Positions 1 to 45,561 of a stretch of DNA of 45,561 nt are shown here, in pieces. Source of the stretch: Chloroflexota bacterium (GTDB lineage Bacteria; Chloroflexota; Dehalococcoidia; CAUJGQ01); the NCBI GenBank assembly GCA_963170165.1, contig CAUJGQ010000016.1:1-45561 (forward strand), written 5' to 3'. The translations under genes and the position numbers were made by a program. Every line of letters starts with the position of its first letter. Position 1 is the first letter of the stretch. A model generated the notes under the pieces. That model did not search any database. It saw only the letters and a program-made list of their open reading frames with translations, and had not been told where the DNA came from.

Positions 1-98
1 AGCGTATTGGGGATGTCCACCCACACGGAGTGATGGTCCTGCCGGAAACTGTCCGGCAGATGGGGCCAGGGCATCAGGTTAAACCAGACAAACTTCAC
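1..98 (-). CDS. LLM-class flavin-dependent oxidoreductase, N-terminus only
   Basis: Only the first 32 codons are present; the gene runs off the left edge. A GTG start at 98-96 is preceded by GGGAGGAC at good spacing. The translated start includes KFVWFNLMPWPHLPD and HHSVWVDIP, which resembles the N-terminus of bacterial luciferase-like (LLM class) flavin monooxygenases, where the first beta strand and a 'Y/HHSVWVDIP' segment are common. The substrate cannot be told from this fragment. A second, unrelated LLM-class gene lies at 34.5 kb. The family call is by recognition of a short stretch, so it is moderately certain. Confidence 0.6.
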   Translation of the reverse strand, partial: MKFVWFNLMPWPHLPDSFRQDHHSVWVDIPNT

Positions 99-359
99 TG
101 AGCTGTCCTCCCGCGCGCGCAGCCGCGCCGCCTCCCCAGAGAGCACGGCCGCCCGCTGCTGTTCGCCGCACGGCGCCGCCCAACCCCCGGGCAGGGCGCC
201 GTTCCCCACGGTCGCGCGGGGGCGGTGCCGCCTGGCCCCCGCACGATACGGGCACAATAACACCGCCGGTCAGAACTCACCAGTCGAGGGGCCAGGCAGC
301 GGGCCGGTTAGGGGGTCCGGGAGCTTGCGCCGGGCCGGGGCCGGATCGTCGTCGGGTCA

Positions 360-415
360 CGACCCCCCGCTCGCTCCGCTCACGACCCCCCTGTTAGGGG
401 GGTGAACGAGGGGTG
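360..415 (+). repeat. Dispersed intergenic repeat, copy A
   Basis: This lies in the 99-482 gap, in which I see no gene. The core is a run of CCCCCCGCTCGCTCCGCTCA followed by a C-run/G-run hairpin (CCCCCCTGTTAGGGGGG) and GAACGAGGGG. The same layout is found inverted at 39245-39297 and, more diverged, at 33111-33166. The hairpin and recurrence suggest a REP-like non-coding repeat family. There is no terminator-like T tract. Confidence 0.65.
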
Positions 416-482
416 CTGGCCACCCGCGCGATTCCCTAGCAGGGGGTCCGGCCGCCCATCGCGTTGGGGGTCCGCGTCGCCG

Positions 483-845
483 TTAGCGGCAGGCGGCGCG
501 CAGGGTGGCGAGAATCTGCTCGGGACCGGCGCCCTTGTCCACGACCACGGCGCCGAGGGAACGGGCGGTGGAGCGGCAGGCGGAACCATCGCGCAGGGTG
601 AGCAACACGAGCCGGCGCGGGCCGGTGGCAAGCATGCCGAGGGTGTCATCGTATTCGCCGTTGGGGTCGGCCACCACCAGATCGGGGTTGAGCTCCGGAC
701 AGCAGCGCGCGGCCTCATCCATCGAGCAGGCCTGGCCCACCACCTCGAACTCATCGGTGGAGTCCAGCAGCGCTGCCAGCGCCTCGCGCACATCCTCGCG
801 CGCATCGGCAATCAGTACCCGCGTCCGCGTATCCGGTGCTGTCAT
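483..845 (-). CDS. Stand-alone response-regulator receiver domain protein
   Basis: A 120-residue protein that is almost entirely a CheY-like receiver domain. Visible landmarks are the acidic start (VLIADAREDVREAL), the predicted phospho-accepting aspartate in the DLVVADP segment, the conserved T in LLTLRD and the lysine in VVVDKG. There is no DNA-binding or enzymatic output domain, so it probably acts through protein contacts. The ATG at 845-843 was chosen over upstream codons because GAGGGGGAC precedes it at 9 nt; the longer open frame to 1421 has no such site and overlaps the divergent gene. The cognate kinase is not adjacent. Confidence 0.75.
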   Translation of the reverse strand: MTAPDTRTRVLIADAREDVREALAALLDSTDEFEVVGQACSMDEAARCCPELNPDLVVADPNGEYDDTLGMLATGPRRLVLLTLRDGSACRSTARSLGAVVVDKGAGPEQILATLRAACR

Positions 846-1080
846 CGTGGTTTGTCCCCCTCGGCGTCGCTTGCTCTGTTGGTAGTGTCGGCGAGGTCCC
901 CACTGGCGACAATGGCCCCCCAGGCGTACCGCCGCGCCCATTGGACCCTGTACCGCCGGTCTAACCCCCTGGGGGGTGCCACCCTGCGTCCGGTGGGGGT
1001 TTTGGGCACAGGCCCGGGTGAAACATCGCTCCTCCGCGGGCGTTACACCGGGCGGACCGGACGGTCCCGGAGGCCATGAC

Positions 1081-2106
1081 ATGAAACGTTCGCTCCCCGT
1101 TCTGCTGGCCATCGCGCTGCTGCTGCTGCTGGGAGCAGCCGCCCGCCCGGCGGCGGTGCGCGCCGAGGATGACGGCTGTGACCCCTCGCTGCCCATCGCC
1201 TGCCTGCCCCCGCCGGAGGAGGCGCCCCAGGAGGACCCCGCCGGGCGGGCGACGCCGGATATCCCCTCGGCCGCCGCGCCCGCGCCACCACCGCCGGTGC
1301 ACTGCCCGCCCCAACCGGTGCGCTCCATCGATGGCGGCAGCGAGATCCCGGCCGCCCCCGCGCCACCGCCCGCCGGCTGCCAGACCGGGCGCGATGTGGC
1401 GGCGGCCGTCAATCGCGCCAACGCGGCCTATGCCCGCGCGGTGATGCACGTCAATGAACGCGAGCTGCTCGACACGTGGACCGGACCAGCGCTGGCGGAG
1501 CTACGCAATCAGATCGCCGTGCTGCGCGCCGAAGGCCGCTATGTCACGCCACAGTTGCTCTCCATCCGCCAGCTGGAGATGCGGCTGTTTGGCAGCGACG
1601 CGTACGTGCGCACGCTGGAGCACTGGGTCTACACCGAGCGGCTGAGCTGGTCCGGGGCGGTGTGGTACGAGGCGGATCAGTGGGTCGAGAACCGTTACAC
1701 CCTGCGGTTCAGCAACAGCCGCTGGCGCGTGGTGCAAGATGAGATCATCCCAGCCGCCGCGCCGTATCACTCCCTCCAGGTCCGCACGGACCGCAACTGG
1801 TATCGCAGCGGCGAGCCGGTGGCGGTGACGATCACCAACGACGGCGGGCTGACTATTACCGGCGCCAGCGGCTGTGGCCTGGCCCGGCTGGAGTGGCAGG
1901 GCCCCGGTGGCTGGCAGCCGCCCACCTGGGTAGACCGCGATATCCCCTGCCCGGCCATCGCCCTGCTGCTGGCCCCCGGCCGCAGCCGCACGGAGCGCAT
2001 TGCCGCCCCCGCCGTACCGGGCATCTATCGGGCGGTGGTGCGGTACAGCGCCGAAGGCGAGCCCGGCGGGCAGACCGCCGTCTCCGCGCCGTTTGAGGTG
2101 TGGTGA
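1081..2106 (+). CDS. Secreted protein with proline-rich linker and possible IMS/NTF2-like domain
   Basis: A 341-residue exported protein. Residues 1-28 form a classical signal peptide (KR, a long Leu/Ala core, cleavage near VRA-ED). Residues about 30-110 are rich in Pro and Ala with a few Cys, a likely disordered linker. Residues about 120-240 contain helices and tryptophans (ELLDTWTGPALAEL, SRWRVVQDE) reminiscent of ARC6-like IMS/NTF2-like domains. The last 100 residues look like a beta-sandwich (PVAVTITNDGG, then VPGIYRAVVRYSAEG). The start has GGAGG upstream. The function is unknown and the domain assignment is a weak inference. Confidence 0.7.
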   Translation: MKRSLPVLLAIALLLLLGAAARPAAVRAEDDGCDPSLPIACLPPPEEAPQEDPAGRATPDIPSAAAPAPPPPVHCPPQPVRSIDGGSEIPAAPAPPPAGCQTGRDVAAAVNRANAAYARAVMHVNERELLDTWTGPALAELRNQIAVLRAEGRYVTPQLLSIRQLEMRLFGSDAYVRTLEHWVYTERLSWSGAVWYEADQWVENRYTLRFSNSRWRVVQDEIIPAAAPYHSLQVRTDRNWYRSGEPVAVTITNDGGLTITGASGCGLARLEWQGPGGWQPPTWVDRDIPCPAIALLLAPGRSRTERIAAPAVPGIYRAVVRYSAEGEPGGQTAVSAPFEVW

Positions 2107-2190
2107 TGGCCGCACTCGCTATCTGGGAGTATTCCGCCGAACGGGTCCGGTGCGCGATGCTAAGGGGCGAAGTGGCCCCACCCACCACCA

Positions 2191-2790
2191 ATGATGGACA
2201 GCACCATGGACCCGCGGGCGGCGGAACTGGAGGCGCTCCGCCAGGCGTTGCGCGCAGCGGGCTGCACGGATGGACGGCAACCCATCGCCGGTGGGGGCCC
2301 GCTGGATGCGCCGCTGTGCATCGTGGGCGAGGGGCCGGCCGAACGTGATGAGCAGACCGGCCGGCCCTTCTCCGGCCCGGCGGGCGCGTTACTGCGGCAG
2401 GCGCTGGCCGAAGCCGGGGCCGACCCGGCCGCGCTGTTCTACACCAACGTGCTGCTGTGCCGCGCAGTGACGGTGCAGGACGGCCGGGAGGTGAACCGGC
2501 CCCCTACCGCCGGGGAGATTGCCGGCGCGCTGCCGGTACTGCGGGAGACCCTGCGGCTGGTGGCGCCGGGCGCCGTTATCGGCCTGGGCGCCACCGCCGG
2601 TGGGGCACTGCTGGGCAAGGGCTTTCAGTTTCGGCGTGACCGGGGACAGTGGTTCCGGCCACTGGAGGGACCGCCGGTGATCACCACCTACCTGCCCGCG
2701 TACGTGCTGCGCCGCCAGGGTCCGGACTACGTCACGGCATACGCCGCCCTGCTGGACGATCTGCGCACCGCGCTGGCCGGGCCACCCTAA
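2191..2790 (+). CDS. Uracil-DNA glycosylase superfamily protein, degenerate family-4-like
   Basis: A 199-residue protein matching the layout of family-4/5 uracil-DNA glycosylases: VGEGPAERDEQTGRPFSG (residues 45-62) is the water-activating/uracil pocket motif, followed by TNVLLCR (85-91) and the ALG-like GLGATAGGALLG segment. Several hallmark residues are changed. The N-terminal CxxC of the 4Fe-4S cluster has only C25, the later cluster Cys after the NRPPT segment is missing, and the usual HPSY motif reads LPAY (168-171). It may be a divergent glycosylase or a non-catalytic DNA-binding relative. The ATG start has no strong ribosome site; M6 is an alternative. Confidence 0.75.
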   Translation: MMDSTMDPRAAELEALRQALRAAGCTDGRQPIAGGGPLDAPLCIVGEGPAERDEQTGRPFSGPAGALLRQALAEAGADPAALFYTNVLLCRAVTVQDGREVNRPPTAGEIAGALPVLRETLRLVAPGAVIGLGATAGGALLGKGFQFRRDRGQWFRPLEGPPVITTYLPAYVLRRQGPDYVTAYAALLDDLRTALAGPP

Positions 2791-2800
2791 CGCGATGCGG

Positions 2801-5800
2801 TCACCCGGCGCGGCGGCCCCAGGGCGCCCTGAGCCGGCCGGCAAGCAGATCCTCCACCTCCTCGGCGGGGGCGGGCCGCGAGAAGTAATAGCCCTGGCCG
2901 CGGTCACAATGCACCGCCCAGGCGCTGGTCAGTTGCTGGCCGGTCTCGATGCCCTCGGCGGTGACCGCCATCCCAAGCGCGTGCGCCAGCGCTGTCACCG
3001 CCTGCACGATGGCAACGGTGCCCTCGTCATACGCCAGCTCATTCACGAAAGAACGATCAACTTTGAGCGTGTCCACCGGGAAGCGGCGCAGGTAGCTCAG
3101 CGATGAATAGCCGGTGCCGAAATCGTCCAGCGCCAGCCCAACGCCCAGCGCCCGCAGCCGCTGCAGCGTGTGGATGGTGGATTGGGCATCATGCATCATC
3201 ACGCTCTCGGTGATCTCCAGCCGCAGGCAGGCGGGCGGCAGGGCGGTATCCTCCAGCGTCTGTGCCACCTTGTCCGCCAGGTCCGAGCAGGCGAACTCGC
3301 GCGCCGACAGGTTGACGCTCATCACCAGCGGCCGGCCGGGCGGCGCCAGGTGCTGCCAGGCGGCGGCCTGGCGGCAGGCCTGATGCAGCACCCAGGCACC
3401 CAGCGGCAGAATCAGCCCCGTCTCCTCCGCCAGCCGGATGAACTCGATGCTGGGCACCAGCCCCAAGCGCGGGTGGAACCAGCGTAGCAGCGCCTCTACC
3501 CCCACCACCTCGCCGCTGGCGAGATCGACCTCGGGTTGGTAGTGCACCGCCATTTGGCCGCGGTCAATCGCCCGGCGCAGCTCGGACTCCATGTCCAGCC
3601 GTGCCCGTGCCAGGTCGTTCATCTCTGCCCGGAACAGGGTGGCCTGGGCCTTTCCCGCACCCTTGGCCTGGTACAGCGCGATATCCGCCTCGCGCAGCAG
3701 GTCATCCTCGGTGATCGTGTCACCGTCCGGCGCGGTGATGGCGATGCCGATGGAGGCGGAGATGAACACCTCACGGCCATCGATGATGAAGTGCGGGCGC
3801 AGTGACGTCAGAATCCGCTCCGCCACGGCTCGGGCGTCGCGCTCGTCCTCAATCTCACGCAGCAGCACGGCGAACTCATCACCGCCGAAGCGGGCCACGG
3901 TGTCACCCGGGCGGATGCAGCCGCGCAACCGCAGCGCCACCGCTGTCAGCAGCCGGTCGCCGGCGGCGTGGCCCAGGCTGTCATTGACCACCTTGAACCC
4001 GTCCAGGTCCAGGAACAGCGTAGCCATCGCCTCTCGCCGTCGCTGCGCCATCGCCAGGGCGTGTTGCAGGCGGTCCATGAACAGCGCGCGGTTGGGCAGG
4101 CCGGTGAGCGTGTCGTAGTAGGCCTGGCGGGTCAGCGCCGCTTCCAGGTGCTTGCGCTCGGAGATGTCACGGGCGTTGACCACGACGCCGGCGACCGATG
4201 GGTCATCGAGCAGGTTGGTGCACACCACCTCCAGGTACCGCCACTCGCCGTTGACATGGCGGGCGCGCAGCTCTACCGCCGGGATGGGATCACCCGTCTC
4301 CAGGCTGCCCAGGAACGCCTGCAGCACCGCCCCCTGATCTTCCGGATGGATGCCGGCCGTGATGGGCTGGCCGGTGACGCTCTCCGGGGTGGCGCCCAAC
4401 ACCCGCTCGATGGAGGGGCTGGCGTAGCGCACGATCCGCGTGGCATCAACCACCAGGATGACATCGCTGGCCTTCTGCACCAACGAGCGGAAGCGCTGCT
4501 CGCTGTGGCGGAGGGCAGCCTCGGTGCGGCGGCGCTCGCTGACGTCGCGGATGTTGAGCACAATCCCGCCAATGGCGGCATCGGCCAGCAGGTTGACGGA
4601 CACGACCTCCAGGTCATGCCAGCCGCCCGCGGCGTCTGCTACCCGGTACTCGGCCTGGAAGGCGCCGCCGGGGCCGGCCACGCTCTCGGCGATGGCGGCC
4701 TGCGCCCGCGGCTGATCATCCGGGTGGACCCAGGTGAGCACGTTTTGCCCGGTGATCGCTGCCGGGGCATGGCCCAGCACCCGGCCGATGGAAGGGCTGG
4801 CGTAGCGCAGCTCCCCCTGCGCCGAGATGACGGCGATCATGTCCGGCGCGTTCTGCACCAGCGCCCGGAAGCGCTGTTCCCCGGCCCGCACGGCCTCCTC
4901 GGAGCTCCGCCGGTCGGTAATATCCAGTCCCAGCCCCAGCATCCGCAGTGGCCGGCCCGCGTCATCGAACAGCACCCGGCCATGGGCGTGCGCCCAGCGC
5001 ACCTCACCATCCTCGCGCCGCAGCCGGAACTGCACATCCAGCTCCTGACCCTGCACCATCGCCCGGTCGAGGGCTGCCTCCCACAGCGGCCAGTCTTCCG
5101 GCAACACCAGCTGCTCGAAGTACTCCGGCCCGGTGACGAAGGTGGTGGCGCCCCGCACCCCGCCGCCATCCGGCTGGGTCAGGTCCGCAAGCCAGGTCAG
5201 CCGCTGCGTGCGCATGTCCCAGTCAAAGGTCACCATGCGCCCGGCGCTCAGCGCCAGCCGCAGCCGGCTTTCACTCAGCCGCAGCCGCGCCTCGTTGCGC
5301 GACCGGGTCACGGCGGTGGCGACAATGCTGGCCACCAGCTCCATCAGGTGGACATCTTCCCCGGTGAAGGCGCACGCACGCTGGCTGAGTGCGCCAAGCA
5401 CGCCAAACGGGCGGCGGCGGCCGGAGACGAGCACCGACACACCGGAGGTCACTCCAGCGCTGCGTTGCTCCGGCGAGACGGCGAAGCGCGTTTCGGCGCC
5501 GGCGTCCACCATGACAACGGACTCCCCCGCTTGCACGGTGTAGCTGGCCAGCGCTGCCGCCTCGCCTGTCAGCTTCATGCCCGCCCGCCGCACGCTCCCC
5601 CAGCCGGTAGCGGCCCGCACATGGAAGGAGCCGTCCGGCTGCAGCTCCAACAGCGAGGCGCGCACTGCGCCCAGCGCCCCCGCGACGGTATCGGTCGCGG
5701 CCTGCATCACCTCATCGAGTGGCGCACCGCCCAGTGCACGCTGCGCCAGCGCCGTCACCGCCGCTTGCCGGCGAGCGAGCGCTTCGGCGGCGCGGCGGGT

Positions 5801-6229
5801 GCGGACATGCTCCGTGACGTCCACGGCGTGGATCAGCACGCCGGCCACGTCGCTGCCCGGCTCGGTGTACGGCAGCAGCGCCAGGTTGAACCAGTGTGCA
5901 ACGGCTACGCCGCCGCTATCGCGGACGTGCTGCAGCACCTCGGCGCCGTAATACGGCTGTGCGGTGGCCTGCACCCCGTCCAGCGCGGTGAACCACGCCG
6001 TTGCGGTGGCTTCGGGGTACGCTTCACCCAGCGGCCTGCCCAATGCCGCACCGCCGAACGCCGCCTCAAACGCGGGGTTGAGATAGCGCACGTGGTGGTG
6101 TGGCCCGCTGAGCACGGCCACCATCGCCGGCATCTGCGCCAGCAGGCCGGCGGCGGCGTGGTGGGGTGCGGATACGGTCTCGCCGCCGGCGCCGGTCACC
6201 GGCGAGCCCAGTGGATCAGGCGGCATCAT
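2801..6229 (-). CDS. PAS-GAF-PAS-PAS-PAS-GGDEF-EAL cyclic-di-GMP protein
   Basis: A 1142-residue cytosolic signalling protein without membrane segments. Order: PAS about 30-140, GAF 155-312, PAS 320-440, PAS 450-565, PAS 575-692, GGDEF 695-865, EAL 880-1130. GGDEF (782-786) is intact and preceded by an intact RxxD inhibitory site (RPGD, 773-776). The EAL domain keeps E912-A-L, the NLSAREF, EITES and DDFGTGYSSL motifs and the late AEGIET. Both diguanylate cyclase and phosphodiesterase activity are therefore possible; which dominates cannot be read from sequence. Two tandem Met codons begin the frame with no strong ribosome site. It is divergent from the YkgJ-like gene across 123 bp. Confidence 0.93.
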   Translation of the reverse strand: MMPPDPLGSPVTGAGGETVSAPHHAAAGLLAQMPAMVAVLSGPHHHVRYLNPAFEAAFGGAALGRPLGEAYPEATATAWFTALDGVQATAQPYYGAEVLQHVRDSGGVAVAHWFNLALLPYTEPGSDVAGVLIHAVDVTEHVRTRRAAEALARRQAAVTALAQRALGGAPLDEVMQAATDTVAGALGAVRASLLELQPDGSFHVRAATGWGSVRRAGMKLTGEAAALASYTVQAGESVVMVDAGAETRFAVSPEQRSAGVTSGVSVLVSGRRRPFGVLGALSQRACAFTGEDVHLMELVASIVATAVTRSRNEARLRLSESRLRLALSAGRMVTFDWDMRTQRLTWLADLTQPDGGGVRGATTFVTGPEYFEQLVLPEDWPLWEAALDRAMVQGQELDVQFRLRREDGEVRWAHAHGRVLFDDAGRPLRMLGLGLDITDRRSSEEAVRAGEQRFRALVQNAPDMIAVISAQGELRYASPSIGRVLGHAPAAITGQNVLTWVHPDDQPRAQAAIAESVAGPGGAFQAEYRVADAAGGWHDLEVVSVNLLADAAIGGIVLNIRDVSERRRTEAALRHSEQRFRSLVQKASDVILVVDATRIVRYASPSIERVLGATPESVTGQPITAGIHPEDQGAVLQAFLGSLETGDPIPAVELRARHVNGEWRYLEVVCTNLLDDPSVAGVVVNARDISERKHLEAALTRQAYYDTLTGLPNRALFMDRLQHALAMAQRRREAMATLFLDLDGFKVVNDSLGHAAGDRLLTAVALRLRGCIRPGDTVARFGGDEFAVLLREIEDERDARAVAERILTSLRPHFIIDGREVFISASIGIAITAPDGDTITEDDLLREADIALYQAKGAGKAQATLFRAEMNDLARARLDMESELRRAIDRGQMAVHYQPEVDLASGEVVGVEALLRWFHPRLGLVPSIEFIRLAEETGLILPLGAWVLHQACRQAAAWQHLAPPGRPLVMSVNLSAREFACSDLADKVAQTLEDTALPPACLRLEITESVMMHDAQSTIHTLQRLRALGVGLALDDFGTGYSSLSYLRRFPVDTLKVDRSFVNELAYDEGTVAIVQAVTALAHALGMAVTAEGIETGQQLTSAWAVHCDRGQGYYFSRPAPAEEVEDLLAGRLRAPWGRRAG

Positions 6230-6321
6230 GACAAACTCTGGCCGAGCTGTTCCAGACCCGGACCATCCATTCTGGTTCTCGTATCGATCTGGCCAGCACT
6301 GAAGGCCCGCAGTGCGGAAGT

Positions 6322-6349
6322 TTGACGGCCGTTATGAGAATGATAGGTT
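6322..6349 (+). promoter_or_regulatory. Possible sigma-70 promoter for the YkgJ-like gene
   Basis: TTGACG at 6322-6327 is followed 16 nt later by TAGGTT at 6344-6349, only 3 nt before the ATG at 6353. If used, transcription would start at or in the first codons, giving a leaderless mRNA. The -10 match is weak. Confidence 0.3.
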
Positions 6350-6352
6350 AGT

Positions 6353-6799
6353 ATGATGACATACCTGCGCCTGCGCGACGCCGGCGGCCTGCCAGCCGAA
6401 CTCGATACCACCAATCCATCGCCGGACGGCCCGGCGCTCGACTGCTTCCGCTGCGGCATCTGCTGCGAACGCTGGCAGCCGCTGCTCACCGGAGCCGATG
6501 CCGCCCGCCTGGCAGAGGCGCTGGAGATGTCGCTGCCCGCCTTTTTTCAGGCGTACACGGCGCCGTACCCCTTCTCCGATGAGGAGCGGCTGCTGAACCG
6601 CGGCGCAGACGGCGGCTGCGTCTTTCTGCGCTGGCAGGAGCAGGGCGGCCTGCGCCGCGCCGCCTGCGCCGTTCATGCCGCCCGTCCCGCCGTCTGCCGC
6701 GACTGGGCGGCCGGGCTGGACAAGAAAGAGTGCCTCCAGGGGCTGGCCCGCTTCGCCTCCCCTGAGGGTGAGGTATCCTTGAGCGTACTGTACGGGTAG
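6353..6799 (+). CDS. YkgJ family cysteine-cluster protein
   Basis: A 148-residue protein with the CxxCGxCC signature (CFRCGICC, residues 31-38), followed by a single Cys at the GGCVFL segment and a C-terminal set (AACAVHAARPAVCRDW, KKEC). This is the arrangement of the YkgJ/UPF0153 family, thought to bind zinc or an iron-sulfur cluster. RPAVCR is the typical second half of the motif. There is no signal peptide. The start is one of two tandem ATGs. Its biochemical role is unknown. Confidence 0.85.
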   Translation: MMTYLRLRDAGGLPAELDTTNPSPDGPALDCFRCGICCERWQPLLTGADAARLAEALEMSLPAFFQAYTAPYPFSDEERLLNRGADGGCVFLRWQEQGGLRRAACAVHAARPAVCRDWAAGLDKKECLQGLARFASPEGEVSLSVLYG

Positions 6800-6945
6800 G
6801 CAGGCAGCCGGCAGCGACGAGGAGACCGGACCCCCGAGCAGGGGGATGCCCGCAGGGCTGGGGGGTCTGGCAGCGACCGGGCGTGCGACCCTCTACCAGG
6901 AGAGTGGAACGAGGAGCAGCCTCACGCTGATCACACGAGGTAGCG

Positions 6946-7329
6946 ATGACCGAGATTGCGTCCCGCCGAACGGCGGCCACCATTACCGGGCCGGATGGTA
7001 GCGCCATGGGCGAGGCGCGGCTGTGGGCCGCGGGTACGCCCGGGCCGGACGGCGCGTGGAGCGGCTGGCTGTACGCCGCCGATGCTGGAGGCCAGTTGCC
7101 GCCCGGGCGCTACTCCCTCAACGGCGACGGCTGGATCGCCGCCATCGATATCCCGGCGCGGCCGCTGTCGCGCGTGTTTGAGACCGACCTGCAGCTCTTC
7201 ACCGGCGTGGACGGCCTCCCCTGGCCCGCCGCTACCGTGCCGGTCACCGCGCCACCGGCCACCGGCACACCCTGGCAGGCGGCAGGTGAGCCTCCGGCCG
7301 TCAAGCACCCTGGTACGAACGATGCCTGA
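6946..7329 (+). CDS. Hypothetical protein, 127 residues
   Basis: The frame opens with ATG after CGAGGTAGCG and ends in TGA, 3 nt before the stop of the convergent gene. The sequence is rich in Gly, Ala, Pro and Trp with alternating hydrophobics (WSGWLYAADAG, GWIAAIDIPARP), suggesting a small beta-rich domain, and a Pro/Thr-rich tail from about residue 95. There are no membrane segments or recognisable motifs. The upstream 6800-6945 gap holds GC-rich hairpins resembling the dispersed repeat family. Confidence 0.55.
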   Translation: MTEIASRRTAATITGPDGSAMGEARLWAAGTPGPDGAWSGWLYAADAGGQLPPGRYSLNGDGWIAAIDIPARPLSRVFETDLQLFTGVDGLPWPAATVPVTAPPATGTPWQAAGEPPAVKHPGTNDA

Positions 7330-7332
7330 GCC

Positions 7333-7599
7333 CTAGCCCAGTACCGGCCGGCCACCGACCACGATGATACCGGCCAGCGTGCCCCGATACTGAAGGCTGT
7401 GTAACCGTGCGCTTTGCGCGGCCGGCAGATGGAAGGCGCCCGGAGCGTAGTAGCCGCGCGTGTCCTCGGACAGCAGCGCCTCCAGCTTCTCCTTCTCCTC
7501 CTCCGGCAGCCGCGCCTCCGCCAGCGTCAGCGTGCTGAGCAGGTAGTAGTTGCCCGCGTCATCCTCGATCACCAGATAATCGCCGGTCTGGTCCGCCAT
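7333..7599 (-). CDS. Hypothetical small acidic protein, 88 residues
   Basis: An excellent ribosome site (AAGGGAGGAACATCC) precedes the ATG at 7599-7597. The protein begins MADQTGDYLVIEDDAGNYYL, contains an acidic helix (LPEEEKEKLEALL) and ends with hydrophobic strands (LAGIIVVGG). It has no signal peptide or membrane segment. The strong translation start and codon pattern make it a real gene, but I do not recognise the family. It lies 89 nt downstream of the nucleoside hydrolase and could be co-transcribed with it. Confidence 0.7.
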   Translation of the reverse strand: MADQTGDYLVIEDDAGNYYLLSTLTLAEARLPEEEKEKLEALLSEDTRGYYAPGAFHLPAAQSARLHSLQYRGTLAGIIVVGGRPVLG

Positions 7600-7688
7600 G
7601 GATGTTCCTCCCTTGTGCACCGGGCGAAGGTCAGCCCCTGCATCTTGCATCCCTGCCACGCCTCTGTCTGTCGCACAGCAGACGCCGC

Positions 7689-8636
7689 TCAAGCGCGAAC
7701 GGCGTCTTCGATCATCGCCACAAAGCGGGGGCGGTGGATGGCATGGACGACCGTCGTGGTGGCGAGGCGGCCGTGCACGCCGCGGCGGTCCACCACCGTT
7801 TCGCCGGTGGTCAGCTCGCCGTGCGTCTCGACATCGACGTGATACTGGCCCGCGTCCGTGACGGTGGCGGGGTCGAGCGCGACGGCCATTGCCGTGCCGT
7901 CCGGGCAGCTGGCGCCGGGCATTCCCCGGCGGACCGCCACCCGCAGTGAGTAGGTGAGCAGCCGGGCCGCCACCCGCGCCCGCTCCGTCCCCAGCGCGCC
8001 AATGGCGGCAATCTTCTCCGCGGGTAGCAGGTTCGCGCGGGCAATCTCGATACCGACCATCGTCAGCGGCAGCCCGGCGCGCAGGACGATGCGGGCGGCC
8101 TCTGGGTCCGCCCAGACGTTGAACTCGGCGGCGGGGGTGACGTTGCCGGGGGCGTTGGCGGCGCCGCCCATCATCACCACGCGCCGCAGCATCCCGCCGA
8201 TGGCCGGCTCGCGCCGCAGTGCCAGGGCGATGTTCGTCAGCGGCCCGAGTGTCACCAGGGTCAGTTGCCCGGGCGCGGCGGTGATGCGTGCGATCAACGC
8301 ATCGACGGCGTGACCGGGCGTAGCATCGGGGGAGCGCGGGCGCAGGCCGAGATTGCCCAGGCCGTCATCACCGTGGGCATCCACGGCGCGCCGGTGCTCA
8401 ACGAGCAGCGCGCCACCGGCCCCGGCATAGACGGGCACGTCACCGGCGTCGCACAACTCCAGCACGTAGCGGGCGTTGCGGACGGTGTGCTCCATCCCGA
8501 CATTGCCGGCCACCACCGTCAGCGCCTCCACCCGCGCCCGCGGATGGCGCAGCGCCATCATCAGCGCAATCGCGTCATCGACACCAGGATCGGTATCGAT
8601 CAACAGCCGCAGTGGCGGGCTGGCCGGTTCGGTCAT
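7689..8636 (-). CDS. Inosine/uridine-preferring nucleoside hydrolase family protein
   Basis: A 315-residue cytosolic enzyme of the IunH/RihA fold, expected to cleave the N-glycosidic bond of ribonucleosides in purine/pyrimidine salvage. The calcium-binding signature DTDPGVDDAIAL is at residues 14-25. The VTLGPLTNIALAL and MMGG segments and the FNVWADPEAA loop also match the family. Near the C-terminus, where many members have a His-Asp pair, this protein reads CPDGTA, so the proton-donor histidine seems replaced; such variants exist but specificity is uncertain. The start at 8636 has GAGAGGAC upstream and is preferred to the in-frame ATG 7 codons earlier. Confidence 0.88.
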   Translation of the reverse strand: MTEPASPPLRLLIDTDPGVDDAIALMMALRHPRARVEALTVVAGNVGMEHTVRNARYVLELCDAGDVPVYAGAGGALLVEHRRAVDAHGDDGLGNLGLRPRSPDATPGHAVDALIARITAAPGQLTLVTLGPLTNIALALRREPAIGGMLRRVVMMGGAANAPGNVTPAAEFNVWADPEAARIVLRAGLPLTMVGIEIARANLLPAEKIAAIGALGTERARVAARLLTYSLRVAVRRGMPGASCPDGTAMAVALDPATVTDAGQYHVDVETHGELTTGETVVDRRGVHGRLATTTVVHAIHRPRFVAMIEDAVRA

Positions 8637-8811
8637 GGCGGTGTCCTCTCGGTGCATGGTAGCGGACCAACCTGCCGGTTGCCGCCGTTCGACGGCTCCT
8701 CAACCAGCAGCAGCGGTAATAGAGACGTTTCCTCGCGCGGATGGTTGCCCCTTGCCGCCCGGTGGCGCGCCCCGCGCCGGCGCGGTCCCATCACGTCTGC
8801 CGGAGCGCGTC

Positions 8812-11607
8812 ATGCCGAGCCGTTGGGCCCCGGGGGCCACGCTTGTTGCCCTCCTCACCTCCCTATCCGTTTTCGTGTTTGCCGGTGCTCCCCCTGCCGC
8901 CGCCCAGTCCGCGCCGCTGCCCCGGCTGGCGCACACAGCCACCGCTGAGCCGCACCCCGTCACAACGGGTGCGCTGCCGTCGCCCCTGCGCGAAGGTGTC
9001 CGGCCGGACCCAGGCACGGCAGAGCTGCCGCCACCGCTCCGCCGCACGCCGCGCAAAGACGCCCCAGCCGGGCCGCTCACCACCGGTAGCAGCCGGGCGG
9101 ACTCGCCCCGTGCCGAGCGCGAGACGCTGGGCACGCTCCGCCAGTTTGACGGCTTTGCCGAGAGCGAGGCCCGGCGGCTCCCGCCCGACCCGTCCGTAGC
9201 CGTGGGGCCAAACGACATTGTGCAGACGGTCAACGCCTCGTGGAAGGCGTTCAGCAAGACCGGCGCGGTCACCCGTGGGGCGGTCACCTTTCGCGCCTGG
9301 TTTGCGGATCTGAGCCCGGCGCTGGACGGCTTCTTCAATCCGCGGGCGATGTACCGCGATGGCCATTACTACATCGTGGTCGCGTACCTGGACATGGCCG
9401 CCGAGCGGTCGTTTCTGGCCGTGTCCGTCTCGCAGAGCAGCAACCCCAACGGTAGCTGGTGCAACTACGCGCTGAACGGTGTGATGGGGGCCACGCGGGA
9501 CGATTTCGCCTATGCCGACTTTCCCGGCGTAGGGCTGACCGCTGGCGCGCTGGTGATCGGTACCGACCACTACCGGTTCAGCGATGGGGAGTTCACCGGG
9601 GCGATGATGACGGTAGTGCCGCGCGGCGATCTGGAGCGGTGCGGCGCAGCCACAGTGCGCCAGTTCACCGGCTTCGTCAACGAGGACGGCGGCCGGGCAA
9701 TCGGCCTGCAACCAGCGCTCGATTGGGACAGCTCCGGCCCGATCTACGCGGTCAACTCGCGCAGTCCCTTCGCCTCGTGGGCAAACAGCGTCAGCGTCTG
9801 GCGGCTGGACCACGCCCTGACCGACAGCACCTGGGACCGGTTCACGGTGGGGACGCAAGGCTACAGCAATCCGCCCGATGCCCCCCAGCCCAACACCGGC
9901 ACGCGCATCCCCACCGGCAACGCCGCCATGCTGGGGGCGCAGAAGCGCAACAACGTGCTGTGGGCGGTGCACGGCAGCGCCGTCAATCCCGGTTGCGGCA
10001 GCGCCTGGCAATCCGGCGTGCACTGGCTGGCGCTCAACGCCCCGGCCACGGGCGCGCCGTCGCTCCAGCAGGATGGGCTGCTGTACGGCGCCTGCGGTGA
10101 GGCGTACTTCGCCCCCAATCTGGGCGTGGACGGCGCGGGCAACCTGGCCGTTGCGTTCAACCGCTCCAGCAGCAGCGTGGCCGTGCAGGTGCGCTATGCC
10201 GGCCGTCATACCAGCGACCCGCCCGGTACGCTCCAGCCCAGCGAGCTGCTGATCCAGAGCGGGGCGTACACCGAAACGCGCTACTGGTGGGGCAACTTTG
10301 CCGGTGTGCACGTGGACACCGCGGACCCGGGCACGCTGTGGATCACGGGCCCGTACCTGCGCGGTACCAACTCCTGGGGCACCCGCATCGGTCAGGTGAG
10401 CGTGACGGGTACGGCCGCCGCGCCACCGGCGGCGCCTGCCAACCTGCGGCTGGGGACGGTCACCGACAGCAGCATCCAGGTACGCTGGGATGACCAATCG
10501 TCCACCGAGACGGCATTTGAGGTGCAGCACACGCCCGCCGGCTCGACCAGCTGGAGCACCGTCAGCGTGGGGGCAGGGGCGACGTCATGGACCCACACCG
10601 GGCTGACGGCGGGGCGGTCGTATCAGTACCGGGTACGTGCCTGCAACAGCGCCGGCTGCTCGGCGTACACGGCCACGCTCACGGGCACGACCACCGGCGG
10701 CGCGCCGCCTGCCACACCAGCCAACGTCCGCCCCGGCACGGTAACGGACACCAGCATTCAGATCCGGTGGGATGACGCCAGTAGCGATGAGACCGCCTTC
10801 GAGATCGCGTGGACGGCCGCCAGCCCGATCGGCTACAGCATCGTCTCGCTGGCGGCCGGCACGCAACTTTGGACGCACACCGGGGTGACGGCGGGCAAGG
10901 CGTATTACTACCATGTCCGCGCCTGCCGCGGCGCCACCTGCTCGGCCTGGACCGGAGCGCTGACGGTGACCGCAGGCAGCCCGCCTGCCACGCCGGTGAA
11001 CGCCCGGCTGGGCACGGTCACCAACAGCAGCATCCAGGTGTTGTGGAACGATGTCGCCGGCAACGAGACGGCCTACCACGTCACCTGGAGCCGCTCGGAG
11101 CCGATCAGCTGGCAGACGGTGGCATTACCGGCGGGGGCGACAAGCTGGCAGCATACCGGCCTGGGGCCGGGGGAAACGTACTACTACTTTGTCCGCTCCT
11201 GCCGGGGCGAGGCGTGCTCGGCGTATACGCCCGGTGTGGTGGGCACCACCGGCGGCGTCAATCCACCGGCCCTGCCGGAGAACCTGCGCGCCGGGAACAC
11301 CACCGCCACCAGCATCCAGATCCTGTGGGACGATGCCTCCGGAGACGAAACCGGCTTTGAGGTAGCATGGACACCGGTCAGCGCACAGACGTGGAGCACC
11401 GTCCGCCTGGGCGCCAATACCACGAGCTGGACGCACAGCGGGCTGAGCGCGGGCAGCAGCTATTACTACGCCGTACGCTCCTGCAAGGGCGGCGTCTGCT
11501 CGGCGTACACCGGCGCCATCGCCGCCGGTACCAGCGGCGCGCGCCCGCCCGTGACGGACAGCGCCGCGCCCGTGCCGCAGCCGCCGCTGCCGGCGCCGCC
11601 GCCTTAG
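8812..11607 (+). CDS. Secreted protein with four tandem fibronectin type III domains
   Basis: A 931-residue exported protein. Residues 1-31 are a signal peptide ending AAA-Q. A Pro-rich linker runs to about 100. Residues about 110-530 look like a sialidase-style beta-propeller (DPSVAVGPNDIVQTVN, a repeated 'FNPRAMYRDGHYYIVV' type segment). Four FN3 repeats follow at about 536-626, 633-721, 723-812 and 818-906, each with SIQxxWDD, ETAF/ETGFE and a Cys pair near RACxxxxCSAYT. The tail is Pro-rich (PQPPLPAPPP) with no anchor. It probably acts on or binds extracellular polymers. The stop TAG overlaps the stop of the convergent methyltransferase gene (TTAG). Confidence 0.82.
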   Translation: MPSRWAPGATLVALLTSLSVFVFAGAPPAAAQSAPLPRLAHTATAEPHPVTTGALPSPLREGVRPDPGTAELPPPLRRTPRKDAPAGPLTTGSSRADSPRAERETLGTLRQFDGFAESEARRLPPDPSVAVGPNDIVQTVNASWKAFSKTGAVTRGAVTFRAWFADLSPALDGFFNPRAMYRDGHYYIVVAYLDMAAERSFLAVSVSQSSNPNGSWCNYALNGVMGATRDDFAYADFPGVGLTAGALVIGTDHYRFSDGEFTGAMMTVVPRGDLERCGAATVRQFTGFVNEDGGRAIGLQPALDWDSSGPIYAVNSRSPFASWANSVSVWRLDHALTDSTWDRFTVGTQGYSNPPDAPQPNTGTRIPTGNAAMLGAQKRNNVLWAVHGSAVNPGCGSAWQSGVHWLALNAPATGAPSLQQDGLLYGACGEAYFAPNLGVDGAGNLAVAFNRSSSSVAVQVRYAGRHTSDPPGTLQPSELLIQSGAYTETRYWWGNFAGVHVDTADPGTLWITGPYLRGTNSWGTRIGQVSVTGTAAAPPAAPANLRLGTVTDSSIQVRWDDQSSTETAFEVQHTPAGSTSWSTVSVGAGATSWTHTGLTAGRSYQYRVRACNSAGCSAYTATLTGTTTGGAPPATPANVRPGTVTDTSIQIRWDDASSDETAFEIAWTAASPIGYSIVSLAAGTQLWTHTGVTAGKAYYYHVRACRGATCSAWTGALTVTAGSPPATPVNARLGTVTNSSIQVLWNDVAGNETAYHVTWSRSEPISWQTVALPAGATSWQHTGLGPGETYYYFVRSCRGEACSAYTPGVVGTTGGVNPPALPENLRAGNTTATSIQILWDDASGDETGFEVAWTPVSAQTWSTVRLGANTTSWTHSGLSAGSSYYYAVRSCKGGVCSAYTGAIAAGTSGARPPVTDSAAPVPQPPLPAPPP

Positions 11608-12332
11608 CCTGCGGGCACGCGCGCCAGGAAGCTGGCGTAATCGACGAAGGCCGCCAGGCCGCGCCGCTCCAAGGCGACATCCTGCTCCATCGCGGTGGCG
11701 AAGGCATCGTCTCCGGCGGCGCGTTCGGCGGCGGCGGTGGCGAGCATCGGCGCGTGGTACGGCTCCCACGTCTCCGCACCGTGCACGACGATGCGCTCCA
11801 CCCGCAGGCCGCAGCGCTCGATGACGGCGGCATACTCGGCGGCGGAGTTGGTGGTAGGCAGGCTGGCGAACCAGGACCACTCCGGGCCGAGCGGCGCATC
11901 GGGCTGCACCCGCCAAACGATATCGGAGACCGCCACCACGCCGCCGGGGCGGACGGCGCGCGCCAGCTCGCGCAGACACGGCTCCAGCCCGACGATGGAA
12001 GGCGCACCGATGCAGTAGCCGCCGTCCGCCGCGCCGTCCCGCAGCGGCAGGCGGGCGCCGTCTCCCAGCACGAACGCCACCTGCCTGGCCAGCCCGCGGG
12101 CTACCCGCTTGCGCGCCGCCACGCGCACAAACGGCGGCCAGCGGTCTACCCCCAGCACGGTATACCCGGCCTCTGCCATCCGGCAGGCGGCCTCACCCTT
12201 GCCGGAGGCAACCTCCACCAGCCGTGCCGCCCCGGTCCCGGCGAGCGCCGCTTGCAGCAGCGCCAGCGTCTCCGGCTCGGCTGGGGTGAGGAACTCCTGC
12301 CCAGCGTAGATGCGCGACCAGCGGTCCGTCAT
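11604..12332 (-). CDS. Class I SAM-dependent methyltransferase
   Basis: A 242-residue cytosolic protein with a Rossmann methyltransferase core: motif I LVEVASGKGEAACRMAEAG, then VLGVDRWPPF (acidic residue after strand 2), FVLGDGARLPL (motif II/III region) and RPGGVVAVSDI (post-III). The first Gly of the usual GxGxG loop is Ala-Ser, as in several ubiE/Methyltransf_11 relatives. The substrate is unknown. The ATG overlaps the stop of CoA-transferase beta by 4 nt (ATGA), so it is the last gene of the leftward acyl-CoA block and is translationally coupled to it. Confidence 0.85.
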   Translation of the reverse strand: MTDRWSRIYAGQEFLTPAEPETLALLQAALAGTGAARLVEVASGKGEAACRMAEAGYTVLGVDRWPPFVRVAARKRVARGLARQVAFVLGDGARLPLRDGAADGGYCIGAPSIVGLEPCLRELARAVRPGGVVAVSDIVWRVQPDAPLGPEWSWFASLPTTNSAAEYAAVIERCGLRVERIVVHGAETWEPYHAPMLATAAAERAAGDDAFATAMEQDVALERRGLAAFVDYASFLARVPAG

Positions 12333-13069
12333 GCGACGCCCGCTGCCCGCGCCTTGGCGACGAACTGTGGGTAGGTGGTGGCGATCTCATCCAGCACGGG
12401 GCCACGCAGCGTAGCCAGCTCCTCGGCGGACGGCGGCAGGGTGGGACCGGCGCCGGCGGCCAGCGCCAGGTCAAAGCCGGTATTGGCGGCCACCTCCTCC
12501 AGCGTATGGCCGGGGTGATACGACTCCAGCTCCAGCCGGCCGGCGTCCTGGTTGTAGGTCAGCAGCGCCAGCGGCGTCACCACCTTGCTCGGCCCGCCCG
12601 GGCGGCGCACCCACTCCGGCGAAGCACCGGGGCTGGTGACGAAGTCTACCTTGGGCACAAACAGGCGGCGGCTGTGCTCGGTGCGGAACAGGATCACCCG
12701 CTTGGTGACGAAGTACAGCACGCCCGAGCCAAAGGCGCCGGGGAAGCGGCGAGCGGGCTGCTCGTAATCGCCCAGGACGTGCAGATTGATGTTGGCCTCG
12801 GCGTCGATCTGGATACCGCCAAGGAAGAACAGGTCCAGCCGCCCGCGCTGGGCAAAGTCAAAGAACTCCTTGCCGCTGGCGAACGGGTAATAGCGCTCGG
12901 AGCCGAGGATGATCACCCGTGTACGCGGCGCATGCAGCCGCTGTGCCAGCAGCACACCGCTGGCGGGGATGGGCGAGTTCGCCCCGGTGGCGACCGTCTC
13001 CCCATCGCGCACCTGGCGGCTGATCACCACCGACATCATCTCTTCCGGGGTGAAGGCGAGATCGGCCAT
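12329..13069 (-). CDS. CoA-transferase subunit beta (glutaconate/3-oxoacid CoA-transferase family I)
   Basis: A 246-residue subunit. Family features include the RGRLDLFFLGGIQIDAEANI segment (matching 'DvgfLGaaQiD..GNiN'), LGDYEQPARRFPG, VTKRVILF, and the late VVTPLALL and GHTLEEVAANTGF. The catalytic Glu of true CoA-transferases should lie near residues 55-60; E58 in ILGSERYY is the only candidate, so hydrolase-like (IpdB-type) chemistry is also possible. The start at 13069 has AAGGGAGGAC. It lies downstream of the alpha-subunit gene with a 94 nt gap and overlaps the methyltransferase start. Confidence 0.85.
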   Translation of the reverse strand: MADLAFTPEEMMSVVISRQVRDGETVATGANSPIPASGVLLAQRLHAPRTRVIILGSERYYPFASGKEFFDFAQRGRLDLFFLGGIQIDAEANINLHVLGDYEQPARRFPGAFGSGVLYFVTKRVILFRTEHSRRLFVPKVDFVTSPGASPEWVRRPGGPSKVVTPLALLTYNQDAGRLELESYHPGHTLEEVAANTGFDLALAAGAGPTLPPSAEELATLRGPVLDEIATTYPQFVAKARAAGVA

Positions 13070-13163
13070 CGGCGGTCCTCCCTTCCGTCGAGCTTGCAGC
13101 GGCCGGGGGCCCCTCGCCCGCCACGGCAGGGGACGAGGGGCCGTCTCCGGCTGCCCCACGGCA

Positions 13164-14009
13164 TTAGTCACCCACGGGCGCAGCCAGCACCTGTTCCAGA
13201 TAGGCAGCGTGATGCTCCGGGCCGGTGACCTCGCCGGCCAGGTAGGCGGCCCAGGCGTCCTGGGTGCGGGCGGCGGTGACGTAGCGCTCGACGGCGGCGT
13301 GGTCCTCGCGGTAGTGGGGGCTGCAACCCATCGGATGCGCGCCGTGCGGGGCCGGGGCCACGACATGCACGTAGATACCGGGGATCACCTGCTCGTTCGC
13401 GCCGATCTGCTCCGGCTCTCCGGCAAGCACCTCCTCCACGGTGGCGATGACGAAGCGGGCCGCCTGAGCCAGCAGCGGCGCATCGCCGCGAGCGGGCAGC
13501 ACCAGGCTGCCATCTGGCAGGGCGCGGGAGGCGTGAATCAGGGCAAAATCCGGGGTAATGGCCGGGACAACGGCCACCTGGTACGCCGGGTTGAACGGGT
13601 CGGGCACGGTGCGGAAGTCATCGCGCACGCGCATCAGGTCCGAGCCGGCCAGGCCGGGCACCGGGGCGAAGGTGAGCCCAGACGCTCCAGCCTGGAGCGC
13701 CATCAGCATCACCGGTCAGGTCGAGTCCTTGATCCGGACGCTGCGATCCACCGCCGCGCGGGAGAAGTTGGGGGCAAAGCCGCTCTCGCCGAGCTGCACG
13801 GCTGATGATTCGACGGAGCGTACGCAGCCGGCGCCGATCAGCAGGTCTGCCGCCAGCCCGCCGGTGGGCACGCCCACCAGATGCAGGTCGCGCGCGCCGC
13901 GCTTGACCAGCGCCCGCACCACGGCCATTGGCGCGGGGGCCACCATACCAATCGAGGCGCCGTCCGGAATCAGCGCGGCGGCTGCTTCCGGGGTGAGGAA
14001 CTGAGCCAT
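13164..14009 (-). CDS. CoA-transferase subunit alpha, candidate selenoprotein (in-frame TGA at codon 98)
   Basis: The ATG at 14009-14007 opens a frame with IPDGASIGMVAP, VKRGARDLHLVGVPTGG and ADLLIGAGCV. These are typical of glutaconate-type alpha subunits. The frame hits TGA at 13718-13716 in the context KDST-TGA-PVMLMALQAGASG. Family members commonly read DSTCPA/PV, so the TGA replaces a cysteine. The same frame then continues with family sequence (GLAGSDLMRVRDDF, YQVAVVPAITPDFALIH, MGCSPHYREDH) to TAA at 13166-13164, for 281 residues in total, the normal family length. A strong hairpin follows the TGA (separate entry). Selenocysteine is my preferred reading; a nonsense mutation is the alternative. 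Automated annotation would give two fragments. Confidence 0.75.
13681..13701 (-). promoter_or_regulatory. SECIS-like hairpin after the CoA-transferase TGA
   Basis: On the minus strand, 13701 down to 13681 folds into a nine-pair stem with one G-U pair and a GGC triloop; if the innermost A-U pair is opened the loop is AGGCU. The loop begins 23 nt after the TGA. Bacterial SECIS elements are known to sit directly 3' of the UGA with an apical loop about 16-37 nt away and G at the loop start, and this fits. GC-rich coding DNA forms hairpins often, so structure alone is not proof. Confidence 0.6.
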
Positions 14010-14109
14010 CCCGTTGCCTCCTTGTTGTGGTGCGGCCAGCATACTCCTTTCCACCGGCCGGCGCGTCCGCAGCGGCAAACCTCCGCTCCAGCGTGCAGGG
14101 GCGCCCCTC

Positions 14110-16443
14110 TCAGATGAACAGGCCATCACCGATGCCGCCGGCGATCTGCTCGTCGCTCCAGCCCAGCAGTTCGCCGTAGACCGCGAAGCTGTGCTCGCCG
14201 AAGGCAGGCGGAGCGGCGGGCAGCGGCAACGGCCTGCCCGCGATACGCACCGGGAAGCGGTCCATGGCTATGTCTCCGTGGGTGGGGTGAGCGGCGCTGG
14301 CCAGCCAGCCGCGGGCGGCCAGCTGCGCATCGCGCTCGCTCAGGTCCTGCGCGTTCTGCACCGTGCCCGCCGCCACACCGGCCGCCTGCAACTGCCGCAT
14401 CGCTCCCTCTGCCTCGCGCGCCGCCGCCCACTCCGCCAGCCGCGCATCGATGCGGGCGCGGGCGGCGCGCCTGCCATCCACGGTGGCCAGTTCCGGCGCG
14501 CTCAGCCCTGGTTCTCCCACGGCAGCGGCCAGCCGCGCCCACTCGGCATTATCGCGCGCGGCCACCGCCAGCCAGCGGCCGTCTGCGCAACGGTAGACCT
14601 CGTGCGGCGCCGGGTCGGAGAAGGGGTCGCGGTTGCCCGCCGCCACCGGCTCGCGGCCGGTGTTGAGGTACTCCACGTAGGCCGCGCCGGTGAGGAAGAC
14701 GCCCACCTCCAGCTGTGAGAGGTCGATATCCTGGCCGCGGCCGGTGCGCTCGCGGGCGTGCAGCGCCTCCAGCAGGGCGAGTGCCCCAGCCAGGCCGCTG
14801 GCGTGGTCGTTATAGGAGAAGCCGTAGCCGCAGTCGCGCTCGCCCGCGGGGCCGGTGAGCGCCGTCAGCCCGCAGAGGGCATGAATGGTGGGGGCGTAGG
14901 TGACAAAGTCGCGCCAGGGACCGGTACGGCCGCAGCCGGATAAGCCGGCCGTGATGATGCGCGGGTTCCAGGCGCGCAGCTGCTCGGCGCCCAACCCCCA
15001 GCGCTCCAGCACGCCGGCGCTGAAGTTATCGATGACGATGTCGGAGCGCTCCACCAGCCCGCGCATCACCTCCAGGGCGCGGGGGTGCTTCATGTTCAGG
15101 CGGATGGAGCGCTTGCCTCGCCCCCACATCATGAAGTACGGGTGGTCATTGCCGTTCGCCCCCTGCGAGCGCACCTCCGTCTGAATGCGAATGATGTCCG
15201 CACCCAGCTCGGCCAGGGTGCGCGTTGCCCACGGCCCGGCCAGCACCCAGGTAAAATCCAGCACCCGCACCCCGGCAAGCGGCCGGTCCGGCGGCGCGCC
15301 CGTACCGGTGGGGGCAGCAGCGCGCACGGGCCAGGCGGCAAGCGCCGTTGCCGGCGGCTCGGGCGCGGCGGGCGGCGGCGCGGGTGGCGGAGCGGGCGTC
15401 TCCGGCAGGCGCACGAGCGGGCCGGGGATGCGTACCTCCGGCCCGTCCCACGCCACGGCGCGGAACACTCCCCGTGCCTCTAGCTGGGGCGAGGCTGCCG
15501 CTTCTGCTACACCTTGCACCAGGCCGTACGGCAGCCCGCGCCGCTGCCCTTCCAGAAACAGCGCCGCCGCCGCCTTGTCCCTGGCCCAGGCGCGGATCGC
15601 ATCCATGAAGGCCAGCATCCGCGCGGCGTAGGTGGGTCCGGGCGCCATCGTGCGCAGGTCCTCGAAGCCGTCGATACCGTGCTCCGCCAGCCAGTCGATC
15701 TGCTCGCCCAGGGCACTGGCGGGGGTGATCATAATGTGGCCGTCGCGGCAGGCCATCACGTCGTAGGCGGAGGACCAGTGCAGCGCCCGCTGCCGCTGAG
15801 CGATGGCGCGCGGCAACTGGTTCTGGAAGAACCAGTACATCAGCACCTGCTCGGTGTTGGCGATGACGGCCTCGTGCAGCGAGAGATCAAGGTGCACGCC
15901 GCGGCCGGAGCGCAGCGCCGCCAGGGCGCAGATGGCGGCGTAGAAGCTGCCGGTCATCGCGGTCTGCCGCCCCCAGCCGTTGACGGGCGCCTCCGGCCCG
16001 CCGGTGACGGACAGCACGCCACCCAGCGCCGCCTGCACCAGGTCTCCCGCCTGCCAGCCGGCGCGCGGCCCTTCCCGGCCGAACGGTGTCAGGGAGATGT
16101 GCACCAGCCGGGGGTTGTCTTGGGTGAGATCGGGGAAATCAAGCCCGCGTGCGGCCAGGCGGCCGGGCGGCTCTGTCTCGATGAGGATGTCCGCGCGGGC
16201 GGCGAGGGCGCGGAAGGTGTCGCGGCCGTCGGGGCGGTCCAGGTCCAGCGGCAGGAAGCGGGTACCGCCGTCCAGCCACCAATCGAGCACGCCACCGCGC
16301 ACGTTCAGCGGCGGGCCGGGATCGCCCCGGCGCAACCGCAACACATCCGCCCCTGCCTCGGCGAGGAGCTTGCCCGCCGCCCGCCCGCTCGCATCCGTCA
16401 GATCCAGCACCCGCACCCCGGCGAGCGCGCCCCCTGTTGCCAT
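14110..16443 (-). CDS. Tandem CaiB/BaiF (family III) CoA-transferase fusion
   Basis: A 777-residue protein made of two CaiB-like halves joined by a Pro/Ala-rich linker at about residues 340-385. Half one begins LAGVRVLDLTDASGRAAGKL; half two begins LAGVRVLDFTWVLAGPWATR, with the family's RIQTE, GRGKRSIRLNMKHP and GYGFSYNDHASG features. Half one is shorter and its start is less canonical. The residues at the usual catalytic Asp site read Glu in both halves (SLHEAV, SQLEVG), so activity in either half is uncertain. The expected reaction is CoA transfer between acids. GGGAGGGG precedes the ATG. It is the first gene of the leftward block with CoA-transferase alpha and beta, pointing to degradation of an organic acid. 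Confidence 0.87.
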   Translation of the reverse strand: MATGGALAGVRVLDLTDASGRAAGKLLAEAGADVLRLRRGDPGPPLNVRGGVLDWWLDGGTRFLPLDLDRPDGRDTFRALAARADILIETEPPGRLAARGLDFPDLTQDNPRLVHISLTPFGREGPRAGWQAGDLVQAALGGVLSVTGGPEAPVNGWGRQTAMTGSFYAAICALAALRSGRGVHLDLSLHEAVIANTEQVLMYWFFQNQLPRAIAQRQRALHWSSAYDVMACRDGHIMITPASALGEQIDWLAEHGIDGFEDLRTMAPGPTYAARMLAFMDAIRAWARDKAAAALFLEGQRRGLPYGLVQGVAEAAASPQLEARGVFRAVAWDGPEVRIPGPLVRLPETPAPPPAPPPAAPEPPATALAAWPVRAAAPTGTGAPPDRPLAGVRVLDFTWVLAGPWATRTLAELGADIIRIQTEVRSQGANGNDHPYFMMWGRGKRSIRLNMKHPRALEVMRGLVERSDIVIDNFSAGVLERWGLGAEQLRAWNPRIITAGLSGCGRTGPWRDFVTYAPTIHALCGLTALTGPAGERDCGYGFSYNDHASGLAGALALLEALHARERTGRGQDIDLSQLEVGVFLTGAAYVEYLNTGREPVAAGNRDPFSDPAPHEVYRCADGRWLAVAARDNAEWARLAAAVGEPGLSAPELATVDGRRAARARIDARLAEWAAAREAEGAMRQLQAAGVAAGTVQNAQDLSERDAQLAARGWLASAAHPTHGDIAMDRFPVRIAGRPLPLPAAPPAFGEHSFAVYGELLGWSDEQIAGGIGDGLFI

Positions 16444-16631
16444 GACCCCTCCCGCGCCTCGACATCCTGAGCGGCCCCATTCTACGCGGAGCAACGCCAT
16501 CAGGGGATCGCGCGCGGCCGGGGGCCGGTGCTCGGCACCGTGTTGATATGGCGATGCACTACTGGTAGCGTGGCCGCAAGCGTGCTCGTGCAGCGCCGGC
16601 GTCTGGTACTGACGAGCGGGAGGTGTGGCCG

Positions 16632-17600
16632 ATGAGCGCGCCACCGCGGAGACGGCAGCTGGAAGATAGCGTTCCAAGCGCCGCTTGGTCGCTGGCCCAG
16701 GTGAACAACCAGACTGCCCTTCCTGCGATTGCCAAAGACCGGATACTCACCGAGGCCATTGAGGACGCAGTAAAGCGCTTGCCGACACACCATGACTTGC
16801 GCGTTGGCGATGCCCGGCATCTGTCCACGCTTCCAGAATCCAGTGTCCACCTCGCACTCACGTCGCCGCCATACTGGACCCTCAAGAAGTACCCTGAGCG
16901 CAATGGCCAGCTCGGTGCGGTGGAAGACTACGAGGACTTCCTAGAACAGTTGGATAACGTATGGAGAGAGGTATTTCGCGCACTCGTACCGGGCGGGCGG
17001 CTGATAATCGTCGTGGGGGATGTTTGCCTATCACGTCGTCAGTTCGGGCGGCATGTTGTGATGCCGCTGCACGCAGGGATCCAAGAGCACTGTCGCAGGC
17101 TTGGCTTTGACAATCTTGCCCCGATTATCTGGTACAAGGTAAGCAATGCAAGGCTAGAAGTAGAGAATGGTTCTAGCTTCTTGGGTAAACCATATGAACC
17201 TGGTGGCGTGATTAAGCATGATGTTGAATGGATTCTCTTTCAGCGCAAGCCAGGTGGATATCGCAAACCTTCCTTAGCAGAACGCATTCTCTCTGTTATT
17301 CCGGAAGCAAGCCATCGCGAATGGTTCCAACAGATATGGACAATCTCTGGCGCATCGACACGCCTTCATCCGGCGCCCTTCCCGTTGTCGCTAGCAGAAC
17401 GGCTGGTGCGAATGTTCAGCTTCGTCGGCGACACCGTCTTAGATCCGTTTATGGGCACTGGAACAACGAATCTCGCGGCGGCACGATGGGGGCGCGATAG
17501 CATCGGCGTTGACATCGAACCGCACTATGTTGCCATGGCGCAGCGCCGGCTCAATGAGAGAGCCGTCCATCAAGGCCGTTTCTTGGACATAACTGGATGA
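16632..17600 (+). CDS. DNA methyltransferase, beta class (restriction-modification)
   Basis: A 322-residue enzyme with motif IV TSPPY (residues 77-81) ahead of motif I DPFMGTGTT (271-279), the beta-class order. TSPPYW is typical of N4-cytosine or N6-adenine methyltransferases. GIDVE-like GVDIEPHYVAMAQRR follows. It should protect host DNA at the site cut by the adjacent nuclease. GGGAGGTGTGGCCG precedes the ATG. Its stop overlaps the nuclease start (ATGA). The DNA here has visibly more A/T and more AT-rich codons than neighbours, in keeping with horizontal acquisition. The recognition site is inferred only from the partner. Confidence 0.9.
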   Translation: MSAPPRRRQLEDSVPSAAWSLAQVNNQTALPAIAKDRILTEAIEDAVKRLPTHHDLRVGDARHLSTLPESSVHLALTSPPYWTLKKYPERNGQLGAVEDYEDFLEQLDNVWREVFRALVPGGRLIIVVGDVCLSRRQFGRHVVMPLHAGIQEHCRRLGFDNLAPIIWYKVSNARLEVENGSSFLGKPYEPGGVIKHDVEWILFQRKPGGYRKPSLAERILSVIPEASHREWFQQIWTISGASTRLHPAPFPLSLAERLVRMFSFVGDTVLDPFMGTGTTNLAAARWGRDSIGVDIEPHYVAMAQRRLNERAVHQGRFLDITG

Positions 17601-18322
17601 CGATGGCCAGCCCTTCCTTTCCTGAAGACGTATTCGCCGATGCCGTTCGTTTCTTCTGGGCGATGCGCAAGGATCAGGCTAATGCACAGCAGATCCGTGG
17701 ATTGATGGACCAGGGGTCTCGGAGCGCCGTGACCGGCGGCAAACAGATGGATGGATTCACCCGTCTGATCAACGAGTACATACGCGCTGCAGGCGTGAAT
17801 CCTTTGAATATCAAGCTCAAGTCAACGGAGTTACCCGGCTACTTCCGGCCAGAGAAGAAGTGGGACATCGTCGTCCTTACGCGCGATGGTGATCTGTCTG
17901 CTGTGATTGAGTTGAAATCACACGTGGGGTCGTTCGGAAACAACTTCAACAACCGCACCGAAGAGGCAATGGGATCTGCGCTGGATATCTGAACGGCGTA
18001 CCGAGAAGGCGCGTTCCGTACGTCACCCCAGCCGTGGCTGGGCTATCTCCTGCTGTTGGAGCAGTCTTACGCCTCTCAGCGGCCAGTGGCGAATCGACAG
18101 CCACACTTCGATGTGTTGCCGGAGTTCCGTAACACAAGCTACGCGCAGCGTTACGAGCTCTTCTGTCGCAGATTGGTGCGTGAGCGCCACTATTCGAGCG
18201 CCTGCTTTCTGCTCGCGAATCTGGCCGATGCCGGACAACCCAATAACTATGTCGAACCCGCTGCGGACTTGGGCGCGGCGCAGTTTCTCAGCGGCCTCCT
18301 GCGCCATGTTGCTCGCGCCTGA
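17597..18322 (+). pseudogene. XhoI/PaeR7I-like type II restriction endonuclease with in-frame TGA
   Basis: From the ATG at 17597 the frame encodes GGKQMDGFTRLI, LPGYFRPEKKWDIVV and the nuclease core AVIELKSHVGSFGNNFNNR, which matches the XhoI/PaeR7I family (PD-ExK, CTCGAG). It stops at TGA 17990-17992 in the context SALDI-TGA-TAYREGAF. The same frame then continues with family-like sequence (PWLGYLLLLEQS, RYELFCRRLVRE) to TGA 18320-18322. Read through, it is 241 residues, close to the normal family length. The TGA most likely arose from TGG (Trp), so the nuclease is probably inactivated by a nonsense mutation. Readthrough is possible but unproven. Confidence 0.75.
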
Positions 18323-18351
18323 TGGCGCGTGCGTGACGAGGACCGCTTCCC

Positions 18352-19167
18352 TCACGCCCGTCGCCGCAGGATGTAGTGCGTTTGCAGGCCGGCAGCAGCC
18401 GGCTCGCGGTGGAAGTCCATGGCGATATAGCCGGCATCGAAGGCAGCGAGGAAGGCGGCGCGCACCGCCTGTTGCCACACCTGGGCGGTCTCCGGCTCGT
18501 AGGCCTTCACGGCGACGATATCCGGCGGGATATGGATGTGCACCATGGCGGCGTCCGGCAGGCCGCCCAGCTCCGCCAGGTGGCCATCTGCATCGACGAG
18601 CACCCGCGCTGCTGGGGTGTCCTCATCGGAGCGCGCCCCCAGCCAGTGTTGCGGCCGCTCTTCAACCGGCCACTCCACCAGCAGCCGGTCTGTTTCCAGC
18701 CCGGCGTTGAGGCTGTCCGTGCGCTCACCGAAGTAGTTGACCTGATAGGTGCGGCTGGTGGCGCCGAGCCGGTGCAGGTTGAAGTTGGCGTTGCCGGACT
18801 GGAGCGGGTCGTAGGACCAGGCCACCAGGTCCAGCCCCTGCGCCCGCGCCCAGTCGCGCTGCGCCACCTTCAGCCCGCCGCCGACGCCGTGCGACTGGTA
18901 CGCCGGGTCTACGGCGGCGAGCTGCGAGTACAGCGCCCAGCGGCCATGCACCCGGCCCAGATAGCCGAAGGCGAAGCCGATCAGCCGCTCGTCTTCAAAG
19001 GCGCCCAGCACCAGCCCGCCGGCGTGCTGGACGCTGATCATGGTGGCGATGGGCACCACGTAGCCATCTTCGACGATGCCCCAGGCCAGGCGCTGCAATG
19101 CCTGGCAGGCGCGGTATTCCTCCACCGTCGCAACCGGCCGGATCGTGATCGCAGGCGACAGCGGCAT
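18352..19167 (-). CDS. GNAT-fold predicted acetyltransferase (COG3375-like)
   Basis: A 271-residue cytosolic protein. The N-terminal half has the GNAT core: ITIRPVATVEEYRACQALQ, LVLGAFEDERLIGFAFGYLG and the acetyl-CoA loop QSHGVGGGLKVAQRDWA. SYDPLQSGNANFNLHRLGA and NYFGERTDSLNAGLETDRL match the COG3375 type of long GNAT proteins. A second half of about 100 residues carries DxxxHREPA. The substrate is unknown. AAGGGAGCG precedes the ATG. It stands alone, leftward, between the restriction locus and the SDR gene. Confidence 0.82.
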   Translation of the reverse strand: MPLSPAITIRPVATVEEYRACQALQRLAWGIVEDGYVVPIATMISVQHAGGLVLGAFEDERLIGFAFGYLGRVHGRWALYSQLAAVDPAYQSHGVGGGLKVAQRDWARAQGLDLVAWSYDPLQSGNANFNLHRLGATSRTYQVNYFGERTDSLNAGLETDRLLVEWPVEERPQHWLGARSDEDTPAARVLVDADGHLAELGGLPDAAMVHIHIPPDIVAVKAYEPETAQVWQQAVRAAFLAAFDAGYIAMDFHREPAAAGLQTHYILRRRA

Positions 19168-19222
19168 GGCGGGCGCTCCCTTCAGTCGCGTGGCAGCCGG
19201 CGTCCGGCCGCCTACCTACCCC

Positions 19223-20020
19223 CTACAACCCGTACTTCTCCACCATCTCTTCGTCAAAGAGGATGTTGCCGGTGAAGGACTGGGGCGGCTGCTCCAGGAT
19301 CCAGATGGCGGCTTTGCCCATCGCCAGCGCCTCTTCGAAGTCGAGATCGGGATTGTCTTTGCTGTTGCCGGCATAGATGTTGCCGGGGGTCTTGATGCGG
19401 CCCTGGGGGGACAGGACGTTGACGCCGATGTTGTCGCTCTGTACCTCCATCGCCAGCGCCTGGGAGTACCGCTCCAGCGCCGCCTTGGTCATACCGTAGA
19501 AGGCGCCGCCGGCCTTGCCCCGTGCCTGCTGCTCGGCGCTGTACGGGCCGGGGCCGGGAAAGACGCCGGCCCGGGAGGAGATCATGATGATGTGGCCGCC
19601 ACCGGAGTTCTTGATCGCGTCCAGCACGGCGCGGGCCGCCATGATGGGGGCACGGATGTTCAGCCGGTAGAGCAGGTCCAGGTGCCGGGGCTGTACCGTG
19701 CGGGTGTTACCCGGGATCAGCACCGAGGGGTTGTAGATGAAGCCGTCCATCCGGCCGAAGGTTTCCAGCGTCTTGGAGACCAGCATCTCCAGGTCTTCAT
19801 CTTTGGTGACATCCACCCGCAGGGCGAGCGCCTTAGCCCCTTGCTCCTCCACCTCGCGCGCTACGGAGTAGATCGTCCCCGGCAGCCGCGGGTCGGGCTG
19901 CGACTCCGAACGGGCAGCCACCACCACGTTCGCCCCGGCCGCGGCCAGCGCCACCGCCATATCCCGGCCGATGCCCCGGCTAGCGCCGGTCACTGCCACC
20001 ACCTTGCCACTGAGCGACAT
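19223..20020 (-). CDS. Short-chain dehydrogenase/reductase (SDR)
   Basis: A 265-residue enzyme with the classical SDR plan: cofactor loop TGASRGIGRDMA near residues 11-22, an RS pair after strand 2 (AARSES, favouring NADP(H)), ISSRAG with catalytic Ser, and FYGMTKAAL with catalytic Tyr-x3-Lys. The usual NNAG-type segment reads YNPSV. Substrate binding loop residues are long and Gly/Asn rich (GRIKTPGNIYAGN). ATG at 20020 with GGGAGGCGTGCG upstream is preferred to an ATG six codons earlier. It faces away from the double-cupin gene across about 196 bp. Confidence 0.9.
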   Translation of the reverse strand: MSLSGKVVAVTGASRGIGRDMAVALAAAGANVVVAARSESQPDPRLPGTIYSVAREVEEQGAKALALRVDVTKDEDLEMLVSKTLETFGRMDGFIYNPSVLIPGNTRTVQPRHLDLLYRLNIRAPIMAARAVLDAIKNSGGGHIIMISSRAGVFPGPGPYSAEQQARGKAGGAFYGMTKAALERYSQALAMEVQSDNIGVNVLSPQGRIKTPGNIYAGNSKDNPDLDFEEALAMGKAAIWILEQPPQSFTGNILFDEEMVEKYGL

Positions 20021-20216
20021 CGCACGCCTCCCATGCATGGTGCCGGTAGTGTGCCATGTTCCGCGCGCTGGCGTCAGGCTGGCCGCGTGCTGTGCTGCGC
20101 GCACCGCGTCTGGGGCCGCAGTGAGGGCCTGCCAGGCGCCAGCCCGCCCAAGGTTGAACGCTAACGGCTGACAGCGCGATACGGCACACTGTCTCCCAAA
20201 ACAGGGAGCACAGCGG

Positions 20217-20966
20217 ATGCGGTATCTGCGGCTGGCGGCAGGGACAGACGGCATCAGCCGGTTTAGCGAACAGACGCCGGAGCTGGCGGCGGGGGGTGGC
20301 GCGTCGGAGCTGTCCGCGCCGGTGCCACTGGGTGGGGCAGTGTTTCTTCAGATTGCCGCCGGGACAGACAGCCTCCCCCATCCGGCGCCGCGGCGGCAGT
20401 TCCTCGTTGTGCTGAGCGGCGCGGCCGGTATCACCGACGGCGCGGGCCGCACGGAGCACTGCGGCCCCGGCGCGCTGGTACTGGTGGAGAACACCACCGG
20501 CGCCGGACACCGCACGCGCGTCACATCCTCCGGGCCACTGGTGCTGCTGACGCTGCCGCTGGCGGGGGAGCGGCTGGAGTACGGTCCTGCTCCGGCCGAA
20601 ACCAGCCCGGTAGCGCGCTTCTTCGGCATCCACACCGCCGCGGACGGCGGATCGGTTTTTCGCGATGAGGTGGCGGCGGCGGCCGGCCGATCGCTGCTGG
20701 GCGTGACCTCCCCGGTGTACCCGGCCACGGCGCTGATCTTCCGGCGCAGCGCCCCTGACCAGCACATCGACTGGCACCCCGCCCCGCGGCGGCAGTTCGT
20801 CGTGACGGTGGCGGGCGCGGCGGAGGTAGAGGCGACGACGGGCGAGGTGCGCGCCATCGGCCCCGGGACGGTGATGCTGGCCAACGACCTCACCGGCAAG
20901 GGCCATATCACACGCAGCGCCGCACCGGTGGAGCGGCTGTCATTGTTCATTCCGCTGGCAGACTGA
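20217..20966 (+). CDS. Double cupin-like protein
   Basis: A 249-residue protein made of two similar cupin-like halves. Half one contains HPAPRRQFLVVLSGAAGITDG and GPGALVLVENTTGAGHRT; half two contains HPAPRRQFVVTVAGAAEVEA and GPGTVMLANDLTGKGHIT. The paired HPAPRRQF and GxGH segments show internal duplication, with His residues placed to bind a metal. Whether it is an enzyme or a sensor cannot be told. GGGAGCACAGCGG precedes the ATG. There is no signal peptide. It is not clearly in an operon. Confidence 0.75.
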   Translation: MRYLRLAAGTDGISRFSEQTPELAAGGGASELSAPVPLGGAVFLQIAAGTDSLPHPAPRRQFLVVLSGAAGITDGAGRTEHCGPGALVLVENTTGAGHRTRVTSSGPLVLLTLPLAGERLEYGPAPAETSPVARFFGIHTAADGGSVFRDEVAAAAGRSLLGVTSPVYPATALIFRRSAPDQHIDWHPAPRRQFVVTVAGAAEVEATTGEVRAIGPGTVMLANDLTGKGHITRSAAPVERLSLFIPLAD

Positions 20967-21051
20967 GGCCGCGCAGGCCACCGAAGCGAAACGAACCACA
21001 GAGAGGCACGGGGCGGCACGCGCCGCTGCCTGTGCCGGTGCGGAGGACGCG

Positions 21052-21543
21052 ATGCATATTCGCGAAGCGACGGCCGGTGATGCGGCGGCCATCGCCGGCA
21101 TTTACAACCAGGGCATTGAAGACCGGCTCGCGACGCTGGAGACGCAGACCCGCACACCGGAAGAGCGGGCAGCGTGGCTGGCGGCGCGCGGCCCGCGCCA
21201 TCCGGTGCTGGTGGCTGAAGCGCCGGATGGCGCCGTGCTGGGCTGGGGCTCCCTCAACGCCTTCAATCCCCGCCCGGCGTATGACCACGTGGTGGACTTC
21301 TCCGTGTACGTGGGGCGCGAGCAGCGCGGGCGCGGTATCGGTGATGCGCTGCTAACAGCGCTGGAGGTGCGCGCCCGTGCCATCGGCTATCACAAGATGG
21401 TGCTGGCTGCCTTCCCCACCAACCGCGCCGGCATGCGCCTGTACGAGCGCCACGGCTTCACCACCGCCGGCATCTACCACGAACAGGGCCTGCTCGACGG
21501 CCGCTGGGTGGACGTGATCGTGATGGAGAAGCTGCTGACGTAG
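21052..21543 (+). CDS. GNAT N-acetyltransferase, phosphinothricin/arsinothricin acetyltransferase-like
   Basis: A 163-residue enzyme. It starts IREATAGDAAAIAGIYNQGIEDR, has DFSVYVGREQRGRGIGDALL (acetyl-CoA binding loop R-G-x-G-x-G/D) and ends with NRAGMRLYERHGFTTAGIYHEQG, as in the Pat/ArsN1/MnaT group that acetylates the amino group of amino-acid analogues. GCGGAGGACGCG precedes the ATG. The substrate is inferred only from family resemblance. Its stop lies 5 nt from the stop of the convergent small gene. Confidence 0.87.
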   Translation: MHIREATAGDAAAIAGIYNQGIEDRLATLETQTRTPEERAAWLAARGPRHPVLVAEAPDGAVLGWGSLNAFNPRPAYDHVVDFSVYVGREQRGRGIGDALLTALEVRARAIGYHKMVLAAFPTNRAGMRLYERHGFTTAGIYHEQGLLDGRWVDVIVMEKLLT

Positions 21544-21548
21544 TTCGG

Positions 21549-21800
21549 CTACCGCCGCTCCGGCTCGGCGCTGCCGTGCTCTAGGTGTTCGTCCGGCGTT
21601 AGGTCACGGTCGCCGCGGATGTGGGCGCCAGGGGCGGGCGAGCCCGCCTTGTGACCGCCGCGGGAGAAGTCCGGGCCGCCCGTCTCCGGCGCAAAGTCCG
21701 CCGGGCCGCCGATACCGGCATGGGCCGGGCCACCCTTCTGCCCGCCCGCCAGCGGCCGGTCATCGGAGATATCGGTGTGGATGTGCTCGCGGTCGCTCAT
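21549..21800 (-). CDS. Hypothetical small hydrophilic protein, 83 residues
   Basis: ATG at 21800-21798 follows AGGGAGCAGCAC. The protein is rich in Gly, His, Asp and Pro (TDISDDRPLAGGQKGGPAHAG, GDRDLTPDEHLEHGS) and is probably disordered; such sequences are seen in small stress-related proteins but I do not recognise a family. There is no hydrophobic segment. The good ribosome site and the consistent reading frame support a real gene. Confidence 0.6.
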   Translation of the reverse strand: MSDREHIHTDISDDRPLAGGQKGGPAHAGIGGPADFAPETGGPDFSRGGHKAGSPAPGAHIRGDRDLTPDEHLEHGSAEPERR

Positions 21801-21994
21801 GTGCTGCTCCCTGTGGTCACGGCATTCGGTATCCGGTCGCTCGGCTCTCCGGCTACCGGATGCCGGATGCCACCCGTCCCCAACATACCCCCACCGGCCA
21901 GCGGGCATATCGACCGTCCGGGTAAGCTTCTGCCCCGGCGATCCGCGCGACGATGAGGGCGCGGCCCGCGTGCGGGAACCGCAGGAGGTAAACG

Positions 21995-22426
21995 ATGTAC
22001 GAACGAGAATCTGAACAGGTGACGCGCCGTGTGTCGCGCCATGACCACGACGTCCCTGATAGCGTGGTCGAGCGGGTGGACCGGGCGACGCTGGCGACCG
22101 ATACGGTGAGTGACCGGCATCACGCCGCGGTGCTGGTGAACCGGGCGGTGTACCTCGTGTTCGGCGTGATAACGGGGCTGCTGCTGATCCGGTTCGTGCT
22201 CAAGGCGCTGGGCGCGAGCGAGAACGCCGCGTTCACCTCATTCATCTACGGGCTGACGGAACCACTCCTCGCGCCGTTCGCCGGCATGTTCGGCACGCCT
22301 GCCACCGAGCAGGGTAGCGTGCTGGAGCTGCATACCCTGGTGGCGATCATCGTCTACGCCCTGCTCGCCTGGGTGATCTCCGCCGTTCTCAACCTCCTGC
22401 TCAGCCCGCGCCGCACGGTCGCATAG
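21995..22426 (+). CDS. YggT-like membrane protein
   Basis: A 143-residue inner-membrane protein. A charged N-terminal tail of about 45 residues is followed by two hydrophobic helices (VYLVFGVITGLLLIRFVLKAL and LVAIIVYALLAWVISAVLNLLL) separated by a loop with FIYGLTEPLLAPFAGMF, the pattern of YggT family proteins ('P(L)LxPfR'). The role is unknown; relatives are linked to envelope or osmotic stress. GCAGGAGGTAAACG is a strong ribosome site. A nested inverted repeat follows the stop. Confidence 0.8.
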   Translation: MYERESEQVTRRVSRHDHDVPDSVVERVDRATLATDTVSDRHHAAVLVNRAVYLVFGVITGLLLIRFVLKALGASENAAFTSFIYGLTEPLLAPFAGMFGTPATEQGSVLELHTLVAIIVYALLAWVISAVLNLLLSPRRTVA

Positions 22427-22428
22427 CA

Positions 22429-22484
22429 GGAAGCGAAGTCCGCAGGGCAGGGGGACTGCCGCCTCCTGCCATCCCCTCGCTTCC
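22429..22484 (+). terminator. Nested inverted repeat after YggT, terminator-like
   Basis: An outer 8-bp stem (22429-22436 with 22477-22484, GGAAGCGA/TCGCTTCC) encloses a 9-bp inner stem (22446-22454 with 22462-22470). There is no T tract, so it may be a factor-dependent terminator or RNA-stabilising structure. Confidence 0.45.
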
Positions 22485-22534
22485 CGCTCCCGGTGTGGTA
22501 GTCTGGGCTGCCAGATGCGCGCGGGAGGGATGCG

Positions 22535-23752
22535 ATGTCACATCTCAGCGGCAAGTACGCCATCGTTGGGGTAGGGGAGACCGATTACAGCCGTGGCTCC
22601 GGGCGCAGCACCCGGGCGCTGGGCGTGCAGGCGCTGCGCAAGGCAATGCTGGATGCCGGGCTGGACCGCCACGGTATCGACGGGATGCTGTCGTACCACG
22701 GTGGTGACTCCACCGACTCCACCGCCATCGCCTCCGACCTGGGCATCCGCCTCAACTTCTACATGGATTGCTCCGGCGGCGGCTCCAGCACAGAGGCGCT
22801 GATCGGCATCGCCATCGGCGTGATTGAAGCGGGTATGTGCCGCACCGTCGCCATCTTCCGGGCGATGAACGGATTCACCGGTGTGCGCATCGGCGGCACG
22901 GGCGTGCGCGCAGCGGCTTCGGTGGGCGGCGGCGCGCTGTTCACCCGGCTGTACGGCCAGTCGAGCGCCGCGCAGACCTTTGCCCCGTCCTTCATGCGCC
23001 ACATGTACGAGTACGGCACCACCTCGGAGCAGGTAGCGCACGTCAAGGTCGCCCACTCCAAGCACGCCGCCGCCAACCCCAAGGCGCTGATGAAGACCCC
23101 CGTCACCATTGACGACGTGCTCAACTCTCGCTGGATCACCAAACCACTGCATCTGCTGGATTGCTGCCTGGAGACCGACAACGCCACGGCGATCATCGTG
23201 ACCAGCATGGAGCGCGCGCGCGACCTGCGCCACACGCCGGCGCGCATCCTGGGTGTGGCCGGGCGCGTCTCCAAGCCGCGGGTCGATTACCACTGGGTGC
23301 ACGGGCCGATCACGCGGGTGGCAGGCTACTACGCCAAGGACATCGTCTTCGGTATGGCTGGTATCGGCCCGGAGGAGGTCGATATCACCGGCAGCTACGA
23401 CGCCTTCACCTTCACGACAATGCTGCAGCTGGAGGAGTACGGCTTCTGCCCCAAGGGAGAAGGCGGCGCCTACGTCTCCAGCGGCATCATCGAGCTGGGC
23501 GGCAAGCGCCCCAACAACACCAGCGGCGGTCACCTGTGCGAGGGCTACACCCACGGCATGAGCATGGTGATCGAAAACGTCCGCCAGTTGCGCGGCCAGG
23601 CCGATGACTACTGCCCCGGCTGGGCAGAGGGCCGGCATAGCTACGACTACCGCCCCGGCGGCTGCCGCCAGGTACGCAACCCCACGATCACCATGAACCT
23701 GGGCTGGGCCAACCCCGCCACCGGCTCCGCACTGATCCTGACGAACACGTAG
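22535..23752 (+). CDS. Thiolase-like / lipid-transfer protein
   Basis: A 405-residue protein of the thiolase superfamily (SCP2-thiolase or lipid-transfer type). It starts YAIVGVGETDYSRGSGRST, has DCSGGGSSTEALIGIAIGVIEAG (region of the nucleophilic cysteine; Cys is followed by Ser-Gly-Gly), VTSMERARDL, and the late GGHLCEGYTHG with the catalytic His/Cys type motif. It fits C-C bond cleavage or formation on CoA thioesters, and would suit the CoA-transferase genes at 12-16 kb although these are far away. GCGGGAGGGATGCG precedes the ATG. No OB-fold DUF35 partner is adjacent. Confidence 0.85.
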   Translation: MSHLSGKYAIVGVGETDYSRGSGRSTRALGVQALRKAMLDAGLDRHGIDGMLSYHGGDSTDSTAIASDLGIRLNFYMDCSGGGSSTEALIGIAIGVIEAGMCRTVAIFRAMNGFTGVRIGGTGVRAAASVGGGALFTRLYGQSSAAQTFAPSFMRHMYEYGTTSEQVAHVKVAHSKHAAANPKALMKTPVTIDDVLNSRWITKPLHLLDCCLETDNATAIIVTSMERARDLRHTPARILGVAGRVSKPRVDYHWVHGPITRVAGYYAKDIVFGMAGIGPEEVDITGSYDAFTFTTMLQLEEYGFCPKGEGGAYVSSGIIELGGKRPNNTSGGHLCEGYTHGMSMVIENVRQLRGQADDYCPGWAEGRHSYDYRPGGCRQVRNPTITMNLGWANPATGSALILTNT

Positions 23753-23773
23753 CGGAGCCCTCCCCCCCGTACC

Positions 23774-24508
23774 CTACGTCTGGGCCGGCGGCCGGACAGT
23801 GACGGTGTAGGTCACCGCGCCGCCCGGCTGGGGCAGGGCGCTGAGGAAGGCCTGCAGGCGGCGCTCGGCCTCGGTGGCGGCCTCCTCCAGGATGCCCAGG
23901 CTGATGGCCTGCTCGCGGGCGGCACGCAGCACGTCGTCGGCGGCGCGGTCGCGCAGGTCCGTCTCGCTCAGACCCAGCCGGCCGCCGGCGCGGGTGATGA
24001 TTCCCTGGCTGGTGGCCATATCGAGCGAGCCGGGCTCCAGCTCGGTGCTGAGGATGCGCGGCGCGGGCAGGTGCAGGATGACGCGCGCTGCCTCACCCTC
24101 GCGCACGACCTCGATATCCTCCGGCCGCACCCCGTCGAGGTCCACCCCCGCGGTCACGGTGGCGCGGGCGCGGACCCGCAGCTCCTGCCCCGCCAGCCAG
24201 CCGGGCAGCCCGGCGCGCACCGGCCCGGCACGCAGCTCCTTATCCTGGTCAATGCGCGCCTGCCCGGCATAGTGATGTTTGACCGTGCCCAGCTCAAAGG
24301 CCCGTACCCGCCGCAGCAGTTCGGTCTCGTCTAGCACCGTCGTGCCGGCATCGTGGATACCTGCCTGCAACAGGTTCGCCTGCGTCCAGCGCCAGGCCGC
24401 TACGCTACCGAGCACCAGCACAACGGCCGCCACGGCCACCGCCAGCAACGCGCGCCAAGCCCCCCGGTGCGCCGGGACTGCGGGCGGGAGCGGGATATGA
24501 TCCTGCAT
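23774..24508 (-). CDS. DUF4230 family membrane-anchored protein
   Basis: A 244-residue protein with one N-terminal membrane helix (WRALLAVAVAAVVLVLGSVAAW, about residues 18-39) and an outside domain matching the DUF4230 layout: LLRRVRAFELGTVKHHYAG, then ELRVRARATVTAGVDLDGV, EDIEVVREG and VILHLPAPRILSTELEPGS. ATG at 24508 is preferred to in-frame ATGs 8 and 13 codons earlier because AGGGGGT lies 11 nt upstream. The function is unknown. It is convergent with the thiolase-like gene (21 nt apart). Confidence 0.82.
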   Translation of the reverse strand: MQDHIPLPPAVPAHRGAWRALLAVAVAAVVLVLGSVAAWRWTQANLLQAGIHDAGTTVLDETELLRRVRAFELGTVKHHYAGQARIDQDKELRAGPVRAGLPGWLAGQELRVRARATVTAGVDLDGVRPEDIEVVREGEAARVILHLPAPRILSTELEPGSLDMATSQGIITRAGGRLGLSETDLRDRAADDVLRAAREQAISLGILEEAATEAERRLQAFLSALPQPGGAVTYTVTVRPPAQT

Positions 24509-24568
24509 ACGAGTGATGTACCCCCTACTCATACGATAGCAGAGCAATCCCCCGTCCGGGGAAGACGC

Positions 24569-24602
24569 GCCGCCCCCACTCCGGCGATGGAATGGGGGCG
24601 GC
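24569..24602 (-). terminator. Hairpin terminator after the BON-domain gene
   Basis: A 10-bp GC-rich stem (24569-24578 with 24593-24602) extended by 3 bp past one mismatch, placed 28 nt after the BON gene stop on the minus strand. The downstream sequence is not T-rich. Confidence 0.5.
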
Positions 24603-24630
24603 TGATGCAGGCTCGCGCTCGGCGCCGGTT

Positions 24631-25308
24631 CTAGCTGCGGTTGCCGCGCTGGCCGTTACCGGCCGGCACGGGCTCGCCGGCGGCGGTGGCGGTGCGGCTG
24701 GCGTTACCGCTGTAGGTGGTGGCGGTGCCCGTCGCCTCGCCGGTGCGGCCGGCCATGCGGGAGACGCGCAACTCGTTGCGGATATCCTTGACCCCTGCAC
24801 AGCGCTCGGCGATGTCCTCGGCCATGCGCTTTTGGCGGCGGTCCTCCACCATGCCGGTGAGGATCACCTCGCCCTGCTCGACCTTCACCTCAATCTCGCT
24901 GGCGTCAATCTCGCCGTGCTGGGTGAGCGCCTCGCAGACGTCCTCGCAGATGCGGTCATCGTTGCGGCGGTAGCCCTTGGGGCCGCGACCGCTGTGGGGG
25001 CCGGCTTCGCCTTGGGCACGGTAGCCGGCGCCCCGCTCGCCGTACCACTCTCGCTCGCTGGTGCCGCCGTCGCCGTACCAGGGACGGCCCGCCTCCTGCG
25101 GCCGGCCAGACATCCGCCCCTCACCATCGCGGTAGCCGCGGGCTTCGCGCGGCTGATAGCCGGTGGTGCGGCTGGGATGGCCCTGGTAGCGCTCGTCGCG
25201 CAGTTCCGGCGGGCTCTCCGGCATCTCCCAGCCGCGGCTGTCATCGCCGCGCCACACATCCGGCGTCTCCCACCGGCCCTCACGCGGATAGCGGTCCTGA
25301 TTGGTCAT
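24631..25308 (-). CDS. BON-domain protein with long disordered N-terminus
   Basis: A 225-residue protein. Residues 1-115 are charged and Gly/Arg/Tyr rich (GRWETPDVWRGDD, EREWYGERGAGYRAQGE) without a signal peptide. Residues about 118-190 form a BON domain (ICEDVCEALTQHGEID, VKVEQGEVILTGMVEDRRQKRMAEDIAE, DIRNELRVSR), known to bind lipid or membrane surfaces in osmotic-shock proteins such as OsmY. The Thr/Ser/Ala tail is disordered. The ribosome site is TTGGAG, and a strong hairpin (25327-25368) sits directly upstream in the leader, which may control translation. Confidence 0.83.
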   Translation of the reverse strand: MTNQDRYPREGRWETPDVWRGDDSRGWEMPESPPELRDERYQGHPSRTTGYQPREARGYRDGEGRMSGRPQEAGRPWYGDGGTSEREWYGERGAGYRAQGEAGPHSGRGPKGYRRNDDRICEDVCEALTQHGEIDASEIEVKVEQGEVILTGMVEDRRQKRMAEDIAERCAGVKDIRNELRVSRMAGRTGEATGTATTYSGNASRTATAAGEPVPAGNGQRGNRS

Positions 25309-25326
25309 TGGTCATACTCCAAGGTT

Positions 25327-25368
25327 GATGATCCCAGCGTCGCGCGGGGGAACGACGCCGGGATCATC
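25327..25368 (-). promoter_or_regulatory. 16-bp hairpin in the BON gene leader
   Basis: GATGATCCCAGCGTCG (25327-25342) and its near-perfect inverted copy (25353-25368, one G-U type change) flank a 10-nt loop. It lies just upstream of the BON gene's ribosome site on the minus strand. Confidence 0.5.
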
Positions 25369-25433
25369 CCTGCGTGGTAGGCCGCCGCGGTCTACCACCA
25401 GCGGGGGAGGGGCTACCTACCACGAACGCAGGG
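25368..25433. repeat. Alternative-pairing inverted repeat with three CTACCAC copies
   Basis: CCCTGCGTGGTAGG (25368-25381) can pair with 25416-25433 (two 7-bp stems separated by a 4-nt bulge), or its TGGTAG part can pair with CTACCA near 25392-25397. The two pairings exclude each other, as in attenuators. Confidence 0.4.
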
Positions 25434-25751
25434 CGTGCGCTGGGCGCGGCTGGCAGACAGTGGGCTCATCAGCCGATCAGGCCCGCAGCGGCCACGGGGG
25501 ACGGCGCCCCCGGGGATCGGCCGCACCGGCAACGGTCGTGCGGGCGGTGACGGGGACGGCTCTGGGGCGGCCGTCCCCGTCATGACCGGCCGGATAACAG
25601 GATTCTTACAACGTGTCAGGTAAATTACGCCGATGATTGGGGGTATCGTCCGGACAGATATCCCCCGGCGGCAATGGCATCCTTCCATCAACGAGCCGCG
25701 GCGCTTCCCCTCTCCTCCCCTGGTGCCGCAACGCTGGCGGCTCGCTGATTG

Positions 25752-25782
25752 ACGGCGGACCCCCACCCCAGGGGTCCGCCGT
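25752..25782 (+). terminator. Orphan intrinsic terminator-like hairpin
   Basis: ACGGCGGACCCC pairs perfectly with GGGGTCCGCCGT (12 bp, 7-nt loop), followed by TCCCCTTTAA. No gene ends nearby on the plus strand, so it may end a small RNA or act as an attenuator before the lipoprotein gene at 25989. Confidence 0.5.
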
Positions 25783-25988
25783 TCCCCTTTAAGGTTGCAT
25801 CCGTTACCCCTCTGGCTCCGGGCTGGCATTTCCCCACGCCCGCCGCCGGACGATTGTGGGCCTGTGCCCGACAGACGTCTGACCGGCGCTACAGGACACT
25901 GATAAACGCCAGGGAGCCGGGACCAGGCCAGCCACACCGAGCGGCCGCATACCCCGCGCCACCCCCGGACTGGAAACGGAACCGAACG

Positions 25989-26438
25989 ATGCCGCGTCAC
26001 CGTCGGGTTGTGGTGCTGGCTGTGGCGGCTGCGCTGTTCTTGGCCGCCTGTGGCGGGAGCAACGCCGCCGGACGGGCCACCACGGCGCCGGCCTCACCGG
26101 CGGCGATGGCCGCCACCGCTGGTGACCCGGTGGATATCGCCACCCTGCCCGCGCACATCGCCGCCCGATACCGCTTCATCGAGCAGCATCAGCCGCTAGC
26201 CCGGCGGATGCCGTGTTACTGCGGCTGTGGCAGCCTTGGGCACCGTGACCTGGCCGATTGCTTCATCGGCCGGCAGGGCGGCTACGAGGGCCACGCGGTG
26301 GATTGCGGTGTCTGCATCGCCCAGGCCCAGGATGTAGAAACCATGCTGGCGCAGGGCATGACCGCCCGCGCCATCCGCGAACGCATTGACACGGTGTACG
26401 CCCCCATGGGGCCGGGCACCAATACGCCGAAACCGTAA
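25989..26438 (+). CDS. PCYCGC-motif lipoprotein
   Basis: A 149-residue lipoprotein. The signal peptide ends in the lipobox LAAC (acylated Cys21). After a low-complexity Ala/Thr linker comes MPCYCGCGSLGHRDLADCF (Cys76, 78, 80) and VDCGVCIAQAQD, then a helical tail with MTARAIRERIDTVYAP. This matches the PCYCGC-motif family (PF13798 type), whose clustered cysteines suggest metal or thiol chemistry at the outer face of the membrane; the true role is unknown. The start follows GGAAACGGAACCGAACG. It is 19 nt upstream of the next lipoprotein and surely co-transcribed with it. Confidence 0.87.
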   Translation: MPRHRRVVVLAVAAALFLAACGGSNAAGRATTAPASPAAMAATAGDPVDIATLPAHIAARYRFIEQHQPLARRMPCYCGCGSLGHRDLADCFIGRQGGYEGHAVDCGVCIAQAQDVETMLAQGMTARAIRERIDTVYAPMGPGTNTPKP

Positions 26439-26457
26439 CCGTACGTGAGGATACGCC

Positions 26458-26940
26458 ATGAAACCAACGTGCATCCTGCCCGTGCTGGCCGCCGTGATGC
26501 TGCTGGCCGCGTGCGGCGGGGGCAAGGAGGCGGCCACGAGCGCTACCCAGCCCGCGACGGCGGCGCGCGCGCAGGCCACCACGGCGGTTGCCGCCGGGCC
26601 GGTGGAAGCGGCCGGGGTGCGGGTGGCTGCGCCGTCCGTGGACCTGGGCCGGGTGCCGCTCAACACGCCGGTTCCGCACGCCTGGGTGCTGAACAACGCC
26701 AGCGCCGAGCCGGTGGCGCTCGGACAGCCGCGGGTCCAGACCCTGGAGGGCTGCTGACCGCCGTTGCCGGTCGTGGGTGCCACGACCATGCAGCCCGGGG
26801 CGGAGACGACGGTGAGCGTGACGATGAGCATGAGCAAGGGCATGGATGGCCCGCACCTGTTCCGGGTGACGGTGCCGGTGCTGAGTCAGAGCGGCGTGCG
26901 GGGCGAGCTGGTGCTGCACGTGCGGGCGAACTTTCAGTAG
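26458..26940 (+). CDS. DUF1573-like lipoprotein, candidate selenoprotein (in-frame TGA at codon 100)
   Basis: The frame starts with a lipoprotein signal (lipobox LAAC, Cys19) and a Thr/Ala linker, then VDLGRVPLNTPVPHAWVLNN, the first strands of a DUF1573/ASH-like beta-sandwich. It meets TGA at 26755-26757 in the context TLEGC-TGA-PP. Related proteins, as I recall them, read GCCPP here, so the TGA replaces the second of two adjacent cysteines. The frame continues with good domain sequence (MQPGAETTVSVTM, GMDGPHLFRVTVPV, ELVLHVRANF) to TAG 26938-26940, 160 residues. A perfect hairpin follows the TGA. A vicinal Cys-Sec pair on a lipoprotein next to a PCYCGC lipoprotein suggests soft-metal or redox chemistry. 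A nonsense mutation is the alternative. Confidence 0.78.
26769..26787 (+). promoter_or_regulatory. SECIS-like hairpin after the lipoprotein TGA
   Basis: GGTCGTGG (26769-26776) and CCACGACC (26780-26787) form a perfect 8-bp stem with a GUG triloop; opening one pair gives loop GGUGC, close to the GGUC-type loop of the E. coli fdhF SECIS. The loop starts 19 nt after the TGA, inside the known bacterial window of about 16-37 nt. Confidence 0.65.
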
Positions 26941-27032
26941 GAGCGCAGCGGGCGTTGTGACCGCCGGCGGAATCATGCCACGATGGGAAACCAACCGTCG
27001 CATCGCGGCAAGAAGCCGCAACGAAGGCAGCC

Positions 27033-28805
27033 ATGAACACGCACACGCTTGAACGGGAACTGCTCCGCCGCAGCCGCCAGGTGGCGGCCCTCTCGCAGCT
27101 TGCCCAGGAGCTCGCCGGCTCGCTGGATACCGACCGGGTGGCGGGCTCCGGGCTCACCCACGCCCTGGCCGTCGCCGAGATGGACGCCGGTGAGGTGCTG
27201 CTGTGGGACGACGATAAGCACGCGCTGGTGCACTGCCTCCACGCCGGCGCTTCCTCGGAGGCATTCGCCGAGCAACAGGTGTTCGCTCCCGGCGATGGTG
27301 TCCCCGGCATGGTGCTGCGTACCGGCGGCGTGCTGGTGCTGGATGCCGTGGCCGCGCCGGAGCGGGTGCGCCGCCCCGGGCTGACCGCCGCCGGCTTCCG
27401 CACGCTGATCAGCCTGCCACTGCGAACCGAGGTGCGCACCATCGGCGTGATGAACCTCGCCGCCTTCGAGCCGCGCGCGGCCGACCTGGAGCTGGAGGAA
27501 CTGCTGCTCGGGCTGGGCGGCCAGGTGGGCACGGCGCTGGACCGCGCCCAAACCTACGAGCGCGAGCGCAGGCTGCGCCGGCGGCTGGAGGCGCTCAACC
27601 AGGCGACACTGGCCATCGCCGGTGAACTGTCGCTGGCGACGCTGCTGCAGCGCATCTGCGATATCGCCCGGGAGCTGACCGGGGCGCGCTACGCTGCCCT
27701 GGGCGTGGCCGACCTGCGCCAGCGCCTGACCGAGTTCTTCACCTCCGGCATCTCCCAGGAGCAGCGTCAGAGCCTGGACCATCTGCCGGAGGGGCACGGG
27801 CTGTTAGGGCTGATCCTGCGCGGCGATGCCCCCGTGCGCGTGCCCAGCATCGCCCAGCACAGCATGTCGTACGGCTTCCCGCCCGGCCATCCGCCGATGA
27901 AGAGCTTTCTCGGTGTGCCGATTGTGCTGCGGGGCCGCAATCTCGGCAACCTGTACCTGACGGACAAGGAAGGCGACACCGCCTTTACCGGTGATGACGA
28001 GCAGGTGCTGATGCAACTGGCCGCCCACGCCGCCATCGCCATCGAAAACGCGCGGTTGTACGGCCGCACCTCAGAATCGCTGGAGCGGCGGGTCGCGGAG
28101 CTGCACGAGGCCAACGCCCAGCTGGCGTACCTGTCGTCGCTGGCGATCAGCGCGCAGGAGGAAGAGCGGCGGCGGCTGGCGCGCGAACTCCACGACGACA
28201 CGGCGCAGGAGCTCGCCTCGCTGTTGGTGCGGCTGCGCGTGCTGGAGCGCACCACCGACCCGCACGAGCTGCGCGCCCGCCTGCACGAGTTCCGCGAGCT
28301 GATCGCCCGCGCACTGGACGGCGTCCGCCGGATGGCGATGGATCTGCGGCCCAGCGCGCTCGACGACCTGGGGCTGGTGCCCGCGCTGGAGGCGCACGCC
28401 CGCGCCATGACCGACCGCTGGGGCGTGCGCGTGCGCCTGTCCGCCACCGGCATCGAGACCCGCCTGCCGGCCGATGTCGAGCTGGTCACGTACCGCATCG
28501 TCCAAGAGGCGCTCTCCAACATCTTCAAGCATGCCCAGGCCACGGAAGTCAGCGTGGCGCTGGCGGCCGGCGCCGGCGAGCTGCACGTCCAGGTGCGGGA
28601 CAACGGCCACGGATTCGATGTCGAACAGACGCTGGCCTCGCGTGAGCGGGGGCTCGGGCTGTTTGGTATGCAGGAACGCGCCTCGCTGGTCGGCGGGCGC
28701 GTGGATGTCACCTCCACACCCGGCAGCGGGACAGAGGTGCATGCGACGATCCCGATTCGCGGAGCACGGAACGGAGGGTCACGGGAGGCAGGGCGCCGAG
28801 GATAG
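27033..28805 (+). CDS. GAF-GAF sensor histidine kinase (HisKA_3, NarL-type)
   Basis: A 590-residue cytosolic kinase. GAF1 about 20-170, GAF2 about 195-345 (with GFPPGHPPMKSFLGVPI, as in DevS/DosS-like GAF domains), a coiled linker, HisKA_3 with phospho-accepting His387 in ARELHDDTAQE, and an HATPase domain with N box VQEALSNIFKHA, DNGHGFD and RGLGLFGMQERA. There are no membrane helices, so the signal is intracellular (small ligand, redox or gas). It is followed 70 nt later by its response regulator and forms a two-component pair with it. AAGGCAGCC precedes the ATG. Confidence 0.92.
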   Translation: MNTHTLERELLRRSRQVAALSQLAQELAGSLDTDRVAGSGLTHALAVAEMDAGEVLLWDDDKHALVHCLHAGASSEAFAEQQVFAPGDGVPGMVLRTGGVLVLDAVAAPERVRRPGLTAAGFRTLISLPLRTEVRTIGVMNLAAFEPRAADLELEELLLGLGGQVGTALDRAQTYERERRLRRRLEALNQATLAIAGELSLATLLQRICDIARELTGARYAALGVADLRQRLTEFFTSGISQEQRQSLDHLPEGHGLLGLILRGDAPVRVPSIAQHSMSYGFPPGHPPMKSFLGVPIVLRGRNLGNLYLTDKEGDTAFTGDDEQVLMQLAAHAAIAIENARLYGRTSESLERRVAELHEANAQLAYLSSLAISAQEEERRRLARELHDDTAQELASLLVRLRVLERTTDPHELRARLHEFRELIARALDGVRRMAMDLRPSALDDLGLVPALEAHARAMTDRWGVRVRLSATGIETRLPADVELVTYRIVQEALSNIFKHAQATEVSVALAAGAGELHVQVRDNGHGFDVEQTLASRERGLGLFGMQERASLVGGRVDVTSTPGSGTEVHATIPIRGARNGGSREAGRRG

Positions 28806-28875
28806 CGGACCGGGATTGCCCCCGTGCCCCACCTGCCGCCCGCCGCCCCTGCTGCCCGGTTGCTGGAGGCCAACA

Positions 28876-29535
28876 ATGAAGCGGATTTCGATTTTACTGG
28901 CGGATGACCATGCGGTGCTGCGCGCCGGATTGCGGGCGCTGCTCGCCGCCGAGCATGACCTCGAAGTGGTGGGGGAGGCTGCCAACGGCCGCGAGGCGGT
29001 CGAGCTGGCGCTCCAGCTGCGGCCGGATGTGGTGGTGATGGACCTGGCCATGCCGGAGATGTCCGGGTTGGAGGCCACCCGCCGCATCACCGCCGAACTA
29101 CCGAACACCCGTGTCCTGGCGCTGACCATGCACGCCGAGGAGCAGTATCTGCTGGAGCTGCTGCAGGCGGGCGGCTCCGGCTACGTGCTTAAGCGCTCCG
29201 CCGATACCGAGCTGATGGAGGCGATCCGCGCCGTCAGCCGCGGTGAGGCGTTCTTGTATCCCGGCGCCGTTAAGATGTTGCTGTCTGAGTACAGCCGCGA
29301 CGGCGCCGGCGGTACTCGCCGCCACACCCGCCACGAGCTGAGCGAGCGCGAGGAAGAGGTGCTCAAGCTCACCGCCGAGGGCTACAGCAACCACGAAATC
29401 GCCGACCGGCTGGCCATCAGCCCCAAGACCGTGGACACCTACCGCCAGCGCATCATGGAGAAGCTCGATCTCCATCACCGCGCCGAGCTGGTGCATTACG
29501 CCCTGGATCGCGGCCTGCTGCGCGCAGGGGTGTGA
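28876..29535 (+). CDS. NarL/FixJ family response regulator
   Basis: A 219-residue regulator. Receiver domain 4-120 with acidic ADDHAVLRAG, phospho-accepting Asp56 in VVMDLAMPEMSG, LALTMH and YVLKRS (Lys). A LuxR-type helix-turn-helix at about 152-212 (LSEREEEVLKLTAEGYSNHEIADRL region, then SPKTVDTYRQRIMEKL). It is the cognate partner of the kinase just upstream. GGAGGCCAACA precedes the ATG. Target genes are unknown; the two lipoproteins just upstream of the kinase are candidates by position. Confidence 0.93.
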   Translation: MKRISILLADDHAVLRAGLRALLAAEHDLEVVGEAANGREAVELALQLRPDVVVMDLAMPEMSGLEATRRITAELPNTRVLALTMHAEEQYLLELLQAGGSGYVLKRSADTELMEAIRAVSRGEAFLYPGAVKMLLSEYSRDGAGGTRRHTRHELSEREEEVLKLTAEGYSNHEIADRLAISPKTVDTYRQRIMEKLDLHHRAELVHYALDRGLLRAGV

Positions 29536-29602
29536 CCCGCGCGGGGGCCGGCGGGTGAGGGGGAAGCCTGTCCCCATGCCGCCCGCCCCGCTTGTCCATG
29601 TG

Positions 29603-30847
29603 TCATCCGGGCGAGGATGCGGCGGTGCGCCGGCGGCTGCCCGGGAGGCGGGCGGCCGCCAGGCGGCGCAGCAGGCGCGGGGGCGGCCCGCCCATCGCCA
29701 GCAGCCGCAGCGCCGCCCGCGGGTCGCGCCCGCGCACCGCCTGCCGCAGCAGGCCAGCGGCGATGGCGTCGATCTCCGTCTCGGCGAAGTCCTGGTAGAA
29801 CGGCATTGGGCAGCGATCGCAGATCGTCTCGCCCGCGCGCAGGGCGTTCGAGGCGGGGACGCCCATCGCCTGGATTGTCTCCTCCACCAGCGGCAACGGC
29901 GCCGGACGGGCGGGGGCATCCGGCCGGAACTGGCGGCGGGCGTGCCGGAAGGTGCTGCTGTTCCAGGCGGCCAGAAATCCTTGCTCCGGCTGGTAGGTTG
30001 CGAAGTCATCGCGCTGCGCCGCCGTCCCGCAGCAGGGCGAGACCGTGCCGGAGGGGTTGAGCACCGCCACGCCGTACAGCCAGGAGCACGGAGCGGTGCG
30101 CCGCCGGCTCGCGCGCATCTGCTGCTGCACCGGATTGTCTGGGTGGTAGATGTTGTATTGGGCGCGCGAGGCAGCGGCGAACCCCTCGTCGTGCGGCGGC
30201 TCCGGCATCTGCGCGCCGGTGATCACGTAGCTGTCCGCTCCCCAATCACGGTACAGCCGCGGCACCTGCTCGATCTCGTGTTCGTTGTGCGCGAACACCA
30301 GGAACTGCCACTCGATGTGCGGGGTCGCCAGCCCCAACCGCTGCTTGGTTTCGGCGATGCGGCGCAGGTTGGCGCGCACCAGGTCAAAGCTCCCCGCCCG
30401 CCGGTAGCGCGCGTACGTCTGCTCGCTCGTACCGTCCAGGGAGACGACGAGATGGTCCAGCCCGCTGCGGACGATGCGTTCGATGTAGGCGTCGCTCAGC
30501 GGCAGGCTGAGATTGGAGCTGAGCCGGACGCTGATGCCCCGGGCTGTGGCGCCCGCGATCATCTCTGGCGTCTGCTTGTGCAAGAACGGCTCACCCCAGT
30601 TGTACAGGTACAGCTTGAAGACGTAATCGCCCAGCTCGTCAAGGGCGCGGTCGAAGCGCTGCGGGTCAATCGCATCGCGCGGGCGCAGATCGAGGCGCAG
30701 GCCGGTGGGGCAGGCCGGGCAGCGCAGATTACAGAAGCTGGTAGGCTCGATGTAGGCGATGATCGGCCGGTGCCGCAGGCGCACCCGCCCGGCGCGCATC
30801 GCCAGCCGCATCTGCAGAATGTTCGTGTACGCCCGTAGTGGCTTCAC
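29603..30847 (-). CDS. Radical SAM/SPASM domain protein
   Basis: A 414-residue enzyme. The radical SAM cluster motif is CNLRCPAC (Cys39, 43, 46) in the IEPTSFCNLRCPACPTG context, followed by YNWGEPFLH and VVSLDGTSEQTYARYRR. The C-terminal half has SPASM-like cysteines (APCSWLYG, VSPCCGT, ICDRCP). Such enzymes modify peptides, sugars or other small molecules. Its neighbours are glycosyltransferases, so a glycan-related role is more likely than peptide maturation, but neither is shown. GTG at 30847-30845 is the start, with GGGGGGCACGCG upstream. Confidence 0.88.
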   Translation of the reverse strand: MKPLRAYTNILQMRLAMRAGRVRLRHRPIIAYIEPTSFCNLRCPACPTGLRLDLRPRDAIDPQRFDRALDELGDYVFKLYLYNWGEPFLHKQTPEMIAGATARGISVRLSSNLSLPLSDAYIERIVRSGLDHLVVSLDGTSEQTYARYRRAGSFDLVRANLRRIAETKQRLGLATPHIEWQFLVFAHNEHEIEQVPRLYRDWGADSYVITGAQMPEPPHDEGFAAASRAQYNIYHPDNPVQQQMRASRRRTAPCSWLYGVAVLNPSGTVSPCCGTAAQRDDFATYQPEQGFLAAWNSSTFRHARRQFRPDAPARPAPLPLVEETIQAMGVPASNALRAGETICDRCPMPFYQDFAETEIDAIAAGLLRQAVRGRDPRAALRLLAMGGPPPRLLRRLAAARLPGSRRRTAASSPG

Positions 30848-30922
30848 CGCGTGCCCCCCGACCTCCTCTCCCCCTGGCGAGCGAAGGGGAGTGCTGTATC
30901 CGGTTCCCTCGCCGCCGCTCCC

Positions 30923-31864
30923 CTAGCGATGCGGCGCCGGCTGGTCATACCGCAACGAGCGCGGGCCGGTGCGGCCACGCAGGCCGTCGGCCACGCCCAG
31001 GAGCACCGCCTGCCCGCGTGCCCACCGGCCCCGCAGCAGCGCCCGGGTAGCGGTGCTCAACACCCAGCCGGCAAACCGCGGCTCTCGCAAGAACGTCTCC
31101 CCCGGCCGGTCGCGCCAGTGCTTGCGTCGTAGCAGCTGGTGATTGCGGGTGGAGTAATACAGCGCCTGCGGGCTCTGGGGAGCGAGCGAGCTGCCGATCC
31201 GGTGCCAGATGCGCGATTGGCAAACCAGGGCAATACGCCAGCCCGCCGCCCGCGCCCGCAGGCACAGGTCAATCTCCTCGAAGTAATGAAAGAACCGCTC
31301 GTCTATCAGGCCGATCTGCCGCAGCATCGGCGTGCTCAGCAGCATGGTGGACTTGATGTAATCCACCGCATGGGCGGCGTGCGGGCCACCGTCGCACAGG
31401 AAGGGGACTTCCTCGCGCCCGCGCAGCGCTCCGGCGGTGGGATACGGCCGGCTGTCCTGCCAGGGCTGGGCAGAGGTGACGGTGAGCGAGCCGGTCATGC
31501 CGATACCCGGGTCCGCGCGGGCCACGGCCACCACCTCGGCCAGCGCCGCGGGCGTCACCTCGGTGTCGTTGTTCAGCACCCATACGTAGTCCGCGCCCGC
31601 GGCCAGCGCGTGGCGGATGCCGGCGTTGTTGCCGCCGGCAAAGCCAAGGTTGCGCGGGGTCTCGATCAGGTGCGTCGCCGGCCGCGCCCGGCGGATAGCC
31701 GCCGCCGAGCCATCGCCCGAGGCGTTGTCCACCACCGTGATGCGCGCCGCTGGGTAGGTGAGCCGGTCCAGCGATGCCAGGCAGCGGATCGTATCGGCGG
31801 CACGCTGCCAGTTCAGCACGATGATATGCACGTTCGGTTCGGCCAACGAGACAGGCACAAGCAT
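30923..31864 (-). CDS. Glycosyltransferase family 2
   Basis: A 313-residue GT-A enzyme. It starts VHIIVLNWQRAADTIRCLASL, has TVVDNASGDGSA (nucleotide-sugar site), LGFAGGNNAGI, VWVLNNDTEVTP (DxD-like metal site) and FFHYFEEIDLCLRARAAGW (ExDLC-type catalytic region), the layout of rhamnosyl/galactosyl-type GT2 enzymes. A C-terminal hydrophobic/basic region may associate with the membrane. It belongs to the 29.6-34.5 kb glycan cluster and is divergent from the sugar O-methyltransferase gene. Confidence 0.92.
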   Translation of the reverse strand: MLVPVSLAEPNVHIIVLNWQRAADTIRCLASLDRLTYPAARITVVDNASGDGSAAAIRRARPATHLIETPRNLGFAGGNNAGIRHALAAGADYVWVLNNDTEVTPAALAEVVAVARADPGIGMTGSLTVTSAQPWQDSRPYPTAGALRGREEVPFLCDGGPHAAHAVDYIKSTMLLSTPMLRQIGLIDERFFHYFEEIDLCLRARAAGWRIALVCQSRIWHRIGSSLAPQSPQALYYSTRNHQLLRRKHWRDRPGETFLREPRFAGWVLSTATRALLRGRWARGQAVLLGVADGLRGRTGPRSLRYDQPAPHR

Positions 31865-32020
31865 CGCTCGCCTGGAGGCTGAGCGCGGGGCAGGCGGTAC
31901 CGCGCGTACGGGTCATGTGCATCGTAGCGGCCCGGCGGTGTGCGCGCCATCACGACCCGGCCACAGGGCGGTAGGATAGAGCAGAACGCGGCGCGCCTGG
32001 CGCCGGGCAGAGGAGCGCGC

Positions 32021-33040
32021 ATGTCCGTTGTGGAGCAGATGTTTACGGCGCTGGCCGGGGCGCCGGCGCAGGTGCTGCCCTCACGCTTTTGGGAGCACTA
32101 CAACCGCCTCAACTTGGCACAACTGGAGACGGGCGGCTACGACAACTTCAAGCGCACGATCGTGCATAACTACTTCACCTCGGTGCCCAACCGCCGCGGT
32201 GACTATCAGCTGCGCTACCTCCACCGCCATCTGCCGCCCCACGTCATCGCCCAGAGCCTGGCGCGCACGGCGCTCACCCAGCGGCACACCAACCTCTCCT
32301 GGAAGCAGTCACGCACCTTCACCTACCTGACCTACCTGGTGTGGGAGTTCGCCCAGCGTGCCGACCAGACAGGGATGCTGGCGCAGCTGGAAGAGCCGGA
32401 GGAGGGCAACCCGCCACGCATCTACCGGGCAGGGCGGCGCATCTCCCAGGATGTCGCCAACGCCACGCTGGAATGGAACGGGATGCGGGATGGCGGCGTC
32501 CGGCCGGAGGCGTTGCGCACGGTGATGGAGCTGGGCGCGGGCTACGGCCGCACCGCCTGGCTGCTGCTCCAGGCTATGCCCGGCGTGCGCTATATCATTG
32601 TCGATATCCCGCCGGCGCTGTATCTGGCCCAGCGCTATCTGTCCGGCCGGTTCCGTGACCGCCGCATCTTCACCTTCCGGCCGTTTACCACCTATGACGA
32701 GGTGCGGGACGAGCTGGAGCGGGCGGAGATCGCCTTTTTGCTACCGCACCAGATGGCGCTGCTGCCGGACAAGAGCGCGCAACTGTTCGTCAATATCTCC
32801 TCGCTGCACGAGATGCGCCCGGAGCAGATCGCCTATTACCTGGGCGAGATTGACCGGCTGACCGACGGCCACTTCTACATGAAACAGTGGAAGGTCTCTC
32901 GCAACGATCACGACGGTGTCGTCATCCGCCACACCGATTACCCCATCCCGCCCCACTGGCAGCGCCGGTACATCCGCACTTGCCGCATCCACACCCCCTT
33001 CTTCGAGGCGGTGTGGGCGACGCGCATGCCCCGGGGGTAG
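32021..33040 (+). CDS. Putative sugar O-methyltransferase
   Basis: A 339-residue protein. Features: FWEHYNRLNLAQLETGGYDNFKRTI near the N-terminus, SWKQSRTFTYLTYL, VMELGAGYGRTAWLLLQ (SAM-binding motif I), YIIVDIPPALYLAQRYL and the late NISSLHEMRPEQIAYYL. These match the putative sugar O-methyltransferase family of surface glycan clusters, which methylates a hydroxyl on a sugar residue. AGAGGAGCGCGC precedes the ATG. It lies between two glycosyltransferase genes. Confidence 0.87.
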   Translation: MSVVEQMFTALAGAPAQVLPSRFWEHYNRLNLAQLETGGYDNFKRTIVHNYFTSVPNRRGDYQLRYLHRHLPPHVIAQSLARTALTQRHTNLSWKQSRTFTYLTYLVWEFAQRADQTGMLAQLEEPEEGNPPRIYRAGRRISQDVANATLEWNGMRDGGVRPEALRTVMELGAGYGRTAWLLLQAMPGVRYIIVDIPPALYLAQRYLSGRFRDRRIFTFRPFTTYDEVRDELERAEIAFLLPHQMALLPDKSAQLFVNISSLHEMRPEQIAYYLGEIDRLTDGHFYMKQWKVSRNDHDGVVIRHTDYPIPPHWQRRYIRTCRIHTPFFEAVWATRMPRG

Positions 33041-33110
33041 GCGTCTTGCGCGGAGCAGGCGGGCAACGGCGGCGCCGCCCCCATGCGCTATGCTCGTGAC
33101 GGCTGGGGAG

Positions 33111-33166
33111 GAGGCTCCCCGCTCGCTACGCGCACGCCCCCCAGCTTGGGGGGTTCAGCCGGGGGG
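33111..33166 (+). repeat. Dispersed intergenic repeat, copy B (diverged)
   Basis: GAGGCTCCCCGCTCGCTACGCGCACGCCCCCC is followed by AGCTTGGGGGGTTCAGCCGGGGG, aligning with copy A (360-415) and the reverse complement of copy C (39245-39297). It sits just upstream of the second glycosyltransferase gene. The shared parts are the CGCTCGCT core and the C-run/G-run hairpin. Confidence 0.55.
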
Positions 33167-33223
33167 CGGCATCTCCCTGGTAATCCCACCGAGCGGGGGT
33201 CCGGCTCCCTACTACGCAAGAAC

Positions 33224-34462
33224 ATGAACATTCTCACCATCGCCACCAAGGATCTGTTCGGGGCGCGGTTCAACGGGTTCGCGCTGACGGCGGCGTTGCG
33301 GGCGCGCGGGCACCGGGCGCAGATGGCCGTGTGGAACAAGGAATCGGCCGAGCCGTGGGTGCTGGACCTGCGCCGGGGCGGGCGGCGGCTGGCGCAGGCG
33401 GCCTGGACGCGCGGCAGCCGCGCCACCGGGATGCAGGGGCTGGTCTCACCGCTGGCGCTGAGCCTGCCACGGCTGGCCGCCTTCCGCGCCGCCGATGTCG
33501 TGCATGTGCACCTGGTGGAGGAGGACTGGCTCGGGGAACTGACGCTGCCTGGGCTGGCGCGGCGCAAGCCGCTGGTGTGGACGGTGCACAGCGCCCTCGC
33601 GGCCACCGGCGGCTGCTATCACCCATTCGCCTGTGAGCGGTGGCGCAGCGGCTGCCGTGGCCTCTGCCCCCAGCCGCGCAGCGGCTCGCCTCTCGCTCGC
33701 GTGAGCCCGGCGCTGCATTGGCAGGTCAAGCGCCGCGCCTATCGTGACGCGCCCATCACGCTGGTGGCTGGCTCGCGCTGGGTGGGGGAGCGGCTGGCGC
33801 AAAGCCCGCTGACGGCAGCGCTGCCGCGGCGGCTGATCCCCTACGGACTGGATCTCGGCGCGTTCCGCCCATCGCTGCCGGACGAGCGGGCCGCCACCCG
33901 TGCCGCGCTGGGCATCCCGGCGGATGCGGCGGTGGTGGCCTTCCGCGGCGGGCGGCTGGCCGAGGACCGCTATAAGGGGATGCGCTGGCTGCGTGCCGCG
34001 CTGGAGCGGATGGCGCCGGCCGCGCCGGTGCACGCGCTCGTCATCCAGGAGGCGGCGGACTTCGTGGACCTGCCGCCGCCGTGGGTGGTGCACCCGCTGG
34101 GCTGGGTGGGCGATGAGCGGCGGCTGTCCGGCCTGCTGGGCGCGGCTGACCTGTTCCTGATGCCGTCGCTGGCGGAATCGTTTGGCATGATGGCGGCGGA
34201 GGCGATGGCCAGCGGCACCCCCGCCGTGGTGGGTGAGGGGACGGCGCTGGTGGACGTGGTGCAGCCGCCGCGCGGCGGCGTCGCCGTCCCCTCCGGCGAT
34301 GTCCCGGCACTGGCCGCCACCATCGCCGCCCTGCTGGCCGATCCCCCCCACCGGCAGGCCATGGCCGCCGCCGCCCGCCGCATCGCTGAGGCCGCGTTTG
34401 ACTTCGACCGCTACGTCACGCAGCATCTGGAGCTGTACGAGGAATTGAGCGGTCAGGGGTAG
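33224..34462 (+). CDS. Glycosyltransferase family 4/1
   Basis: A 412-residue GT-B enzyme. The N-terminal half starts MNILTIATKDLFGARFNGFALTA-type sequence and has DVVHVHLVEEDWLGEL, then VWTVHSALAATGGCYHPFAC (a Cys-rich insertion CERWRSGCRGLC, as in capsular GT4 enzymes). The C-terminal half has the donor site: GGRLAEDRYKGM, LMPSLAESFGMMAAEAMASG (E-x7-E). No clear ribosome site precedes the ATG; the upstream 183 bp holds repeat copy B. The product is probably part of an exopolysaccharide or capsule with the neighbouring GT2 and methyltransferase. Confidence 0.9.
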   Translation: MNILTIATKDLFGARFNGFALTAALRARGHRAQMAVWNKESAEPWVLDLRRGGRRLAQAAWTRGSRATGMQGLVSPLALSLPRLAAFRAADVVHVHLVEEDWLGELTLPGLARRKPLVWTVHSALAATGGCYHPFACERWRSGCRGLCPQPRSGSPLARVSPALHWQVKRRAYRDAPITLVAGSRWVGERLAQSPLTAALPRRLIPYGLDLGAFRPSLPDERAATRAALGIPADAAVVAFRGGRLAEDRYKGMRWLRAALERMAPAAPVHALVIQEAADFVDLPPPWVVHPLGWVGDERRLSGLLGAADLFLMPSLAESFGMMAAEAMASGTPAVVGEGTALVDVVQPPRGGVAVPSGDVPALAATIAALLADPPHRQAMAAAARRIAEAAFDFDRYVTQHLELYEELSGQG

Positions 34463-34502
34463 GTAGCCGGAGTACGGGGGCCAGGGGGCGAGGGGAAGAG
34501 GT

Positions 34503-35423
34503 GTGCTTGTGGCTGCCATCCAAGTAGGGCTGACGTACTCCGCCGAGCATCTGGACGCGCTGCCGTGGGTGGAGGATCTAGGGTACGACTCGGTGTGGTG
34601 CAGCGAGCACCTGCTGTTCTACGGGCCGACCTCCGATGCGACGGTGACGCTGGGGGCGTTTGCCGCCAAGACGGTGCGGGTGCAGATCGGCACGGCGATC
34701 ACGCTGCTGCCACTGCGCCCGCCGGCGATCACCGCCAAGGCCATCGCCACCGCCGATGTCATCTCCGGCGGGCGGGTGTTGCTGGGCGTGGGGGTGGGCG
34801 GCGAGTTCCCCAAGGAGTTCGAGGTAGCGGGCGTGCCTGTGCGGGAGCGCGGCGCCCGCACCGACGACGCCATCCGCGTGCTCAAGCAGCTGTGGCAGGA
34901 GGACAACGTCTCCCATCACAGCCGCTTCACCAACTTTGACGGCGCGACGATGCTGCCCAAGCCACCATCTCCCGGCGGCCCGCCGATCATCATTGCCGGC
35001 CGCTCCGAAGCAGCCATGCGCCGGGCGGCGCGGCTGGGCGATGGCTACATGCCCTATCTGTTCACGCCCGAGCGCTACGCCCAGGCCAAGGCGCAGATTG
35101 AGGCGCAGGCGGCCGCCGCCGGTCGTGATCTGTCCGGCTTTCACTGGACGTTGTACCAGTTCACTAGCGTCGGGCCGGAGCCGGAGGAGGCGCTGCAACG
35201 CGCCGTCGCCCGGCTCAGCCGCCAGTACAACCAGGACTTCTCCCAGCTCGCCGGCCGCTACGCCGCCACCGGCACGCCGGAGCAGGTGGCGGCCCGGCTA
35301 CGCGCCTTCGCCGGCGCCGGCGTCCGGCACTTCATCCTCATCCCCATCACCCCGGCGGGCGCCTTCCTGGAGCATGTGGACCTGTACGCCCGCGAGCTGC
35401 TGCCGGCGCTGCGGAACGGCTGA
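34503..35423 (+). CDS. LLM-class flavin- or F420-dependent oxidoreductase
   Basis: A 306-residue enzyme with a luciferase-like TIM-barrel plan: IQVGLTYSAEHLDALPWVEDLGYDSVWCSEHLLF, IGTAITLLPLRPPAITAK, GRVLLGVGVGGEFPKEFE, PIIIAGRSEAAMRRAARLGDGYMPY and GTPEQVAARLRAF. These fit the F420-dependent/LLM group, including the GVGxG and 'IGGRSxAAxRRAARxGDGW' type motif. The substrate is unknown. GTG start after GGGGAAGAGGT. Confidence 0.9.
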   Translation: MLVAAIQVGLTYSAEHLDALPWVEDLGYDSVWCSEHLLFYGPTSDATVTLGAFAAKTVRVQIGTAITLLPLRPPAITAKAIATADVISGGRVLLGVGVGGEFPKEFEVAGVPVRERGARTDDAIRVLKQLWQEDNVSHHSRFTNFDGATMLPKPPSPGGPPIIIAGRSEAAMRRAARLGDGYMPYLFTPERYAQAKAQIEAQAAAAGRDLSGFHWTLYQFTSVGPEPEEALQRAVARLSRQYNQDFSQLAGRYAATGTPEQVAARLRAFAGAGVRHFILIPITPAGAFLEHVDLYARELLPALRNG

Positions 35424-35429
35424 CCACCG

Positions 35430-36167
35430 TCACAGGTCCGCCGCCAGGAACCGTGCCCATAGCTCCCCCGCCAGCGCGTCCGGATCGGGCACGGGGCCAT
35501 AGCGCGACCAGTAGTGGCAGACGTTGCCGAGATCGCGCCGCAGCAGGTCATAGGCGTTACTGTTGCGGGTGGCCTGCACCGCCTGGGGGAAGTCGATCAC
35601 CACCAGCCGGCCATCGTGGTACAGGATGTTGAAGGGCGATAGGTCGGCGTGGATCACGTCGTGCGCCAGCAACAGTTCAATCGTGGCGAGGATGGCATCG
35701 AGCAGTGGCGTCACCTCTTGCGGGGCGAGCCGCACCCGGCGCAAGAGCGGGGCGGGGGTGGGGCCATCACCCACCAGCTCCATCAGGATCGTGTCGCCCT
35801 CGTGGGTGACGGGGCGGGGGACAGCGGCGCCGGCGGCGTGCAGGCGGCTCATCGTCTGCCACTCGTGCCACACCCACGAGCCGAACTGGGCGGCGCGCCC
35901 GGCGCGGGACTTCTGAGCGAAGGCGCGGGCGAGCCGCTTATCCAGCTCGAAGCGGTGTTCCTGATAGACGGCGTCGTTTTTGAAGCCGCGCCGCTCGATG
36001 GGACGGTAGACCTTGGCGGCGTAGTACTCGGCGCCGGTGTGCGGGTGGGCGCGGCAGCAGTAGACGGTGGCCTCCTTACCGCTCTTGATCGGGTGCAGCA
36101 CCTCCGTGATCAACTGCTCATCAACAAATCGCGCCAGGGAAGGGGAGAGCATATCGAGGTCGAGCAT
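35430..36167 (-). CDS. RIO-type serine/threonine kinase
   Basis: A 245-residue atypical kinase. IKSGKEATVYCC is the glycine-loop equivalent of RIO kinases (GKEAxVY), YYAAKVYRP has the ATP-binding Lys, HADLSPFNIL is the catalytic loop and VVIDFPQAV the metal-binding loop, all hallmarks of the RIO1-like group. Eukaryal and archaeal RIO proteins assist ribosome maturation; bacterial ones are poorly understood. CAGGGGG precedes the ATG. It is separated by a terminator from the rhodanese/TusA/YedE operon upstream. Confidence 0.88.
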   Translation of the reverse strand: MLDLDMLSPSLARFVDEQLITEVLHPIKSGKEATVYCCRAHPHTGAEYYAAKVYRPIERRGFKNDAVYQEHRFELDKRLARAFAQKSRAGRAAQFGSWVWHEWQTMSRLHAAGAAVPRPVTHEGDTILMELVGDGPTPAPLLRRVRLAPQEVTPLLDAILATIELLLAHDVIHADLSPFNILYHDGRLVVIDFPQAVQATRNSNAYDLLRRDLGNVCHYWSRYGPVPDPDALAGELWARFLAADL

Positions 36168-36277
36168 GTGCCCCCTGCCGCCCCGCGGGCGGCGTGCTGC
36201 TCCGCGGCCATCCTGCCCGGCGGGCAGCCACGAAGGGCGATGCGCCCCGCGGCCGTACTCCGGGCAGAGATCACAAA

Positions 36278-36309
36278 GGCCGCGGGCGCTTGCACCAGCA
36301 CCCGCGGCC
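36278..36309 (-). terminator. Hairpin terminator of the sulfur/selenium-type operon
   Basis: On the minus strand a 9-bp stem plus 2 bp beyond one mismatch (36278-36289 with 36298-36309) is followed by TTTGTG. It lies after the tiny peptide and before the RIO kinase start. Confidence 0.5.
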
Positions 36310-36357
36310 ACGGATGGCAACATCAGCAGGGAAGGGGCCTGCGCCCTCTGTCCGCGC

Positions 36358-36411
36358 CTACCAGGAACCTCCGCACCCACCGGTGGTGAAGCCACAAACC
36401 GTGTCTGCCAT
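36358..36411 (-). CDS. Candidate 17-residue Cys/Gly peptide
   Basis: An ATG at 36411-36409 is preceded by GGCAGGAGGTGCGGCC, as strong a ribosome site as any in the window. The frame encodes MADTVCGFTTGGCGGSW and stops at TAG. It is the last frame before the terminator of the leftward YedE-TusA-rhodanese operon. Two Cys, high Gly and a final Trp are unlike a random frame. It may be a small functional peptide, a modified (RiPP-like) precursor, or a regulatory leader-type peptide. I recognise no family. The length is too short for statistical certainty. Confidence 0.5.
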   Translation of the reverse strand: MADTVCGFTTGGCGGSW

Positions 36412-36481
36412 GGCCGCACCTCCTGCCAAAGTTGACTCGAGCGTAGACGGGACGGGTGAGCGCGTCAAGGGGCCCCGCTGC

Positions 36482-37480
36482 CTACCGCCCGACCGGCGTG
36501 TCCTTGTTGTTGCCCCATTCCTGCCAGGAGCCGTCGTAGACCTTGGCGCCGCCGTAGCCCATGAGCTGGAGCGTAAACAGCGAGTGGGCGGCGCGAACGC
36601 CGGTCTGGCAGTAGGTGATCACCTCGCTGCCGGGCTTGATGCCGGCGCCCTCGAACTGCTTGCGCAGCTCGGCCGCCGTTTTCCACACTTTCGGCTCGGT
36701 CTCGGTCATCGAGCGGGTCCAGTCGAGGTTGACGGCGTTGGGCACGTGACCGCCCTTGGCGGCGCGCACATCGGCGCCGGAATACTCGGCGGGAGAGCGC
36801 ACATCCAGTACCACCGTGTTGGAGCCGGCGGCGCTGCCCTTTTCCTTGACGTAGTCCAGCGCGCAGATCACCTGGTCGTTGATCTTGGGAGTGAAGGTCG
36901 CCTTGTCGATCTTGGCCGGCTCTTTCGAGGTGGCCCGGCCGTCCTTCTCCCACTTCTGCCAGCCGCCGTTGATCACCGAGGCATTGCTGTGGCCGTAGTA
37001 CCACAGCACCCACCAGAAGCGGGTAGCGGACAGCCCTGCCTGGTCGTCGTACGCGATGACGTGCTTGGCGCCGTCAATGCCGATATCCCCGGCCAGTTGG
37101 GAGAACAGCTTCTCGCGGATGACATACAGCTTCTCGTCTGGGTCCTTGAGCTTGGCGCTGTCGTACCAGACGGCGCCGGGGATGTGGCCGGCGTCGTAGG
37201 ACTCCTTCTTGCGCAAGTCCACGATCACCGTCTTGGCGTCGGTCAGCTTCGCGACGACGGCCTCGGTGTCGAGCAGCAGCTCGGGCTTGGCGTAGCCGGT
37301 GGGGGCGGTGGTCGCGGCAGCGGCCGGGGCGCCGGCGCTGGTGGCGGGCGCCGCGCCGGAGACGGCGGCCGGAGCGCTGCTGCCGCTGTCTTTGGCCGTA
37401 TCACCGGCGCCGCAGGCGGCGACGAATGCCAGACCCGCGGCAGAGCCCATCAGCGAGAGGAAGGAACGTCGGGAGCGCAT
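36482..37480 (-). CDS. Two-domain rhodanese sulfurtransferase, Tat-type lipoprotein
   Basis: A 332-residue exported protein. The start MRSRRSFLSLMG has a twin-arginine SRRSFL motif, and FVAAC provides a lipobox (Cys23). A Pro/Ala/Ser linker runs to about 62. Two rhodanese domains follow; the second has the active loop YCQTGVRAAHS (Cys291), while the first has no Cys in its loop (AYDDQAGLS). Such enzymes move sulfane sulfur (thiosulfate or 3-mercaptopyruvate type). It lies 15 nt downstream of the TusA-like gene and 315 nt downstream of YedE, so it probably feeds sulfur or selenium to them at the outer membrane face. Confidence 0.9.
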   Translation of the reverse strand: MRSRRSFLSLMGSAAGLAFVAACGAGDTAKDSGSSAPAAVSGAAPATSAGAPAAAATTAPTGYAKPELLLDTEAVVAKLTDAKTVIVDLRKKESYDAGHIPGAVWYDSAKLKDPDEKLYVIREKLFSQLAGDIGIDGAKHVIAYDDQAGLSATRFWWVLWYYGHSNASVINGGWQKWEKDGRATSKEPAKIDKATFTPKINDQVICALDYVKEKGSAAGSNTVVLDVRSPAEYSGADVRAAKGGHVPNAVNLDWTRSMTETEPKVWKTAAELRKQFEGAGIKPGSEVITYCQTGVRAAHSLFTLQLMGYGGAKVYDGSWQEWGNNKDTPVGR

Positions 37481-37495
37481 CGGTGTACCTCGGTG

Positions 37496-37780
37496 TTACT
37501 CGCCGGCGAGCGCGGCGGCGCGCTCAGCGATCGCGGAGAGGGCGCGGCGGGTGTCGATCGGCGCAGCCGCTTTCTGCAGCAGGATGCGCCACTCGCCCGG
37601 CCCGGTGACGGTGATGTCGGAGATGAAGCCCAGGCGCGCCCCCTCCCACGGTACGGTGGACAGCGCCGGGGCGTGGTCGGTGAGCAGGATCAGCTCCTCG
37701 CCCGCCTTCAGCTTGGGCAGCCATTCCTTGGTCTTCATCGCCGGGTAGGGACACATCTCGCCCCGGACATCCAGCTCCAT
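37496..37780 (-). CDS. TusA-family sulfurtransferase-like protein
   Basis: A 94-residue cytosolic protein. CPYPAMKTKEWLPKL (Cys10, CPxP) is the TusA/YedF signature, followed by beta-strand GEELILLTDH and LGFISDITVTG. A C-terminal Ala/Arg helix of about 20 residues is extra. TusA-type proteins carry a persulfide. YeeD and YedF, the TusA-like partners of YeeE/YedE transporters, act with the transporter in thiosulfate uptake or selenium metabolism. AAGGAGCGTGAC precedes the ATG, 14 nt after the YedE stop, so the two are an operon. Confidence 0.88.
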   Translation of the reverse strand: MELDVRGEMCPYPAMKTKEWLPKLKAGEELILLTDHAPALSTVPWEGARLGFISDITVTGPGEWRILLQKAAAPIDTRRALSAIAERAAALAGE

Positions 37781-37794
37781 GTCACGCTCCTTGC

Positions 37795-39027
37795 TTACGG
37801 CAGCCGCCGCACGATCTTGACGCCGATAAACGCGCCGCCGAACAGGGCCAGGCCGAACAGCCAGCCGCTGAGCGCCAGCGAGGGGATGGAGGAGAAGAAG
37901 GCGCCGACGGTGCAGCCCACGGCCAGCACGGAGGCGTAGCCCATCAGCAACCCACCAGCCACCACCTGCGGGTAGCGGCTCCACTGACGCGACCAGCGCA
38001 GCCGGAACTCGCCGGACAGCACCGAGGCGAGGAAGGCGCCGATCACCAGACCGGTCATGGTGGAGGTGCGGATGGTGAGCCAGGTAGCGCCGTTGCCGGG
38101 GGTGCAGCCGGCCAGTAGGTCGGCGCCTTTGAGCGGCAGCGCGCCCAACCCGGCCAGCCCGGCCAGCTTGTCGCCCCACAGTCCCAGGCCGCCGGTGACA
38201 CCCAGCGGCGCTTGCAGGCCATAGGCGAAGGTGCCGAGAATCGCCAGCGCCACCGCGCCGGTGAGATAGCTCCAGCCACGGCCGGTAAAGACGCGCTGCC
38301 AGCCGTGCTTGAGGTAGTCACCCAGGCTGAGCGCGGGCGCGGGCCGCTTCGCCGCGGGCTCGGGCATCCGCGGTGAGCGCATCTCCCACCACAGGATGGC
38401 GGCATACAGCACCCCCAGCAGCGCCAGCACCAGCAGGATGGCCGGGCCCATGCCGATCTCGGCGGGCAGCCAGGTGGGGGTGCGCTTGCTGATGTCGTTG
38501 TCGTACCACCAGGTCCAGGTCTTGGCGCCGGCCCACAGCCCAACGAGCACACCGGCCATCGCCGCCCAGGAGTTGAGGTAGCCCTCGCCCATCCGCCACA
38601 GCGTGCCGGAGACGCAGCCCCCGGCCAGCACCATACCCACGCCGAAGATCAGCCCGCCCGCCAGCGTCGCCAGCCCGGCCGTCTGAATGTGTGCCCCCGG
38701 CGGCAACTGGCCGAAGGAGGGATCGGGCACGAACCGCGCCATCAGCAGCGCGAAGCCAAGCGTCGCCACCGCCATCCCGGCCAAGATAGCGCGCAGGATG
38801 CGGCCATCGCCGCTCATGATCAGATCGCGGAAGCCGCCAGCAAAGCACAACCGGCTGCGCTGCAAAATCAGGCCAAAGCCAACGCCGATGAACCAGTAAG
38901 CGCCGAGATTGAACCCTCGCCGGGTGAGCAGCACGCCGATCACGGCGATCACCGCCACCGTCGCCAGGGCGGTGACGGGAACAGAGCGAACAGCGGCCGG
39001 CCGGACAGAGGCGGCACGGGCGGTCAT
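37795..39027 (-). CDS. YeeE/YedE family transporter (thiosulfate/selenium type)
   Basis: A 410-residue membrane protein with about 9-10 helices in two similar halves. The conserved Cys motifs of the family are present: RSRLCFAGGFRD, GGCVSGTLWRMG, LAGCTPGNG and VGCTVGAFFSSIPSLALSGW. YeeE takes up thiosulfate with YeeD; YedE is linked to selenium use. The three-gene operon with TusA and rhodanese fits either. It starts the leftward operon; the 405-bp gap upstream holds the tandem and dispersed repeats. Confidence 0.9.
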   Translation of the reverse strand: MTARAASVRPAAVRSVPVTALATVAVIAVIGVLLTRRGFNLGAYWFIGVGFGLILQRSRLCFAGGFRDLIMSGDGRILRAILAGMAVATLGFALLMARFVPDPSFGQLPPGAHIQTAGLATLAGGLIFGVGMVLAGGCVSGTLWRMGEGYLNSWAAMAGVLVGLWAGAKTWTWWYDNDISKRTPTWLPAEIGMGPAILLVLALLGVLYAAILWWEMRSPRMPEPAAKRPAPALSLGDYLKHGWQRVFTGRGWSYLTGAVALAILGTFAYGLQAPLGVTGGLGLWGDKLAGLAGLGALPLKGADLLAGCTPGNGATWLTIRTSTMTGLVIGAFLASVLSGEFRLRWSRQWSRYPQVVAGGLLMGYASVLAVGCTVGAFFSSIPSLALSGWLFGLALFGGAFIGVKIVRRLP

Positions 39028-39177
39028 ACAACAGTGCCTCGCGCGGAGTATTGTAGACCAACATTATCGACTATCCAGCCAGCGCGCAAGGCTCCTTGTG
39101 AAGGGAAGCACACGGAGCACCGAGCCGGACCCGGCTGCTCGGGGGCTGCTGAGGGAGGGGCGGACGGCGGCTCCCCT

Positions 39178-39255
39178 CGCACAGGCATACGCGCGCAAGC
39201 ACCCTTTCGTTACCCCCGCACAGGCGTACGCGAGCAACGCCCTCTCGTTAAACCC
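39178..39255 (+). repeat. Two-copy tandem repeat, period 39 bp
   Basis: CGCACAGGCATACGCG and CGCACAGGCGTACGCG start copies at 39178 and 39217; both run on to a CCCTTTCGTTA or CCCTCTCGTTA end. It abuts repeat copy C in the 39028-39433 gap, in which I see no gene. Confidence 0.6.
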
Positions 39256-39297
39256 CCCTAGCAGGGGGGTCGCGAGCGCAGCGAGCGGGGGGGGTCC
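39245..39297 (-). repeat. Dispersed intergenic repeat, copy C (inverted)
   Basis: The reverse complement reads GACCCCCCCCGCTCGCTGCG, then CTCGCGACCCCCCTGCTAGGG, then GGGTTTAACGAGAGG, matching copy A at 360-415 with few changes. It contains the same C-run/G-run hairpin. Confidence 0.65.
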
Positions 39298-39433
39298 TCG
39301 CCCCTCCCGAGCACGCCGAACACCCCAACCTGAGCCCGGGGACTGGCAGCGAGCGGGTGGCGCGGGCAGCACCCGGCCGTTGTGCGGGAGCGGGCAACAA
39401 GCGAGCTGTTCAGAGGAACAGCAGCGCCGGTGC

Positions 39434-40738
39434 TCAGGCCATTCCCTGTTCCGCCGCGTATGGCAGCCAGGCGGAGAGCGCGGGTCCGGGGCGGTCCAGG
39501 CGGGTGCCCAGGCCGCGAAGCAGGCCGAGCACGCGCATCACCAGCAGCGCCGGCGGCTCCACGCCCTCAATGTTGAATCCGCGCAGCATCTGTGCCAGCC
39601 GCACATTGGCGCGCTCGATATCGGCGTCGGCGCCGCCGCCGGTGGGGTCGCTCTCCATCAGCCGCCCGGCCAGGCCCATATAGGCCAGCGGCCCCTGCCC
39701 GCGGGCGTGGTAACCCAGCTGCTCGAAGGCGCCGGCCATCGCCATCGGGTCGCGGGTGGCAGCGGCGCGGCACAACGCGGCTACCCCTTCGCGCCCGGTA
39801 GAGGACAGCCGCGCCGTGAGGCCAAAGTCCAAGATCGCGAGCCGGCCATCCGCCAGTACCAGGATGTTGCCGGGGTGGGGGTCGCCGTGGAAGTGGCCAA
39901 GGCGTAGCACCTGCTCGCCCCACACATCGATAACGCGCTCGGCCAGGGCACGGGTGTCGTGGCCCGCCGCCCGCAGCGCTGCCGTCTCCGAAATCTTGAT
40001 GCCGTCGATATACTCCGTCACCAGCACGCGGCGGGAGGTCAGCTCCCAAACGATGGCAGGCGTGCACATGTCACCACGATGTGCCAGCGCCGCACCGATC
40101 GCCTCCGCGCTGCGCGCCTCGTTGATGAAATCCAGCTCCTGCGGCACCAGCGCGCCGACGGCATCGGCGATGGGGGCGAGGTCAATCGAGGATTCCAGCC
40201 GGTGCACCAGCCGCAGGACGGTGCGCAGATTGGCCAGGTCTAGCCGCACCAGCGCGCCGATATCGGGATACTGCACCTTCACCGCCACGCGGCGGCCGTC
40301 GCGCAGCTCGGCGCGATGCACCTGCGCCAGCGATGCGGCGGCCACCGGCGCCCGCTCGAACCGGCGGAACACGCGCTCCGGCTCGTCGCCCAGTTCCTCG
40401 CGCAGCACCCGGCGCATGGCGCGGTAGGGCTGGGGCGGCACGCGGTCATGCAGGGTGGAGAGGGCGGCGATGTAGGCCTCGGGCAGCAGGTCGGCGCGGG
40501 CGCCGAGAAACTGCGCCGCCTTGATGAACAGCCCGCGCAACCGCCGGGCGGTGATGGTGATATCCATCGCGGCACGGGCGTGGGTGCGCTCCCACTCGGC
40601 CTCGTGCCGCTCTGCCGGCAGACCGGCGATGCGTCGCTGGGTGCGCTTGTAGCCGGCGTAGGTGCGGATCGCCACCCGGCCGACGGCAGCGGTGCGGCGG
40701 GCGCGCTGAACGGCAATCCTGGGCGGCGGCGGGCGCAT
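39434..40738 (-). CDS. ABC1/AarF/UbiB-type atypical kinase
   Basis: A 434-residue protein. It has the family's IKAAQFLGARADLLP (the KxGQ-type motif with Ala for Gly), VAAASLAQVHRA (Ala-rich nucleotide loop), VAVKVQYP (ATP Lys), PQELDFINEA, HFHGDPHPGNIL and ILDFGLTARL. Relatives (UbiB, Coq8) support ubiquinone synthesis or lipid homeostasis, but the role here is unknown. There are no clear membrane helices. ATG at 40738 with GGAGGGGGAGAACGACG is preferred to an in-frame ATG nine codons earlier. It is divergent from the ArsR-like gene. Confidence 0.9.
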   Translation of the reverse strand: MRPPPPRIAVQRARRTAAVGRVAIRTYAGYKRTQRRIAGLPAERHEAEWERTHARAAMDITITARRLRGLFIKAAQFLGARADLLPEAYIAALSTLHDRVPPQPYRAMRRVLREELGDEPERVFRRFERAPVAAASLAQVHRAELRDGRRVAVKVQYPDIGALVRLDLANLRTVLRLVHRLESSIDLAPIADAVGALVPQELDFINEARSAEAIGAALAHRGDMCTPAIVWELTSRRVLVTEYIDGIKISETAALRAAGHDTRALAERVIDVWGEQVLRLGHFHGDPHPGNILVLADGRLAILDFGLTARLSSTGREGVAALCRAAATRDPMAMAGAFEQLGYHARGQGPLAYMGLAGRLMESDPTGGGADADIERANVRLAQMLRGFNIEGVEPPALLVMRVLGLLRGLGTRLDRPGPALSAWLPYAAEQGMA

Positions 40739-40843
40739 CGTCGTTCTCCCCCTCCGCTCCAGCATGACCGCGGGCAGCGCCAGGGGGAAGGGTGCGGTGG
40801 GAGCGCTCTCCCGCGGTGAGGGCCAGCCTGCCGCGATTCCCTA

Positions 40844-40880
40844 TTGCATCGGGCCCGCACATCGCTTAGGATTGACTAAG
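40844..40880 (+). promoter_or_regulatory. Promoter and operator of the ArsR-MFS operon
   Basis: TTGCAT (40844-40849), a 17-nt gap and TAGGAT (40867-40872) form a fair sigma-70 promoter. The palindrome CTTAG-GATTGA-CTAAG (40865-40880) overlaps the -10 box, suiting autorepression by the regulator encoded next. Confidence 0.5.
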
Positions 40881-40900
40881 TGGACAGAGGTGGCGAAGCG

Positions 40901-41473
40901 ATGAGTGCATTCCAACCGGCACCATTTCAGATCGTTGATCAGCCAGAGCAGCTGCGGGCGTTTACAGACCCGCTGCGCTCGCGGCTGTTGTGGCGGCTGT
41001 GCGAGGAAGAGGCCACCAACCAGCAGCTGGCGGAGGCGCTGGGGGAGCCGCAGGCCAAGGTGCTGCACCACGTCCGCACCCTGCTCGATATGGGCCTCAT
41101 CCGGCTGGTGGACACGCGCATCAAGGGCGGCAATGTCGAGAAGTACTACCGGGCGGTGGCGCGCATGTTTGGCTTGCGTTCACCGGGGGAGCAACTGCCC
41201 GCCATCGCCGCCGCCGAGATTGAGGCACTGCGCGAGGAGGTGCGCGCCAGCGCGCTGCTGTTCCCCGATCAGCAGCTGCTGTGGGAGGGCCGCCATACCC
41301 GGCTCGCCCCGGAGCGCGCCCAGGAGTTCTACCGCCGGCTGGTCGATCTGGTGGGCGAGTACTGGGGCGGCCCGCACATCCCCACCCACCAGGACCCAGA
41401 CGCCCCCACCCTCGCCTTTTTCGCCGTGATGTACCGCGAGCCGTCGCCGCCGGCGCCGGACCCGCCCGCCTGA
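40901..41473 (+). CDS. ArsR-like winged-helix transcriptional regulator
   Basis: A 190-residue DNA-binding protein. The wHTH is residues about 15-85 (AFTDPLRSRLLWRLCEEE, NQQLAEALGEPQAKVLHHVRTLLDMGLI, KYYRAVA wing), in the ArsR/HTH_5 or HTH_20 style. The C-terminal half is a helical domain rich in Glu and Arg with no metal-site Cys pair, so a small-molecule signal is likelier than metal. AGAGGTGGCGAAGCG precedes the ATG; an in-frame GTG lies 7 codons earlier. It is 13 nt from the MFS gene, which it probably represses together with itself. Confidence 0.85.
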   Translation: MSAFQPAPFQIVDQPEQLRAFTDPLRSRLLWRLCEEEATNQQLAEALGEPQAKVLHHVRTLLDMGLIRLVDTRIKGGNVEKYYRAVARMFGLRSPGEQLPAIAAAEIEALREEVRASALLFPDQQLLWEGRHTRLAPERAQEFYRRLVDLVGEYWGGPHIPTHQDPDAPTLAFFAVMYREPSPPAPDPPA

Positions 41474-41486
41474 GAGAGGCCGTAGC

Positions 41487-42707
41487 ATGATCGCGCTCTC
41501 CGTAACCGCCCCCACAACGCGGCGGCGGCTGCCGCTGCTCGCCCTGTTTGCCGCCAACACCGTCTCGCTGACGGGCAATGCGCTGATGTTCGTCTCCGTG
41601 CCGTGGTTCGTGCTGGCCACCACTGGCAGCGCCGCGCGCATGGGCCTCGCCTCCTTCTGCGCCGCGTTGCCCGCGGTGATCGCCGCCTTCTTCGGCGGCG
41701 CGTTGGTGGACAGGCTGGGCTACCGGCGGATGAGCGTCGCCGGCGATCTGGCCAGCTGCCTGGCGGTGGCGGCTATTCCGTTGCTGTCGTTTACCGTGGG
41801 GCTCGCGTTCTGGCAGTTGCTGGTGCTGGTGTTTGTGGCGGCGCTGTGTGACGCGCCGGGTATCACCGCCCGGCGAGCGCTGGTGCCTGACCTGGCGCGG
41901 GCAGCCGGGATGCCGCTGGAGCGGGCGGGCGCCATCACCCAGGGGGTACGGCGGGCGGCGGTGCTGGCCGGGGCGCCGCTGGCGGGACTGCTGATCACCA
42001 CCACCGGCGCGGAGACTGTGCTCCTGATTGATGCCGCCACCTTCGCCGTCTCGGCGGCGCTGGTGGCCGCCGCCGTGCCCGCCACACCCGCCGCGGAGCC
42101 GGACGGCACGCCCTACCTCACCCGGGTAATGGATGGGCTGCGCTTCATCCGCCGCTCACCGTTGCTGCTGACGCTGGTGGTGGCGGTATCGTTCACCAAC
42201 TTCCTGGATGCGCACTTCATGATAGCGCTGCCCGTGTACGCGCGGGAGACGTACGGATCGGCCACGGCCCTGGGGCTGCTGCTGGCGGCCAACGGCGGTG
42301 GCGCGCTGGCGGGGGCGGTGGTGGTGGGGATGCTGGGCGCACGGTTACCGCGGCGGCCGGCGTTTGTCGGCGGGTTTATCGTCGCCGGGCTGCCCATCTG
42401 GCTGCTGCTGCTCACGCCGGCGCTGCCGCTGGCCGTAGCCTCCCGCGTGGCCGGAGGGGTGGCGGCCGCGCCGCTGGATCCGGTGCTGGACACGGTGTTC
42501 GGCGAGCGGGTGCCGGATGGTCTGCGTGGCCGCGTGTTCGGCGCTATCAGCGGTATCGCCATGGTCACCATGCCGCTCGGCGTGCTCTCCGGCGGCCTGC
42601 TGGTAGAGGTGATCGGCGTCCTGCCCCTGATCGCCCTGGTGGCGGCGCTGTTCCTGGCCGCCACGCTGGCCATGGTCTGGCTACCACGGCTACGGGAGAT
42701 GGGCTAA
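41487..42707 (+). CDS. MFS transporter (efflux type)
   Basis: A 406-residue membrane protein with about 12 helices: LPLLALFAANTVSLTGNALMF at the start, FFGGALVDRLGYRRMSVAGD (motif A after helix 2), ITQGVRRAAVLAGAPLAGLL near helix 5, a cytosolic loop DGTPYLTRVMDGLRFIR in the middle, then six more helices. The layout is that of EntS/Bacilysin-type MFS proteins (MFS_3). Control by the upstream ArsR-like protein suggests drug or metabolite efflux. Confidence 0.9.
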   Translation: MIALSVTAPTTRRRLPLLALFAANTVSLTGNALMFVSVPWFVLATTGSAARMGLASFCAALPAVIAAFFGGALVDRLGYRRMSVAGDLASCLAVAAIPLLSFTVGLAFWQLLVLVFVAALCDAPGITARRALVPDLARAAGMPLERAGAITQGVRRAAVLAGAPLAGLLITTTGAETVLLIDAATFAVSAALVAAAVPATPAAEPDGTPYLTRVMDGLRFIRRSPLLLTLVVAVSFTNFLDAHFMIALPVYARETYGSATALGLLLAANGGGALAGAVVVGMLGARLPRRPAFVGGFIVAGLPIWLLLLTPALPLAVASRVAGGVAAAPLDPVLDTVFGERVPDGLRGRVFGAISGIAMVTMPLGVLSGGLLVEVIGVLPLIALVAALFLAATLAMVWLPRLREMG

Positions 42708-42746
42708 GGCTTCCCAGCCGTGCGGGCATCCGGCATCCTGTGCCAT

Positions 42747-43550
42747 ATGGTGAGGTATCATCCGCGCCCGCCCCGGCAGTCGCTCCCCGGTTGGGTCGTG
42801 GTGATGGCGCTGCTGTTCTTCTTTCCGCTGGGCATCGTGCTGATGTGGGTCTCCACCTCCTGGCCGGCCACGGTCAAGCGCGCCGTTACCGGGGCGATTG
42901 TCTACCCGTTCGGGCTGTATGTGCTGTGGCGGCACACGCGCCTGCCCCGCGTCGCCAAGTTGGGCGCCGCGGCTGCGGCGGCAGCGGCCACCGTGGGGCT
43001 GGCGGTGCTGCCCGATACCTACAGCGCGCCGCTGGTCCTCGGGCTGGCGGCCGGCTTTTTGGCGCTGTACCTGGGGGCGGACTACGTGGGGCCGGGCGGT
43101 CTGGCCGGGCTGCGGGCACGGCTGCGCGGGCGGGCGGCGCACGAGGGGGCGGCCGGCGTGGAGGAGGCACGCACCGCCCCGGAGCGGCGGCTGCTGCTGG
43201 CGCGCGAGATCACGCGGCTGGCCGAACCGGTGCTGGCCATCCCCCCGCGGGAGCGCGACAGCTGGCCCGCTCCTGCCCGCCTGGCGGCGCTGCGCGCCGA
43301 AGCAGCCGCCGTGCAGGCCGCCGCCGGCGACCGCGCCACCAGCCACCTGCCCGAGACCCAGCCCGATGATCCGCTGACCAGCACGGTGCTGCTGGAAGCG
43401 GCGGGCGACCTGGGCCGCTACGTGGCGCTGTTGCACGACCAGCAGCGCTCCGGCGTGCGCGGCCCGGAGGCGCTGCGCGTCCTGCTACGCGAGCGCACCC
43501 GCGCCCAGCTCAGCACCGACCGCGTCGTCGACCTGGTGCGCACGGGGTAA
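42747..43550 (+). CDS. Hypothetical membrane protein, 267 residues
   Basis: Starts MVRYHPRPPRQSLPGWVVVMALLFFFPLGIV-type sequence, giving one or two helices at about residues 13-45, then a further helical hairpin (AAAAAAAATVGLAVLP and APLVLGLAAGFLALYLG) to about 110. The last 150 residues are cytosolic, Ala/Arg-rich and probably coiled (RLLLAREITRLAEPVL, LRAEAAAVQAAAG). No family is recognised. ATG 42747 is not preceded by a good ribosome site; a GTG at 42720 is an alternative. It lies between the MFS gene and the riboswitch. Confidence 0.6.
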   Translation: MVRYHPRPPRQSLPGWVVVMALLFFFPLGIVLMWVSTSWPATVKRAVTGAIVYPFGLYVLWRHTRLPRVAKLGAAAAAAAATVGLAVLPDTYSAPLVLGLAAGFLALYLGADYVGPGGLAGLRARLRGRAAHEGAAGVEEARTAPERRLLLAREITRLAEPVLAIPPRERDSWPAPARLAALRAEAAAVQAAAGDRATSHLPETQPDDPLTSTVLLEAAGDLGRYVALLHDQQRSGVRGPEALRVLLRERTRAQLSTDRVVDLVRTG

Positions 43551-43614
43551 GCGGCCCGCGGCCGGCGCAGGACCGTGCCACCGCACCTCCCGGCTGCAGG
43601 CCGGCCGCTCAGAA

Positions 43615-43643
43615 TTGACCGGCGGGCGGAGCGCTGGTAGCAT
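43615..43643 (+). promoter_or_regulatory. Sigma-70 promoter of the riboswitch operon
   Basis: TTGACC (43615-43620), exactly 17 nt, then TAGCAT (43638-43643). Predicted start is near 43650, about 20 nt before the riboswitch P1 stem. Confidence 0.65.
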
Positions 43644-43670
43644 CGATGGCAACAATCGAATACGCGCAGC

Positions 43671-43777
43671 CTTTCATCGAGAGGGTGGAGGGAGACGGCC
43701 CTGTGAAGCCCGGCAACCGGCCCCAAGCGGGTGCGGTGCCAAATCCGCCCCGATCCGTCAGTCGGGGAAGATGAGAG
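43671..43777 (+). promoter_or_regulatory. SAM-I (S-box) riboswitch
   Basis: The sequence follows the S-box consensus: CTTTCATCGAGAGGGTGGAG, GGA(G)ACGGCCCTGTGAAGCCC, GGCAACC, GCGGTGCCAAATCCGC and a last GATGAGAG. P1 pairs 43671-43678 with 43770-43777. GTGGAGGGA, the GAAGCCCGGCAACC core and GGTGCCAAATCC are the conserved SAM-binding elements. It binds S-adenosylmethionine and stops expression of the following genes when methionine/SAM is plentiful. A terminator hairpin follows at 43825-43857. Confidence 0.93.
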
Positions 43778-43824
43778 GATCGGCGATCCCGCGCCGGTGC
43801 GCGGGAGTGACTCGACCGATGGAA

Positions 43825-43857
43825 GGCCGCATGCAGTTGCATCGCGGTCTTTTCGTT
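43825..43857 (+). terminator. Riboswitch expression-platform terminator
   Basis: GGCCGCATGCA (43825-43835) pairs with TGCATCGCGGTC (43838-43849) with one bulge, followed by TCTTTTCGTTT. An intrinsic terminator directly after the S-box shows transcriptional OFF control. Confidence 0.82.
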
Positions 43858-43897
43858 TGTCCGAGCCGCCGGCCCGTTGCCCGGTGTGGAGGTTCCG

Positions 43898-45151
43898 ATG
43901 TCGTTCGCCACTGCCCTGCGTTGCCGCGAGTGTCACCGCGAGTACCCGATTGCCCCCCGCCATGTCTGCGAGTTCTGCTTCGGCCCGGTGGAAGTCACCT
44001 ACGACTATGACGCCATCAAGGGGGTCATCTCCCGCGAGCGCATCGCCGGCGGTCCGGGCAGCCTGTGGCGCTACGCCGATCTCTTGCCCGTGGGCGAGGA
44101 GCACCGGGTCGATCTCGGCGCCGGCTTCACGCCACTGCTCAAGGCGCACAACCTGGGTAAGCGCCTGGGGCTGAACAACCTCTACATCAAGAACGACACG
44201 CTCAATCCTACCTGGTCGTTCAAAGACCGGGTCGTGGCCGTGGCCGCCACCAAGGCGCGGGAGTTCGGCTTCTCCACCCTGGCCTGTGCCAGCACTGGCA
44301 ACCTGGCCAACTCCGTCGCCGCCCACGCCGCCCGGGCCGGCATGGAGGCGTACGTCTTCATCCCCGCCGATCTGGAGGCGAACAAGATCCTGGGCTCGGC
44401 CATCTACGCCCCCACCCTGGTGGCGGTGGACGGCAACTACGACCAGGTCAACCGGCTGTGCGCCGAGCTGGGCGACCGTAACGGCTGGGCCTTCGTCAAC
44501 ATCAACGTCCGCCCCTACTACTCGGAGGGCAGCCGCACGCTGGCGTTCGAGGTGGCGGAGCAGCTCGGCTGGCGGGCGCCGGATCACTGCGTCGTCCCCA
44601 TCGCCTCCGGCTCGCTGTACACCAAGATCTACAAGGGGCTGACCGAGTTGATGAAGGTGGGGCTCATCGAGGAGCACGACGTGCGCATGTCCGGCGCGCA
44701 GGCAGACGGCTGCTCACCGGTGGCCACGGCCTGGGCGCAGGGCTCCAACAACTTCCGGCCGGTGAAGCCCAACACCATCGCCAAGTCGCTCGCCATCGGC
44801 AACCCGGCCGACGGCTATTACTCGCTCGTCCAGCTCAAACAGACGCACGGCGCCTGCGCCTCCGTCAGCGATGAAGAGGTGGTCGCGGGGATGAAGCTGC
44901 TGGCGGAGACGGAAGGCATCTTCGCCGAGACGGCGGGCGGCGTGACCATCGCCTCCGTCAAGCAGATGGCGGAACGCGGGCTGATCGGCCCGGACGAGCT
45001 GACGGTAGCGTTTGTCACCGGCGCCGGACTGAAGACGACCGAGGCGGTGGACGGGCGGGTCACCGAGCCGCTGCACATCGACCCCACCGTCGAGTCGTTC
45101 GAGGAGCGGCTGATCGCCCGGCGCAAGCGTGAGGAATTGCGCCGGGCCTAG
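43898..45151 (+). CDS. thrC: Threonine synthase (PLP-dependent), riboswitch controlled
   Basis: A 417-residue fold-type II PLP enzyme. An N-terminal zinc-ribbon (Cys9, 12, 24, 27) precedes GAGFTPLLKAHNLGKRLG, NPTWSFKDR (PLP Lys109), ACASTGNLANSVAAHAA and the late VTGAGLKTTEAV, as in threonine synthases of this length. The reaction is O-phosphohomoserine to threonine plus phosphate. The start at 43898 follows GTGGAGGTTCCG. Control by a SAM-I riboswitch is unusual for plain threonine synthesis and suggests a role in the methionine branch (see findings). thrC is given by family; substrate is inferred. Confidence 0.88.
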   Translation: MSFATALRCRECHREYPIAPRHVCEFCFGPVEVTYDYDAIKGVISRERIAGGPGSLWRYADLLPVGEEHRVDLGAGFTPLLKAHNLGKRLGLNNLYIKNDTLNPTWSFKDRVVAVAATKAREFGFSTLACASTGNLANSVAAHAARAGMEAYVFIPADLEANKILGSAIYAPTLVAVDGNYDQVNRLCAELGDRNGWAFVNINVRPYYSEGSRTLAFEVAEQLGWRAPDHCVVPIASGSLYTKIYKGLTELMKVGLIEEHDVRMSGAQADGCSPVATAWAQGSNNFRPVKPNTIAKSLAIGNPADGYYSLVQLKQTHGACASVSDEEVVAGMKLLAETEGIFAETAGGVTIASVKQMAERGLIGPDELTVAFVTGAGLKTTEAVDGRVTEPLHIDPTVESFEERLIARRKREELRRA

Positions 45152-45226
45152 CGCGTATGCTGTGAACCATCACGTGTCCGGCCGCGGGACGCCCTGCGCC
45201 ACACGGACCACCAGAGCGAGGTAGCC

Positions 45227-45469
45227 ATGGCCCTGCATCGTGTGCGCCTGACCTTTCCCGAGGGGCTGATCCGCGACCCGATCATCTGGCAGCTCGGCCA
45301 CGAGTTCAATGTCATCACCAACATCCGCATGGCCGATATCGCCGAGAGCTTCGGTTGGGTGATCCTGGAGCTGGATGGCGAGGAAGAGGAGATCAAGCGC
45401 AGCCTGGAGTGGGCCGAATCCAAAGGGCTGCGCGTCGACCCCGTGGCCGGCGATGTGGTGGAAGGCTGA
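45227..45469 (+). CDS. NIL-domain protein
   Basis: An 80-residue protein whose whole length is a NIL domain: VRLTFPEGLIRDPIIWQLG, FNVITNIRMADIAESFGWVILELDG and EEEIKRSLEWAESKGLRVDPV. NIL domains are found at the end of MetN methionine importers and in archaeal homocysteine-forming proteins. AGCGAGGTAGCC precedes the ATG. It lies 75 nt after thrC with no terminator between, so the SAM riboswitch should control it too. Confidence 0.88.
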   Translation: MALHRVRLTFPEGLIRDPIIWQLGHEFNVITNIRMADIAESFGWVILELDGEEEEIKRSLEWAESKGLRVDPVAGDVVEG

Positions 45470-45523
45470 GCTGAGCCGGGCCGCACCCGCGCCGCCCCAT
45501 ACGGTTGTTTCCCGAGGTGACCC

Positions 45524-45561
45524 ATGCCGGTAAGCGCGGCGACGTATGAGCAACTGGCGCT
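45524..45561 (+). CDS. Partial gene, possible Uma2-family nuclease N-terminus
   Basis: Only MPVSAATYEQLAL is visible before the right edge, after CCCGAGGTGACCC. The start resembles the 'ATYEQLALEDPEG' opening of Uma2-family (DUF820, PD-ExK) proteins, but 13 residues cannot establish this. Confidence 0.35.
   Translation, partial: MPVSAATYEQLA

Follow-up and report, generated by a model that had tools for sequence, protein, structure and literature searches.

The in-frame TGA codon at position 26755 of the window, a 45,561-nucleotide stretch from a Chloroflexota bacterium, very probably encodes selenocysteine (Sec). The preceding codon specifies cysteine, and the product is predicted to be an exported protein resembling DUF1573. 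The genome, of which the window is contig 16, has a size of 4.4 Mb and is 97% complete. Judged from its sequence, the protein defines a new subfamily, here called GC-U-P, related to the already known DUF1573 selenoproteins, and the alignments place this family in many Chloroflexota genomes. The features of the locus are as follows.

25989–26438, forward strand: gene for a PCYCGC lipoprotein (PF13798; CYCXC family), Cys form; it ends 19 bp upstream of the selenoprotein gene and the linkage is conserved.
26447–26450, forward strand: Shine–Dalgarno-like GAGG, 7 nt ahead of the ATG, recognized by sequence inspection.
26458–26940, forward strand: predicted selenoprotein gene of the GC-U-P subfamily, DUF1573/Ig-like, 160 residues with Sec100, TAG at 26938–26940.
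26503–26514, forward strand: lipobox LAAC in the translation (within MLLAAC), with predicted lipidation of Cys19.
26755–26757, forward strand: UGA very probably read as selenocysteine (Sec100), directly 3' of the Cys99 codon; 66 UGA and 11 Cys in this column in relatives.
26769–26787, forward strand: putative SECIS stem-loop with an 8 bp stem and a GUG loop at 26777–26779, assigned from its position, covariation and presence in UGA forms.
26830–26856, forward strand: M-x3-M-x3-H segment (Met125, Met129 and His133; conserved in 75/77, 76/77 and 76/77 members), candidate soft-metal ligands together with Cys99–Sec100.

The reading frame opens with the ATG at 26458 and runs through 99 sense codons ending in LEGC to the TGA at 26755–26757, after which 60 further codons lead to the TAG at 26938–26940. 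This layout, with the TGA directly after a Cys codon, had been described in the first-pass annotation and is exact to the base. The accompanying description of the product as a lipoprotein fits the window, which has a lipobox, and does not extend to the family as a whole: a similar lipobox is found in only 16 of the 77 members, and most relatives have an N-terminal membrane anchor. A longer, overlapping ORF in another frame (26445–26960, forward strand) was considered and rejected; its frame is rarely open in relatives. Automatic annotation might choose this ORF over the selenoprotein gene.

Relatives were sought within Chloroflexota genomes, and absence from a wider range of organisms is not claimed. 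Among 400 genomes of the phylum, 26 strong matches were found beyond the window's own, each with exactly one in-frame TGA. Many further family members, in two classes, were obtained from profile searches and one from a scan of genome contigs, while a tblastn search of plasmids gave no match. The nearest named relative (L054) is a Chloroflexi MAG. When the 77 distinct Chloroflexota members are placed on the family profile, 66 have UGA in the Sec100 column and the other 11 have Cys; every one of the 77 has Cys just before this column and Pro just after it. The earlier claim that relatives have Cys at the position of the TGA (GCCPP) is thus correct for these 11, the rest having UGA, and the alignment with homologues that had been suggested as a check yields a column of Cys or UGA only.

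The frame that reads through the UGA remains open for 49 codons past it in all 66 UGA forms, and the distance from the UGA to the stop is 59–61 codons in 52 of them. In a 100-codon span around the UGA, the two alternative frames are open in 3/66 and 7/66 UGA forms. Between the gene of the window and its nearest relative, the differences before as well as after the UGA are located mostly at third codon positions. At least six UGA/Cys switches, all forced by well-supported branches, are required on a family tree that was built without the Sec/Cys100 residue. In three cases (L130, L137 and L138) a genome has a UGA copy of the family gene next to a Cys copy, and the pair apparently arose by duplication.

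Downstream of the UGA, GGUCGUGG-GUG-CCACGACC forms a perfect 8 bp hairpin at 26769–26787, with the stem 11 nt and the loop 19 nt past the UGA, just as initially reported. On its own this hairpin is modest (z = −2.05 versus shuffles) and unremarkable in GC-rich DNA. The window sequence alone therefore provides no proof, which is instead supplied by the relatives. At this fixed offset a mean of 7.24 of the eight stem positions pair in the 66 UGA forms, compared with 2.0 of eight in the 11 Cys forms. In an alignment of 27 sequences, 91.2% of the stem cells are paired and seven of the eight pairs have changed on both sides; the covariation score of 0.567, compared with 0.247 in shuffles, is reached by none of 500 shuffles, and the signal falls away when the stem positions are slid along the alignment. 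G29 in the loop is invariant and U30 is present in 26 of these 27 sequences. In two UGA forms (L092 and L099) the stem is shifted by exactly one codon, with an insertion, and is otherwise intact. Since UGA forms keep the stem and Cys forms have lost it, the hairpin is selected together with the UGA and not with the protein sequence. Covariation and restriction to UGA forms both support its proposed identity as a SECIS element.

An Rfam scan of the window at the gathering threshold gave no match to a SECIS family, the only hit being a SAM riboswitch (RF00162, 73.7 bits) at 43671–43777 on the forward strand, upstream of a PLP-enzyme-like ORF (43877–45151). A weak match to a SECIS model (14.4 bits, E = 0.011) at 39992–40047 on the reverse strand falls inside an ABC1/kinase-like ORF and is probably due to chance.

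The genome to which the window belongs encodes SelA (503 bits), SelB (318 bits) and SelD (355 bits), all above cut-off, and contains a tRNA-Sec with a UCA anticodon, so that all four of the genes that were to be looked for (selA, selB, selC and selD) are present. A tRNA-Sec-like match on C94 was rejected as a tRNA-Ser. The SelD of this genome (L019; genome G000, contig 150) has an in-frame UGA of its own at the usual VSCGGU position, and GC-rich stem-loops are seen 3' of it. Among the genomes with a UGA form, 42/50 have selA above cut-off, versus 2/7 of those with only Cys forms (Fisher p = 0.005). Most of the eight UGA genomes without selA above cut-off are incomplete or fragmented, but one (G270) is about 95% complete; its family gene (L067) is a clear UGA form with a 9 bp hairpin, and no selA match was found there. 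Where Cys replaces Sec, the lineage usually lacks the Sec machinery. As a marker for the presence of the family itself selA is uninformative: it is also found in 18/23 genomes that lack the family, in line with a high base rate in the phylum.

The Cys/UGA-only column, the presence of selA, selB, selC and selD, and a covarying hairpin confined to UGA forms together support the original reading of this gene as a candidate selenoprotein. In the mechanism that we propose, SelB and Sec-tRNA-Sec would decode the UGA at 26755, aided by the SECIS hairpin whose stem starts 11 nt further on, to yield an exported, membrane-anchored lipoprotein of 160 residues. Its Ig/ASH-like domain would carry a vicinal Cys99–Sec100 pair.

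Standard gene callers end the gene at the TGA, which would in that case be a genuine stop, either of a 99-residue lipoprotein or of a decayed gene. This is very improbable given that 66 relatives keep the UGA, the frame, the hairpin and the C-terminal half. Moreover, the UGA precedes the conserved core of the Ig domain, and the Cys replacements retain the full length. More improbable still is a reassigned code in which the UGA specifies another residue, such as Trp, rather than Sec. The frame is open whichever residue is assigned to the UGA, but 15 of the 66 family genes of the UGA form have UGA as their stop codon, the residue alternates with Cys only, and tRNA-Sec, selA, selB and selD are all present.

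A different question is whether this selenoprotein, if decoded as proposed, is new. The window protein scores 16.7 bits against DUF1573 (PF07610), for which the gathering threshold is 26.1 bits, and this profile matches all 26 aligned members at E values of up to 0.1 (best 1.8e-11). The name OS_HP2 was first given for a worm symbiont. A DUF1573 selenoprotein of this name is already listed (PMC2398784, PMC9312934, PMC13188914), with a Sec motif given as UxC (PMC2398784) or UGC (PMC9312934, PMC13188914). The apparently shared domain, the shared use of Sec, the PF07610 matches in 26/26 members and the OS_HP2 profile NF041425, which finds 9/26 members (best E = 1.9e-9), would all be compatible with a divergent member of OS_HP2 that is new only in its taxonomic range. 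We consider this unlikely. When seven members are scanned singly the highest score is 37.7 bits against an OS_HP2 cut-off of 100 bits, and this cut-off is reached by none of 350 genomes of the phylum. Canonical DUF1573 proteins align as SCGC-T with their second Cys on Cys99, and the Sec of OS_HP2 is therefore positioned two residues before Cys99, where 53/66 UGA forms have Glu, whereas here Sec follows directly after Cys99 and the motif is GCUP instead of U-x-C or UGC. A different Sec position is counted as a distinct subfamily (PMC13188914). With a score far below the OS_HP2 cut-off and a Sec that lies three residues further on, GC-U-P is thus classed here as a new subfamily. In the open-access literature that was searched, the 2026 table of 119 selenoprotein families has no GCU/DUF1573 entry, and NCBIfam of June 2026 gave no above-cut-off match among the proteins scanned singly. 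The first-pass annotation had placed a DUF1573-like protein outside the list of selenoproteins; this holds for the GC-U-P Sec position and subfamily and not for the domain, which is already listed as OS_HP2.

In the AlphaFold model, most of residues 51–160 have pLDDT values above 90 and form an all-β sandwich. Foldseek matches this model to ASH/MSP/HYDIN-type Ig domains and sequence profiles likewise match HYDIN/CEP192 ASH and MSP-type domains, in agreement with the PF07610 profile matches. The predicted fold is Ig/ASH-like and not that of thioredoxin. Gly64, Asn80, Gly98, Cys99, Sec/Cys100, Pro101, Met125, Met129, Gly131, His133 and Phe135 are near-invariant across the UGA and Cys forms. His126 is found in 68/77 members and is replaced by Ser in the window. 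The putative copper-ligand residues (Cys, Met and His) are conserved in the sequence alignment of the family, and the Cys–Sec pair together with the two Met residues and the His looks like a soft-metal site.

The gene neighbourhood includes copper and electron-transfer genes. A PCYCGC gene is found within 4.2 kb in 21 of the 27 loci with at least 4.2 kb of flanking sequence on both sides, on the same strand in 20; the PCYCGC protein of the window is all-Cys and scores 52 bits against the NF041379 cut-off of 90. Recurrent neighbours are CuA-type cupredoxin/COX2 domains, COX2–cytochrome c fusions, a NapH/MauN-like 4Fe–4S membrane protein (Fer4_5) and cytochrome c. CopC, an HMA-type copper chaperone and a copper-type ATPase (the last two named from their sequences) are rarer, and TlpA-like thioredoxin genes occur in some neighbourhoods. 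In the window itself the PCYCGC gene is adjacent and the cupredoxin set is not. The Cys-form loci L131, L133 and L135 keep the order PCYCGC, short gene, GCC protein, long gene, and so the module is independent of Sec. Co-occurrence with terminal oxidase (COX1) does not discriminate (52/57 versus 18/23, p = 0.14). At one locus (L140, genome G424) it is the PCYCGC gene that has an in-frame UGA (TGA at base 2903, minus strand; HAYTUDMC, the known UxxC form). The DUF1573 gene downstream of it is of the Cys form, which inverts the arrangement seen in the window. A weak hairpin follows the UGA of this PCYCGC gene, and no selA was found in the genome, which is 71% complete.

Conservation and gene neighbourhood form the basis for our proposals on metal binding and partners. 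Together with the PCYCGC lipoprotein, the selenoprotein would act outside the cytoplasmic membrane in a copper/electron-transfer module that includes CuA-type cupredoxins, the NapH-like ferredoxin membrane protein and cytochrome c. It could act on oxidized Cys residues in the CuA-type partners as a thiol–selenol reductant, or deliver Cu(I) to these partners as a carrier, in the latter case using Cys–Sec with Met125, Met129 and His133. We put this role forward tentatively, as a best guess that is somewhat less likely than not to be right. It is also conceivable, if somewhat doubtful, that the same selenoprotein serves general envelope thiol–disulfide repair and not copper handling: a selenenylsulfide could arise between vicinal Cys and Sec, redox proteins make up most of the known selenoproteins (PMC13188914) and TlpA-like thioredoxins are encoded in some neighbourhoods. 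However, Met125, Met129 and His133 are conserved nearly as well as Cys–Sec, beyond the needs of a pure redox motif, and CuA-type and CopC genes lie nearby. A more specific version of the copper proposal is speculative and on balance unlikely: Cys–Sec with Met125, Met129 and His133 would bind copper as a selenolate site, and the protein would be a selenium-dependent copper chaperone or reductase serving CuA-type cupredoxins, the first of its kind. It would act with PCYCGC, and Sec would move from one of these two partners to the other in different lineages.

Standard gene calling would cut the genes of the GC-U-P family at the UGA. Their predicted products carry a Cys–Sec pair on an Ig-like rather than a thioredoxin fold, and the conserved copper/electron-transfer neighbourhood suggests a need for selenium in envelope electron transfer that is directly testable. 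The natural Cys forms, in which the hairpin is lost and the genome is often without selA, are a ready-made experiment on the retention of Sec.

Sco and PCuAC are exported, membrane-anchored copper chaperones that have a thiol and Met/His ligands and are found near CuA-type proteins. The predicted selenoprotein resembles them in each of these respects and differs in its Ig/ASH fold, as identified by Foldseek, and in that copper binding is a prediction here; no sequence relation to any copper-chaperone family was found. The likeness to the HYDIN/CEP192 ASH and MSP-type Ig domains is one of fold, while these belong to eukaryote proteins with other roles, in which we know of no Cys–Sec site. Thioredoxin-fold selenoproteins have a thioredoxin-like fold with UxxC or CxxU, whereas the model here is all-β and Ig/ASH-like and the motif is CU. 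The CYCXC/PCYCGC family (OS_HP4, NF041379, PF13798), which itself has Sec forms with UxxC (PMC13188914), is encoded by the neighbouring gene and is a separate protein from the GC-U-P selenoprotein. OS_HP2 (NF041425) apparently shares the Ig-like DUF1573 domain and has its Sec in the equivalent loop near a conserved Cys; its motif is U-G-C, while that of the present subfamily is G-C-U-P with the Sec three residues further on, to which the conserved Met, Met and His residues are an addition.
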